Origin: Verrucomicrobium sp. BvORR034
Lineage (GTDB): Bacteria > Verrucomicrobiota > Verrucomicrobiia > Verrucomicrobiales > Verrucomicrobiaceae
NCBI RefSeq assembly: GCF_000739635.1
Contig: NZ_BATQ01000011.1
Span: 1 to 50,783, forward strand
Direction: 5' to 3'
DNA: 50,783 nucleotides
Both the position numbers and the translations under genes were made by a program. Shown in pieces: positions 1 to 50,783 of this stretch (position 1 is its first letter; each line of letters opens with the position of its first letter). The notes below the pieces were generated by a model. That model was not told the DNA's origin. It saw nothing but the letters and a program-made list of their open reading frames with translations, and searched no databases.

Positions 1-30
1 GGGCGCGAGGATGGACTGGGAAAATTCCTT

Positions 31-59
31 TTGACAATACAGACAAGTCTGTCTATGAT
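31..59 (+). promoter_or_regulatory. tetR promoter with palindromic operator in the spacer
   Basis: A consensus -35 TTGACA (31-36) and a near-consensus -10 TATGAT (54-59) are separated by exactly 17 bp. The spacer holds a perfect inverted repeat ACAGAC-AA-GTCTGT (39-52). A protein bound there would block RNA polymerase, which is the usual geometry of TetR-family autorepression. The start codon follows at 66, so the leader is very short. The same half-sites recur at 660-677 in front of the thioredoxin gene. That the downstream TetR protein is the binder is inference. Confidence 0.75.
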
Positions 60-65
60 CTCGCC

Positions 66-629
66 ATGTCCGATGCTCGCAACCAGATCCTCAGCACCGC
101 CGCCGCGTTGTTCGCGAGCCGCGGGTATGAGCTGGTGGGCATCAATGAGATCATTGAGAAGTCCGGTGTGGCCAAGGCGACGTTCTATGCCCACTTCAAG
201 AGCAAGGAGAAGCTCTGCCTGGAGTGGCTGAAGGCCGATGCGGCAGAGACGGCGACAGCGCACGAGAAGCTCCTGGCAGATCCTCGGACGCCGCTGGAGA
301 AGGTGGCAAAGAAGTTCGACGGACTGCGTCGGTATGTGAAGGGCTCCGACTTCCGCGGGTGCCCGTTTTCGATCACGGCCTCCATGTTGGAGGCTTCCAG
401 CGAGGTTCGGGAAACGATCCGCGCGCACAAGGCGGGCAACCGCGAGTTTTGGCAGGAGCTGGCGGCGCAGGTCAGAGGCGGGGCTTCGGCAGAGTCCCGG
501 CTTCTTGGTGACACGTTTTTCCTGTTGTACAGCGGTGCGGTGATGGAATCGCAGAACGCCCGCAATACCTGGCCGGCTGACTCTGCCAAGACAGCGGCAC
601 TGGCGCTGTGCGAGGGCCTTCCGGCATAA
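66..629 (+). CDS. TetR/AcrR family transcriptional regulator
   Basis: This 187-residue protein has the usual TetR size and layout. An N-terminal helix-turn-helix lies at roughly residues 24-50, with the typical ATFYAHFKSKEKL recognition-helix region, followed by an all-helical ligand-binding domain. The GCPF motif near residue 100 occurs in several TetR groups that sense electrophiles or small aromatics; the ligand here is unknown. The gene sits behind a consensus promoter whose spacer carries a palindrome. An extended copy of that palindrome precedes the thioredoxin gene 94 bp after its stop. It therefore probably represses itself and the thioredoxin, DUF5069, PNPOx and NTF2-like genes. The ATG at 66 directly follows the promoter and is the only sensible start. 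Confidence 0.93.
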   Translation: MSDARNQILSTAAALFASRGYELVGINEIIEKSGVAKATFYAHFKSKEKLCLEWLKADAAETATAHEKLLADPRTPLEKVAKKFDGLRRYVKGSDFRGCPFSITASMLEASSEVRETIRAHKAGNREFWQELAAQVRGGASAESRLLGDTFFLLYSGAVMESQNARNTWPADSAKTAALALCEGLPA

Positions 630-659
630 GCAGAAAGAGTTTTTCATTGAACACAAAAC

Positions 660-682
660 AGACAGACTTGTCTGTCTATATT
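660..682 (+). promoter_or_regulatory. second copy of the TetR operator upstream of thioredoxin
   Basis: AGACAGAC-TT-GTCTGTCT (660-677) is a perfect 8-2-8 palindrome sharing the ACAGAC/GTCTGT half-sites of the site at 39-52. A possible -10 TATATT begins at 677, the same distance from the palindrome centre as TATGAT is in the tetR promoter. The matching -35 position (654-659) is weak. This suggests that one regulator controls both promoters. Downstream lie thioredoxin and three further genes with small gaps. Confidence 0.65.
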
Positions 683-722
683 AAACCCCAAAGATTAAAT
701 CGACTGCGAAAGTACCAAGTTT

Positions 723-1043
723 ATGAAAGCCATTGAACTCAGTTCCCAATCCTTCGACCGTACGCTTGCCTCCACCTCCCAGCCCGTACTGGTGGACTTC
801 CACGCCGAGTGGTGTGGTCCGTGCCGCATGATGGGCCCGGTGATCGAGCAGGTGGCGGGTGAGCAGCAGGGCAAGGCGGTGGTGGCCAAGGTGAATGTGG
901 ATGAGGCCCCCGATCTCGCCCAGCGCTACGGCATCAGCAGCATCCCCACGCTGATCGTCTTCAAGGACGCCCAGCCGGTGGCGACGGTGCGCGGCGCGCA
1001 GTCCAAGTCGGCCATCGAATCCCTGATCGCCCGCGGCGCTTAA
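723..1043 (+). CDS. Thioredoxin
   Basis: A 106-residue single-domain thioredoxin with the redox motif WCGPC (Cys31, Cys34) and the conserved cis-proline segment SIPT about 40 residues later. There is no signal peptide, so it should act in the cytoplasm as a disulfide reductase. Its length matches classical thioredoxins. The C-terminal half (VDEAPDLAQRYGISSIPTLI) is canonical. It is the first gene behind the second operator copy and is followed at 28 bp by a DUF5069 gene. The context suggests an inducible stress operon rather than the housekeeping thioredoxin. It is not named trxA because other copies are likely elsewhere in the genome. Confidence 0.95.
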   Translation: MKAIELSSQSFDRTLASTSQPVLVDFHAEWCGPCRMMGPVIEQVAGEQQGKAVVAKVNVDEAPDLAQRYGISSIPTLIVFKDAQPVATVRGAQSKSAIESLIARGA

Positions 1044-1071
1044 AAGGCCCCATCCAACCGTATCACTCCCC

Positions 1072-1515
1072 ATGAAAGCACCTGACCTCACCCAAGCCCC
1101 GCCGCGTAGCCCCCGAGTCCGTCTGGGCGGATACACCATCCTCCCCCGCATCCTCGACAAAGCGCGTGCAGCGATCGCTGGCACTCTTGGGGAGTACCGT
1201 TACGGCAACCCCACTGACTGGCACTTCTACCGCTTCACGGGCATCGATCCCGATGCCCTGCTGGAGAGAGTGAAGGCCGGTGGTGGGGACTGGGCGATCC
1301 TGCAATGGGTTCAGGAAACGGCGCCCAACAAGCGCAGCCCTTTTGAAATCGCCCAGTGGGCGGCCTGGACGGAAACCTTTGCCTACCATGGCGTCGAACG
1401 CCGCGACTGGTTTACGGCCGAGATCCGGCGGCTGAATCCGGAGCGGGATGACATTGCCACCGTGTTCGACCGTCTCGATCTTGACGATTATGTGGCCTTC
1501 GGTGGCGAGGCCTGA
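1072..1515 (+). CDS. DUF5069 domain protein
   Basis: A 147-residue protein with the DUF5069 pattern: DLTQ near the N-terminus, the PRSPRVRLGGY block, an ILDKARA helix, and a GEYRYGNP segment followed by FYRFTGID. The family is known mostly from PVC and related bacteria and has no established function. No signal peptide or membrane segment is visible. It lies 28 bp after thioredoxin and 26 bp before the PNPOx-like gene on the same strand, so co-transcription is likely. Assignment rests on recognised sequence pattern only. Confidence 0.8.
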   Translation: MKAPDLTQAPPRSPRVRLGGYTILPRILDKARAAIAGTLGEYRYGNPTDWHFYRFTGIDPDALLERVKAGGGDWAILQWVQETAPNKRSPFEIAQWAAWTETFAYHGVERRDWFTAEIRRLNPERDDIATVFDRLDLDDYVAFGGEA

Positions 1516-1541
1516 TTTGAACTTCCAACTGTATCCTTGTC

Positions 1542-2147
1542 ATGGCTGAGCGATATCGTGAAATGGTCAGCACCCCCGCCGTACTGGAGGCACAGCAGCA
1601 TTACTTTGGCAAGGCCAGAGTGCCTGCCGCCGCCAGCCAGGATGACCGGTTGACTCCCGAAGAAGCGATGTTCATTGCCACCCGGGACAGCTTCTACATG
1701 GCCAGTGTGGCGGAGACCGGCTGGCCCTATCTGCAGCATCGCGGAGGTCCTCCAGGATTTCTCAAAGTCCTGTCACCCTCCGAGCTGGCCTTTGCGGACT
1801 TCCGCGGGAACCGGCAGATGCTCAGCACCGGCAATGTCTCCGTGAACGATCGCGTCAGCCTGTTCCTGATGGACTACCCCAACAAGGAGCGGCTCAAGAT
1901 CATGGGCCACGCCAAGGTGCTGGATGCCCGCGAGCATCCTGATCTGGTGAAGAAGGTGGCTCAGCCGGAAATGGCCGCCCTCACGGAGCGCGTGTTCGTC
2001 ATCCAGGTTGTTTCCTTTGACTGGAACTGTCCACAGTACATCACCCCGCGCTATACGGCTGAAGAGGTGGAGGCGGCGGTGGCGCCGATGAGAGCCCGCC
2101 TCGCTGAACTCGAAGCCCAACTTGCAAGCCAACCGAAAGCAAAATAG
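1542..2147 (+). CDS. Pyridoxamine 5'-phosphate oxidase-family protein
   Basis: This 201-residue protein has a PNPOx-like split-barrel pattern. Residues 45-110 contain [20 protein letters not shown], then a QHRGGPPGF strand and an [11 protein letters not shown] segment of the kind that contacts flavin phosphate. The C-terminus is a charged helix ([20 protein letters not shown]). Members bind FMN or F420 and reduce small molecules; true vitamin B6 oxidases are recognised by other residues, so I do not call it pdxH. The neighbours are a DUF5069 gene upstream and an NTF2-like gene starting 4 bp after its stop. With thioredoxin and TetR this suggests electrophile or redox stress. Confidence 0.85.
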
Positions 2148-2151
2148 AACC

Positions 2152-2562
2152 ATGAATCCAAGACCTCCCCTCCCTCCCTTCACCGAAGAATCCGCCCGGG
2201 CCAAAGTCCAAGCTGCGGAAGATGCCTGGAACAGCCGTGACCCGGAGAGGGTCTCCCTGGCCTACACCGAGGACACGGAATGGCGCAACCGGGCGGAGTT
2301 CGTCAACGGTCGTGCCGCAGTTGTCGAGTTCCTCCGCCGCAAGTGGTCGAGGGAGCTGGACTACCGGCTGAAGAAGACGCTCTGGGCCTTCACTGGCAAC
2401 CGCATTGCCGTGCGTTTTGAATACGAGTGGCATGATGACAGCGGCCAGTGGTATCGCAGCCACGGCAACGAGAACTGGGAGTTTGATGAGCTGGGGTACA
2501 TGAAGTGCCGCTATGCGAGCATCAATGACCAGCCCATTGCGGAGGCGGAGCGGAGGCTTTGA
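2152..2562 (+). CDS. NTF2-like protein (DUF1348/SnoaL-like fold)
   Basis: The ATG at 2152, four bases after the previous stop, gives 136 residues; an upstream in-frame ATG at 2122 lies inside the preceding gene and is less likely. The sequence follows the cone-fold pattern: an N-terminal helix ([20 protein letters not shown]), an [21 protein letters not shown] segment typical of DUF1348, and a strand-rich end with [19 protein letters not shown]. Members are small cytoplasmic enzymes or ligand binders, and the substrate is unknown. It is the last gene of the TetR-linked cluster. An 8-bp tandem repeat begins two bases after its stop codon. Confidence 0.82.
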
Positions 2563-2564
2563 GG

Positions 2565-2681
2565 TCGGTGCGTCGGTGCGTCGGTGCGTCGGTGCGTCGG
2601 TGCGTCGGTGCGTCGGTGCGTCGGTGCGTCGGTGCGTCGGTGCGTCGGTGCGTCGGTGCGTCGGTGCGTCGGTGCGTCGGT
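2565..2681 (+). repeat. 8-bp tandem repeat, unit TCGGTGCG, 14 full copies plus 5 bp
   Basis: Fourteen uninterrupted perfect copies of TCGGTGCG run from 2565 to 2676, followed by a partial TCGGT. The array begins two bases after the stop codon of the NTF2-like gene. Perfect short units such as this are prone to slipped-strand copy-number change. Open frames through the array on both strands encode only the repeated Arg/Thr/His or Val/Gly/Ala peptides and are not taken as genes. Confidence 0.97.
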
Positions 2682-2734
2682 TGGGGTTCGAGGTAATCTC
2701 TTAAGAAATCGCAATGATGGGCCTCGCGGTCCTG

Positions 2735-2803
2735 ACCGCATAAATGCGGAACTCCAACCCTGCTGGAGGACCGGAGAGGGTTGGAGTTCCGCGTTTACGC
2801 GGT
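2735..2803. repeat. Long near-perfect inverted repeat (27-bp arms, 15-nt loop)
   Basis: Arms 2735-2761 and 2777-2803 match at 25 of 27 positions when one is reverse-complemented; the core GCGGAACTCCAACCCT is identical. The loop is 15 nt. The two mismatches would be G-U pairs in RNA on one strand. It is not followed by a T-run, so a simple terminator is less likely than a mobile palindromic repeat. No transposase is nearby. Confidence 0.8.
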
Positions 2804-2983
2804 GTATCTACTTTGCCAGACCGTGCCGTCAGTAAAAGGAGCGAGGGACATTCCTGTCCCGGTTCGTTGCAAACGTCCCATGAGATTGCATGGGGTCTCG
2901 TGGCCAGGCCATCTGGGCTGTAGGGCGACACCGCATACTCCCAGCGTTCTTCATGGAAAGGCCCAGTGTCTGTCGAAGCTGCG
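2804..2983. other. Intergenic stretch with a small hairpin
   Basis: Together with the repeats before it, this makes a gene-free gap of about 420 bp. The only structure I see is a hairpin GGGACA-TTCC-TGTCCC (2845-2860). The short open frames here have no recognisable content. The minus-strand gene ending at 2984 finishes against this region. Confidence 0.6.
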
Positions 2984-3643
2984 CTACCGCGAATTTGTAT
3001 CCTGGGGATAAGGTGTAAACTGGCGCAGGATCTCGTCGACTGTCTTTAGCACGGTCTTGGCCTCCGCACTCTCAGGGTTGGCTGGTATGACTAGTCGGCG
3101 CCCTTCGGTCCAGACGCCATGTGAACGCCAGTGGAACTGGGGGCGCATCCGCACTTGTTCTTCTGCTGTCAGAAATTCCAGGTAAGTGGCCCACTCCTCG
3201 GTAGATGTCGGAGCGAGAAACTGGTGCATTCGCATGTAAGGTACGTCGGGTGGAAACTTGAACGGAATAGTGTTCAAGGCCTTTTCCAGGGCTGCGTTGG
3301 CGGTTTCCTTCTGTTTTGTGGCCAGTTCTGTATAGTTTTCGGGATCAATGAAGGGCACCAACTTGATGGAGAAAGAGGACTGGCGAAGCTCATCTACCGA
3401 TTCGCTCTTCAGACCTCCGTAGCGTCCATTCACCATGATAGTGCAGGTTAGGTTGATCGTCCTGTTGTTTGCGGCAAAAAACACGGTCCAATGCTCATCG
3501 ATGATGGAGCTAAGCAACGCCAGCAGTTCGATTTCGGCCTGAACGGGAGACAGTTTTTTGTCTTCTGCGTGGGAACTACCAGCAACGATGCATGCGAGGA
3601 AAAACGTAAGAATGTTTCGCTTCATCTGGATTTGGGTCTTCAT
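2984..3643 (-). CDS. Exported protein of unknown function
   Basis: About 219 residues from the ATG at 3643; a second ATG at 3625 would also keep the signal peptide, and neither has a clear ribosome site. The N-terminus is a type I signal: Lys/Arg, then NILTFFLACIVAG, with likely cleavage after SSHA. The mature part is mainly helical and charged and ends in a helix with EILRQF. I recognise no domain or catalytic motif. It lies 49 bp after the next unknown minus-strand gene and may be co-transcribed with it. Codon use looks less GC-biased than the neighbours, consistent with accessory DNA, though this is an impression rather than a calculation. Confidence 0.65.
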   Translation of the reverse strand: MKTQIQMKRNILTFFLACIVAGSSHAEDKKLSPVQAEIELLALLSSIIDEHWTVFFAANNRTINLTCTIMVNGRYGGLKSESVDELRQSSFSIKLVPFIDPENYTELATKQKETANAALEKALNTIPFKFPPDVPYMRMHQFLAPTSTEEWATYLEFLTAEEQVRMRPQFHWRSHGVWTEGRRLVIPANPESAEAKTVLKTVDEILRQFTPYPQDTNSR

Positions 3644-3692
3644 GCCTGACAGTCTGATCAATCTCGAGGCAGTTTGGTAAACATCACACTTT

Positions 3693-4283
3693 TCAAGTCG
3701 GGTGTAGTTGTCGATTCAATTGGGCTAGTGCGCCCTCGCTCCACTCCTCCAGCACATTGAGGAAATCAGCGATGCGCCTGGCATCGCGGGATCCTTCTCT
3801 TAACGCAGTTGTCTCGCTGCCGAACGAAGACTCGGACCTGAGGATGTGCACGGTTCGTTCCCTGCAGCGGGCTGTAATATAGTAGGGCCAGGAGTGCCTG
3901 GACCAGGCGGGTGCCACTACGATTGCGGTGCAGCCGGATATGTCAGACGTGTGCGGGCGATGCCCGCCCCACTGATGCCATATCCGCATGAACTGGCGGT
4001 CGATCACGAGTTGGTAGGGAAACACAAGCAGACGAAGCGACCAGAGCAACCAGAGTCCCGCAAAGCCGAAGGCGAAGAATGTAAGCCCCACAGCTGCCGC
4101 AATGGGAGAAAAATTCATGGAATGGAAAATGTCGATGCACGCTTTCCCTGTGGCGTAGAACCAAACTCCAAGAAACGCGGTCACCAGAATGGCGCACGCT
4201 GCCATGCCCCTCCGGGAGCCTCGTGAGCGTGGTGCCCGAACGAGCAGATGCGATGGGGGTCTGGCGGTTTGCTCCGCTTCCAT
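3693..4283 (-). CDS. Membrane protein of unknown function
   Basis: The ATG at 4283 gives 196 residues. A longer form from 4400 would place its start 14 bp from the divergent kinase start, leaving no room for promoters, and its extra N-terminus lacks family-like features. An Arg-rich cytoplasmic segment is followed by two hydrophobic helices (MAACAILVTAFLGVWFYATG and AAAVGLTFFAFGFAGLWLLW). A soluble C-terminal region follows, with strands and a final helix (ARRIADFLNVLEEW). The layout resembles two-helix proteins with a PH-like tail, but I cannot confirm that. It reads toward the exported protein at 2984. Confidence 0.6.
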   Translation of the reverse strand: MEAEQTARPPSHLLVRAPRSRGSRRGMAACAILVTAFLGVWFYATGKACIDIFHSMNFSPIAAAVGLTFFAFGFAGLWLLWSLRLLVFPYQLVIDRQFMRIWHQWGGHRPHTSDISGCTAIVVAPAWSRHSWPYYITARCRERTVHILRSESSFGSETTALREGSRDARRIADFLNVLEEWSEGALAQLNRQLHPT

Positions 4284-4414
4284 GGGAAGTTTTTTGCCGT
4301 GAAATGGGAGAAGGTGCAAGCCAATTCCCGCAATCTGGTGCGCCGAAGGGGAGAGGAATGTCGCGCCTGCCTTTTCGACGTTGATCGCCTGCCAATTCAT
4401 GGTTCGATGTCAGG

Positions 4415-6430
4415 GTGAGCAAGGTGCCGCCCGATCCCCAGACTCAACTCCCACCGGTCTCGGAGGCCGGATTGCGCCGGGAACTAGAGCGATGCCGGCA
4501 ACGGCTCGCCGATTGCCATCGTCGCATGGAGCAGATGGAGGGTTTCTTCCACCACATCGCAGAGGCCGTTTTCATCGCGGAGCCCGATGGGGTGATCGTG
4601 GAGGCGAATCCGGCGGCGGTTGCTCTCACTGGCTACTCGGTGACGGAGCTCAAGGGAATGCGACCGTGGGATCTCGTGGTGTGTGCGGACAAGGAGGAAA
4701 TTCAGGCGCATTTGGCTTCCGCCACTGCCGGAGAAGCCCGGACCGTGTGGCGCACACTCCGCTGTCAAAATGGCGTGACCAAGGAAGTGTCGCTGCGGCT
4801 GGCTCGAGGTCACTTTGGTGGACGGGAGCTGGTCATCTGCTCCTGCCGCGATGTCACCGAGCAGCGGGCCACTCAGACTTCATTGGAGTCCGCCCTGCGC
4901 GAGATGGAGGATCTGAAGGAGCAGTTCCAGCTCGCCACCCACACGACACCTGGCCTGATCTGGAGTGCGATGCCGGACGGGCACGTGGATTTCCTGAACC
5001 AGCGCTGGCTCAGCTACACGGGCCTCAGCATGGAGGAGGCAGCAGGGTGGGGGTGGGCGGCGGCGGTGCATTCCGACGACCTGTTGCAGCTCGAAGGCTA
5101 CTGGCGGGCGATGCTGGTATCCGGCAAGGCGGGGGAAATGGAGTGTCGCCTGCGCCGTCATGATGGCGTGTACCGTTGGTTCCTCTTTCGAGGAGTGCCG
5201 CTGCATGATGCCTCGGGGACGCTCGTGAAGTGGTATGGCCAGACCACGGACATTGATGACCGCAAGCGGGCGGAAACGATGTTGAACTCGGAAAAGCGGA
5301 TGCTGGAGATGATCGCGCGTGGCGATGACCTGACCGCAGTGCTGGAGCGCCTCTGTGAAATGATGGAGGAGGCCTTTCCCTCGACTCTCTGCTCCATTTT
5401 GCTCTACGAAGAATCGACTCAGAAGCTGTGGCACGCGACCTCATCGCGCCTTCCAGGAGCCTTGGTGAAAGCGGTGGACGGTGCCTTGGTGGGGCCTGAG
5501 ACGGGGCCCTGTGGTCGTGCCGTGCACTTCCAGCAGCAGATTGTGGTGGCGGATATTGAGACGGATCCCTTTGGCTGTCTGTACAGAGATGCCGCACTGG
5601 GGAGCGGACTGCGTTCCTGCTGGTCGTCTCCTATTCTGGCATCCAATGGCCGGGTTTTGGGCACCTTTGCCAGTTATACACGCAAACCGGGCTGGCCGAC
5701 CCCACGCGAGCAGCGTCTCGCGGAGCAGTGTGCCCATCTCGCCAGCATCGCCATCGAGCGCAAGCAGGCCGCGGACGATCTGCGGGCTTCGGAGCAGCGG
5801 AGGGCCTCAGCGGTGATCGAAGAGCGAAACCGCATGGCCCGTGATATTCACGACACTCTGGCCCAGGGTTTCACGGGGGTGATCATTCAGCTGGAGGCGG
5901 CGGCGGATGCCCGGGGCCAGCATCTCGAGGACGAAGCAGATCGACACATCGCACGTGCCAGTGAGCTGGCCCGGGAGAGCCTGGCAGAGGCGCGCCGTTC
6001 GGTGAGGGCCCTGCGCCCTCTCGCGCTGGAGACCCGGCCCCTGGTGGATGCCTTGGCAGAACTATTCCAGAAAATGACATCGGGAACGGGTGTGCAGGCT
6101 AGGCTTCACGTCGAAGGGACACCACGAGGCTTGCCATCCGGATGGGATGAGAATCTCCTGCGTATTGGCCAGGAAGTCCTGACCAACACCCTGCGTCATG
6201 CCGGTGCGACCGAGTTTGAAACGCGGCTCACGTTCGGTGCGGAATCGGTCCAGTTTCTGTTGCGTGACAATGGGAGGGGATTCGATCCCTTGGCGCGGCA
6301 TGATGGATTCGGCCTGGTGGGAATCCACGAGCGTGCTGGGACCTTGGGTGGGACGGTGGCGGTCGAGGGAGGCCCCGGCAACGGAACCCGGGTGGTCATT
6401 GTCTTGCCCTGCGGCAAAAATGCGGAATGA
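4415..6430 (+). CDS. PAS-PAS-GAF sensor histidine kinase (NarL/HisKA_3 type)
   Basis: A 671-residue cytoplasmic kinase with no membrane segment. A coiled stretch (20-42) precedes a PAS domain (about 42-150, AEAVFIAEPDGVIVEANP). A second, PAS_3-like domain (about 170-290) contains GHVDFLNQRWLSYTGLS, and a GAF domain spans about 300-455. The HisKA_3 dimerisation helix carries the phospho-acceptor His479 in ARDIHDTLAQGF, and a HATPase_c domain carries DNGRGFD and GFGLVGIHERA. The start is a GTG at 4415. The response regulator overlaps or follows its stop, a clear two-component pair. With two PAS domains and a GAF domain it probably senses a soluble cue such as redox state or a ligand; the signal is unknown. 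Confidence 0.93.
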   Translation: MSKVPPDPQTQLPPVSEAGLRRELERCRQRLADCHRRMEQMEGFFHHIAEAVFIAEPDGVIVEANPAAVALTGYSVTELKGMRPWDLVVCADKEEIQAHLASATAGEARTVWRTLRCQNGVTKEVSLRLARGHFGGRELVICSCRDVTEQRATQTSLESALREMEDLKEQFQLATHTTPGLIWSAMPDGHVDFLNQRWLSYTGLSMEEAAGWGWAAAVHSDDLLQLEGYWRAMLVSGKAGEMECRLRRHDGVYRWFLFRGVPLHDASGTLVKWYGQTTDIDDRKRAETMLNSEKRMLEMIARGDDLTAVLERLCEMMEEAFPSTLCSILLYEESTQKLWHATSSRLPGALVKAVDGALVGPETGPCGRAVHFQQQIVVADIETDPFGCLYRDAALGSGLRSCWSSPILASNGRVLGTFASYTRKPGWPTPREQRLAEQCAHLASIAIERKQAADDLRASEQRRASAVIEERNRMARDIHDTLAQGFTGVIIQLEAAADARGQHLEDEADRHIARASELARESLAEARRSVRALRPLALETRPLVDALAELFQKMTSGTGVQARLHVEGTPRGLPSGWDENLLRIGQEVLTNTLRHAGATEFETRLTFGAESVQFLLRDNGRGFDPLARHDGFGLVGIHERAGTLGGTVAVEGGPGNGTRVVIVLPCGKNAE

Positions 6431-7109
6431 TACCGGGCATCTGCGCTCCATGACCCAAGGTTCTAGCACACACTCCCTCTGCGACGGTACCGGCACCATC
6501 CGGGTGCTGGTGGCGGATGATCATGTGACGGTGCTGGAGGGGCTGGCGTCCATCATTGGACGGCAGCCGGACATGGAAGTGGTGGGTCAGGCGGCCAATG
6601 GGAGGGAGGCGGTGGAGCTGTGGGGCAGGTGTCAGCCCGACGTGGCCCTGCTGGACCTGCGCATGCCGGTGCTGGATGGCGTGGGGGCGATCGAGGAAAT
6701 ACGGCAGCGGCAGCCGTCCGCCCGGGTGGTGGTGCTCACCACATTTGACACAGATGCGGACATCTCCATGGCGATCAAGGCTGGAGCGAAGGGGTATCTG
6801 CTCAAGGATGCGCCGCGGGAGGAACTGCTGGCCTGCATCCGGAAGGTGTATGCCGGGGAGACCGTCATTTCGCCCAGCCTCGTGGCGAAGCTGGCCTCTG
6901 GTCTGGCCAATGAGCCGCTAACCGGGCGGGAGCTGGAGGTGCTGGGGCTGCTGGCCAAGGGGCGGAGCAACAAGGAGATCGGCACGCATCTTTACATCGG
7001 GGAGACGACAGTGAAGTCCCATTTGCGGAGCATCTTCGCGAAGCTCAATGTCTTGAGCCGGACGGAAGCCGTGGCCGCGGCCAGCAGGCGGGGATTGGTG
7101 CAGCTTTAG
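6420..7109 (+). CDS. NarL/LuxR-family response regulator
   Basis: From the ATG at 6420, overlapping the kinase stop by 11 bp, the protein has 229 residues; an ATG at 6450 is an equally possible start. The receiver domain begins at IRVLVADDH and has its phospho-acceptor Asp79 (6420 numbering) in ALLDLRMPVLDG, a conserved Thr in VVLTTF, and Lys in GYLLKDA. A LuxR-type helix-turn-helix (LTGRELEVLGLLAKGRSNKE through TTVKSHL) ends the protein. It is the partner of the HisKA_3 kinase upstream. The next plus-strand genes, 212 bp on, form a hydrolase/SDR group that it might control; that is inference from position. Confidence 0.95.
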   Translation: MRNDTGHLRSMTQGSSTHSLCDGTGTIRVLVADDHVTVLEGLASIIGRQPDMEVVGQAANGREAVELWGRCQPDVALLDLRMPVLDGVGAIEEIRQRQPSARVVVLTTFDTDADISMAIKAGAKGYLLKDAPREELLACIRKVYAGETVISPSLVAKLASGLANEPLTGRELEVLGLLAKGRSNKEIGTHLYIGETTVKSHLRSIFAKLNVLSRTEAVAAASRRGLVQL

Positions 7110-7321
7110 ACCGCCATAGGTGCCAGAGTGGCCGCATCCCTCTTCGAGGAAGAGCTGCCTTCCAGACTCGAAAACTGCGGGCATCTCATCCAAAAGGAGG
7201 AGGCATTTCTCATCCCTCGGAGGGGTGGGAAATCCGCCCGCCCGGGCAATGGCGGAAGACGAGGTCGTGGAGCAAACTGGAGGCGGTCAACTGACGCCCA
7301 CCACGGGAAGGGAATGACGAC

Positions 7322-7918
7322 ATGAGTGTGAGCACCACCGACAAAGGCCTGCTGACCCCGGACAACTGCACGGTGATATTCATCGACTTTCAACCTGAGA
7401 TGCTTCCTGAAGATTCCAGCCTGAATGAAAACTCGCCAGCGGGTCTGCTTGCCCGGACGACAGCGCTTTTCAGCCTCCCGGTGATCATCACAGTGGCGGG
7501 AGGCGGAGCTGCCGCTCCCTGGCTGTCGAGCCTGTTTCCTGAAACCCAAGTGGTACACAGGGCGGGGATCAACGCCTGGGACTGCCCGAAGTTCCAGAGG
7601 GAGCTTCGCCAGTCTGGGAGGAGGAATCTGGTGATGGCCTCACCTTTCGCAGAGGTTTCCCTGGCCTTGCCGGCGCTTCAGGCGCTGACGGATGGCTATG
7701 GCGTGTATGTTGTGGAAGATGCCTCCTCAGGGCGCAGCAAACGGGCACAGCGTGCCGCCTTCCGGCGCATGGAGCAAGCGGGTGCTGTGTCTCTCACGGC
7801 AGTCCCTTTCCTGCTGGAGCTGCAACGCGACTGGTTCGACGGACCGCACCGTGATGCCGTGAGGTCCCTCCTCGCGGACCAAGGGGTGCGAGTGCCAAGC
7901 CCTGGCTCCGCATCCTGA
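7322..7918 (+). CDS. Isochorismatase-like hydrolase lacking the catalytic Cys
   Basis: A 198-residue protein with the cysteine-hydrolase fold: the [13 protein letters not shown] strand with the conserved Asp, then a VIITVAGGG strand. A C-terminal block ([20 protein letters not shown] through [12 protein letters not shown]) closely follows YcaC-like enzymes. In those enzymes the nucleophile sits in a T-E-V-C-V-A-F-P-A-L context. Here the same place reads [10 protein letters not shown], so the nucleophile position is Ser113 (codon 7658-7660). The protein is therefore either inactive in the usual chemistry, a serine variant, or a binding protein. It is followed at 58 bp by an alpha/beta hydrolase on the same strand. 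Confidence 0.82.
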
Positions 7919-7976
7919 CTTCATTTTCAGAACTCCTTCAAACGAGCAAGCAAAACCATCAAACCATCCATCCAAC

Positions 7977-8801
7977 ATGAGCAAGTTCACCACCAAAGAC
8001 GGCACCGAGATCTACTACAAAGACTGGGGCAAGGGGCCGGTTATCACCTTCAGTCACGGCTGGCCTCTGACCGCCGACGCGTGGGAAGCACAGATGTTTT
8101 TCCTCGCATCCCAGGGTTTCCGCTGCATCGCGCACGACCGCCGTGGGCATGGGCGCTCCAGCCAGCCGTGGGATGGCAACCACATGGACCAGTACGCGGA
8201 CGATCTGGCAGAGCTGTTTGATCTGCTGGATCTGAAAGACATCGTCATGGTCGGTCACTCGACCGGTGGTGGCGAAGTGGCGCGCTACATCGGTCGCCAT
8301 GGCACGGCGCGGGTTTCCAAGGCTGTGCTCATGGGAGCGGTGCCACCGATCATGCTCAAGACGGAGGCCAATCCAGGTGGTCTGCCCATGGAGGTCTTCG
8401 AGGGCTTCCGCCAGGCTTACCTTGCTGATCGGTCCCAGTTCTTTCTGGACGTGGCCAGCGGACCCTTCTTCGGCTTCAACCGGCCGGGAGCCAAGGTTTC
8501 GCAGGGACTCATCCAGTCCTGGTGGATGCAGGGGATGATGTCTGGTCACAAGAACGCGTATGACTGCATCAAGGCCTTCTCTGAAACCGACTTTACCGAG
8601 GATCTCAAGAGGTTCGATGTGCCTACGCTCATCATCCACGGAGATGACGACCAGATTGTGCCCATCGGTGCTTCCGCCCATGAGGCGGTGAAACTCATCC
8701 CCAACGCCGAACTCAAGATCTATCCCGGTGGCACCCACAGCCTGGGGGACACCAGCAAGGATCAGCTCAATGCCGACCTGCTCGCCTTTGCGCAGAGCTG
8801 A
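7977..8801 (+). CDS. Alpha/beta hydrolase (non-haem chloroperoxidase/esterase type)
   Basis: A 274-residue cytoplasmic hydrolase. The nucleophile elbow is G-H-S95-T-G-G. The oxyanion segment is FSHGWPL, and the motif HDRRGHGRS follows strand 4. Near the C-terminus come the acid in GDDDQIVP (about Asp225) and the base His254 in GGTHSLGD. This pattern is that of bacterial cofactor-free haloperoxidases and arylesterases, which hydrolyse esters and may perhydrolyse carboxylic acids in vitro. It sits between the isochorismatase-like gene and an SDR gene 41 bp downstream, a common grouping in detoxification clusters. The true substrate is unknown. Confidence 0.92.
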
Positions 8802-8842
8802 GATCTCCCCCGGGGAACAAACTTTCATCCGTCCATCTTCCT

Positions 8843-9595
8843 ATGTCCACTCAATCAAAACTGTCCGGCAAGACAGCCATCGTCACCGGAGCCTCCAAAG
8901 GCATCGGTGCCTCCGTTGCCAAGTACCTCGCCGCTGAGGGCGCGTCTGTGATCGTCAACTACTCGTCCAGCAAAGAAGCTGCTGATCAGGTGGTGGCGGA
9001 GATCATCGCCGACGGCGGAAAAGCCGCAGCCGTGCACGCCAACATGTCCGAACAAGCGGACATCGAGCGTCTCTTTGCCGAGACCAAGGCGCTCTATGGC
9101 CAGCTCGATATCCTGGTGAACAACGCTGGGGTGTACGACTTCGCTCCGCTGGGGCAGATCACGGAAGAGCACTTCCACAAGATGTTCAACCTCAACGTGC
9201 TCGGGCTCATCCTCGCCATGCAGGAGTCGCTCAAGTACTTTGGCGAGGCGGGAGGCGCCATCGTCAACGTGAGCTCGGTGGTGGCCACCTATTCCCCAGC
9301 CAACTCCGGCGTGTACAACGCCACGAAGTCTGCTGTGGACGGCCTGACTCGCACGTTCTCCAAGGAACTGGCTCCCAAAAAGATCCGGGTGAACTCGATC
9401 AATCCAGGACCTATTGAAACGGATGGCGTGCATGCCCAGGGGCTGGCTGACAAGTTCCGGGAGATGGGGGCGGGCCTGCCCTTGGGGCGTGTGGGCCAGC
9501 CTGCGGACATCGCCACCGGCGTGGTGTTCCTCGCTTCCGATGACTCCTCCTGGATGACCGGTGAGACCCTCTACGTCGCGGGCGGTCTGCGGTGA
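8843..9595 (+). CDS. Short-chain dehydrogenase/reductase (FabG-like)
   Basis: A 250-residue classical SDR. The nucleotide-binding motif TGASKGIG is at residues 15-22, and NNAG closes the Rossmann half. The catalytic Ser lies in VNVSSVV, and the catalytic pair is Tyr158/Lys162 in YNATK. The C-terminal PGPIETDG and VVFLASDDSSWMTGETLYVAGG segments are typical of 3-oxoacyl reductase-like SDRs. A lone copy next to an alpha/beta hydrolase more likely reduces a small carbonyl compound than serves fatty-acid synthesis, so no fabG name is given. A membrane-protein gene follows 48 bp later. Confidence 0.93.
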   Translation: MSTQSKLSGKTAIVTGASKGIGASVAKYLAAEGASVIVNYSSSKEAADQVVAEIIADGGKAAAVHANMSEQADIERLFAETKALYGQLDILVNNAGVYDFAPLGQITEEHFHKMFNLNVLGLILAMQESLKYFGEAGGAIVNVSSVVATYSPANSGVYNATKSAVDGLTRTFSKELAPKKIRVNSINPGPIETDGVHAQGLADKFREMGAGLPLGRVGQPADIATGVVFLASDDSSWMTGETLYVAGGLR

Positions 9596-9643
9596 GTTCA
9601 GGAGTCAACACATCCTCTTTCAACCTCATCAGAAAGGAACACC

Positions 9644-10138
9644 ATGGGATTGACCACATTGGGCCTCATTCACACCGTCATCAGTCTGGTGGCGGTCTTT
9701 GCCGGAATCTACGCCTTCATCAGGGACAAGCAGATCATCACCGGCAATACGGTGGGCCAGATCTACCTCTGGGGTACCGTTCTCACCTGCCTCACAGGAT
9801 TTGGCATCTTCCAGCATGGGGGCTTTGGCGCTCCACATGCACTCGGCGTCATCACTCTGGTGGTGCTGTTGATTGCCTGGGGTGCTGGCACCCGCGGCTG
9901 GTTCGGCAAGTCCGGCAAGGTGGTGGAAGTGGTGAGCTACTCCGTCACCTTCTTTTTCCACATGATCCCGGCCATCACGGAGACCACGACACGTCTGCCG
10001 GTGGGCAATCCGTTGGTAAAGGATCGCGAAGGACCGGAGCTGCAAGCCGCGGCGGGTGTATGCTTGGTGCTGCTGCTGATTGGGGTCTTCTTGCAGGTGC
10101 GGCGACTGCGTGCAGGGAAGCCCGCAGGGGCGCGGTGA
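9644..10138 (+). CDS. Four-helix membrane protein of unknown function
   Basis: A 164-residue integral membrane protein with four hydrophobic helices at about residues 5-25, 38-55, 64-84 and 138-157. A soluble loop (about 105-135) contains HMIPAITETTTRLPVG. The C-terminus is Arg-rich and presumably cytoplasmic. The family resembles small uncharacterised membrane proteins found beside SDR and hydrolase genes; I recognise no transport motif. The His and Glu residues of the loop could bind a ligand or metal, which is speculation. It is 48 bp after the SDR gene on the same strand and probably belongs to that operon. Confidence 0.75.
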   Translation: MGLTTLGLIHTVISLVAVFAGIYAFIRDKQIITGNTVGQIYLWGTVLTCLTGFGIFQHGGFGAPHALGVITLVVLLIAWGAGTRGWFGKSGKVVEVVSYSVTFFFHMIPAITETTTRLPVGNPLVKDREGPELQAAAGVCLVLLLIGVFLQVRRLRAGKPAGAR

Positions 10139-10213
10139 TATTCCTTGTCATCCCAGGGTGAGGTGGCTTCAATCAGGACTCGTGGCTTGCCTGGTCGGCA
10201 GCCACTTTTCCTC

Positions 10214-10708
10214 ATGAAAGCCGCTGCTCCGCTTCGCCTTGTCGTTCTGCTATTGTGCCTGCTTGGGGTGAGTTGCCGCACGCTGAGTCCAAGCGGTGAA
10301 CCGCCTTCCTACTATGGAAGGTTGTTCAAGTCGGCCGACTCGGTGGTGCTTTATTCCCTGAATCCACGGCGAAGCCGTGATGCTGTCGATGAGACGCTGC
10401 ATGGGTACAAGATCCTTGGGCAAACTCCCCTCGACAAGGAGCAGTCCCGGCAGGTGGCGGAGGAGCTGTATAGGGCACAGAAGGCGTCTGATGGATCGAG
10501 TGTGAGGTGCTTTGTTCCGCGGCACGCGGTGCGGACGGTGGCAGCCGGGCACATCCACGATTTCCTGATCTGCTATCAATGCTACCAGGTCTATTGGTTT
10601 CAGGACGGCACGCAGGTGGCGACGGTGACCGTGGAAGGTTCGCCTCGCTTCCTGAACAAGTTGCTTCAAGACGCAGGCATTCCCTTGTCTAACAAAGGTC
10701 CTGGCTGA
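10214..10708 (+). CDS. Putative lipoprotein of unknown function
   Basis: The ATG at 10214 gives 164 residues and begins with a signal sequence MKAAAPLRLVVLLLCLLGVS before Cys21, which fits a relaxed lipobox; an upstream in-frame start at 10145 would bury it. The mature part has a Tyr/Leu-rich first half and a segment CFVPRHAVRTVAAGHIHDFL that leads into a Cys/Tyr-rich core (CYQCYQVYWF). The pattern recalls small exported proteins in which a conserved CYxC-like stretch lies in a beta sandwich, but I cannot name a family. It follows the membrane-protein gene by 75 bp and is convergent with the MFS gene. Confidence 0.7.
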   Translation: MKAAAPLRLVVLLLCLLGVSCRTLSPSGEPPSYYGRLFKSADSVVLYSLNPRRSRDAVDETLHGYKILGQTPLDKEQSRQVAEELYRAQKASDGSSVRCFVPRHAVRTVAAGHIHDFLICYQCYQVYWFQDGTQVATVTVEGSPRFLNKLLQDAGIPLSNKGPG

Positions 10709-10729
10709 TCTGACCCCTTGTGGAAGGGT

Positions 10730-11989
10730 TCACGGAAGGGAAGCATCCGGCTCTGGAGACCGCCCCCGTGGGGTTGCGTTCTCCCTGCAGGCCAGGGCAT
10801 CTGTATATCCTGCTGGGGACAGTCTGGCTGTCAGTCCTGCCACGACGGCGATGCAACCCAGATGCACCAGCCAGCCAGCGGTGAATCCGTCCGTGTAGTC
10901 GTGCAGCACGGCAGCCAGCCAGGGGGCAAGGGCGGCGAGGAGGAACCCGCCTCCTTGCATCACTGCGCTCAGAGCGGCGGCATGAGCCGGGCGATGGTCA
11001 TGGTCCAGAGCCACCACCATAAAGAGAGCGAAGAAACCTCCCAATCCTGCGCCGCCGACCGCAGCCCAAAGCTTGGGGTAGAGGTCGGGCCATGCTACCA
11101 GTCCCATGAACGCAACTGCCTGCAAGGCCAGCGAATGCCAAAGCCAGGTGCGCCGGTCCAGATTGCGACGGGCGAGGATGGGCAGCAGCAAGGCGGCCGC
11201 TGCTTGAGAAAGGGTCATGACTGCCACCAGACTGCCGCTGCCCGCCGCGCTCCAGCCATGCGTCTGATAGAACGGGGCAAGCCAGGCCACGAGAGAGGAG
11301 TAACCGCCGTTGACCAGGCCAAAGCAGAGCATGAGCAGCCAGGCCCGTGGACAACGCAGGAGAGGCGCAAGAGGAACGGGGCGGGTCTGTGAGCAGGTGT
11401 CAGATGCCGGCAGGGCAATCCATGCCAGCCCCAGGGCCAGCAGACAGGGCAGACCCAGGATGGCGAGAGCAATGCGCCAGTCTCCCAAGGTGTGGGCCAT
11501 CAGGGGCGAAAGTTGTGCTCCCAAGGCTCCGCCGCCCATCATGGCCGCAGAGTAGAGTCCCATCACGGGTGCCAGCCAGAGGGGCATTTGCGCCTTGATC
11601 ACGGCAGGAAATACCGCCTGTACGACGGCCACACCCAACCCGCACAGGGCGGCCGTGCCAATGAGGGCGAGACCACTGTGAGCCTCAAAACGCAAAAGGG
11701 AACCCAGCCCAAGCATGGCGAGCGCGATCAGGATGGCGCGTCGCGAGCCAAGCTTGCGGGCTACCCAGGGTGAGGCAAAAGCTCCGGCCCCCATGAGAGC
11801 GACTGGCAGAAAGGTGAGCCAGGCCATGCCCTGCTGGGAGAGGCCTGTGCTACGCTGGATGTCCGCAGCCAGCGGGCCGGCGGCGGTGAGGAAGGAGCGC
11901 AGGTTCACACCCGTCAACACCACGGTGGCCAGCAGCAGAAGCGTGTGGGCCGGGCGGGTGGGCAAGGTTGTTTCCTCGTGGGGATGCAT
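10730..11989 (-). CDS. MFS transporter, CynX/NimT type
   Basis: A 419-residue carrier with about twelve hydrophobic helices. The start pattern VVLTGVNLRSFLTAAGPLAA is typical of the cyanate/nitroimidazole (CynX/NimT) group. The loop after helix 2 (WVARKLGSRRA) is the MFS A-like motif. The start ATG at 11989 shares its A with the stop codon of the deaminase upstream, so translation is coupled. A longer start at 12031 lies inside that gene. Coupling with a purine or cytosine-type deaminase suggests uptake or export of a nucleobase-like or cyanate-like compound. The LysR gene divergent from this operon is the likely regulator. Confidence 0.9.
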   Translation of the reverse strand: MHPHEETTLPTRPAHTLLLLATVVLTGVNLRSFLTAAGPLAADIQRSTGLSQQGMAWLTFLPVALMGAGAFASPWVARKLGSRRAILIALAMLGLGSLLRFEAHSGLALIGTAALCGLGVAVVQAVFPAVIKAQMPLWLAPVMGLYSAAMMGGGALGAQLSPLMAHTLGDWRIALAILGLPCLLALGLAWIALPASDTCSQTRPVPLAPLLRCPRAWLLMLCFGLVNGGYSSLVAWLAPFYQTHGWSAAGSGSLVAVMTLSQAAAALLLPILARRNLDRRTWLWHSLALQAVAFMGLVAWPDLYPKLWAAVGGAGLGGFFALFMVVALDHDHRPAHAAALSAVMQGGGFLLAALAPWLAAVLHDYTDGFTAGWLVHLGCIAVVAGLTARLSPAGYTDALACRENATPRGRSPEPDASLP

Positions 11990-12498
11990 CACGAGAAGGC
12001 GGTGGCCGGGATGCCGCGGGCATTGGCCCATGCCTCGTAGGGATGCTGCCCTGTGATTTCAGGCGGGACGTGCACGAGGCGGAGGTGACGCAGGCTGGTC
12101 GTCATGCCCAGTTCCTCGTAAATCGCGGCCGTGGACAGGCCATAGGGCTCAGCCTCCCGGTTGGTAAAGGCGTAGGTGACCTCGCTAATGCCCGCCATCC
12201 GCATGGCGGCCAGGCACATGGGGCAGGGGTGCCCACTGGCATAGACGGTGCAACCCTCCAGCAGCGGAGACTGCAGCACCTGGCTGGCGGCGCGCACGGC
12301 CTGCATCTCCGCGTGCGCGGTCGGGTCGTTGGAGAGGTTTATTTCATTGACCCCGCGGGAGATAACCCGCCCGTACTTCACCACCACGGCACCAAACGGC
12401 CGGCCCCCTTCAGAGATGTTGGTCACAGCCAGATCAATGGCTTCCTGGAGAAAGACATCCGGTGCAACAGAGGTGGGGGTGACAAGGGTCGTCGTCAT
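11989..12498 (-). CDS. Nucleobase/nucleoside deaminase (guanine deaminase-like)
   Basis: A 169-residue zinc deaminase of the cytidine-deaminase superfamily. His62 and Glu64 form the HAE motif and Cys92/Cys95 the PCPMC motif. The segment after it (AAMRMAGISEVTYAF) and the C-terminal YGLSTAAIYEEL resemble CDA-type guanine deaminases more than tRNA adenosine deaminases (TadA). The substrate could therefore be guanine or a related base. The ATG at 12498 is used; a TTG at 12510 would add four residues. The stop overlaps the start of the MFS gene, and the ankyrin gene lies 27 bp upstream on the same strand. Confidence 0.88.
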   Translation of the reverse strand: MTTTLVTPTSVAPDVFLQEAIDLAVTNISEGGRPFGAVVVKYGRVISRGVNEINLSNDPTAHAEMQAVRAASQVLQSPLLEGCTVYASGHPCPMCLAAMRMAGISEVTYAFTNREAEPYGLSTAAIYEELGMTTSLRHLRLVHVPPEITGQHPYEAWANARGIPATAFS

Positions 12499-12525
12499 GA
12501 TTTTGAGCAAGGCGTGGCGCTGACC

Positions 12526-13167
12526 TCAGCGACCGCCGGCGGCCAGGAGCAGTCCGGCCATTTCAATCTGCCCACGCTGGTTCGCGTGTTTCAAAGCCGT
12601 GACCCCTTCGCCATCGGGAAGGTTTACATCGGCCCCTGCATTCAGGAGCAGTCGGGCGATTTCCACATAGGCCGCGCCGCCATCGCCAAAGATCACTGCC
12701 TGGAGCAGAGCGGTCCAATCGAGCCAGTTGATGTGATCCACCTCCACCCCGCTCTCAAGGAGCACCTTCACCGTTTCCACATCCCCGCGCTCTGCGGCGG
12801 CCATGAGGGCGGTGCTTTCAAAGCGGTCCGTGCTGTGGACATTGGCCCCATGGCGGAGCGTCAGCGCCAGCAGATCCGGCAGGCCTTGGGAGGCGGCCGT
12901 CATGAAAGGACTGGCGAGCACGGCATCCCGGGCGTTCACGTCCGCTCCTGCTTCCATCAGCAGTCGGGCCGTTTCCACGTGATTGCCCTGCACGGCTGCG
13001 AGGAGGGCGGTGCGGCGACGATGGTCACGTGCCTCCAGCGGCACTCCTTCATGGAGGGCTGCCAGAACCGCCCTGCTGTCGCCCCGGCTGGCTGCCGCCA
13101 CGAGTCGCACCGCCGATGAAGAATCGGTGGTGGCCGAGGCGTGAGCGGAAAAGGGGTCCGAGATCAT
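12526..13167 (-). CDS. Ankyrin-repeat protein
   Basis: From the ATG at 13167 the protein has 213 residues and is built of about five ankyrin repeats of near 33 residues. Each shows the TALLAAVQGNHVETARLLMEAGADVNA pattern in part; the clearest are about 75-107, 140-175 and 180-210. There is no signal peptide. Ankyrin stacks bind other proteins, and the partner is unknown. A TTG farther upstream (13251) would extend it into the divergent promoter region and is unlikely. It is the first gene of an operon with the deaminase and the MFS carrier, an unusual grouping that may mean it regulates one of them. Confidence 0.9.
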   Translation of the reverse strand: MISDPFSAHASATTDSSSAVRLVAAASRGDSRAVLAALHEGVPLEARDHRRRTALLAAVQGNHVETARLLMEAGADVNARDAVLASPFMTAASQGLPDLLALTLRHGANVHSTDRFESTALMAAAERGDVETVKVLLESGVEVDHINWLDWTALLQAVIFGDGGAAYVEIARLLLNAGADVNLPDGEGVTALKHANQRGQIEMAGLLLAAGGR

Positions 13168-13282
13168 GGCGCAGAGCGGGAAGCAATGGTGACCGGGACG
13201 GCATGGGAACAGGGGTTTGAGAGTTCCCGTACCGTTTTGGACGCTACGCAATCTGCTTAGTATTTGGAAATTAAATCATGAC

Positions 13283-14149
13283 ATGCTATCTATTGAATTT
13301 GTGAATGTTTCCCTGCTCGACCTGGAACTGCTCCGCACTTTTGTGTCGGTGGTGGACTGCGGCAGCTTCACGGTGGCGGCGGGGCGCCTGAGTTCCACCC
13401 AGTCCACAGTGAGCCAGAAGATCGCCCGGCTGGAGGAGCAGGTCGGTCATGCGGTGTTGGACCGCAGCCGTCGCGATGTCCGCCTGACGGCGGCCGGGGA
13501 GAGGCTGATTGGCTACTCGCGCCGTCTGCTGGCGCTGAACGAGGAGGCGGTGGATGCCCTCTCCCGTGGGGTGGTGGAGACGACGATTCGTCTGGGGGTG
13601 CCGGAGGATTTCGCTGCCGGGCGGCTCACCGGCATGTTGGTGGAATTCACCGGCAGGCACCCCAATCTGAAGCTGGAGATCACCAGTGGTCTGAGCCGCG
13701 ACTTGCGGCGGCTTTTTGAGAGAGGTGAGCTGGATCTGGGGCTCATCAAGCAGCGCAAAGGGACGGAGGAAGGCGTCCAGCGGTGGCGGGAACCGCTCTG
13801 CTGGGTGGACAGCCGGGCGAATCCAGCCTTTGACCGGGATCCCGTGCCTTTGGTGGTGTTCCCACCCCATGGGCTCTACCGGGATGACATGATCCACACC
13901 TTTGAGACCCTCGGGCGGAGCTGGCGGATTGTCTATTCCAGCTCAAGCCTGGCGGGCATTCAGGCGGCCGTGGCAGATGGGCTGGGCATCAGTCTGTTGC
14001 CGGTGCGCACCGTGCTGCCCGCTCATCAGGTCTTGGGAGAGGCGCATGGATTGCCGTTGATCGACAACATGGAGATCGCCACCTACCACCGGACGGATGC
14101 CGGTGAGCTGATCACGGAGCTGGCGCATCAGCTTTCTCTACTCATCTAG
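13283..14149 (+). CDS. LysR-family transcriptional regulator
   Basis: About 288 residues from the ATG at 13283; a GTG at 13301 would start at VNVSLLDLELLRTF and also fits the family. The winged helix-turn-helix (FTVAAGRLSSTQSTVSQKIA through VLDRSRRDVRLTAAGE) is typical. The remaining effector domain has the LRLGVPEDF-like and GLGISLLPVR segments of LysR proteins. It is divergent from the ankyrin/deaminase/MFS operon with about 115-130 bp between starts, the usual arrangement for a LysR regulator and its target. The inducer is probably the carrier's substrate, which is unknown. Confidence 0.93.
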   Translation: MLSIEFVNVSLLDLELLRTFVSVVDCGSFTVAAGRLSSTQSTVSQKIARLEEQVGHAVLDRSRRDVRLTAAGERLIGYSRRLLALNEEAVDALSRGVVETTIRLGVPEDFAAGRLTGMLVEFTGRHPNLKLEITSGLSRDLRRLFERGELDLGLIKQRKGTEEGVQRWREPLCWVDSRANPAFDRDPVPLVVFPPHGLYRDDMIHTFETLGRSWRIVYSSSSLAGIQAAVADGLGISLLPVRTVLPAHQVLGEAHGLPLIDNMEIATYHRTDAGELITELAHQLSLLI

Positions 14150-14410
14150 GCCCTTTTAGAAGTGAGGTGATGCTTCGGGCTGGACGGGTCGAGAGAGGTT
14201 CGCGTGGGGTGCAAAGGGACGTCGCTGGCATCCGCTCCGGGATGCCATACCCATTTTGATCTTCCGGAGGTGTCAGTCGCTACGCTCCTTCAACCATCCG
14301 GCTAATGGCTGTGATGCCTCCGGCATCGGGTGGCGGACTGCGATACCGATGAGAGCATTTCAAGTAGCACCTCAACATTTAGACGAGGGCACTGCTTTGT
14401 GATCACAATA
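14150..14410. other. Intergenic region, no feature recognised
   Basis: This is the gap between the convergent LysR and Gfo/Idh/MocA genes. I see no convincing gene or repeat before the terminator at 14411. Confidence 0.5.
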
Positions 14411-14455
14411 AGAAGAAAAAAGAACGCCCCGCCGGGGTGCGAATCCAGCGGGGCG
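14411..14455 (-). terminator. Rho-independent terminator for the Gfo/Idh/MocA gene
   Basis: Read on the minus strand, a GC-rich stem CGCCCCGC/GCGGGGCG (14448-14455 with 14425-14432, 15-nt loop) is followed by a T-rich tract, the complement of the A-rich run at about 14411-14424. It lies 84 bp after the stop of the oxidoreductase gene at 14539. Confidence 0.8.
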
Positions 14456-14538
14456 CAGCGCCTGTCAGAGTGAGGAAGCTGGGCGGACGGTCCTGTGGGG
14501 CCGGCCACCCATTCTGGCGGACGAATTGTTGTCAGCGA

Positions 14539-16005
14539 TCAGGCTTTGGCCTTGAGCCAGCCGTCGCGGTAGGAAGCGCGCTTGATGTACTTGTTGGCGC
14601 CTTCGTCGTTGGTCACCTTCATGGCTTCCTTGTCCCACTGCACGGTCTTGCCGGAGCGGATGGCGAGGTTGCCGAGGAGAACGAACTCCGTAAGCGGGCA
14701 GGAGTAGTCGAAGTTGGAGCTCGGGGTGCCACCATTGACGATGCAATGAGCCCACTCGCCCTGCGGATTGTTCGGCTTCGGACTGCGAGCCTCGGTCTTC
14801 TTGATGGTGCCGGCGGCCATGGCCTTCTTGGTGTCCAAGAACTTGGCGCTGGGGTAGATGGAAGGGCTGGCGCAATAGGCGTCGCCTTCGTACACCACGG
14901 CTTCCGTACCCTGGAAGATCATGCCGCTGCTGGCCTTCTTCCAGCCGTCTTCGCTGAGGTCGGCCATCATTTCGGGTTTGGCCGGCTTGTTGGCCTGACC
15001 GTCTTTGACGCCGTCCTGCCAGCTCACCACGAGAGGCTCGGGGTTGTTTTTGCCGGGGGCGAAGTGGTACTTCAGGCTGCTCCAGGTCGGGGCGCAATGC
15101 TCGCTGACCTCGCCGCTCTCCACCTCGATCTTCACCGGGATGGCCTGGCCGAGGATGCTGAAGGTGGCGTCCATGATGTGGCAGCCCATGTCGCCGAGGG
15201 CACCGGAGCCAAACTGCCACCAACCACGCCAGTTGAAGGGATGCACGCTCTTGCCGCGCTTGTTGGTCTGGCCAGTCGGGATGTCGAATTCAAAGTAGGG
15301 CTCGCTGGCCTCGCTGGAGAGCCACAGATCCCAGTCGAGCTCGGCCGGAGCCGTGGCGGCGACCTTCTTGAGGGGGCCTTGGGGCCAGATGGGGCGGTTC
15401 GTCCAGAGGTTGATGCCCTTGAGGGTGCCAATTGCGCCCTGTTCGATCCATTCCTTGGCGAGGCGCTGGCCTTCCATGGTGCGGCCCTGGTTGCCCATCT
15501 GGGTCACCACGCCGGCAGCCTTGGCAGCCTTGTGAAGTTCGCGCACTTCCCAGATCGTGTTACAAAGGGGCTTCTGCACGCAGACGTGCTTCCCGTAGCC
15601 GAGAGCCCACATGGCGGCCACAAAGTGGGTGTGGTCCGGGGTGCTGATGATGACGCCGTCGATGTCCTTGTGGTTCTCGTCCAGCATCTTGCGGAAGTCC
15701 TGGTAGAGCTTCGGCGAGGTGGAGGGGGCCGTCTGACCGGCATCGGTGAAGTACTTGGCGTGCTTGGCGGCGGCTTCTTCCACGCGCTTCTTGTCCACGT
15801 CCACGAGGGCCACGATGTTGTGGTCCAGAGCGATGGCCTGGGTGTCAGACTGGCCTTTGCCAAGCGCACCGATCACCGCGATGTTGAGCTTCTTGCTCGC
15901 GGTGTTTTGACCGTGGAGGAGGAGGTTCGGGAAGGTAAAGGCGCCCCCGGCCAGTCCGGCGGTCGTCGTGAGGAAGCGGCGGCGGTTCAGTGCTTTGCTT
16001 GACAT
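14539..16005 (-). CDS. Tat-exported Gfo/Idh/MocA-family oxidoreductase
   Basis: A 488-residue protein with a twin-arginine signal (NRRRFLTTTAGLAGG, Arg8-10). The NAD(P)-binding Rossmann domain begins LNIAVIGALGKG, with VDVDKKR after strand 2. The EKP-like motif is VCVQKPLCNT. The second half (DLWLSSEASEPYFEFD through WRGWWQFGSGALGDMGCHIM) is the extended form common in Verrucomicrobiota and Planctomycetota, where Tat-exported members are numerous. They are expected to oxidise or reduce sugar derivatives outside the cytoplasm with a tightly bound cofactor. It appears to be a single gene with its own terminator. Upstream (16006-16438) is a long gap that could hold its promoter. Confidence 0.9.
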   Translation of the reverse strand: MSSKALNRRRFLTTTAGLAGGAFTFPNLLLHGQNTASKKLNIAVIGALGKGQSDTQAIALDHNIVALVDVDKKRVEEAAAKHAKYFTDAGQTAPSTSPKLYQDFRKMLDENHKDIDGVIISTPDHTHFVAAMWALGYGKHVCVQKPLCNTIWEVRELHKAAKAAGVVTQMGNQGRTMEGQRLAKEWIEQGAIGTLKGINLWTNRPIWPQGPLKKVAATAPAELDWDLWLSSEASEPYFEFDIPTGQTNKRGKSVHPFNWRGWWQFGSGALGDMGCHIMDATFSILGQAIPVKIEVESGEVSEHCAPTWSSLKYHFAPGKNNPEPLVVSWQDGVKDGQANKPAKPEMMADLSEDGWKKASSGMIFQGTEAVVYEGDAYCASPSIYPSAKFLDTKKAMAAGTIKKTEARSPKPNNPQGEWAHCIVNGGTPSSNFDYSCPLTEFVLLGNLAIRSGKTVQWDKEAMKVTNDEGANKYIKRASYRDGWLKAKA

Positions 16006-16438
16006 GTGTGTGGTTTGGTTTGGTTTGACAGTGAAAAAGTGTGCAAAAACGGTCAGAAAAGGATCAAAAGCCTAGGCGAAACAAACGGGGCTGACCAGAG
16101 GTTATTGCGCGCCAGACCGTGAAAAATTGAGGATTGTCGAGGCATCTTTGCCTGGGGATGCCGCCATCGGCCCGGGATTTCACGTGGTATGAATTCGCCG
16201 GGCGGGAGACAGTGTATCGCGCCATCCTGGTGCCGTGGCTGGTGGGAAATTGAATCCGTCCCCGCCCCGCTAGCGCACCGTAGATGCCCGACTACCCCCA
16301 TTTGTGGGACGGACGAGAAGATCGTGGATTTGCAGGTGAGAGATGGGGAAGAGTATGGTAATTTCCAGAAACAATGAAGTATCAAGTTCTTTTTGCTGAG
16401 GGAGTTACAGAACGCGCGAAGGCGACTGGTGAAGCAAC
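16006..16438. other. Intergenic region between divergent genes
   Basis: This is 433 bp between the divergent oxidoreductase and HEAT-repeat genes. Two short overlapping open frames on opposite strands (about 16053-16385 and 16189-16377) show no family resemblance. The region presumably holds the two promoters. I recognise no strong repeat or RNA. Confidence 0.5.
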
Positions 16439-17449
16439 ATGAGCGGACTGCCCTATCTCTCCATCTGGATCGCCCTCCTGACGGCCGTCGTGGCTGGCTT
16501 GGCGGTGTGGGGTTTTCGCATCTGGCGCAAACGCCAGGCGGACGCTGTCAGCCATCGGCGTGAGCAGTTCTCAGACGCGTGGCTCCAGGAGTTGCTCCCG
16601 GTGCTGGAGGGTCAAAGCCAGATCTCTGCGCTGCCTCTTCCCGGCACGGCGGAGGAGATGAGCGAGGCTCTGCATTTGATCCTCGAACTCCTGGAACGCG
16701 TGCGTGGCCAATATCGCGACCGGCTTCGTCTGGTGTTGGACCACATCGGCGCGGAGGCCACGGCCTTGCGCGATCTGGTGTCTGGCTCGCCCGAGACCAA
16801 GATTTCCTCATGCCGTCTGCTGGCGTTGACCCAGGCGGATTCCAATGTGGACCTCCAGCTCTCCCGGGCGCTGTACGATGCCGACTGGAAGGTGCGTCTG
16901 GAGGCTGCCTACGCGCTTTCTGTCCGCCAGCCACTGGGCCTCACTTTGGAGTCCTTGCTATCACCTTTGCGGGCGACACCTGCCTTTGACATGGAACTGG
17001 CGCAAAAGGTGGTCAAGCAGTTCGCACCGTTGCCCGGCCGTGGCGATGAGCTGGCGAGGGCGCTCATGGGTTCAAGGAATCCGCAGGAACGGGTGGTCTT
17101 GCTGGCGGGAATCGCGGATGCAGATGACCTGATGCTGGGGGATGTGGTGGCCTGGCAGCTCTCAGACTATTCTTCAGCGGTGCGACTGGAGGCCATCCGA
17201 ACCCTGGAGCGCATGGCAGATCCCGTGCAGATCATGAAGGTGACGTCTCTGACGGCTGATCCTGAACCGGCAGTGCGACAGGCCGTGGCGGCCTATGCGG
17301 GCTCCATGGGCGGTGGGTCAGCAGCACAACTGGCCCTCCAGGCCCTGGCAAACGACTCCTCCCCAGACGTCAGGCAGGTCGCGGAGGCTGGCCTCCGGCG
17401 TTGGCAGTCGGGTGGGCGCGTGCCTGCGGCGACCGACGCCAGCGCGTGA
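16439..17449 (+). CDS. Membrane-anchored HEAT-repeat protein
   Basis: A 336-residue protein with one N-terminal membrane helix (about 6-28, ending FRIWRKR) and a cytoplasmic body. Residues 115-330 are built of HEAT-like repeats such as ALYDADWKVRLEAAYALS, AVRLEAIRTLERMADP and AVRQAVAAYAGSMGGG. HEAT stacks are protein-binding scaffolds. The partner is unknown, but the next two genes encode a single receiver and a hybrid kinase, so a signalling complex is possible. The receiver follows about 94 bp later behind its own -10 box. Confidence 0.82.
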   Translation: MSGLPYLSIWIALLTAVVAGLAVWGFRIWRKRQADAVSHRREQFSDAWLQELLPVLEGQSQISALPLPGTAEEMSEALHLILELLERVRGQYRDRLRLVLDHIGAEATALRDLVSGSPETKISSCRLLALTQADSNVDLQLSRALYDADWKVRLEAAYALSVRQPLGLTLESLLSPLRATPAFDMELAQKVVKQFAPLPGRGDELARALMGSRNPQERVVLLAGIADADDLMLGDVVAWQLSDYSSAVRLEAIRTLERMADPVQIMKVTSLTADPEPAVRQAVAAYAGSMGGGSAAQLALQALANDSSPDVRQVAEAGLRRWQSGGRVPAATDASA

Positions 17450-17521
17450 GATGGGGTGGAAGGCCACCCCTCGTTTGACGGGGGGGGAGCTGTTTCGGAT
17501 TCGAGGATGCAAGTTTCTTGG

Positions 17522-17527
17522 TATAAT
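17522..17527 (+). promoter_or_regulatory. Possible -10 box of the response-regulator gene
   Basis: A perfect TATAAT lies at 17522-17527 and overlaps the first in-frame ATG (17526). If transcription starts about 7 bp downstream, the usable start codon is the ATG at 17544. The matching -35 region is poor. Confidence 0.4.
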
Positions 17528-17543
17528 GATAACTTCTACTTCA

Positions 17544-17924
17544 ATGACACATCAAGTGCTTCTGGCCGATGACGATCCGCTGCTCCACCGTGTGGTGGGC
17601 TTCAAGGTGGCCCAGCAGCAATGGCAGTTGATCTCTGCCTACAATGGGGCAGAGGCACTGGAGCAGGCGCGGCTCAAGCGTCCGTCCGTAATCATCCTGG
17701 ATGGCATGATGCCGGTCATGGATGGCTTTGAGGCCCTTCGCGAATTGCGTCGTGATCCCCTCACCGCGTCGATCCCGGTCCTGATGCTTTCCGCCCGCAA
17801 TCGTGATGCCGATGTGGTGGGTGCCTTGGATCAGGGCGCAAATGATTATCTGACGAAGCCTTTCAGTCCGGCGGAACTGGTGGCCCGGGTGAGCAGGCTC
17901 ATTCCGGGAGGAGCCGTGGCATGA
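17544..17924 (+). CDS. Single-domain response regulator
   Basis: The protein has 126 residues from the ATG at 17544, or 132 from 17526. It is one CheY-like receiver: the acidic pocket in LLADDDP, the phospho-acceptor Asp53 in VIILDGMMPVMDG, the Ser switch in VLMLSARN, and the conserved Lys in YLTKPFSP. There is no output domain. It lies between a HEAT scaffold and a convergent hybrid kinase that ends 51 bp beyond its stop. It could receive phosphate from that kinase's HPt domain, but convergent orientation means they are not co-transcribed. Confidence 0.93.
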   Translation: MTHQVLLADDDPLLHRVVGFKVAQQQWQLISAYNGAEALEQARLKRPSVIILDGMMPVMDGFEALRELRRDPLTASIPVLMLSARNRDADVVGALDQGANDYLTKPFSPAELVARVSRLIPGGAVA

Positions 17925-17975
17925 GGGAGAGGCACCGTCGTATCGGTGGATGAGTTATTTCCGAGAGTCCGCGCA

Positions 17976-20597
17976 TCATGAGGTCAGGGCCGCAGAGGGG
18001 TAGCCGAGTTCGTGCAACCGGGTGTCGAGCCGGGTGACGGCTTCGCGGAGCTCAGCAAGGATATCAGCCCGGTCGGCTTTCTGAATGGTGTCGAACTCTG
18101 CCCGTTGAAAGAGCATGGACAATTCCGTGAATCCCATGGTGGCCCCGGATCCCCGGCCGAGGTGGGCAGCCTGCTGCCAGGAGGTGTTGGCACCCTCATG
18201 CAGCGCGGTCTCCAGGCGGACGAGCACCTCCATCATCTGCTCTGCGGCCATGCGCACAAGGTCGAGGTCGAGCTCAGGGTCACCCGTCAGGCAGTACTTG
18301 AGCTGGGTCTCATCCACCACCGGAGGCTGGGGGAGGGGCCGGTCGTTGTTTCCGGAACCAGCTTCCGGCATAAAGGTCGCCGGTGTGCCCGGGGCGAGCC
18401 AGGCCGACAGGGCCTGCTGCAAACGGTCCACCTCCACCGGCTTGGGCAGGTAGCCGTCCATGCCTGCCTCAAGGCAGAGCTCTGCATCTCCCGCCATGAC
18501 GTGGGCCGTGACGGCGATGATGGGCACGCGTTTCGTTCCAGTGTTCTTCTCCCACTCGCGAATCTTTCGTGTGGCCTCGAACCCATCCATGATGGGCATC
18601 TGGCAGTCCATCAGGATCACTTCGTGGCCGCCTTCCCTGGCGAGATTCACGGCCTCAGCGCCGTCGGAGCAAAGGGTGACTTTCATCCCCAGGTACTCGA
18701 GCTGATTTTTCAGCACCCGCTGGTTCACTGGATTGTCATCCGCCACCAGGATCCGGGCAGAGGACAGGTCCAGGCGCTCTGCCAGCTTTGCCGGGGAGGG
18801 AACAGGAGCGCCGGAAAGGAAACCATAGAGTTCGGAAGGGCGGAAGGGATACTTCAGCAACCCGGCAACCCCGACCTTCTCGACGAGTTCATCATTTAGC
18901 CCTTCACCATCCGACATGAGGTACACAGGGCACTGCTTCCACCATGATTTCTGACGGAGTACTCGCAGCGTCTCCAGCCAGTTCTCGCCTTGGGGGCTAC
19001 CCACCACTACGGCACACAGTGGAAGCGGCTGGCCGTCTGAATCAACCCCGAAGGAATCCGGCACGTCTTTGGTGCTGGCGGCGATGAGGGGATGCAAACC
19101 CCAGCTGCTCGCATGGGTGCGGACGGACTCTGCCGTCAGCGCCCTGTTTTCCACGATTAACAACGCTCCTGTCGCAAGCTTCTGGGCGGCGTCCGGTTTA
19201 GCCACCCCTTCGAACACCACGGTGAACCAGAACTTTGATCCTTGCGCGGGAGTGCTCTCCACATTCAGGGTGCCGTTCATCCGTTGCACGAGCTCTTGGG
19301 AAACGGCCAGGCCCAGACCGGTGCCGGCCTGACGCCAGCCAGCCCTGCCACTGGCCTGGGCAAACGGCATGAAGAGACGCTGCTGGGCTTCGGTCGTGAT
19401 GCCGGGTCCGGTGTCGCGCACGTCGATGCGAAGGCAGATGCGGTTCTCCGATTCCATCTGACGTCGGCGCATCACGTGAATCGAGACACTGCCAGCGTTC
19501 GTGAACTTTACAGCATTCGAGACAAGGTTTTGCAGCACCTGCCGGAAGTGTTGCCGGTCGCCCATGACCTGCGCAGGCAGATCGGGCTCCAGATGGGAGG
19601 TCAGCTCCAGGCCCTTCTTCGCTGCACGATCTGCATAGTGCGTGAGCACATCCTCCACGATCACCGCAGGTGAGAAGCTCTCGGTGACGAAGCTCATTTC
19701 TCCGGCCTGCAGTTTGGAGAGGTCCAGGATGTCATTGATGATCGCCAGAAGCGTCTTTCCAGAAGTGCGGATGGTTTCCACGCCATCTCGTTGTCGGGCG
19801 GAGAGAGAGGTGTCTCGTAGCAGCAGATCGGCCGCACCCAGTACCCCGTTCATCGGCGTGCGGATCTCGTGACCCACGGAAGCCAGGAAGGCCGAGGTGG
19901 TCTTCACGGAATCCAGTGCTGCATCGCGGGCTTCCGCCAGCCGGGCTTCGTACTGCATGCGGTTGCGATACTCCCGGTACACGATGCCGCCCCCTGCGAG
20001 CACCGCCAGAAGACCGACTACACAGGTGATGCCGGCAATGCGCTGAAACTGGCGACGTTCATCAAGGAACCGGTCGCGACGGGTGTCCAGGAGTTGGAGT
20101 TCTGCTGTCTTGACCTCGGAGAGCAGGCGTTCGAGTTCGAGGGACTTTCTCGCGCTCTTCTCCAACCGGGCGGCAAGGGCCGCGCTGCCGATGGTGTCCG
20201 CACTTTTGGCGTTCTCGTCCAGAAGACTGAGGCGCTCTGCCAGCACCTGGCGGAGGGGTTCCATCTTTGAAGCCTGGACCGGATTGTCCTTCACCAGGCG
20301 GGCCAGTGTTTCCAGGGCCTTGGGGGCATCATGGCGGTGCAACTGGTAGTCTTTGGAGAAAGCTTCACTCTGGGTGAGCATGAAGGCGCGTTGCTCGCTC
20401 TCGGCTTCGCGTGCCAGATAGCGGACTGCATCCACCTGGCTGAGCACATCGTGGGTGTGTTCCACCAGGATGTAGCTGGCCACTTCCTGTCTGGCCTGGT
20501 ACACAAGCACCCCGCCGAGCAGGAGAGGCACGGACACTACGATCAAAATGCCTGTTGCCAAAACAAGCCAAATCCAGGCGCTGACGCGATAGCTCAC
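17976..20597 (-). CDS. Hybrid sensor histidine kinase with CHASE3-like sensor, two receivers and HPt
   Basis: An 873-residue membrane kinase. Two membrane helices (about 9-33 and 188-207) flank a helical periplasmic CHASE3-like domain. HisKA has the phospho-acceptor His243 in GHEIRTPMNG, and HATPase_c carries NAVKF, DTGPG and GTGLGLAV. Two receivers follow. The first (about 476-595) is degenerate: the acceptor position reads VVVGSP near 531-535, with no Asp. The second (about 614-735) is intact, with Asp664 in ILMDCQMPIMDG and Lys in YLPKP. A C-terminal HPt domain has His812 in AAHLGRGSGATMG. Phosphate should flow His243 to Asp664 to His812, with the first receiver structural. Confidence 0.93.
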   Translation of the reverse strand: MSYRVSAWIWLVLATGILIVVSVPLLLGGVLVYQARQEVASYILVEHTHDVLSQVDAVRYLAREAESEQRAFMLTQSEAFSKDYQLHRHDAPKALETLARLVKDNPVQASKMEPLRQVLAERLSLLDENAKSADTIGSAALAARLEKSARKSLELERLLSEVKTAELQLLDTRRDRFLDERRQFQRIAGITCVVGLLAVLAGGGIVYREYRNRMQYEARLAEARDAALDSVKTTSAFLASVGHEIRTPMNGVLGAADLLLRDTSLSARQRDGVETIRTSGKTLLAIINDILDLSKLQAGEMSFVTESFSPAVIVEDVLTHYADRAAKKGLELTSHLEPDLPAQVMGDRQHFRQVLQNLVSNAVKFTNAGSVSIHVMRRRQMESENRICLRIDVRDTGPGITTEAQQRLFMPFAQASGRAGWRQAGTGLGLAVSQELVQRMNGTLNVESTPAQGSKFWFTVVFEGVAKPDAAQKLATGALLIVENRALTAESVRTHASSWGLHPLIAASTKDVPDSFGVDSDGQPLPLCAVVVGSPQGENWLETLRVLRQKSWWKQCPVYLMSDGEGLNDELVEKVGVAGLLKYPFRPSELYGFLSGAPVPSPAKLAERLDLSSARILVADDNPVNQRVLKNQLEYLGMKVTLCSDGAEAVNLAREGGHEVILMDCQMPIMDGFEATRKIREWEKNTGTKRVPIIAVTAHVMAGDAELCLEAGMDGYLPKPVEVDRLQQALSAWLAPGTPATFMPEAGSGNNDRPLPQPPVVDETQLKYCLTGDPELDLDLVRMAAEQMMEVLVRLETALHEGANTSWQQAAHLGRGSGATMGFTELSMLFQRAEFDTIQKADRADILAELREAVTRLDTRLHELGYPSAALTS

Positions 20598-20761
20598 CGG
20601 GCAAATCTACCCGGACGCCGGGATCGTTTCCAGTCAATTCCCCGCAGGATCAGCATGATACGCAGGAATCCGTGCCGGGTGTTGGGGAGGGATGATCTCC
20701 TATCGCCTGGCATAAATCTTTTGGATTGTAAAACCACCAAACTTTTTGCGTTATTGAATCA

Positions 20762-21331
20762 ATGAAAACCACCCTTCCCCTGAGTCGCCTGTCTTTCGTT
20801 GGACTGGCTGTGATGATGATGGCCGCGTTTGCCAGCTCGTGTTTCGCCCAGCAACCGGACCGCAAACTGGATCTCTTGAAGAACGGATCGTTTGAAAAGG
20901 GTCTGGAGGGATGGCAAACCACCAGCCACCGCAAGAACGGCAAGATAGAGATCGACAAGGCGGAGCTCTACAAAGGGTTGCCGACGCTCAAGATCGACAA
21001 CCTCGGTGCAGATGATTCCCTGGTGATGCAGAAGGTGACCGTGAAACCTCTCACCCGCTACCGGCTGACGGGCTTCGTGAAGACCAAGGACATCAAACCC
21101 GGCGATAAAGATGCCACGGTGGGGGCCAACGTGTGCCTGCGTGGTGGGTTCGAGCGCTCTGAGGACATCATGAAAACCCGCACCTGGGGGCGGTTGACGC
21201 TTGAGTTTGAAACCGGTCCCAAGACCGAGGTGGAAGTCGGGCCGCGGTTGGGCTTCTTCTCATCGGCCGTGACCGGCACCGCGTGGTTTGCAGATTTGTC
21301 ACTGGTGGAACTGGGGCCGGCAAGGCGTTAA
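20762..21331 (+). CDS. Exported carbohydrate-binding-like protein
   Basis: A 189-residue protein with a signal peptide (MKTTLPLSRLSFVGLAVMMM onward, likely cleaved after SCFA). The mature part begins with LLKNGSFEKGLEGWQ, the opening typical of CBM4/9-like galactose-binding jelly rolls. It continues with strand pairs such as LTRYRLTGFVKTKDI and TGTAWFADLSLVELG that complete such a fold. There is no catalytic domain, so it may be an extracytoplasmic sugar binder or a structural module. It is a single gene, divergent from the hybrid kinase with about 164 bp between them, and is followed by a repeat-rich gap. Confidence 0.75.
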   Translation: MKTTLPLSRLSFVGLAVMMMAAFASSCFAQQPDRKLDLLKNGSFEKGLEGWQTTSHRKNGKIEIDKAELYKGLPTLKIDNLGADDSLVMQKVTVKPLTRYRLTGFVKTKDIKPGDKDATVGANVCLRGGFERSEDIMKTRTWGRLTLEFETGPKTEVEVGPRLGFFSSAVTGTAWFADLSLVELGPARR

Positions 21332-21703
21332 GGTGGGGATTGGGGACCCGTGATGCAGGCTTCCATGCCCAGGGTGGAGTCGCTTAAGGCTCATCTAACC
21401 CTGTGGCTGTGTTGCAAGTGTGGGCAGATAGGTGCTGCAAGTAAGCCACCCTCCACGGATTGCCCTCGAACCCGGAGGGTTCGAGGAATCCTGTGCCTGT
21501 GCATTCGTGGGTGGGCGGTCGTGTTGAGAGGCATCTGCAGAAGGGCGAGCCCTGTTGCTCGTGCTGTTTCTCACTTCCAAAGGAGCCGCATGCGCCACAG
21601 GGAGCGGATTCATCGTGCTCGTGATCACGCTTTCCGGGTCTGTATTCTCATGAAACACCTGTGAGCGAGTTTGAAAAGCGCGAGGAGTTGGCAACGGCGC
21701 GCC
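21332..21703. other. Repeat-containing intergenic region
   Basis: No gene is supported here. A perfect hairpin CTCGAACCC-GGA-GGGTTCGAG lies at 21465-21485, one of several triloop hairpins in the window. The remainder runs into the dispersed repeat at 21704. Confidence 0.6.
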
Positions 21704-21745
21704 AGCGTCTTGGAGTACGGTGGCTCGACACCGTTTTCTGGCCGC
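21704..21745. repeat. Dispersed repeat, copy 1
   Basis: This 42-bp element matches 22289-22330 at 39 of 42 positions. It contains the hairpin CGGTG-GCTCGA-CACCG (21718-21733) and continues TCTGGCCGC. It lies 60 bp beyond the stop of the acyl-carrier-like gene on the minus strand, the same place the second copy has relative to the pseudogene. Confidence 0.85.
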
Positions 21746-21805
21746 GATCAAGCGTGGTCGTGATGCAGAGTCGAGCGAAGCGGATTCCCCTGTGCGCGCA
21801 GGGCA

Positions 21806-22066
21806 TCAATCCAAGCCCAGGTCTCTCACAAAGTCGGCTTCGATAGTGACTTGGTGCGGGGAGACACCGGTTTGCTCCACGACGATCTCCCTTAGCCTCT
21901 GCAACACTTGCTCATCAGTGGGATTCAGCCCCTTCTCCTGCAATGACCGGACGATGAGATCGCGGAAATTGCCGACGGTAATGATCTTCGACGCATCCTC
22001 ATCGGAGATGACGATGTCGAACTCCTTTTCCACCTCAAGGACAAGCTCAACAGAATCCAGGCCCAT
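21806..22066 (-). CDS. Acyl-carrier-like protein with apparently permuted order
   Basis: From the ATG at 22066 the protein has 86 residues. It begins M-G-L-D-S5-V-E-L-V, the phosphopantetheine attachment motif normally found near the middle of an acyl carrier protein. The following helices ([20 protein letters not shown] and [13 protein letters not shown]) match helices II-IV. After a short linker, residues 56-86 ([17 protein letters not shown] through FVRDLGLD) look like helix I, which normally precedes the Ser. The order is therefore C-half then N-half. A modified Ser5 would carry an acyl group; the partner enzymes are not in this window. A frameshifted duplicate lies upstream at 22388-22644. 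Confidence 0.75.
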
Positions 22067-22288
22067 GGGGCATGGAATGCGGCGATCTTGGTGGCCGGTC
22101 AAGTAAACGTTTGGCAACAGATTCACTTTTCGGGCCCAAGGTTGGATGCGATGAGTCAACCCGGCCCTGAAGCCTCCAGTCACGATTCAGTAGACTTTCT
22201 CTAGGTGCATGCAAATCTGAGGTGCAGCGGGAGTGTCCGTGTTTTCGGTACTGACCTTCGCCAGCTCGATGAGTATCTCCGTCGCGTC

Positions 22289-22330
22289 AGCGTCGTGAAG
22301 TACGGTGGCTCGACACCGTCTTCTGGCCGC
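22289..22330. repeat. Dispersed repeat, copy 2
   Basis: The second copy of the 42-bp element at 21704-21745, with three differences. It lies 57 bp past the end of the acyl-carrier pseudogene. The spacer between repeat and gene is also partly conserved (both have GCGAAGCGG), so gene and repeat look duplicated as one unit. The rest of the 321-bp gap 22067-22387 shows nothing else I can name. Confidence 0.85.
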
Positions 22331-22387
22331 AATGCGATGCGGTCATGACGTAACAGTGAAGCGAAGCGGTGGTCTAGAGAAGGGGCG

Positions 22388-22644
22388 TCAATCGACGCCC
22401 AAGTCCCGGATGAAGTCGGCATCAGGTGTCACTTGGTGCGGGGAGACGCCGAGTGGATCCACAATAATGCTCTTTACCTTCAGCCAGACTGGTCCGCGTC
22501 CGTCTGGACGTCTTGGTCCCGCAATGCCCGGAGGATGAGATCTCGGAGATCTCCCGCTGTCGTCGCCGTGGAGGCGTCCTGGTCAGCGATGGTGATGCGG
22601 AACGCTTCCTCCACCGCCATGACGAGCACGGATTCCATGCCCAT
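22388..22644 (-). pseudogene. Frameshifted duplicate of the acyl-carrier-like gene
   Basis: Starting at the ATG at 22644 the frame reads MGMESVLVMAVEEAFRITIA and on to DLRDLILRAL, clearly homologous to the gene at 21806, then stops soon after. In the next frame the homology resumes as VKSIIVDPLGVSPHQV and ends DFIRDLGVD-stop at 22388, exactly where the intact copy ends. One missing base near 22489-22492 (CAGTCTGG where CAGGTCTGG would restore the frame) explains the break. The attachment Ser is preserved. A sequencing error cannot be excluded from one sequence. Confidence 0.8.
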
Positions 22645-22683
22645 GGGTATGGAGTGGTGCAACGGCGACAGGCAGTCAAGGCC

Positions 22684-22799
22684 GATCCGCCGTCCCTCCG
22701 GGACGGGGAGCCTCTATTCACTGCCTCTTCCGGTGGTTCCCGGCTTGATGACAGGCCTTCACCACCGGCTACAGTCCAGCGTCGCGTCCCTTTGGGACG
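22684..22799. repeat. Triloop-hairpin intergenic element
   Basis: Two perfect hairpins, CCGTCCC-TCC-GGGACGG (22690-22706) and CGTCCC-TTT-GGGACG (22785-22799), bracket about 80 bp. The first lies in a 21-bp stretch (22684-22704) that recurs at 31670-31690 with one difference. It sits between the DUF1501 gene and the acyl-carrier pseudogene. Confidence 0.7.
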
Positions 22800-22841
22800 A
22801 GTTTCAAGGTGTAGCGTCCTTCGTGGGTTCAAGGTGCGTTC

Positions 22842-24263
22842 TCAAGCAAACACCTCTTTCACCACGTGGCCAAAGACGTCCGTGAGGCGGAAATCGCGGC
22901 CGGCGTAGCGGTAGGTGAGCTTTTCGTGGTCCATGCCCATGAGGGCAAGGATGGTGGCGTGGAAGTCGTGGATGTGGACCTTGTTCTCCTGCGCGAAGTA
23001 ACCGTAGTCGTCCGTCGCTCCATAGGTGGAGCCGGCTTTCACGCCGCCGCCGGCGAGCCACATGGTGAAGCCTTCAGGGTTGTGGTCGCGGCCATCGGTG
23101 CCCTGGGCGGTGGGGGTGCGGCCGAACTCGCCGCCCCAAATGACGAGGGTGTCCTGTAGGAGGCCGCGGGAACGGAGGTCTTTGAGGAGGCCGGCGATGG
23201 GCTTGTCTACCTCGGCGGCGTTTTTGCTGTGGCCCTTGTAGAGATTCCCGTGCTGGTCCCACTGCACCTCACTGTCGCTGTGGGTGACCTGGACAAAGCG
23301 CACGCCGCGTTCGATGAAACGACGCGCCATGAGGCATTGCCGACCGAAGTTGGAAGTGACGGGGTTGTCCATCCCGTAGAGTTTCTTGGTCACCTCGGTC
23401 TCGTTGTCCACGTCCTGGGCGTCGGGCATGGCCATCTGCATGCGAAACGCGAGTTCGAAGGAATTGATGCGGCCCTCCAGGGCCTGATTGGGGCCGGTCA
23501 GCTCCAGATGTTCATGGTTCATCTGAGCGAGCAGATCGAGCTGCTGACGCTGGAGGCCTGTGCTGAGCTTCGTGTTGCGGATGTGCTTGACCATGGCCTG
23601 GTCTGAAGGCACGGCGGCATTGCCGATGGGCGTGCCCTGGCACCAGGCGGGAAGGAAAGCGGCCCCCCAGTTGTTGACGCCCCCATGGGCCAGCGTGGGA
23701 CAGATCGTGATGAAGGCGGGCAGGTTGTCGTTCTCCGTGCCGAGGCCGTAGGTGATCCAGGAGCCCATGCTGGGACGGACCTGGACATCGCTGCCCGTAT
23801 GCAGCTTGAGCAAGGCTCCGCCGTGAGCGGGGTTGGTGCCGTGCAGGGAGCGGATGACGCAGAGTTCATCCGCGCATTGGGCCACGTGAGGGAACAGTTC
23901 GCTGACGGGCAGTCCGCTCTGGCCGTACTGCTTGAACTTCCAGGGGGACTTCAGGAGCTTGCCTGTTTCCGCGAACTTGACGCGCGGCTGGGCAAAGGGG
24001 TAGGCTTTGCCGTGGTCCCGGTCAAGCAGCGGTTTGGGGTCAAAGGTGTCCACCGCGGAGGGGCCGCCCTTCATGAACAGGAAGATGACCCGCTTGGCCC
24101 GGGCGGCATGGTGTGGCAACTTGGCCGCGAGCGGGCTGAGGGGCGCGGAGGCACCCTGAGTCTGCTGGGCAAGCAGGGAGGCGAGGGCCAAATGGCCAAA
24201 GCCTGCGGCGCTGCGCTGCAGCATGGCCCGGCGGGAGAGGGGGGAGGCAGGAAAGGGGTTCAT
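22842..24263 (-). CDS. DUF1501 domain protein (Tat-exported)
   Basis: A 473-residue protein of the DUF1501 family, abundant in Planctomycetota and Verrucomicrobiota. The N-terminus has a twin-arginine-like signal ([20 protein letters not shown]). The body shows the family blocks [58 protein letters not shown] and [16 protein letters not shown]. It belongs to the sulfatase/alkaline-phosphatase-like fold, but the reaction is unestablished. Its ATG (24263) overlaps the stop of the PSD1 gene (ATGA), so translation is coupled, and it is the last gene of the sigma-factor operon. DUF1501 and PSD1 proteins nearly always occur as neighbours and probably act together on the outside of the cell. Confidence 0.93.
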
Positions 24264-27067
24264 CGCAGGTACATGAATTCGTTGGCCGACATGAGGGTGT
24301 GGCAGAGCAGCGTCCACGCTTCAGGCGTGTCACCCTGCTGGCGGACAAAGGTCAGCGCACGAGTGAGGTCATGCGTTGTGGCTGGACGTCCGTAGAGGGA
24401 GATGTAAGCTTCTTGAACCCGGGCCTCTGCAGGTGCTTCTGTCGCCAGCAGTTTGGCGGAGAGCCTCTGAGCCGCCTGGGCGGCGAAGGGGGAGTTCATC
24501 ATAATCAGGGCCTGTGGGGCCACGACGGTGGCATTGCGGCTGCCTGTGGGCATGGTGGGATCCGGATAGTCGAACTGCTCCAACAGATCGAAGAGGTGGT
24601 TCCGGATGATGGGGATGTAGAGGGCGCGGCGCAGAGCCTTGTACTGGGTGGCATCCTTGGAGGTGTGATTGAAGACGAACTCCCGGTTGCGCAGCGGGAC
24701 GGTCTTGCCACCGACCTGGGCGGAGAGGGAGCCGCTGGCGGCGAGCATGGCATCGTGAATCTGCTCGGCCTCCAGGCGCTGCACATGGGCGCGCCACAGG
24801 AGCTTGTTTTCCGGGTCCAGCATGGCGGGATCCACACCTGAGGAGGGCTGACCTGCGCTCGGATGGGTGGAGGCCATCTGGTAGGCGCTGGACTTCATGA
24901 GCACCCGGTGCATGTCCTTGATGCTCCAGCCGCTTTCGATGAAACAACGGGCCAGCCAGTCGAGCAGGGCGGGATGGGAGGGTTTGTCACCCAGGATGCC
25001 GAAGTTGTCCGTGGAGCCGACGAGGCCACGGCCGAAATGCCAGCGCCAGAGTCGGTTGACCATGACCCGGGCGGTCAGGGGGTGCTCGCTGCTGGCCATC
25101 CAGCGGGCCAGTTCCAGACGGCCGCTTTGTTTGGCAGAGAGAATGGGCTTGGTGAAGGAGGTGCGCATGACCTCCGGGAAACCGCGCTCCACCTCGGCTC
25201 CGAGCGTGAGATAGCTGCCGCGGATGTGAATCGGAATGGTCTTGGTGATGGTGCCGTCACGTACGCCCATGAGGGAAGGCGGATCGGGAGTCTGATCTTC
25301 CAGAGTCATGAGGTCGTCTTTCATGACCTCAGCGGTGGCCAGCATCTCTCCGTCGAACGCATCGGCATCCTTGTCCGGGATGACGAGCAGACCGGCCACG
25401 TCATTAAGGGCGGCGTGCGCTTCGGCCAGCTCCGGTTCTGTTGGGGCGGTTGCTTTGGGATCTTTGGCCTTGGCTGCGGTGAGCGCTGCAGCAGTGCGGG
25501 TGAAGATGTCGCTGTAATATTTCCTGATTCCCTCCTGATCGCCTGAGGCGGCAAGTTCACGCCAGCGGGCATAGAAAGGGTGCTCGGGAGCGCGGGTGAG
25601 ATACTGGCGGGCGGTGAGAAGGTAGCGGGGGCGGAGCTTGCGCTCGGCGGCCAGCTTCTGGACCTGGGCAAAGTCCGGGTCCTCTGGCAACAGAGCGGCC
25701 GCAGCGAGGTACTCGGGAGCGTTCGTCTGCAACTCCTGCTTCAGCTTCGCGCGGGTTTCGCTGGAGAACTTGGCAACCTTGGACCGCTGGGCGGCAACCT
25801 CTGCCTCATACTTCTTTTTGGCGGCCAGGTCATCTGGAGTCGCGAGTGAGTGCTCATACCAGAACTTGATCGCCCCCAGCTTCTCATCCGCGAGGCTCTT
25901 CGTGCTGCGGAAGATGGCGGCCAGCGCGTAGTAGTCCTTGTTGGTAATGGGATCGAACTTGTGATCGTGACACCTGGCACAGCCCAGCGTCATGCCCAGG
26001 AAGGCCTTGCCCAGGGTGTCGAGCTGTTCATCGATGATGTCCATTTCCAGCTTGCGCACATCAGGCTCCGCCAGCACGCGGGCGCCCAGCGCGAGGAATC
26101 CCAGGGCGGTCAGCCCCTCCCGACGCTCCTCTTCTGTGCGGGCAGGCAGGAGGTCGCCGGCGATCTGCTCGACGAGGAACTGGTCATAGGGTTTGTCCTC
26201 GTTAAAAGCGCGAACCACATAGTCCCGGTACTGCCAGGCATGGCCGTAGGCGACGTTTTCGTCCATGCCGTTGGAGTCCGCATAGCGGGCGACATCCAGC
26301 CAGTGTCGGGCCCAGCGCTCTCCGTATTGAGGAGAAGCCAGCAGACGCTCCACCACCTTGCTGAAGGCATCTGCGGAGCTGTCAGCGAGGAAGGCGTCAA
26401 TCTCGTTGGCGGTGGGCGGCAGGCCGGTGAGATCAAAGGTGGCGCGACGGATCAGCGTTCGCTTGTCGGTGGCGGGAGCGGGTGAAAAGCCCTGCTTTTC
26501 CAGCTCCGCAAGCAGGAAGGCGTCGATGGGCGATTTGACCCAGGCGGTGTTCTGCACGGTCGGTGGAGCCGCTTCGGTCAGCTGGGTGAAGGACCAGAAC
26601 TTGCGGCCCTCCTCCATGTTGATGGTGCGGTTCACCCCGCCGTGGGCCTGCGCAGCCGCGGCGGTCTTGCCCTCCCGGGGATCGGGTGCGCCCATCTCCA
26701 CCCACTTCTCCAGATCCTGGATCTGGGCAGGAGTGAGGGCATTCTTTGGCGGCATCTGGAGGTCGCGGTTCTTGTATCGAACCGCCTCGATGAGTTTGCT
26801 CTTGTTCAGATTGCCCGGCACCACGGAGGGGCCGGCATCGCCACCGATGAGCAGCGCTTCGCGAGAGTCCACGGCCAGCCCGCCTTTGGTCTTGCCCGCT
26901 TCGACAGAATGGCAGTCGTAACAGGCGCTGACCAGGACGGGGCGGATCTTCTTCTCGAAGAACTCAATGCCCTCCGCCGTGGGAGCGGCGGCCATCAGGG
27001 GACTGGCGAGCAGGAGGCCTGCGAATCCGCTGCTGAGAGCGATGTGGAAGTGGAAAGGTCGGTTCAT
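24260..27067 (-). CDS. PSCyt1-PSCyt2(DUF1549)-PSD1(DUF1553) cytochrome protein
   Basis: A 935-residue exported protein from the ATG at 27067 (27076 is an alternative). After a signal peptide, the PSCyt1 domain has one haem c site, Cys49-x-x-Cys52-His53 in ACYDCHS. A DUF1549 domain (about 150-400) contains [17 protein letters not shown] and the block [20 protein letters not shown], with a further [11 protein letters not shown] haem-type motif. The DUF1553 domain (about 620-930) has [15 protein letters not shown] and [14 protein letters not shown]-like blocks. These planctomycete-type cytochromes are thought to take part in polymer or sugar oxidation at the envelope. The start is 50 bp after the FecR/LamG gene and the stop overlaps the DUF1501 start. 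Confidence 0.94.
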
Positions 27068-27116
27068 CAGGGGCATGGGAGCGGCCGGAGATGGGGTTTT
27101 AGGAAACACGTGGCAT

Positions 27117-28739
27117 TCACTCCGCGAGGGCGCGGATCTCATCAGGACGGAGGGCGGCAGTGTAGAGGCTGAACTCGTCCATGCACCCTGCGAAGTTGCG
27201 CACGGGCTGCTGACGTTTGTCCGGGGAGGGGGTCCAGTTGCCGAGCTCCATCATCACGGGGGCCAGTTCCGTGGGGGTCTGCACCGGGTGCTTGGACAAG
27301 ATCCCGCCGTTCAGGTAGAACGTGACCTCGCCACCTGCCAGGTCATAGACCACGGCCAGATGCACCCATTGGCCGAAGCGCTCTGGGGTGAATATCACCG
27401 GGGTAATGTAGTCATCCGAGCGGACGTTGGGGTTCTTGCCAGAACCCACACCGAGGCACAAGGAGCCATCGTGCAGGATCTGCCAGTGCATGTGACCTTC
27501 CTCAATCCCTTGGCTCATGCAGAGGGAACTCTGCCGGACGTTCAACCCATGGAGCTGCACCCAGGTAGCCATGGTGACCTGGCGGTGCGTGCCGGGCAGG
27601 CTGAGCCGCACGCGATCACTGACACTGCGGAACTGCAGCGCCTTCTTCTCCGGCCAGCGCCCCTGAGTCCAGATGCAACCAACAATGGTGCCGGGGGCGA
27701 CCTCCTGGCCGAGGGCGGCGGAGTTCTTCAGCGAACGCGACCCCTGAGGGTCCTGGAAATCAAGCCTCAGCTTCAGACGTGGGTCGAGGTTCCACTGCCG
27801 CCCCTGCTCCTCCCAACGCACGAGTGACTGCCGCTGGGATTCGTTCATGCGGGCTTCCAGATCCCGGCTGAAGGCGAAGGCCACATCACTGGCGGGCAGG
27901 GCGCGGGCAGGAGTGCTTTTCTCGAACCCGGCGGCCTCACCGGTGGTGAGCATGCGCACTTGGGCCTCGGGCTGGTGCAGCTCCACTTCGCCCTTGAACA
28001 CGTGGACCTCAGGTGTGGCGCTGTTGAGATCCAGACCGAAGTCGGTGCCGAGATCCACGACATCTCCATTGGGAGTGCCGAGACGGAATCCGCGGGCCTG
28101 GGGAGGCACGTGAGCACTGAACCGGCCGCTTACGCAGTAGGCTTCGCCAGCGGAGACGAGTTTGATTTCTGCCGGGCCTTCCACTACCAGCCGGGCACCC
28201 TGGTAGAACTCCAGCTCGGCAATGCCTGCTTTGAGTTTGAGCCAACCCGGGGAGAGCGGGGCATTCAGTGCCGGGGAGGATTGGGCGTCCACCCATTCCA
28301 GATTCACGCCGCGGGTCAACAGCGCCACGGAGGTGGTGGTCGCCTCATTTTCATCCTCGTCTAAGAGGGGGGCGGTCACCACCTTGGGAGGAGAGAGATG
28401 AGCGGGCTGACGCAGCACATTTACCACCATCACCAGGATGGCGAGCAGGGCCGCCAGCGGCAGCAGCCAGGTCAACCGTGCCCGAACCGGACGCGCCGGG
28501 GCAGCCCCCACAGGGGCAGTGAGGGCAGGTTCCTCTTCCACCCGTTGCCGTTCCTGCTGGGACCAGGAGAAGAGCGCAGACTCCACATCCTGGAAGGCAT
28601 ACCACTGGTGGCGGGCCTCGGCGGAGGTCTTCAGCATCATGCTGAGCCGCGCGTGGTCCTCTGCGGAGATGTGGCCGTCTGCCTTCGCCATGAAGAGGCG
28701 GTGCAGTTCGGCGGAGTCGAAATCAAGGTGAGGATTCAT
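27117..28739 (-). CDS. FecR-like anti-sigma protein with C-terminal LamG domain
   Basis: A 540-residue membrane protein. A cytoplasmic N-terminus (about 1-85, with the anti-sigma-like block LHRLFMAKADGHISAEDHAR) is followed by one membrane helix (about 89-107). A FecR domain (about 125-260) contains LKLKAGIAELEFYQGARLVV, VVDLGTDFGLDL and VHVFKGEVEL. A concanavalin-type LamG domain (about 330-535) contains VTMATWVQLHGL, HLAVVYDLAGGEVTFYLNG and a final CMDEFSLYTAALRPDEIRAL. The LamG part probably binds a glycan outside and signals to the sigma factor encoded 10 bp upstream. It is the second gene of the operon. Confidence 0.93.
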   Translation of the reverse strand: MNPHLDFDSAELHRLFMAKADGHISAEDHARLSMMLKTSAEARHQWYAFQDVESALFSWSQQERQRVEEEPALTAPVGAAPARPVRARLTWLLPLAALLAILVMVVNVLRQPAHLSPPKVVTAPLLDEDENEATTTSVALLTRGVNLEWVDAQSSPALNAPLSPGWLKLKAGIAELEFYQGARLVVEGPAEIKLVSAGEAYCVSGRFSAHVPPQARGFRLGTPNGDVVDLGTDFGLDLNSATPEVHVFKGEVELHQPEAQVRMLTTGEAAGFEKSTPARALPASDVAFAFSRDLEARMNESQRQSLVRWEEQGRQWNLDPRLKLRLDFQDPQGSRSLKNSAALGQEVAPGTIVGCIWTQGRWPEKKALQFRSVSDRVRLSLPGTHRQVTMATWVQLHGLNVRQSSLCMSQGIEEGHMHWQILHDGSLCLGVGSGKNPNVRSDDYITPVIFTPERFGQWVHLAVVYDLAGGEVTFYLNGGILSKHPVQTPTELAPVMMELGNWTPSPDKRQQPVRNFAGCMDEFSLYTAALRPDEIRALAE

Positions 28740-28749
28740 GGTCTTCGGG

Positions 28750-29292
28750 TCACGCCTCAGGTGCGGTTTTCCGGTTCACACAGTCCGCCAGCAGACGGCG
28801 GAGGGTGTTGAGCTTGTTGTAAAGGGTCTGTGGGGCCCGGCCGAGGCGCTCCGCCAGCACGGCCAGATCCACGTTCTTGAGATAAAACTCGCGCACGAGG
28901 TCGCGCCCCTGGGGCTCTACCTCCTCAATGCAACGCTCCAGGGCGGCGAGGCGCTGCTCGCGATGCTGGAGATCGGCGGGGCGTTCTTCCGCGAACCTCT
29001 GCAGCAGCTCGTCGTCGAAGTGCAGGGGGGAGCGCAGCGCCATGCGCTGGAAGTTCTTGGCCTCGTAGAAGGCAAAGCTGCTCGCCCAGGCGAAGAAATC
29101 GGTCCCTGGGGTGAAGTCACCAAACTTCCGCCACAGGGTTAGGCTGGCGCGTTGCAGCACGTCCTCTGCATCCGCCCGATTCCCCAGCATGACGAGCAGA
29201 AAGCCGAGCAGGCGCCCATGGGCACCGTTGAGCAGGGTGATGAACTGCTCGCTCAGCCCGGGATCGGGCGCTGGTTGGGGGGCGTCACTCAT
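28750..29292 (-). CDS. ECF sigma factor (Rhodopirellula/Verrucomicrobium type)
   Basis: The ATG at 29292 gives 180 residues. Region 2 contains LLGFLLVMLGNRADAEDVLQ and ASLTLWRKFGDF, with the -10 recognition part FAWASSFAFYEAKNF. Region 4 is an HTH (LVREFYLKNVDLAVLAERLG through TLYNKLNTLRRLL). An open upstream extension to 29436 is out of place for the family. It is the first gene of the operon sigma / FecR-LamG / PSD1 / DUF1501, so it probably activates its own operon when the LamG protein senses a glycan. Its gap to the divergent M20 gene is 149 bp. Confidence 0.93.
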   Translation of the reverse strand: MSDAPQPAPDPGLSEQFITLLNGAHGRLLGFLLVMLGNRADAEDVLQRASLTLWRKFGDFTPGTDFFAWASSFAFYEAKNFQRMALRSPLHFDDELLQRFAEERPADLQHREQRLAALERCIEEVEPQGRDLVREFYLKNVDLAVLAERLGRAPQTLYNKLNTLRRLLADCVNRKTAPEA

Positions 29293-29441
29293 GCTATCTG
29301 CCAAGTAATGTGCGGGCTGAACGGCTTTTACCGAAGATTGATAAAAAAATGATTCTCTGCATGGGTTGATGGAAGTTGCCTGGATAGAGCGGCGTAAGGA
29401 GTTGGCATTCCGGTCTCCTGCCCGGCTCTGTCCCAACTCCG

Positions 29442-30587
29442 ATGAGCGACTCTTCCCTTCTTTTGACCCTTGCTGAACTGGTCAACATCAACAGCGTGAA
29501 TTCCTCCTATGACGGAGGTCCTGGTGAGGCGGAGCTGGCGGCGTATGTGCGGATGTTCTTTGATCATCGCGGCATCGAGACGTGGGAGCAGGAGGTGTTC
29601 CCAGGACGCAACAACGTCATCGCCCGCCTGCCGGGTCGCGATTCCAGCCGCCGCATTGTGCTGGAGGCGCACATGGACACGGTTTCGGTCAAGGGCATGA
29701 TCATTCCACCCTTTGAACCACGCGTGGCAGACGGGCGCATGTACGGCCGCGGATCCTGCGACACCAAGGCGGGCCTGGCCACCATGATGCATGCGCTGGC
29801 ATCATTGAAGGCAGAGGGCATCACCCCGCCGTGTGAGGTGTGGCTCGCCGCAGTGGTGGATGAGGAGTACTCCTACCGTGGGGTGGTGAAGCTCTGCGAG
29901 GGAATCTCTGCCGTAGCCTCCATTGTGGCCGAGCCCACGGAGTTGAGGGCCGTCATTGCCACCAAGGGGGTGTTGCGCTGGCGCATCGTGGCGCGGGGGA
30001 AGGCGGCTCACAGTTCCAAACCACATCTGGGGGTGAATGCCATCCACCACATGTCGCGGGTGGTGCTGGCGCTGGAGGAGATGCATGCCCGCCTGGCGGA
30101 GGATGCGCCTCATGCCCTGCTCGGTACCGCGACGGGAAATGTGGGCGTGATCACGGGTGGCACACAAGTGAACTTTGTGCCGGATCAATGCGCCATTGAA
30201 ATCGACCGTCGGCTGCTGCCCGGAGAAAAGGTGGAGGAGGTGCTGGCCCGCTATGAGACCCTGCTGGTGGAACTCCGGCAGAGTCATCCGGGACTGGACG
30301 TGTTCATGGAAGCCCCGATGCTCACGGATGAAGCCCTGGAGACGCCGGAAAGTGAAGGCGTGGTGCAGGTGGCATCCAGCGTGCTTTCGGATCTGGGGTT
30401 GAATGCGAGCCCCTGCGGTGTGTCCTTCAGTTGTGATGCCAGCAAGCTCGCGCGAGCGGGTGTGCCCACGATCGTGTTCGGTCCGGGCAGCATTGATCGC
30501 GCTCATGCTGCGGTAGAGTACGTGGAGCTGGACCAGGTGCAGCTCGCCCTGGAGTTCCTCAAGCGCTTCCTGAAGTCATTTGTCTGA
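29442..30587 (+). CDS. M20-family metallopeptidase (ArgE/DapE/CPG2 group)
   Basis: A 381-residue cytoplasmic amidohydrolase. The di-zinc site is visible: His77 and Asp79 in LEAHMDTVS, Asp107 in GRGSCDTKAG, Glu141/Glu142 in VVDEEYSYRG (general base and ligand), and a late His in RAHAAVEY. The dimerisation domain contains GKAAHSSKPHLGVNAI. Members cleave N-acyl amino acids or peptides; this one most resembles ArgE/carboxypeptidase G2-like enzymes, and the substrate is unknown. An amidohydrolase follows 43 bp later on the same strand. The sigma-factor gene is divergent. Confidence 0.92.
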   Translation: MSDSSLLLTLAELVNINSVNSSYDGGPGEAELAAYVRMFFDHRGIETWEQEVFPGRNNVIARLPGRDSSRRIVLEAHMDTVSVKGMIIPPFEPRVADGRMYGRGSCDTKAGLATMMHALASLKAEGITPPCEVWLAAVVDEEYSYRGVVKLCEGISAVASIVAEPTELRAVIATKGVLRWRIVARGKAAHSSKPHLGVNAIHHMSRVVLALEEMHARLAEDAPHALLGTATGNVGVITGGTQVNFVPDQCAIEIDRRLLPGEKVEEVLARYETLLVELRQSHPGLDVFMEAPMLTDEALETPESEGVVQVASSVLSDLGLNASPCGVSFSCDASKLARAGVPTIVFGPGSIDRAHAAVEYVELDQVQLALEFLKRFLKSFV

Positions 30588-30630
30588 TCTGCTGTTATTG
30601 CCTAAAACCTCATCATCAACCTTCGTCATC

Positions 30631-31572
30631 ATGAACTCTTCTCCCATTCTCACGGCTCCCCATTCACGGCGTCAGTTTCTTGTCACCTCCCTGGCTGCAG
30701 CCGGAGGCGTGCTGACCACACAGGCGGCCAATCCACCAGGGGACATCGACGCGCATGTGCACGTGTGGACGCCTGATACGGAGCATTATCCGATCGCCAA
30801 GGGGTTCACCAAGAAGAAGGACATGGTGCCGGCGAGCTTTACGCCGGAGCAGTTGTTTGCCCATACCGTGCCCAACGGCGTGGCACGGGTGGTGCTCATT
30901 CAGATGAGCTTCTACAAGTACGACAACCGCTACATGCTGGACACCATGGCGCGTCACCCCGGTGTGTTCAGCGGAGTGGGCATTCTGGATCATGATGCCC
31001 CGGATGCGAAGGCAACGCTGAAGGCGCTGGCAAAGCAGGGCGTGCGCGGGCTGCGGCTGTACGCCAACAAGCCGGATGTGGAGGCGTGGTTGAACTCACC
31101 CGCCATGCATGCGTTGTGGACCCAGGCGGCGGATGAAGGGGTAGCCATGTGCCTGCTGGCCAATCCGGATTCATTGCCCGCCATCAAGCAGCTGGCACTG
31201 AAGTTTCCCAAGACCCGCGTGGTGATTGATCACTTTGCCAGGGTGGGGATGAAGGGGCCGGTGCAGGAGACGGACCTGGAGAACTTGTGCCGTCTGGCGG
31301 AGCTGCCGCACAGCTATGTGAAGACCTCGGCCTTTTACGCCCTAGGGGCGAAGAAGCCGCCGTACAAGGACCTGGCTCCGATGATCAGGCGTTTGCACGG
31401 GGTGTACGGAGCCAAGCGCCTCATGTGGGCCTCGGATTGTCCCTATCAGGTGGAAGAAGGCCAGAGCTACCAGGCCGCGATTGAGCTGGTGCGTAACGGG
31501 CTGAACTTCTTAAGTGCAGATGACAAGAAGTGGATGCTGAGGGGCACAGCGCAGAAGGTGTTTTTTAGTTGA
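30631..31572 (+). CDS. Tat-exported amidohydrolase (Amidohydro_2 family)
   Basis: The ATG at 30631 gives 313 residues with a twin-arginine signal (HSRRQFLVTSLAAAGG). The mature enzyme begins with the metal pair His42-x-His44 in DIDAHVHVW. It continues with the LigI-type amidohydrolase pattern (VDHFARVGMKG-like segment, then RLMWASDCPYQ near the C-terminus with the catalytic Asp). Relatives are lactonases, for example 2-pyrone-4,6-dicarboxylate and sugar lactonases. The Tat export is notable and common in this phylum. It is probably in one operon with the M20 peptidase. Confidence 0.9.
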   Translation: MNSSPILTAPHSRRQFLVTSLAAAGGVLTTQAANPPGDIDAHVHVWTPDTEHYPIAKGFTKKKDMVPASFTPEQLFAHTVPNGVARVVLIQMSFYKYDNRYMLDTMARHPGVFSGVGILDHDAPDAKATLKALAKQGVRGLRLYANKPDVEAWLNSPAMHALWTQAADEGVAMCLLANPDSLPAIKQLALKFPKTRVVIDHFARVGMKGPVQETDLENLCRLAELPHSYVKTSAFYALGAKKPPYKDLAPMIRRLHGVYGAKRLMWASDCPYQVEEGQSYQAAIELVRNGLNFLSADDKKWMLRGTAQKVFFS

Positions 31573-31614
31573 GATGGGGAATGGCCGCGATGCACAGTCG
31601 AGTGTAGTTGCATT

Positions 31615-31709
31615 GAACCCTCCGGGTTCAGGAGATAACGCATTGGGGAGGAGATGGGTGTTGCGCAGCGATCCGCCGCCCCTCCGGGACAAGCTTCGGA
31701 GGGGGGCGG
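31615..31709. repeat. Hairpin-rich intergenic repeat
   Basis: A perfect triloop hairpin GAACCC-TCC-GGGTTC (31615-31629) is followed by a 21-bp stretch (31670-31690) that repeats 22684-22704 with one change. An imperfect GC stem (31676-31686 with 31697-31709) follows. The element lies between convergent genes, where it could also end transcription from both sides. Confidence 0.65.
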
Positions 31710-31824
31710 TGAAGGGGCAATCACGTAATTCCGTGTGCCACACATGCCCTCACTTCAGCAACCCACCCCCCAACCTGTCCCCCTCATGTCTTTGGTCTTC
31801 TGTCTTCCAGTCTTTTGTCTCCCC

Positions 31825-32958
31825 TCATACCTTCCGCAAGATGGTCTCCAGAACACGCAGCAGATTGCCGACATCTTCCTGGGTGTTGTATCCGTGGACG
31901 GCGATGCGGATGCGCCCGGCCTGGTGCATGATGTGGATGTGTTCATGTTCCAGGGCAGCATGCAGGATGCTGCAGTCGGGGTGTTTGAAGGCGACGATGC
32001 CGGAGGGGTTGTCTGCGCGCCAGGGGCAGAGGGGTTGCAGGCCCCGTTCCTTGAGTCCGGCTTCCACCTCGGCGGTGAGCGGATCGGCATGGGCGACGAT
32101 GTTCTCGATGCCCACGTCTTCCAGGTAGCGGAGGGAGGCGTTCAGCGCGTACAGGGAGACAAAGTTGGGCATGCCCACGGAGAAGCTTGCTGCGCCCGTC
32201 TTGGTATCGGCGCGCTCAAAGCGGTCGGCATCGAACGCATTGCGCAGGTGGTACCAGCCGCCGGCGTGGGTGGTGAGCCGGGAGGCGTTGCGCTGGGGGA
32301 TGCCAATGATGCCGCCGCCGTGGATGCCGAGGGTCCACTTGTGGGTGCTGGAAATAACAATGTCCGCATCCACGCAGTCCAGCAGAACCCGCCCGAGAGC
32401 CTGGGTGACATCCACCGAGATCAGGGCCTGCGGGGCGAGATTGCGCACGGCATCGCAGAAGGGACGCCAGGCCAGGCGGTGGCCGTTGTAGAAGCTCACC
32501 AGCGATACCTGCACGAGGCGCGTGCGTTCGTTGAGCAGAGGCAGGAGGTCCTCCACCTGCAGTTCGCCGTCGCGTGCTTTCCAGAGTCGCGTTTGCGGTG
32601 ACTCGATGGCGGTCAACCAAGGGGTGGCCCCGGCAGGGAAGTCCAGGTCCGTGACCGCCACTTCATCGGTGGCCCCCAGATTCAGGGCGGACGCCAAGAG
32701 GTTGTATGCCTCGGAACTGCAGGAGCAGAAGGATACTTCGGAGGGCTCTAGCCCGATCATCCGTGCGGTGACTTCACGACACGCTTCCACTTGGGCAAAG
32801 TGGGCATCCCGCCCCTTCATGCCGCGTTCCTTGTCCCGCCAGTAGGTCTGGATGGCCTCGCCCACGCACAGGGGCGGGATGCTCTCAGCGGCGGTGTTGA
32901 GGTAGGTGATGCCCTCCAGGGCGGGGAAATCACGACGACGGGTCGAATCGGTGAGCAT
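31825..32958 (-). CDS. Aminotransferase class V-fold PLP enzyme
   Basis: A 377-residue cysteine-desulfurase-like protein. PLP-binding Lys207 is in ISSTHKWTLG and Asp183 in ISVDVTQALG contacts the ring nitrogen. The N-terminus (YLNTAAESIPPL) and GGGIIGIPQRNASRL also fit the class V fold. It lacks the long Cys-bearing loop of true desulfurases. The nearest known types are isopenicillin N epimerase-like or kynureninase-like members, so the reaction is uncertain. Its start lies 6 bp after the MFS gene stop, so the two are co-transcribed and probably handle the same compound. Confidence 0.9.
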   Translation of the reverse strand: MLTDSTRRRDFPALEGITYLNTAAESIPPLCVGEAIQTYWRDKERGMKGRDAHFAQVEACREVTARMIGLEPSEVSFCSCSSEAYNLLASALNLGATDEVAVTDLDFPAGATPWLTAIESPQTRLWKARDGELQVEDLLPLLNERTRLVQVSLVSFYNGHRLAWRPFCDAVRNLAPQALISVDVTQALGRVLLDCVDADIVISSTHKWTLGIHGGGIIGIPQRNASRLTTHAGGWYHLRNAFDADRFERADTKTGAASFSVGMPNFVSLYALNASLRYLEDVGIENIVAHADPLTAEVEAGLKERGLQPLCPWRADNPSGIVAFKHPDCSILHAALEHEHIHIMHQAGRIRIAVHGYNTQEDVGNLLRVLETILRKV

Positions 32959-32964
32959 GAGCGT

Positions 32965-34221
32965 TTACTTGGAAGTGGCCGGAGACTTGCGCCAGAGAAA
33001 TATCAAGGCCAGTACTCCCAGCCAGGGAGCCAGGCCCGCGAGCACAAGGCCTGCATCATAGCTGCCCGTGCGGTCCACCACCATGCCAAAGAAGCGATGC
33101 ATGGGAGAGGTGACCGCCCAGACCCACATGCTGAGGATGCCGGTGAGACGTCCGACATGATCGGCGGACAGCTCCTGCACAAAACTGTAGTAGCAGGGGA
33201 AGAGCGCCAACGCGCCCGCGCCGATGAGCAGGAGTACGCCAAGCAGCAGCCAGCCCTGACCCAGCCAGGGGATGAAGACGCTCAGTGAGGTGAGCAGGCA
33301 GGCTCCGAAGTACACCTTCCGCCGGGCCCCGTGAGGATCGGCCAGGCCGCGGCGGACCAGCCAGAGGGACAGGAGGCCAGCAAGGAAACAACCCACGTCG
33401 GTGGCGATGAAATAGGCGGAGTTGAAGTTGAGCGATGCCGTCTCGCTATAGCCGCGGCCGGTCTGCAGGAACTTCATGAGCCACACGCGGTAGATGTGCC
33501 AGACGGTCTGGGCACCAAGGATGAGGATGGCCACTGACCAGAAGGGGCCGCTGCGCAGAACCGTCCAGATGCTGGTGGCAGGGGTGGATGCTTTGGGAGC
33601 TCCGTCTGGCTTTGTAGTCGCTTGAGGCGCATCCAGATCTCGTGGACGCAGCATGAGGAACCACAGGGCGATCCAGGCAAATCCCACTGCGCCCACGACG
33701 ATGAAGGTGGTGCGCCAGGAGCCGGGTTGATCGGTGAGCAGCAGCTTCATCACCTGCGGCGTGATCACCGCGCCGATGGAGGCTCCGCTCTGGAGGATGC
33801 TGTTGCCCATAGTGCGGTCTTTTTCATTGAGCACGGCAAAGGTGGTCTTCAGCGCGCAGGGCCAGTGCCCGGCCTCGAAGAAGCCCAGCAGAGCCCGACA
33901 CACGAGCAGGCTCTCGTGACCGTTGACCCAGCCACTGGCCATGCCCATGAGGGACCATCCGCCCAGGACCATGGGGTAGAGCCAGTAGATGCGGAGCCGG
34001 TCCGCCAGGAAGCCAAAGACAAGAGACCCGATGGCGAATCCCCAGCCAAACACCACCTCCAGATCCCCGTACTGCCCTTCGCTAAGTCCCATCTCCTTGG
34101 TGACCCGCACGGAGGCGACCGCGAGCGTGACGCGGTCCATGTAGTTGATGGTGGTGGCGAGCAGGAGCAGGCCGGTGATCCACCAGCGCCAGGAGGAGGA
34201 ACGGGATGACAATGAAGGCAT
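32965..34221 (-). CDS. MFS transporter, ExuT/ACS type
   Basis: A 418-residue carrier with twelve predicted helices. The opening TTINYMDRVTLAVAS is the signature of the anion:cation symporter group (hexuronate ExuT, glucarate). The A-like motif GFLADRLRIYW and GNSILQSGASIGAVITPQV after helix 4 also fit. Likely substrates are sugar acids or other organic anions. It is the first gene of a two-gene operon with the PLP enzyme and is divergent from the giant protein gene, with 235 bp between starts. Confidence 0.92.
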   Translation of the reverse strand: MPSLSSRSSSWRWWITGLLLLATTINYMDRVTLAVASVRVTKEMGLSEGQYGDLEVVFGWGFAIGSLVFGFLADRLRIYWLYPMVLGGWSLMGMASGWVNGHESLLVCRALLGFFEAGHWPCALKTTFAVLNEKDRTMGNSILQSGASIGAVITPQVMKLLLTDQPGSWRTTFIVVGAVGFAWIALWFLMLRPRDLDAPQATTKPDGAPKASTPATSIWTVLRSGPFWSVAILILGAQTVWHIYRVWLMKFLQTGRGYSETASLNFNSAYFIATDVGCFLAGLLSLWLVRRGLADPHGARRKVYFGACLLTSLSVFIPWLGQGWLLLGVLLLIGAGALALFPCYYSFVQELSADHVGRLTGILSMWVWAVTSPMHRFFGMVVDRTGSYDAGLVLAGLAPWLGVLALIFLWRKSPATSK

Positions 34222-34456
34222 GAGGACGATGGGAGGGGGAGAGCTCTGGGGAGGAGAGAAAGTGGCGCGTCAAGCATATCGCCGACCCTGGCAATCATGT
34301 TTCCTCATCACGGTCAGCCCGTCACAATACTATCAGGATTGCGGACTATCCGGATGCGCCGGATGGATTTGGCTGGTGGGAGTTTTACCATCAAGGTAGT
34401 GTGATGGGCAATTTCCATCAGACTCCCGTCGGCATGGATGAGTCAATCTTCCTCGC

Positions 34457-37400
34457 ATGAAAACTTCCCTTGGTTGTGGTTTGCTTTTGATGGCGCTGTT
34501 TTTTCTTCACGCAGCGGACACAGGTCCGGCGCGCGCCCAGGGGATCATCGTAAACAATCCCCCTCCCATCCCCATGGGGGACATCGACTCTGTGCGAAGC
34601 AAGTTCAGGGCCGATCAGGTCGAGGAAGGAGCCCGGAAGGGGGCGGATGAGCTGTGGGCGCTGACTGACTACCTGCTGCAACATGGCAATGCCCACATCA
34701 TGTTGCGCATGACAAAGACTCCCACTCCTTATCTGGCGCTCGCACGCTGGCGGGACTTTGCGGAAGACACTGGCACCGGAGAGCCGATACGGGTGGAACT
34801 GGAAAAACGGCATGGCTCCGACAAGACGCCCGCCATACAGCTCAGGCTGGCCCTGGCGCGTGCGGTGATGGGAGATGAGACCTCTGCGCTGCCAGTCTTT
34901 CGGGAGTGGATCGAGGATCATCCGTTGGACTATCTGGTCACGCTTCAGCTGGTGGAGGCGCTCATGAAACAGGAGCATGGATTGAAAGAGGCAATGGAGA
35001 GGCTCAACACCATGCCGGTGGAGATCTGGCGAGAAGCCGTACCAGACTGGGTGCAGGCCAGTTCCATCTACGGTAATCTGGAGGGAGCGACTGGACTGGC
35101 CCGTCTCGCGGCGGCGTGGTTGAAAAACGATCCTCCACCGTACAGCATGAGCTGGACGCTTCCGGTGCTGGATGACGTCGTGAAAGAGCGGTGGGAACGG
35201 AAGCGCGGATACCCGAGTTTGTTGAAGCTGCCTGATGGGAAGCCGACCCCCCAGGCTGAACCTGGGCACGAGCCTCTGCCGGAATTGATCCTGGCCAGGG
35301 AACTGGCTTATGAGGAGTTGCGCGAAGCCATGCGCGATTGTCCGGTCACGGCGTCACACGTCATCCCGATCTATGCCCGGGCAAGTTATCTGGCCGGACG
35401 GGACACGATGGTCTGGGCGCAGGAGGCACTGACGACGCTGAAGACCTTGCGGGATCAGCCGGAGTTCGCGGAAAGCAGATTTCTTCAACCATTGAGCGGT
35501 CCGTGGGAGGACTACGGAAGCGGCAACCACAAGTGTCCCAATGTCGCTGAACTGCTCATTCACTCGGCCTTTAAACTTGGCAGGAAAGACTGGTTTGAGC
35601 ACGAAGTGCTTCCGGTGCTCAAGTCTCTCTATGGCAACTACTCTGCGCTGCTGGAAGCGCGTGGGAGCCTGTACTTCTGCGAGCGCGGCGAATTCGTCGC
35701 CCGCGCCACGGCCTACCATGAAATTCGCACCCGCAACTACTCGCCCCGGCAGGATCTGACCTTGGAACATCTTCGCCCGATCCTGGAGGTGGTGCGTCAG
35801 CGCGGACTGGGGACTGAGGAAGATCAGCTGGTGAAAGAAGCGCTGAAGTGGGAGATGGATCGCGAGAGAAACTTCAACACGTCACAGTTGGAGGAGCACG
35901 CGCTGAAGCTGGAGGCGGATCGTGGGGAGGATGCGGTGAAGACCTTCATGAACGATCTGGTGTCTGCCGCTGCGGCTCGCGATGCCAGCCTGCAGCCCGT
36001 CAGGGAGGTGCTCTCGAGCCTCGCCCGGCACGAGGCCTTGTTCTTTCCTCTGATGATAGCCTGTTACGAACAGGGGCATGGTGGGAAGCAGGCGGTGGAT
36101 GGGGCGATTGAGAGCATCCGCAGCAATCGTCAAGTTCGCGCCAATCCCGAGGGCTTGCTCAACAGGTCTTCTTTCCTGAAACCGGCTGCGGACTTGCAAC
36201 CCTTCCTGAAGCGGGATCAGAGCATCAGTGCGCTGGCTTATCTGGGCATCCTGATCCGGGACTGCCCCCGTGCCAAAGAGATGACGGTGAGTCTGGCGGA
36301 CCGGCTGGAGAAGGAGCCCAGCTTCGGCCTGCGTCTGCTGCTGGCATCGATCGACAAAGCGTACGCGGACCCGGCCCGGTACCTCTATCCAGCGGCGGCG
36401 GAACTTGCCTCGCTTTCCCTGGAAAAACGGCGCGCTCTCTGGCCCGTGATCCTGCGTGCCTATCCCACTCTGGAAAAGGACGGCCAGGGTGTCCGCCCGG
36501 CCATTTTTGTTGAACTGATCGCCGAACGCCGGGAAAGCTTTGTCAAAGCGCTCGAAGACGCGCCGAATCTGGAGAGTTTGCAAATCTCCGGGGAGAGTTT
36601 TGAGAAACAGCTGTTCGCGACATTGCGTGAACTGGCCAAGTCCGATCCTGCTCAGATGCACCGTCTTTTCGTCAAGGGCGTGGCCCTTGCCTCGGCTTAC
36701 GAGAAGAACCGCGGTTGGTGGCACTTCACCGGCGATGGCTGGACGCTGCCGTGCAGCATGCTGGAGGAGCTGGCCTCAATCGCCCGCAACGATGCGCGAT
36801 CCCTGGGTGAGAATGAGTATCGCCGTCTGGTGCTGGACCTCTGCACTCCTCCGGAGCAATGCACGTATTTCCTAAAATCCGAATCCTGGAGTCAGCGGTG
36901 GAACCGTGGCCTGGAGATGAGCTTTCTGGATGCGGGTGGAGCAGGCGATGTGAGAAAAGGCTTTCGTGGAATGATCCGGACGTTGCAGCATCCCCACGCC
37001 GATGCGGCTGCACTCGTTGCCGCACCGGCGTTCCGGGAGCTGCTCGTGCGATCCTTTGCCCCCTGGCAGATTGCCACCATGCAGGCGGAGGCGATGTCTC
37101 TGGTCGGGGACGAGCCTTCTTTGCGCCCCGTGTGTGAGTTGTTTGCAAGCGAGGCTGTGCTGGCAAAGCTGGACGCCTGTCAACCGTGGGGCGCGGAGCC
37201 AGGAGAGGATCTCATGGTCCAGATCCGTCGTGAATGGGAGATCGTGACCCGTCGGATGGAGAACGAGAGTGTGAATCCGCTTCTCCGACTGTCCTATGCC
37301 GCTCATCGGGCACGATCTGATGGTCGTTTTCTGAACCCGTCTGCGGTTCGGGCCGGCATGAGGCTCCTGACGCAGGCGCTGCAGCAGGAATGGCCGGTCA

Positions 37401-39022
37401 GTGGCAACAGCCTGGCTCCGCTGGTGCAGGCGTTTCTGCATCTGCCGAAAGATGAACCGTGGAGGGCGGCATCGCTGGCCTTCCGGAGTGCCTGGCTGGA
37501 GCGTCTGAAAAACGACCGCAAGAATTCCTCAAAAGGAGGCGGCTTCTGGCCGCAGGAAATCATGCTCTCCACCTCGGTGGCGGTCTTTGCCGCAGAGCGG
37601 GACCTCTCGGGCCTCAAAAAGCTGTGGGAGCTGGAGGGGCACTCCCGCCAGCACCCGGGGACATTTGGTCAGGAACTGGTGAGGGCGGGATTGTTTGAAG
37701 AAGCCCTGGCCTACGTGCGACCTGCCATGAGGTTGGAAGACATGGCCTTCAACGTGGCCTGGCCCATCGATTCCAGTGATGTGGAGACGCTGCGCAGAGT
37801 GGACGCGCAATCGTTACTGAATCCCGAGGATCGCTTCGCACTCAAGGTCATGCTGACAAGACTGCGGAACCCTGTCTTCGGCATCGGCCAGCCCGTTCCG
37901 GTCCCCTTGTGGAATGAGAGATCCGGAGCCCTGGCGCGCGAGTTTGTTCAACTCAAGCATGGAGATCCAGGATGGCTGCGGCATTGCCTGTGGTCGGCGG
38001 ATGCTGTCCAGGCACTGGCCGCGTGGGGGCACAGCCAAAAGCAGTCGGACGAATGGGCAGCAGGACTGTGGGAGGGGCGCGCCTCGTGGCAGGGGCCCGC
38101 GTTGGATCGCATGTATGCCCCGCTCTGCATCGCCCTCAATGCAGCCCTGGAAGGGGATGCTGCCCCATGGGACCGGACCATGGAGGAACTGCGGGATGCG
38201 TGGGGCAAGGATGAATCACGCGGTGCCAAAGTCTATCGTGAGGCAGGGCAGGCGGCCTGCTGGACCTCGATGAACTATGTGTTGGGCAAGGACCTCGAGG
38301 AGATCCGGCGGGTGCAGCCGCTGCTGCAGGGTTATGTGAAATCACTGCCCTACCCCTCCGGCAGCGGCATTGAAGGATGCTGCCTCACCTTGCAACTGGC
38401 AGCCTCGGCCCTGCTGAATGAGAACGATGCGGTGATGAACGCAGTGTGGTCGGCCATGCCGGCGCGGAAACAGGCGACTTTCCAGGATATGGATCTGAGC
38501 CTGGCCTGGCCGAATGCCCTGGCGGCAAGCTCGACGGCCAAGGGAGCGTGCGATGAAAAACGGCCGCTGGAGATGCGGTTGCGTATCGTCACCAGGCTGG
38601 CCGCTCATCCCGCGTTGAGAGGTCATCTGAGACGCACGCCCAACGCCGTTCATCAGCTGATGAGCGTGGGGGTGCTGACGCCTGAGGAAGTGCGTGCTCA
38701 TGCTGGGGAACTCGCGGCCTGTGCGCCCTGCGCCAGCTGGCTGAGGGAGCTCGCCAGTGTGCTGGATGAGACTGGTGCAGCGGGATCGATCGTGACGATG
38801 TTGAAGGAGGGGGCAAGCAAGTGCCCGGCTGCGGATGACCCCTGGGTGGCGCTCACGTTGGGCGCGTATGCCGCGGAACGAGGCCAATGGAACGCCGCGC
38901 TGGACTTTGCCACCCATATCTTGCCTGCGGCTGCGGATCTGGCTGCGGATGACTTTGACAACCGCCGCATCGAGGCCGGTCGGCAGGCGCTTATGGATCG
39001 TATTCAAAGCAGCAGCAGGTAA
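34457..39022 (+). CDS. Secreted 1,521-residue helical protein of unknown function
   Basis: A very large single-frame protein with a signal peptide (MKTSLGCGLLLMALFFLHA, cleavage near residue 20 or 28). Almost all the rest is amphipathic helices with many Leu, Glu, Arg and Trp, like a long solenoid of TPR- or HEAT-type units. Recurrent elements such as LARWRDFAEDTGTGEP, LLLASIDKAYADPARY and LASVLDETGAAGSIV sit at irregular spacing, so I could not define one repeat unit. No catalytic motif, sortase signal or membrane anchor is visible. No neighbour is within 100 bp on the same strand; a Gfo/Idh/MocA gene follows at 101 bp. Confidence 0.9.
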   Translation: MKTSLGCGLLLMALFFLHAADTGPARAQGIIVNNPPPIPMGDIDSVRSKFRADQVEEGARKGADELWALTDYLLQHGNAHIMLRMTKTPTPYLALARWRDFAEDTGTGEPIRVELEKRHGSDKTPAIQLRLALARAVMGDETSALPVFREWIEDHPLDYLVTLQLVEALMKQEHGLKEAMERLNTMPVEIWREAVPDWVQASSIYGNLEGATGLARLAAAWLKNDPPPYSMSWTLPVLDDVVKERWERKRGYPSLLKLPDGKPTPQAEPGHEPLPELILARELAYEELREAMRDCPVTASHVIPIYARASYLAGRDTMVWAQEALTTLKTLRDQPEFAESRFLQPLSGPWEDYGSGNHKCPNVAELLIHSAFKLGRKDWFEHEVLPVLKSLYGNYSALLEARGSLYFCERGEFVARATAYHEIRTRNYSPRQDLTLEHLRPILEVVRQRGLGTEEDQLVKEALKWEMDRERNFNTSQLEEHALKLEADRGEDAVKTFMNDLVSAAAARDASLQPVREVLSSLARHEALFFPLMIACYEQGHGGKQAVDGAIESIRSNRQVRANPEGLLNRSSFLKPAADLQPFLKRDQSISALAYLGILIRDCPRAKEMTVSLADRLEKEPSFGLRLLLASIDKAYADPARYLYPAAAELASLSLEKRRALWPVILRAYPTLEKDGQGVRPAIFVELIAERRESFVKALEDAPNLESLQISGESFEKQLFATLRELAKSDPAQMHRLFVKGVALASAYEKNRGWWHFTGDGWTLPCSMLEELASIARNDARSLGENEYRRLVLDLCTPPEQCTYFLKSESWSQRWNRGLEMSFLDAGGAGDVRKGFRGMIRTLQHPHADAAALVAAPAFRELLVRSFAPWQIATMQAEAMSLVGDEPSLRPVCELFASEAVLAKLDACQPWGAEPGEDLMVQIRREWEIVTRRMENESVNPLLRLSYAAHRARSDGRFLNPSAVRAGMRLLTQALQQEWPVSGNSLAPLVQAFLHLPKDEPWRAASLAFRSAWLERLKNDRKNSSKGGGFWPQEIMLSTSVAVFAAERDLSGLKKLWELEGHSRQHPGTFGQELVRAGLFEEALAYVRPAMRLEDMAFNVAWPIDSSDVETLRRVDAQSLLNPEDRFALKVMLTRLRNPVFGIGQPVPVPLWNERSGALAREFVQLKHGDPGWLRHCLWSADAVQALAAWGHSQKQSDEWAAGLWEGRASWQGPALDRMYAPLCIALNAALEGDAAPWDRTMEELRDAWGKDESRGAKVYREAGQAACWTSMNYVLGKDLEEIRRVQPLLQGYVKSLPYPSGSGIEGCCLTLQLAASALLNENDAVMNAVWSAMPARKQATFQDMDLSLAWPNALAASSTAKGACDEKRPLEMRLRIVTRLAAHPALRGHLRRTPNAVHQLMSVGVLTPEEVRAHAGELAACAPCASWLRELASVLDETGAAGSIVTMLKEGASKCPAADDPWVALTLGAYAAERGQWNAALDFATHILPAAADLAADDFDNRRIEAGRQALMDRIQSSSR

Positions 39023-39123
39023 CATTTTCATCAGTATCCATCCCGAAAGGTGGATGAATCGGCGGAGGCGCGGCCCGTTTGGTTGCTACAGGGCAAATGC
39101 CCTGATTCATCGCTTCCGACGCC

Positions 39124-40404
39124 ATGTCCTCCCTACGCTCGCCCTCCCGTCGTCACTTCTTGAAGTCATCGTTCCCCTTGATCTTGTCCTCCGCAGTACT
39201 GGGCAGGGCAGGAGCCGTGGGGCCCAACAGCAAGATTGGCCTGGCGTGCATCGGCACGGGTGGCCAGGGCATGGCCAACTTGCGGTCCTTCCTCACGGAT
39301 GAGCGGGTGCAGGTGGTGGCGGCTTGTGATGTGGATGTGGCGCATCGGGAAGCGGCCGCCAAACTGGCGAAGCTGACCGCAGGCGATCTCTACAACGACT
39401 ATCGCGAGGTGCTCAAGCTCCCCAAGGTGGATGCGGTGATGAATGCCACGCCAGATCACTGGCACGCGGGCGTGGCCATCGCAGCGGCGAAGGCGGGCAA
39501 GGATCTCTTTTCCGAGAAGCCGTTGGGCGCGAGCATCGCGGAGGGGCGCGCGATCTGCAACGCGGTGGAGGAGAACAAACGGGTGCTTCAGTGCGGGACC
39601 TGGCGGAGATCAGGGCTGAAACCGCGCATGGCCTGTGAACTGGTGCGCAATGGTTATATTGGCGAACTCAAGGAGATTGAGGTGGGGGTGCCGGGCAAGT
39701 TCGCCATCCGGGGCAAGTTCACCGGGATGGAAGCACCTGAGGCAGTGCCGGCGGGATTCGACTACACGATGTGGCAGGGTCCATTGCCGGATCGTCCTTA
39801 CACCGCGGCACGATGCCACTTCAACTTCCGCTGGATCAATGACTATGCGCCGGGCTACATCACGGACTGGGGCGCGCATTTCCTGGACGTGGCCCAATGG
39901 GGGGCGGGCATGGATGACACCACGCCGGTGGAGGTTGAGGCGAAGCATGTGAAACGTCGCGCTCAAGGACTGTATGATGCCCCGGAGGAATATGAGATCG
40001 AATACCGTTACAACAACGGCGTCAAGATCCGCCTGGTGAGCACCACGGACACGGCGATGTACGGAGTGAAATTCATCGGCACCCAGGGCTGGATCTTCAG
40101 CGAGAACGAGACTCTCAAGGCCAGCTCCATCGACATTCTGCGCACGAAGCTGAAGGACTCTGACGTGCGGCTCTTCGAGTCGAAAAATCACCATCGTAAT
40201 TTTATCGATGCCATGCTCTCCCGGGGGCAGACTGCAGCCCCGGCCCAGATCGCCCAGCGCACGGCCACGGTGTGCTACATGGGCAGCATCGCGGCGGCCC
40301 TCCAGCGGCCGCTCAAGTTTGATCCGGGTGCGGAGAAGTTTGAAGGCGACGCGGAGGCCAATGCCCTGCTGGCCAAACCGGTGCGGGGGGGCTGGAAGGC
40401 GTGA
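39124..40404 (+). CDS. Tat-exported Gfo/Idh/MocA-family oxidoreductase
   Basis: A 426-residue enzyme with a twin-arginine signal (PSRRHFLKSSFPLILSSAVL). The Rossmann motif is IGLACIGTGGQGMANL, and the EKP motif that places the catalytic Lys is DLFSEKPLGAS. The second half (FNFRWINDYAPGYITDWGAHF) is the Planctomycetota/Verrucomicrobiota form also seen at 14539. The substrate is presumably a sugar or sugar acid. Its TGA overlaps the GTG of the next gene (GTGA), so an SGNH hydrolase is co-translated with it. Together they suggest stepwise processing of an acylated sugar. Confidence 0.92.
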   Translation: MSSLRSPSRRHFLKSSFPLILSSAVLGRAGAVGPNSKIGLACIGTGGQGMANLRSFLTDERVQVVAACDVDVAHREAAAKLAKLTAGDLYNDYREVLKLPKVDAVMNATPDHWHAGVAIAAAKAGKDLFSEKPLGASIAEGRAICNAVEENKRVLQCGTWRRSGLKPRMACELVRNGYIGELKEIEVGVPGKFAIRGKFTGMEAPEAVPAGFDYTMWQGPLPDRPYTAARCHFNFRWINDYAPGYITDWGAHFLDVAQWGAGMDDTTPVEVEAKHVKRRAQGLYDAPEEYEIEYRYNNGVKIRLVSTTDTAMYGVKFIGTQGWIFSENETLKASSIDILRTKLKDSDVRLFESKNHHRNFIDAMLSRGQTAAPAQIAQRTATVCYMGSIAAALQRPLKFDPGAEKFEGDAEANALLAKPVRGGWKA

Positions 40405-41534
40405 GGTGGCGTTGTTTCATCGCGCCCGTGCTGTGCCTGCTGGTCTGCCGGGCACTGTCCGGCGCCGGGGCGTTGCAGCTCACCCTGCCGCCGGTCTGGT
40501 ACGGTGTGCCTGGTGTGCCGGTGAGCCTCTACTACGAGAACGTGGTGCTCACGGAGCACCCGGAGGAGTTGCGGTTTGAGGTGAAGTGTGACCTCGGAAA
40601 GTCCGAGGCGCGTCGGTGGACGGTGACTCCGGAGGACAAGGACGTGGGGGAGCACGCCATGGAGGTGGTGGTGCGGGATGTAGCGGGCAAGGAACTGGAG
40701 CATACCCGCCTGCTTCTGAAGATCTCCCCGAAGGAAGCAGGCGTTGGCAGGCCCTTGAAGCTGCTGATCGTGGGGGACAGCCTGACAGCTGCCACGGCAT
40801 ACCCCAACGAACTGGCCAGACTTTTTTCCCTGCCGGGAAATCCGGCGTGGAAGATGTTTGGCCAGCATCAGCCCATGGCAGCCCAGCCCGGCGTGGCCCA
40901 CGAGGGCTACGGTGGCTGGACTTGGGCGGCATTTCTGACCCGGCATGAGGCAAAGGAGGAACGGACTCCAGATGGCAGGGGCTGGAAGAAGCGGAGCAGC
41001 CCCTTTGTCTTTGTGAATGACAAAGGAACTCCTGCTCTGGACGTGGGGCGCTATCTCCGTGAGACCTGTGGAGGTGAGCCGCCTGACGTCGTGACTTTCC
41101 TCCTGGGGATCAACGATTGTTTTGGAGCGAACCCGGAGGCTCCGGACAAGACGATCGACACGATGCTCGCCAATGCAGATCAATTGATCGCCGCCTTTCG
41201 CGAGGCATCGCCCGGGACGGCCATTGCCATCGGCCTGACCACACCGCCCAACACGCGGGAGGGGGCATTCGAGGCCAACTACAAGGGCAAATACCACCGT
41301 TGGGGCTGGAAGCGCATTCAGCACCGGCTGGTGCAACGGCAGTTGGAGAAGTTCAGCAACAGGGAGAAGGACCAGATTTTTGTCGTCCCCACGGAGCTGA
41401 ATGTGGATCCCTTGAATGGATACCCGGTGAACAATGCGGTGCACCCCAACGCAGAGGGCTATGCCCAGATAGGCAGCAGTTTCTACGCATGGCTCAAGGC
41501 GTGGCTGGCAATGCAATCTGGAGCGGTAAAGTAG
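40401..41534 (+). CDS. Exported SGNH/GDSL hydrolase
   Basis: A 377-residue exported esterase with a GTG start overlapping the previous stop. The signal is FIAPVLCLLVCRALSGAGA. An N-terminal beta domain (about 30-115) precedes the SGNH domain: block I GDSLT with Ser127, block III GIND, and block V NAVHPNAEGY with the catalytic His. SGNH hydrolases remove acetyl or other acyl groups from glycans, which fits the sugar oxidoreductase before it and the DUF1593 protein after it. The gap to that gene is 54 bp. The exact ester is unknown. Confidence 0.9.
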   Translation: MRWRCFIAPVLCLLVCRALSGAGALQLTLPPVWYGVPGVPVSLYYENVVLTEHPEELRFEVKCDLGKSEARRWTVTPEDKDVGEHAMEVVVRDVAGKELEHTRLLLKISPKEAGVGRPLKLLIVGDSLTAATAYPNELARLFSLPGNPAWKMFGQHQPMAAQPGVAHEGYGGWTWAAFLTRHEAKEERTPDGRGWKKRSSPFVFVNDKGTPALDVGRYLRETCGGEPPDVVTFLLGINDCFGANPEAPDKTIDTMLANADQLIAAFREASPGTAIAIGLTTPPNTREGAFEANYKGKYHRWGWKRIQHRLVQRQLEKFSNREKDQIFVVPTELNVDPLNGYPVNNAVHPNAEGYAQIGSSFYAWLKAWLAMQSGAVK

Positions 41535-41588
41535 GACACGCTCTGGGATCACGCTTCCGGGGCGGTGGAGGATGTGTATCATGGGCGG

Positions 41589-44027
41589 ATGCGCCTTGGC
41601 CAAGTCACACTCCATTTCCGGCATGTCACCTACGCGGGACTGGCGGCGTGGCTGCTGAACTCTGGCGGCCCGTTGCTGGCTCAAGACCTGGATTCCCGCC
41701 CGCGCATTCTCATCGAGACGGATGCTGGCGGAGATCCTGACGACGAGCAGTCACTGGTGCGATTCCTCGTCTATGCCAGCGAGTTCGACATAGAAGGCAT
41801 CATCGCCACCCGTAAAGAGGCCCGGGTAGGAGAGAACAAGAACCCGGTGCGGGATGGCTTGGGGATTGTGCAGGCGATGGTGCGCGCCTATGGCGAGTGT
41901 CATCCCAACCTCGTGTTGCATGATCTCCGCTTTCCTTCATCGGAAGCACTGCTCAAGACCTGTGTGGCGGGTTATCAGGATGCGGAAGACGGGGTAAATC
42001 TCATCATCACGGCTGTGGACAAGGATGACCGGAGACCCGTGTGGTTCTCCAACTGGGGAACGGACCGGGGCAGTGCTGAGAGCTGCCTGAAGCGGGCGCT
42101 GGACAAGGTGCTGAAGGAACGGGGACAGGAGGGGTATGCCAAGTTCAAGAACAAGCTGCGCCTGTGCTCCTCGGACCGGTTCGCGGAACATACTGCCACC
42201 TTGAAACCGGCCTTCCGTCGGTGGGTGGATACCAGCCAGCCTGAGCAGGAGGGGAAACGGTGGTACCACCAGTTTTCCCGGATCACGGCCCAGTCGGGAG
42301 GCTTCGACATTCAGCGGGATGTCATCCAGGATCACGGCCCGCTGGGGCGGCTCTACCCGACCAATACCAGCCTGCCGCAAAAAGAGGGGGACACCTCCCT
42401 GTTCTTGTACCTGGTACCCAATGGCCTCTCAGATCCCAATGAGCCCGGCTGGGGAGGCTGGGGCGGGAGGTTGGGGCAGAACCCGAACCACCCGGACAAA
42501 GCGTATTACTGGGCCAACGTGCAGGATACCTGGGAGGGGACGACGCATCGCGACCAGACGCTGGGGCGGTGGGCGGCCGACTTGCAGAACGACTTCAAGG
42601 CTCGTATGGACTGGTGTGTGGCGGATGCTTATGACAAGGCCAATCATGCGCCTATCCCGGTCCTGAATGGGAACGAGGGCAAAGGCGTGATGCATCTGGT
42701 GGTGCGTGAAGGGGACAAGGTGGAGCTGAGCGCCAAGGGCACCCGGGATCCTGATGGGCAACCTATTCGCATGGAATGGATGGTCTATCCTGAAGCCGGA
42801 ACGTATCGCGGCGAGGTGGTGCTTTCAGCGACGGAAGGCGGGCAGACAAGTTTCATCGCACCCAAGCCCGATCAGTATGGGGCTTGCACGATCCATGTCG
42901 TGCTGCGGCTGCAGGATCAGGGGACGCCTCCTTTGTGTGCCTATCGTCGTGCCGTAGTGGTGGTGGAAAGTCCACCTGCTCCTGCGGCCGGCGTGTTTCC
43001 GGGCAGTGAATGGGAAATGGCAACGCCGGAGTCCCAGGGGGTGCGTGGCGTGAAGCTGACAGAGGCAGTGCGCTACCTGGACAACTCCCTGGGCCAGGAC
43101 GGGGTGCGGGAACTGGTCATCATCCGCCATGGGAAGATGGTCTGGAAGGGGGCGGACATCGACAAGGTGCATGGCACGTGGTCGCTCACAAAGAGCTTCA
43201 CCAGCACCGTGATGGGTCTGCTCGTGGATGACGGCAAGTTCACGCCTGACACCCGGGTGGCAGTGGTGTTGCCAGAGATGGAGGCTCTCTATCCGGAACT
43301 CACCCTACGGCATTTCGCCACGATGACCTCGGGCTACCGTGCCCAGGGGGATGAGACGACGGGCAGCTACAAACATGGTCCGAGCAAGACACCGTTCATT
43401 CCGGGGGATCCGCTCTTTCGCCCGCCGGGCAGTCAGTTTGCCTATTGGGACTCAGCCATGAACCAGTTTGGCCATGTGCTCACCCGCATTGCCGGGGAGC
43501 CCATGGCGGAGGTATTCAAGCGCCGGATCGCGGATCCCATTGGGATGCACCCGGACCGTTGGAAATGGGGAAACCTGGGGCGAAAGGAGGGGCTGCTGAT
43601 GAACTGCGGTTCAGGAAATCGAGGTCAGTCGGTGCAGATCAGTGCAGGTGATCTGGCCCGCTTTGGCTGGTTGATGCGGAATGTTGGGCGCTGGGGCGAC
43701 AGGCAGTTGTTGAGCGCCAAATGGGTGGAGGAGGCGACCCGAGTGCAGGTGCCTGCCACGCTGCCATGGGGGCATGCGGAAGGCAGCGCCGATGGCAGGG
43801 GGTGCTATGGCTACAACTGGTGGATCAACGGTGTGCAGGCAGATGGTTCACTGAAATTCCCCCACGCCCCGGTGGGTGCCTATTGTGCCGCCGGGCACAA
43901 CAACAACCGTTGTTTTGTCATTCCACAGTGGGACATGGTGATCGTCCGATTGGGCCTTGACGGAGATTCGTCCGACATGGTGTGGAGTGATTTCCTAGAT
44001 CGTGTGGGAGAAGCGGTAGAGCGATGA
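41589..44027 (+). CDS. DUF1593 (nucleoside-hydrolase-like) protein fused to a serine beta-lactamase-like domain
   Basis: An 812-residue exported protein from the ATG at 41589 (a GTG at 41565 is possible). After a signal peptide, residues about 35-390 match the DUF1593/Sde182 nucleoside-hydrolase-like pattern: RILIETDAGGDPDDEQSLVR with the acidic metal-site cluster, IEGIIAT, and a WANVQDTWEGTTHRDQTLG block. A beta-rich linker follows (about 390-465). Residues about 475-805 form a class C beta-lactamase/DD-peptidase fold with the SxxK motif at Ser532-Lys535 (SLTKS), Tyr619 and a late GHNNN segment. Such fusions are uncommon; each half normally stands alone. The serine hydrolase may deacylate a product released by the first half. 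Confidence 0.87.
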   Translation: MRLGQVTLHFRHVTYAGLAAWLLNSGGPLLAQDLDSRPRILIETDAGGDPDDEQSLVRFLVYASEFDIEGIIATRKEARVGENKNPVRDGLGIVQAMVRAYGECHPNLVLHDLRFPSSEALLKTCVAGYQDAEDGVNLIITAVDKDDRRPVWFSNWGTDRGSAESCLKRALDKVLKERGQEGYAKFKNKLRLCSSDRFAEHTATLKPAFRRWVDTSQPEQEGKRWYHQFSRITAQSGGFDIQRDVIQDHGPLGRLYPTNTSLPQKEGDTSLFLYLVPNGLSDPNEPGWGGWGGRLGQNPNHPDKAYYWANVQDTWEGTTHRDQTLGRWAADLQNDFKARMDWCVADAYDKANHAPIPVLNGNEGKGVMHLVVREGDKVELSAKGTRDPDGQPIRMEWMVYPEAGTYRGEVVLSATEGGQTSFIAPKPDQYGACTIHVVLRLQDQGTPPLCAYRRAVVVVESPPAPAAGVFPGSEWEMATPESQGVRGVKLTEAVRYLDNSLGQDGVRELVIIRHGKMVWKGADIDKVHGTWSLTKSFTSTVMGLLVDDGKFTPDTRVAVVLPEMEALYPELTLRHFATMTSGYRAQGDETTGSYKHGPSKTPFIPGDPLFRPPGSQFAYWDSAMNQFGHVLTRIAGEPMAEVFKRRIADPIGMHPDRWKWGNLGRKEGLLMNCGSGNRGQSVQISAGDLARFGWLMRNVGRWGDRQLLSAKWVEEATRVQVPATLPWGHAEGSADGRGCYGYNWWINGVQADGSLKFPHAPVGAYCAAGHNNNRCFVIPQWDMVIVRLGLDGDSSDMVWSDFLDRVGEAVER

Positions 44028-44118
44028 CGGTGCAGCACTTGGCCATGGAGGCAGTGATGGCGAATGGGGAGAGAGCTGATTTCCCCGGCCTCCACACCTG
44101 ATCCTCCTCTTCGTCCTA

Positions 44119-44182
44119 CCCAACGTTGACTCGCTGGAAGCTCGTCCAACGTTGGGCTGTGCTAAATATCCCTTTCAGGGAT
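44119..44182. repeat. Inverted-repeat element with triloop hairpin
   Basis: Arms CCCAACGTTG (44119-44128) and CAACGTTGGG (44147-44156) are exact inverted repeats. Twelve bases on lies a perfect hairpin ATCCCT-TTC-AGGGAT (44168-44182). The element sits between convergent genes and may act as a transcript end. No transposase is present. Confidence 0.75.
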
Positions 44183-44267
44183 GAAGTTTCATGTTGCTGC
44201 CTGATGCACAATTGCATCGAACCCGAGCTCCACCACTCCTCGTCTTGTAAATCTAAACAAAATCTTG

Positions 44268-45929
44268 TTAATCCTGTCTCTGTATCCGCGCCCACTCCAG
44301 CCCGGGCTGGTCCACGCGGAACTGCACCACGCGCCGCTGCTCCGCATCGGTCACATACACCGTGCACCCATCCGTGCCGCCGAAGCACAGGTTGGTCGGG
44401 CTCTTGCCCAGCACATCAATTTCCTGCAGCACTTTGCCCTGCGGGCTTAGCTTGACCACAGTGCCTTTGCCATGACGGGTGATGTAGAGGTTGCCTGCCA
44501 CATCGCAGCGCATGCCGTCGAAGCCATGGTCGGGGAATTCCTTGAGCAGACGCTTCTCGCCGAGGGTGCCATCGGTTTGGATGGGAAAGGCCCAGACCTT
44601 GCGCTGCACGCTTTCGTTCACGTACAGCGTTCTGCCATCGGGGCTGACGTCCAGACCGTTGGTGATGCCCATGTTGCTGGCCACCTTGGAAACTTTGCCT
44701 TCCCGGCTCACGTGCCAAAGCTGGCCAGTGCCGTCCTTCCAGGCCGGATCGCTGGCATAGAAGTCGCCTTCTGCAGTGATGGCGATATCGTTGGGCTGGT
44801 TCATGCCCGGTTCATTGGCCAAGACGGAGACGGCCTTGCTAGTGAGATCCACTTTGAGAACGTTGTGCTTCGTGTAATCCGCGACAAAGAAGCTTTTGCC
44901 ATCCCGACTGAAGCGGATGCCGTTGCCGATGCTCCCCTCAGGAAGTTTCACGAAGACCTCGGCTTTCCCGTCCGGACTCACTCTGCCAATGGTGCCCTGC
45001 TCCTTGAAGTTCACGGCATACAGGTTGCCCTGGTGATCGCAGGCCGGACCTTCAATGCCATCGGTGAAGCCATTGGGTTCGGTGAGGGGCGTGGTTTTGA
45101 AGAGGGGACTGGCAGCCACCGTTTGTTTCCTCTCCCGCATGAGTCTGGCCAGATACCTGGCCGTCTCATCCGCGATCACCTGGTAGCCAGCCTGGTTGGG
45201 GTGGCGGTCGCCATACCATCCCGGCAGGTCGCCCAGATGGGCATCCAGCTGATTGTCCATCACGACCACGGACTTGCCGTTGATGAAGGGCTTCACCAAC
45301 TCCTGAAACTTGTCCGGCACCTTCTCGATGGGATAACGCCGGTAGTTCAGCATGTTTGGGCCCTTTTTGAGCTCCTCCGCATAGCGAGGGTGAATGTCGA
45401 AGAGCGGCAGTCCTTCGGCTTCCGACACCTTTTTGTTGAGCTGATTGATCTGGATGACCCGCTCTTCCTCGCCGTAGGGGATCACTGTCATAACGATGAT
45501 CACGGCTTCTGGATGGTCGCGCTTGAGGCGCAAGACTAGTTCATGATAGTCCTTGGCGAAGTTTTCCGCGAACCCCTGCCGCCGGGCCTGGTCGTTGATG
45601 CCGTAGCGGATGAAGATGTAGTCGGCACCAGGGATCTTCGCGATCTCCTTGTCATATCGGCCGGAGTCCAGCAGTCGCTGGATGTACTCTCCACTGAGTC
45701 CCAGATTGATGACGTTCACGGGTTCGAGGTCTTTCTCCGCGGCCAGGAGGATGCTGATCACGTCCTCAAAGTGGGGGCCTTGAGGCCGCAGCATCTTTGG
45801 GATCTTCGCCTCGGTGGTGCTGTCACCCACCAGCAGGACCTGACGTTTGCCTTCATGGAGGGCGTAGGCCTGGGGCAGGCAGGCAAGCAGCAGACCGACG
45901 GCGAGCGGGAGATGGAGCAGGGGTTTCAT
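44268..45929 (-). CDS. SGNH hydrolase fused to an SMP-30/gluconolactonase propeller
   Basis: A 553-residue exported protein from the ATG at 45929 (45950 is an alternative). The signal is LPLAVGLLLACLPQAYA. The SGNH domain (about 28-255) has GDST with Ser37, YGINDQ and the Asp-His pair in GDRHPNQAGY. The second half (about 275-550) is a six-bladed SMP-30-like propeller: EGPACDHQGNLYAVN, NGIRFSRDGKSFFVADY, NQPNDIAITAEGDFYASDP, TNGLDVSPDGRTLYVNES and DGMRCDVAGNLYITRHGKG. Both domains act on sugar-type compounds, an esterase joined to a lactonase. The two activities in one chain would deacylate and then open a lactone; this is inference. Confidence 0.9.
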   Translation of the reverse strand: MKPLLHLPLAVGLLLACLPQAYALHEGKRQVLLVGDSTTEAKIPKMLRPQGPHFEDVISILLAAEKDLEPVNVINLGLSGEYIQRLLDSGRYDKEIAKIPGADYIFIRYGINDQARRQGFAENFAKDYHELVLRLKRDHPEAVIIVMTVIPYGEEERVIQINQLNKKVSEAEGLPLFDIHPRYAEELKKGPNMLNYRRYPIEKVPDKFQELVKPFINGKSVVVMDNQLDAHLGDLPGWYGDRHPNQAGYQVIADETARYLARLMRERKQTVAASPLFKTTPLTEPNGFTDGIEGPACDHQGNLYAVNFKEQGTIGRVSPDGKAEVFVKLPEGSIGNGIRFSRDGKSFFVADYTKHNVLKVDLTSKAVSVLANEPGMNQPNDIAITAEGDFYASDPAWKDGTGQLWHVSREGKVSKVASNMGITNGLDVSPDGRTLYVNESVQRKVWAFPIQTDGTLGEKRLLKEFPDHGFDGMRCDVAGNLYITRHGKGTVVKLSPQGKVLQEIDVLGKSPTNLCFGGTDGCTVYVTDAEQRRVVQFRVDQPGLEWARIQRQD

Positions 45930-46069
45930 GGCAAAAAAACGGCGCAACATGAAACCACGAGTCACAGCCAGCGTCACCGCAGGCAATGCCGGGATGTGGT
46001 GAATATGTGACAAAAAACCACGAGACTTTGCGCGCTAATAATCCATAGAATTTATATTAAACATATTTC

Positions 46070-46097
46070 TTGCATTCACAAGCCCGTGAACTAATAC
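46070..46097 (+). promoter_or_regulatory. Possible promoter of the multicopper oxidase operon
   Basis: In the only clearly AT-rich stretch between the divergent SGNH-propeller and multicopper oxidase genes (about 46030-46130), TTGCAT (46070-46075) and TAATAC (46092-46097) are 16 bp apart. The oxidase starts at 46256. The match is moderate and unconfirmed. The rest of the roughly 300-bp gap shows no gene. Confidence 0.35.
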
Positions 46098-46255
46098 ATT
46101 CCCCTATAGAGAAATAGTTCATTTCGCTAAAAACGTGAGCCCGCGCCGCAGAGAGACGACTCCTCTCGCCTTCGTCGGTGGCCCACCCTTCATCGTCCTG
46201 GGGTGATTCCCCTGGCTACGGCACCTTTGTGCCGTGGTTGCCAACTTCCGACGTC

Positions 46256-48565
46256 ATGAAAACTTGTCCCACGGTCCTCCGTTTCTGCGCCTCGGCGCTG
46301 TTCCTGCCGCTTGCGATTGCGGCTCAAGACAATCCCCAACCCCCTGCCATGGATGCCACCGCGCACCGACAGGCGGTGGAAGGGGCTCGCAAGCGACTCC
46401 AGAACGCCTGGCGGGAGTTCGGGGAACGAAATGCCCGGGGGGAGATGGCCCCGGACATCTTTTCCCTGCGGGTGCAGCCCAAGATCCTCACCACCGGAGA
46501 GATGGAGGGCCTGATGAACCAGGCGCAGGCGGCGACTTTTCCCGAGCCGGAGGTGGTTCGATCCATCAATGGCAAGCTCAACGTCACCCTGAATGTCTTC
46601 AAGGCCCGCAACCAGATCGGTGCGGACCCCGTGTATCTCCGGTCCTACAACGGGAAGCTGGTGGGCCCCACGCTGCGCTGCCAGCCGGGGGACACACTCT
46701 ACATCACCGTGAAAAATGCCCTCGAACCCGAGCCGGGCATGGCGGACGTGATGAACACCCTGCATGGGTTTAACACCACGAATCTGCATACTCATGGGCT
46801 CCATGTGTCGCCTTCTGGCATCAGCGACAACGTGTTGCTGGAGATCCCACCCGGGGCGAATCAGAGCTACGAGATCGTCATCCCCAAGGACCACCCCGCA
46901 GGGACCTTCTGGTACCATGCCCACAAGCATGGCTCCACGGCAGCCAATGTGGGCAGCGGCATGTCCGGTGCTTTGATCATTGAAGGCGGTCTGGACACGG
47001 TGCCTGAGATTGCCCGCGCCCCACAGCGCGTCATGGTGCTGCAACAGATCCCGTATGTAAACAACGCCAGCAAGCCAGTCTGTCCGGCGATCTCCAAAGA
47101 CACCAACCTCACGGTAGGGGTGATCGAGGCCGAATACGCCGACTGTAGCTTTGGTCCACGGACCTGGGACAAGCTGGGGCGCTACACCACGATCAACGGG
47201 GTGAAACTGCCCGTGATCCGCATGCAGCCTGGCTCCGTGGAACGGTGGCGCTTGATCGACAGCGCCATTCGGGAGGTCATTCAACCGGAGCTGGTACGTG
47301 TGGATCACAGTGGGCAGAGCGCACCCTCGCGCTTGAACTTTCACGAGATTGCCGTGGATGGACTCGCGCTCGGGCGTGTCGCCGCGCGCTCCCAGCTGGA
47401 ATTATGGCCCGGCTACCGCTCGGACGTGCTCATTCAGGCACCACCGGTGGCGGGAGTGCAGTATGTGCTGCGGGATGCACGGGTGCCCGGAGGCGGCGTG
47501 ATCATTCCCGAGGAGCGTCGCTATCTTGCATTGGTGATCGTGGAAGGGCCTCTCAATCCCATGCCGCTGCCCACGGATGAGGCCGTGAAGCGGTTCCGAC
47601 TGCCTTCCATCGATCCCAAGCGGGTCACGGCGCGCCAGGCTGCCGCCTATGGGATCATCCCCAAAGGGGACGGCGTGGTGTTCACCATCGACAGGCAGCC
47701 GCTTGATTTCAACGAGGCGCGTCAGAACACCCTGGGAGAAGTGCAGGAGTGGACAGTTATTTCCAGGAACAACGTGGGACCGGTGAGCCATCCCTTTCAC
47801 ATTCATGTGAATCCATTCGAAATCTTCTCCATCCTGAATGAGCAGAGTGTGGAGCAGCTGGATCGAGACCCCAGAACCGGTGCGGTCCTGCCTGTCTGGC
47901 GGGACACCATCATCCTCAACGAGGGGTGGAAAGTGAGCTTCCGCACGGAGTACACCGACTTCGATGGGGTCTTTGTGCAGCACTGCCACATCCTGGACCA
48001 CGAGGATGAAGGCATGATGGAGCTGGTGGAGATCTCCAAGCCGCCAGCCCCCATGCCCATGGCAGACACTGGCAACATGGAGCCCAAACGGCTTGGTGCG
48101 CCGTATCCTGCGCCCGCCTGGTCACTGCCGGATGCCACCGGCAAGGTGCAGAAGTCAGCGGATTTACTGACCCGTCCCACGGTGCTCTTCTTCTATGAGG
48201 GCTTTGCCTGCCTGCGCTGCAACGAGCAGATGACGGCGCTGGTGGAAAAAGCGGAGGCCTTCCGCAAGCAAGGGGTGCAGGTCATTGGCATCAGCACCGA
48301 CTCCGTGGCAGACTTGGGCAAGGCTCTGGATGGCACGCCCTGCCCGTTCCCGCTGCTGGCAGATCCTGAGAAGCGTGTCTTCCGTTCCTATGGGTGCTAT
48401 GCGGACGGGCCCTTGCACGGCCTCTTCGTGCTGGATGCCTCCGGGAAGGTGCACTGGCAGAACGTGTCCATGACCCCCTACATGGATGTGGATGCCCTCC
48501 TGCGCGAAGCAGGGCAGGTGGCTGCACCGGCACGATCCGGCGCTGTGGCCAGCCGTCAGCCGTGA
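46256..48565 (+). CDS. Exported multicopper oxidase with C-terminal peroxiredoxin-like domain
   Basis: A 769-residue protein from the ATG at 46256, with a signal peptide (LRFCASALFLPLAIAA). The four copper motifs are intact: HTH at His178/His180, HAHKH at His221/223/225, HPFHIH at His512/515/517, and HCHILDHEDEGM (His576, Cys577, His578, His582, Met587), so a type 1 and a trinuclear site can form. Residues about 620-755 make a thioredoxin-fold AhpC/TSA-like domain: VLFFYEGFACLRCNEQM with Cys652-x-x-Cys655, then VIGISTDSVADLG and FPLLADPEKRVFRSYG. An oxidase fused to a peroxiredoxin-like domain is very unusual. It is followed by an exported tyrosinase. Confidence 0.93.
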   Translation: MKTCPTVLRFCASALFLPLAIAAQDNPQPPAMDATAHRQAVEGARKRLQNAWREFGERNARGEMAPDIFSLRVQPKILTTGEMEGLMNQAQAATFPEPEVVRSINGKLNVTLNVFKARNQIGADPVYLRSYNGKLVGPTLRCQPGDTLYITVKNALEPEPGMADVMNTLHGFNTTNLHTHGLHVSPSGISDNVLLEIPPGANQSYEIVIPKDHPAGTFWYHAHKHGSTAANVGSGMSGALIIEGGLDTVPEIARAPQRVMVLQQIPYVNNASKPVCPAISKDTNLTVGVIEAEYADCSFGPRTWDKLGRYTTINGVKLPVIRMQPGSVERWRLIDSAIREVIQPELVRVDHSGQSAPSRLNFHEIAVDGLALGRVAARSQLELWPGYRSDVLIQAPPVAGVQYVLRDARVPGGGVIIPEERRYLALVIVEGPLNPMPLPTDEAVKRFRLPSIDPKRVTARQAAAYGIIPKGDGVVFTIDRQPLDFNEARQNTLGEVQEWTVISRNNVGPVSHPFHIHVNPFEIFSILNEQSVEQLDRDPRTGAVLPVWRDTIILNEGWKVSFRTEYTDFDGVFVQHCHILDHEDEGMMELVEISKPPAPMPMADTGNMEPKRLGAPYPAPAWSLPDATGKVQKSADLLTRPTVLFFYEGFACLRCNEQMTALVEKAEAFRKQGVQVIGISTDSVADLGKALDGTPCPFPLLADPEKRVFRSYGCYADGPLHGLFVLDASGKVHWQNVSMTPYMDVDALLREAGQVAAPARSGAVASRQP

Positions 48566-48573
48566 AAATCCAC

Positions 48574-48600
48574 CCTCGGGGCAGATGCTCTGTCCCGGGG
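48574..48600 (+). terminator. Strong hairpin between oxidase and tyrosinase genes
   Basis: A 12-bp stem (48574-48585 with 48589-48600, two G-U wobbles) with a three-base loop lies just after the oxidase stop and is followed by a T-containing AT-rich tract. It could end or attenuate transcription, giving lower tyrosinase expression, or protect the transcript end. It is 46 bp before the tyrosinase start. Confidence 0.55.
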
Positions 48601-48645
48601 TAAATCTATTTTCAAACTGTTAGAACCACGAACTCGTCATTCCTC

Positions 48646-50202
48646 ATGTCTATTCCCAATACCTCCCGTCGTCGCTTCCTCGTCACCGCCGGTGCGGCTG
48701 CCGCCAGTGCCAGCTGGTCCTTTGGCCAGGAACCCGCCCAGGCTGCTGCGGCGAGATACCACCGGCTGAATCTGCAGAATCCTGCTGCGGCGCCCTTCCT
48801 GGAAAGCTACAAAAAAGCCATCACGGCCATGCTGCAGCTCCCGCCCTCGGATGCGCGCAACTGGTATCGGAACGCGTTCATCCACACCCTGGACTGCCCG
48901 CACGGGAACTGGTGGTTCGTCGTCTGGCATCGCGGCTTCACCGGCTGGTTTGAGCGGACCGTGCGTGAACTGAGCGGAGATGCCAACTTCGCCTTCCCCT
49001 ATTGGGACTGGACGGCGCTTCCGCAGCTGCCGGACTCGTTCTTCAACGGTGTGCTGGATCCCAACAACCCGGCCTACATTGCCAGCTACAACGAGTTCTT
49101 CGCCCAGCTCTCCAATCCCATGAGCGCACTGTGGAACTCTTTCTCCACGGCGCAGCTCCAGCAGATGCGGAACCGGGGATTCCGCTCGGTGAATGATGTC
49201 TGGCAGGCGGTGCGGGACAGCCCCATGTTCTTTCCTAGAGGCCGCGCCCGCACCCTCACACGGCAGAACCCGGGATTCGATGCCACCACCCGCCGGGCCG
49301 TGTCCATCGGCACCATTCGCAGCGCCCTCGCTCCGACGGACTTCATCAGTTTCGGCAGTGGCAAGACCGCCAACCACAGCGGCAGCGCCACGCAGGGCAT
49401 CCTGGAGAGCCAGCCCCACAACAACGTGCACAACAACATCGGTGGCTTCATGCAGGATCTGCTGTCTCCCACCGACCCGGTGTTCTTCGCTCACCACTCC
49501 AACATTGACCGGCTCTGGGACGTGTGGACACGCAAGCAACAGCGTCTTGGGCTGCCTACGCTGCCCACAGGAGCGGACCTGCCACCCTGGGCCAATGAAT
49601 CGTTCCTCTTTTTCATCGGGCCGGATGGCAAGCCGGTGGCGAAGAACAAAGCTGGCGACTACGCCACGATTGGCGACTTCAACTATGACTACGAGCCCGG
49701 CTCTGGTGAGACCGTGATCCCGGCTGCCACTCGGCCTGGGGACATGAACAACAAGGTGTGGCTCGGCACCCTCGGGGCATCTGCCCTCAATCTCGGAGCC
49801 TCCGCCCGCGCTGAGGTAATGGTGCCGCAGGCCGTGCCAGAGGCGGCGATGAAGGAGGATGGCCCTGCCGTTTTCGCCAAGATCACCATCGAGCCGATGG
49901 CGGACACCAAGGGAGTGGAGTTCCACGTGCTGGTCAATGCGCCAGAAGGGGCCAAGCAGGTGGATCTGGACTCGCCCAGCTTTGCCGGGACCTTCAGCAT
50001 CTTCGGCGCCCGACTCGGGGGCCATGAAAATCAGCCCCTCAGCTTCCTCATGCCGCTGACGGAGGCCGTGCAGAAGCTGACGGAGGCCAACGAACTCAAG
50101 CCGGGCCAGCCGCTGCGGGTGCAGGTGGTGGCAGAAAGGAAAGGCGTGAATTTGACGCCTTTGCAGGCTAAGGTGTCAGAGATTTCAGTGGGCACCTTCT
50201 AA
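48646..50202 (+). CDS. Tat-exported tyrosinase/polyphenol oxidase
   Basis: A 518-residue type 3 copper oxidase with a twin-arginine signal (SRRRFLVTAGAAAASA). The CuA ligands are His80, His86 and His95 (IHTLDCPHG through VWHRGF); Cys84 is placed to form the Cys-His thioether known from plant catechol oxidases. The CuB ligands are His258 and His262 in PHNNVHNN and a His in FFAHHSNIDRLW (283/284). A C-terminal domain (about 370-518) resembles the plug domain of plant-type enzymes and may shield the site until removed. Tat export suits a folded copper enzyme. It should oxidise phenols to quinones. Confidence 0.93.
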   Translation: MSIPNTSRRRFLVTAGAAAASASWSFGQEPAQAAAARYHRLNLQNPAAAPFLESYKKAITAMLQLPPSDARNWYRNAFIHTLDCPHGNWWFVVWHRGFTGWFERTVRELSGDANFAFPYWDWTALPQLPDSFFNGVLDPNNPAYIASYNEFFAQLSNPMSALWNSFSTAQLQQMRNRGFRSVNDVWQAVRDSPMFFPRGRARTLTRQNPGFDATTRRAVSIGTIRSALAPTDFISFGSGKTANHSGSATQGILESQPHNNVHNNIGGFMQDLLSPTDPVFFAHHSNIDRLWDVWTRKQQRLGLPTLPTGADLPPWANESFLFFIGPDGKPVAKNKAGDYATIGDFNYDYEPGSGETVIPAATRPGDMNNKVWLGTLGASALNLGASARAEVMVPQAVPEAAMKEDGPAVFAKITIEPMADTKGVEFHVLVNAPEGAKQVDLDSPSFAGTFSIFGARLGGHENQPLSFLMPLTEAVQKLTEANELKPGQPLRVQVVAERKGVNLTPLQAKVSEISVGTF

Positions 50203-50240
50203 CCGGGGGAGCGCCTCCTGGATGGACCTCTTGTTCCGGT

Positions 50241-50699
50241 ATGTGGATGCAAGCCTCATTTCTCACGATCCTGGCAGGGTTGGGGGTGACTTGTTTCCTC
50301 ATTCCGGCATGCGGGAGGTCGTCGTCCGAGACCCCGCCTCAAGCTGTGAACGAGTCTTCTCCAGAAGGAAAACTGCTGCTCACCCTGCCTCGCGCAAGGG
50401 AGGCGGATGAGGCCGTGGCTGTGCGTATCACGGTCGGCACCATGGCCAAAGGTGCCCGCATCATCGTGAAGACGGCTGAGGGCGACGTGGTGGGGGCGGT
50501 GGCACCCTTTGGTGTGCTGCCCGGCCGGAAGGCCGGCTCTTTCATGGTACCAGTGCCGGTGGCAGCTGTGAAGGACGGCAAGGTGAGCCTGCAACTGGAG
50601 GTGGAAGAGTCGACTGCTGGGAAAACCCGTGCCCCGACGAAGGCGGAGGTGGAGGCGGCAAACCTGGAACTCATGCCAGTGAGCGGCACGCCGGAGTAG
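50241..50699 (+). CDS. Small lipoprotein of unknown function
   Basis: A 152-residue protein whose N-terminus (MWMQASFLTILAGLGVTCFL) leads to a lipobox I-P-A-C24. The mature part is a single beta-rich domain (EAVAVRITVGTMAKGARIIV, GVLPGRKAGSFMVPVPVAAV) like a small immunoglobulin-type fold. It has no Cys or His cluster that would suggest metal transfer. It begins 38 bp after the tyrosinase stop on the same strand, so it may be a docking partner for the tyrosinase; plain hypothetical lipoprotein is the safe label. Confidence 0.72.
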   Translation: MWMQASFLTILAGLGVTCFLIPACGRSSSETPPQAVNESSPEGKLLLTLPRAREADEAVAVRITVGTMAKGARIIVKTAEGDVVGAVAPFGVLPGRKAGSFMVPVPVAAVKDGKVSLQLEVEESTAGKTRAPTKAEVEAANLELMPVSGTPE

Positions 50700-50734
50700 G
50701 AGGGCCACCAGTGCGGGAGCTTCTGAATGACGCC

Positions 50735-50747
50735 GGGCTTTCAGCCC
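50735..50747 (+). terminator. Triloop hairpin after the lipoprotein gene
   Basis: GGGCT-TTC-AGCCC (50735-50747) is followed by a T-containing AT-rich tract. It lies 36 bp past the lipoprotein stop and is a likely transcript end. It has the same short-stem, three-base-loop form seen in other gaps of this window. Confidence 0.45.
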
Positions 50748-50783
50748 TCAATTTCTATTTGCTTTCCAATTCCTGGGGCGTTG

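What the first reader, a model, noticed from the sequence alone, without database searches (positions are those of the whole stretch)
46256..50699. Multicopper oxidase-peroxiredoxin fusion in a phenol-oxidising operon
One exported chain has all four copper motifs of a laccase-like oxidase and a C-terminal thioredoxin-fold domain with CLRC. A Tat-exported tyrosinase and a lipoprotein follow. Established: laccases and tyrosinases both oxidise phenols, and peroxiredoxins reduce peroxides. Inferred: the fused domain reduces peroxide or quinone made at the same site, giving a self-protecting melanin or lignin-type oxidation module.
Basis: partly seen in the sequence, partly recalled or inferred. 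Interest (0 to 1): 0.78.

Follow-up and report, generated by a model that had tools for sequence, protein, structure and literature searches.

The report
Laccase with built-in CxxC redoxin domain
A bacterial copper enzyme that probably helps make melanin-like pigment has a second, thiol-based redox domain attached to it; in distant relatives the same domain and the partner pigment enzyme are all strung into one giant protein, which suggests they work as a unit, but the attached domain does not have the active site of a peroxide-removing enzyme.

Summary
Window 46256-48565 encodes one exported 769-aa chain: a laccase-type multicopper oxidase (MCO) with all copper motifs plus a C-terminal peroxiredoxin-fold domain (CLRC). 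A Tat tyrosinase and a small probable lipoprotein follow. The tyrosinase is the counterpart of the crystallised V. spinosum enzyme. All three proteins match the S. meliloti mcoA-mepA cluster, whose double deletion abolishes melanin, so a copper-dependent melanin/phenol-oxidation cassette is well supported. The peroxide-protection idea is not: in 9 of 9 fusions the peroxiredoxin Pro, Thr and Arg are E/K/R, Cys and His. 26 of 26 long-chain redoxin relatives share CxxC+His, while 3 of 3 ordinary peroxiredoxins of this genome keep the canonical residues. The fusion was found in 9 genomes (Verrucomicrobiota, Planctomycetota); the 8 tested form one MCO clade. Tyrosinase is adjacent, nearby or in the same chain in 8; the ninth contig ends. 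Two genomes carry MCO, redoxin and tyrosinase in one 1552-1822-aa chain; another has redoxin fused to tyrosinase without a nearby MCO. I read the redoxin as a thiol/copper-handling domain serving the copper oxidases (inferred, untested). New variant of a known cassette.

The parts
46256..48565 (+). Exported multicopper oxidase-redoxin fusion, 769 aa (Sec-type signal sequence at the N-terminus, read from sequence)
46745..46984 (+). Cu-oxidase_3 match (residues 164-243) with HTHGLH (46787-46804) and HAH (46916-46924)
47678..48028 (+). Cu-oxidase_2 match (residues 475-591) with HPFHIH (47789-47806) and HCHILDHEDEGMM (47981-48019); T1 Cys577, Met587 in the axial position
   Evidence: ligand roles from general MCO knowledge
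48107..48457 (+). AhpC-TSA/redoxin domain (residues 618-734), peroxiredoxin fold, non-canonical active site
48209..48220 (+). CxxC (C652-L-R-C655); C655 in the peroxidatic position, C652 in the place of the peroxiredoxin Thr
48416..48418 (+). His721, in the place of the peroxiredoxin Arg; His in 9 of 9 fusions and 26 of 26 long-chain redoxin relatives
48646..50202 (+). Tat-type tyrosinase, counterpart of V. spinosum vsTyr (PDB 8BBQ/8BBR)
50241..50699 (+). Small probable lipoprotein; mature part predicted as all-beta, weakly like the C-terminal shielding domain of polyphenol oxidases; a homologue follows the mepA-type tyrosinase in Sinorhizobium

Best explanation
This is the MCO arm of a copper-dependent melanin/phenol-oxidation cassette (MCO, tyrosinase, small all-beta protein), in a variant where the MCO has gained a periplasmic CxxC+His redoxin domain. 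Both copper oxidases act outside the cytoplasm on phenols; o-quinones and radicals polymerise into melanin-like material. The redoxin domain has a peroxiredoxin fold but not its active site. I propose that it is a thiol-disulfide or copper-handling domain that keeps copper-site cysteines reduced (the T1 Cys577 of the linked MCO above all) or hands copper on to the linked or neighbouring oxidase, possibly recharged by a DsbD-type membrane reductase. Shown here: fusion, gene linkage, the active-site change, one clade, single-chain relatives, a redoxin-tyrosinase chain, a DsbD-type protein in the nine fusion genomes. Shown elsewhere for homologues: vsTyr activity, and MCO plus tyrosinase needed for melanin. 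Inferred: the chemistry of the redoxin domain, its targets and its recharging.
For: Cassette: tyrosinase adjacent, nearby or in-chain in 8 of 9 fusion loci; among 57 relatives the fusion is in 5 genomes and tyrosinase in the same 5; MCO, tyrosinase and third protein match the S. meliloti cluster, 98.6% identical to that of strain GR4, where the double mutant is non-melanogenic. Unit: two chains of 1822 and 1552 aa join MCO, redoxin and tyrosinase and align at 34% over 1560 columns. Redoxin goes with either oxidase: a 954-aa chain joins redoxin (CIHC, HG) to tyrosinase, with no MCO in the 13 kb read. Not a peroxiredoxin site: P to E/K/R, T to C, R to H in 9/9; P, T, R also absent in 26/26 long-chain relatives. 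Recharging feasible: DsbD_TM family in 9 of 9 fusion genomes. Copper hint: in one genome of the order of G433 a Sco1-like protein is the third gene after the tyrosinase.
Against: No direct evidence of thiol or copper chemistry. Recombinant vsTyr core is highly active by itself (PMC10526336, passage), and S. meliloti McoA has no redoxin domain by Pfam, so the domain is not generally required. The thioether-type Cys of vsTyr (Cys84) is present in the 5 separate tyrosinases of fusion loci that I read but absent in the 3 tyrosinases that share a chain with a redoxin (G024, L037, G857), so that Cys is unlikely to be the redoxin's general target; in G857 neither it nor a nearby MCO is present. The Sco1-like neighbour is a single case, just under Pfam's cut-off (20.9 vs 22.8 bits). 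DsbD-type proteins are common (10 of 14 control genomes).
Confidence: 0.45

Rival explanations
1. One reading: the fused domain is a peroxidase or quinone reductase that protects the oxidases and the cell from peroxide or o-quinone made on the spot.
For: Peroxiredoxin fold (Z 20.8) and family match; a LodA-like protein, of a family whose members release H2O2 (PMC4417212, start of abstract), lies in one fusion locus. Some CxxC peroxiredoxin-like proteins of eukaryotes reduce peroxides or endoperoxides (recalled). Thiols react readily with quinones (general knowledge). It needs no cysteine in the partner enzyme.
Against: Pro, Thr and Arg of the peroxiredoxin site absent in 9/9 fusions while 3/3 ordinary peroxiredoxins of the same genome keep them; laccase and tyrosinase normally yield water; no LodA relative found in the window.
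Confidence: 0.22
2. Copper-driven dithiol oxidase: electrons run from the CxxC dithiol to T1 copper and O2, so the fusion makes disulfides in partner proteins (a copper analogue of flavin sulfhydryl oxidases).
For: Covalent pairing of a dithiol domain with a four-copper O2-reducing enzyme in 9 genomes; both domains under purifying selection in the one pair compared.
Against: One-electron thiol oxidation by T1 copper is chemically awkward (general knowledge); a redoxin-tyrosinase chain without a nearby MCO exists; the recurring genomic partner is a phenol oxidase.
Confidence: 0.08
3. The redoxin is a docking or folding module (holding MCO and tyrosinase together, or at a membrane complex) and its cysteines form a structural or regulatory disulfide.
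For: Single-chain versions place it between the two oxidases; G024's copy is so diverged that Pfam does not report it.
Against: CxxC and His kept even in that diverged copy and in 26 of 26 long-chain relatives with other partners.
Confidence: 0.2

Closest known systems
Sinorhizobium meliloti mcoA-(C770_GR4pB024)-mepA melanin cluster (PMC7010606: passages and section 19 read)
   Same: Homologous MCO, tyrosinase and small third protein; deletion of either oxidase lowers melanin, deletion of both abolishes it; copper-dependent; same gene order, with a homologue of the window's third gene after mepA
   Different: MCO without redoxin domain; has a WTYRSF-type small gene between MCO and tyrosinase that the window lacks; on plasmids
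V. spinosum tyrosinase vsTyr, PDB 8BBQ/8BBR (PMC10526336: abstract, section 13 and passages read)
   Same: Window tyrosinase is its close counterpart; the G003 tyrosinase matches the crystal chain at every aligned position but the first, and the fusion gene is its upstream neighbour
   Different: The words multicopper and operon do not occur in that paper's main text
LodA/GoxA group ID operons with tyrosinase, MCO and a small gene (PMC4417212: passages read)
   Same: Same set LodA, tyrosinase, MCO, small protein; G035 carries it with the redoxin-fused MCO
   Different: No redoxin fusion mentioned in the passages seen; window locus has no LodA
Marinomonas mediterranea PpoA laccase, PpoB1 tyrosinase and copper-transfer protein PpoB2 (PMC2855505: passages read)
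   Same: Laccase plus tyrosinase, with a dedicated copper-transfer protein for the tyrosinase
   Different: Laccase gene not in the tyrosinase operon; the copper-transfer protein is a putative transmembrane COG5486 protein
Peroxiredoxin family (Bcp/PrxQ, AhpC/Prx1)
   Same: Fold and cysteine in peroxidatic position
   Different: Pro, Thr, Arg of the active site replaced
CxxC peroxiredoxin-like proteins (PRX-like2/PRXL2, SelL-related); recalled, plus sub-threshold Pfam AhpC-TSA_2 and NCBIfam SelL_rel_redox hits
   Same: CxxC with the second Cys at the peroxidatic position, triad lost (recalled)
   Different: Scores below both curated cut-offs; exported and fused to a copper oxidase here

Membership tests
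Multicopper oxidase (three-domain, laccase-like) | Cu-oxidase_3 and Cu-oxidase_2 domains | tested here: met
Multicopper oxidase (three-domain, laccase-like) | Four copper motifs with ten His and one Cys | tested here: met
   invariant in the four-row alignment A1
Multicopper oxidase (three-domain, laccase-like) | Oxidises phenols with O2 | not testable with these tools
   assay needed
Peroxiredoxin | Peroxiredoxin fold | tested here: met
   pLDDT 89.1; Z 20.8, rmsd 1.8, 144 aligned to 3hjp
Peroxiredoxin | Peroxidatic Cys | tested here: met
   C655 aligns with it
Peroxiredoxin | PxxxT/S before the Cys | tested here: not met
   E648 and C652; 0 of 9 fusions have P or T/S there
Peroxiredoxin | Active-site Arg | tested here: not met
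   H721; 0 of 9 have Arg
Peroxiredoxin | Peroxidase activity | not testable with these tools
   assay needed
Tyrosinase with C-terminal shielding domain (vsTyr type) | Type-3 copper domain, Tat signal, C-terminal extension | tested here: met
   Tat motif read from sequence and PMC10526336
mcoA-mepA melanin cluster | Homologous MCO and tyrosinase next to each other | tested here: met
mcoA-mepA melanin cluster | Small WTYRSF-type gene between them | tested here: not met
   80-base gap; no relative in the window; present in fusion locus G035 and as a domain in G024
mcoA-mepA melanin cluster | Makes melanin | not tested
   no experiment on the window organism
SCO1/SenC copper chaperone | Match to SCO1-SenC family | tested here: not met
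   window protein not matched at E<=0.001
SCO1/SenC copper chaperone | CxxxC plus distal His binding copper (recalled) | tested here: inconclusive
   CxxC, not CxxxC, plus a conserved His; copper binding not testable

The most novel reading that the evidence does not exclude
The CxxC+His redoxin is a new kind of built-in copper chaperone/thiol reductase for copper oxidases: a peroxiredoxin fold whose catalytic Arg and Thr were exchanged for His and Cys, moved between laccase, tyrosinase and laccase-tyrosinase chains as a self-maturation domain, ending in one polypeptide that holds both a laccase and a tyrosinase.
Probability: 0.2. Interest if true: 0.72.

Novelty: new variant of a known kind. 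Interest (0 to 1): 0.5.

Why it matters
The neighbour of a crystallised tyrosinase turns out to be a laccase with a built-in dithiol domain, and relatives carry laccase, redoxin and tyrosinase in one chain. That is strong natural evidence that the two phenol oxidases and the redoxin work together, it puts vsTyr into a melanin-type cassette with a genetically tested homologue, and it makes the question of how exported copper oxidases get reduced thiols and copper testable on one polypeptide. It also corrects a name: AhpC/TSA annotation here does not by itself mean peroxidase.

Tried and rejected
Peroxidase by family name: rejected as default because the active-site residues are missing, though activity is not excluded. 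Frame artefact or chance read-through: rejected, 9 genomes and low dN/dS. G002 frame break as evidence for two proteins: rejected; it lies inside the MCO part in a G run and is probably a draft error (inferred). vsTyr Cys84 as the redoxin's general target: weakened, absent in all 3 tyrosinases that share a chain with a redoxin. Anti-phage role: no PADLOC match for the three window proteins or the WTYRSF protein of G035. Promoter scan: one site, on the other strand, as many as chance; terminator-like sites 8 against 3.3 expected, one of them in the MCO-tyrosinase gap, none after the third gene. Papers: searches (fusion terms; MCO or laccase with tyrosinase) listed no title or abstract start naming an MCO-redoxin fusion; searches show only the first 15 of 112, 12 of 24 and 6 of 32 papers, and the library lacks most subscription papers, so this is no proof of absence. 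Third protein: Foldseek gave no match at E<=0.001; the likeness to polyphenol-oxidase C-terminal domains rests on Z about 7, tied with unrelated rows (11 of the first 14 rows are type-3 copper proteins by my reading, not independent), and a 77% profile match over 61 columns: weak. Fold rows for other families (SCO, PRXL2) did not appear among the 50 shown, which excludes nothing.

Counts and dropped rows: one search had four standalone hits; one, not a peroxiredoxin, was dropped. The automatic alignment there misplaced the Arg of the three controls; I read it by eye from the printed rows and from the PDB alignment. The 26 long-chain relatives are loci L007-L030 (L031, of the same kind of hit, was not taken) plus L138 and L139; Pfam found TPR repeats over cut-off in 2 of 3 such proteins checked. 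Tree: 83 rows; L096 skipped for short coverage; the broken G002 copy left out. Of 80 loci, 4 are fusions; 21 of the other 76 have a tyrosinase in the stretch held, some stretches being cut by contig ends.
Full report
WHAT IS THERE. The window (a whole 50,783-base contig, G000:C190) ends with three genes on the + strand, spaced 80 and 38 bases. The first, 46256-48565, is one open frame of 769 aa with Cu-oxidase_3, Cu-oxidase_2 and AhpC-TSA domains and all MCO copper motifs. The MCO part is nearest among solved structures to laccases, the Thermus thermophilus MCO 2xu9 among them (E 7e-47 to 1e-44). The second is a Tat-type tyrosinase, the third a small probable lipoprotein. Co-transcription is likely from spacing but not shown; a terminator-like site lies in the first gap.

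ORGANISM. The genome lies in one genus with G003, whose tyrosinase matches the V. spinosum crystal chain 8BBQ at every aligned position but the first, and with G002, whose contig length equals that of Verrucomicrobium sp. BvORR106 NZ_BATR01000018.1. So the fusion gene is the upstream neighbour of the studied tyrosinase vsTyr.

THE REDOXIN DOMAIN. AlphaFold2 on five sequences gives mean pLDDT 89.1, pTM 0.85. VIA-align's best rows are peroxiredoxins (3hjp Z 20.8, rmsd 1.8, 144 aligned). Sequence alignment to human peroxiredoxin-2 puts E648 at the active-site Pro, C652 at the Thr, C655 at the peroxidatic Cys and H721 at the Arg. In 9 of 9 fusions the Pro place holds E (3), K (5) or R (1), the Thr place Cys, the Arg place His followed by Gly. 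The same CxxC and His are found in 26 of 26 long-chain redoxin relatives (24 from related genomes, 2 from this genome); the three read in full are about 800 aa, two of them with TPR repeats by Pfam. Three of three ordinary peroxiredoxins of this genome keep PxxxTxxC and Arg. So this is a peroxiredoxin-fold domain of a CxxC+His type. That Pro, Thr, Cys and Arg make the peroxiredoxin site is taken from PMC5022050 (passages).

HOW WIDESPREAD. Nine genomes in all: window, G002, G003, G024, G035, G293, L036, L037, L038. In an MCO tree of 83 rows the 8 fusions used form one clade (SH-aLRT 98), with Verrucomicrobiota and Planctomycetota intermixed, which suggests transfer between them. No fusion turned up outside these two phyla among the 80 loci; other phyla were not searched genome by genome.

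LINK TO TYROSINASE. Directly downstream in window, G002, G003, L036, G293; third gene downstream in G035; in the same chain in G024 and L037; L038's contig ends 623 bases past the fusion. That is 8 of 9. No tyrosinase was found in the held L038 genome, a result against a strict rule. Among 57 relatives tyrosinase occurs in 5, the same 5 that have the fusion; three of these are one genus. Of 76 non-fused MCO relatives, 21 also have a tyrosinase nearby, so the MCO-tyrosinase link is wider, and probably older, than the redoxin fusion.

SINGLE CHAINS. G024 has one frame of 1822 aa: a WTYRSF-type domain, MCO, CxxC domain, tyrosinase, repeat-like tail; L037 has one of 1552 aa without the first domain. 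They align at 34% over 1560 columns. In G857, of the same family as L037's genome, a 954-aa chain joins a redoxin (CIHC, NHG) to the tyrosinase, and no MCO was found in the 13 kb around it. The redoxin thus goes with either copper oxidase.

FUNCTION OF THE CASSETTE. S. meliloti carries, on accessory plasmids, MCO, a 130-aa protein, tyrosinase and a 109-aa protein. MCO, tyrosinase and the last match the window's three proteins (E-values are for a four-sequence search). The same stretch in strain GR4's plasmid is 98.6% identical. There both genes contribute to melanin, the double mutant makes none, and it is more sensitive to Myxococcus predation (PMC7010606). Homologous LodA-type operons with tyrosinase, MCO and a small gene were noted in PMC4417212 (passages); G035 is such a locus, with LodA and a LodB-like flavoprotein. 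No LodA, DJ-1 or WTYRSF relative was found in the window.

MECHANISM. Most likely: tyrosinase and MCO oxidise phenols outside the cytoplasm; the redoxin handles thiols or copper for them. The MCO needs a reduced T1 Cys577 (general knowledge). vsTyr has Cys84 bonded to His86 near CuA (PMC10526336), but that Cys, present in the five separate tyrosinases of fusion loci that I read, is absent in the three that share a chain with a redoxin, which speaks against it as the general target. A DsbD-type membrane domain is in 9 of 9 fusion genomes but also in 10 of 14 controls. A Sco1-like protein as third gene after a tyrosinase in G938 is a hint, not proof. Peroxide or quinone removal is less likely but not excluded.

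THIRD PROTEIN. Its family (window, V. spinosum, BvORR106, Sinorhizobium, Nitrosovibrio) sits beside tyrosinase. Model pLDDT 81.9, all-beta; weakly like polyphenol-oxidase C-terminal domains (Z 7.3; profile 77%). It may be a detached shielding or folding domain. The Sinorhizobium version has no evident signal sequence (read).

VERDICT. Real, conserved, and a new variant of a known melanin-type cassette. The bold part, a copper-oxidase self-maturation domain, is untested.

Noticed in passing
L142:6023-8884 (G857:C106): Exported 954-aa chain joins a CxxC redoxin directly to a tyrosinase and a repeat-like tail, with no MCO in the 13 kb read.
   Followed up: partly
L149:4342-5076 (G938:C265): Sco1-like protein, third gene after a tyrosinase (Sco1 structure E 4e-6; Pfam just under cut-off).
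   Followed up: partly
L131, L132, L133, L138, L139 and loci L007-L030: Family of long proteins (about 800 aa in those read in full, some with TPR repeats) with a C-terminal CxxC+His redoxin, several per genome in this group; function unknown.
   Followed up: partly
L034:7972-8598, L035 (N-terminus of the 1822-aa chain), L058, L061, L072, L079, L081, L083, L101, L106, L107, L150:7657-8046: Small WTYRSF-type protein, recurring beside these MCOs and tyrosinases; no Pfam match in the two copies scanned (G035, S. meliloti). Probably the unnamed small gene of LodA group ID operons and C770_GR4pB024 of S. meliloti (inferred from position).
   Followed up: partly
L034:891-8598 (G035:C6): Fusion locus with DJ-1/PfpI protein, tyrosinase, LodA-like quinoprotein and a flavoprotein of LodB type.
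   Followed up: partly
window 50241-50699: Third protein may be a detached, membrane-anchored version of the tyrosinase C-terminal shielding domain; a homologue in Sinorhizobium lacks an evident signal sequence.
   Followed up: partly
L035, L037, L142 against window, L032, L036, L128, L034: The thioether-type Cys near CuA is present in separate tyrosinases of fusion loci but absent in the tyrosinases that share a chain with a redoxin.
   Followed up: partly
window 41565-44027 (+): 820-aa protein joining Sde182 nucleoside-hydrolase-like and C-terminal domains with a beta-lactamase-family serine hydrolase domain.
   Followed up: no
window 44268-45935 (-): Protein joining a GDSL lipase/acylhydrolase domain and an SMP-30/gluconolactonase domain.
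   Followed up: no
L037 (CAMDPK010000028.1): MAG named Candidatus Kuenenia stuttgartiensis is 7.4 Mb in the held genome; by their numbers several genomes of its family draw were issued in the planctomycete draw, so the phylum fits but the species label looks doubtful.
   Followed up: partly
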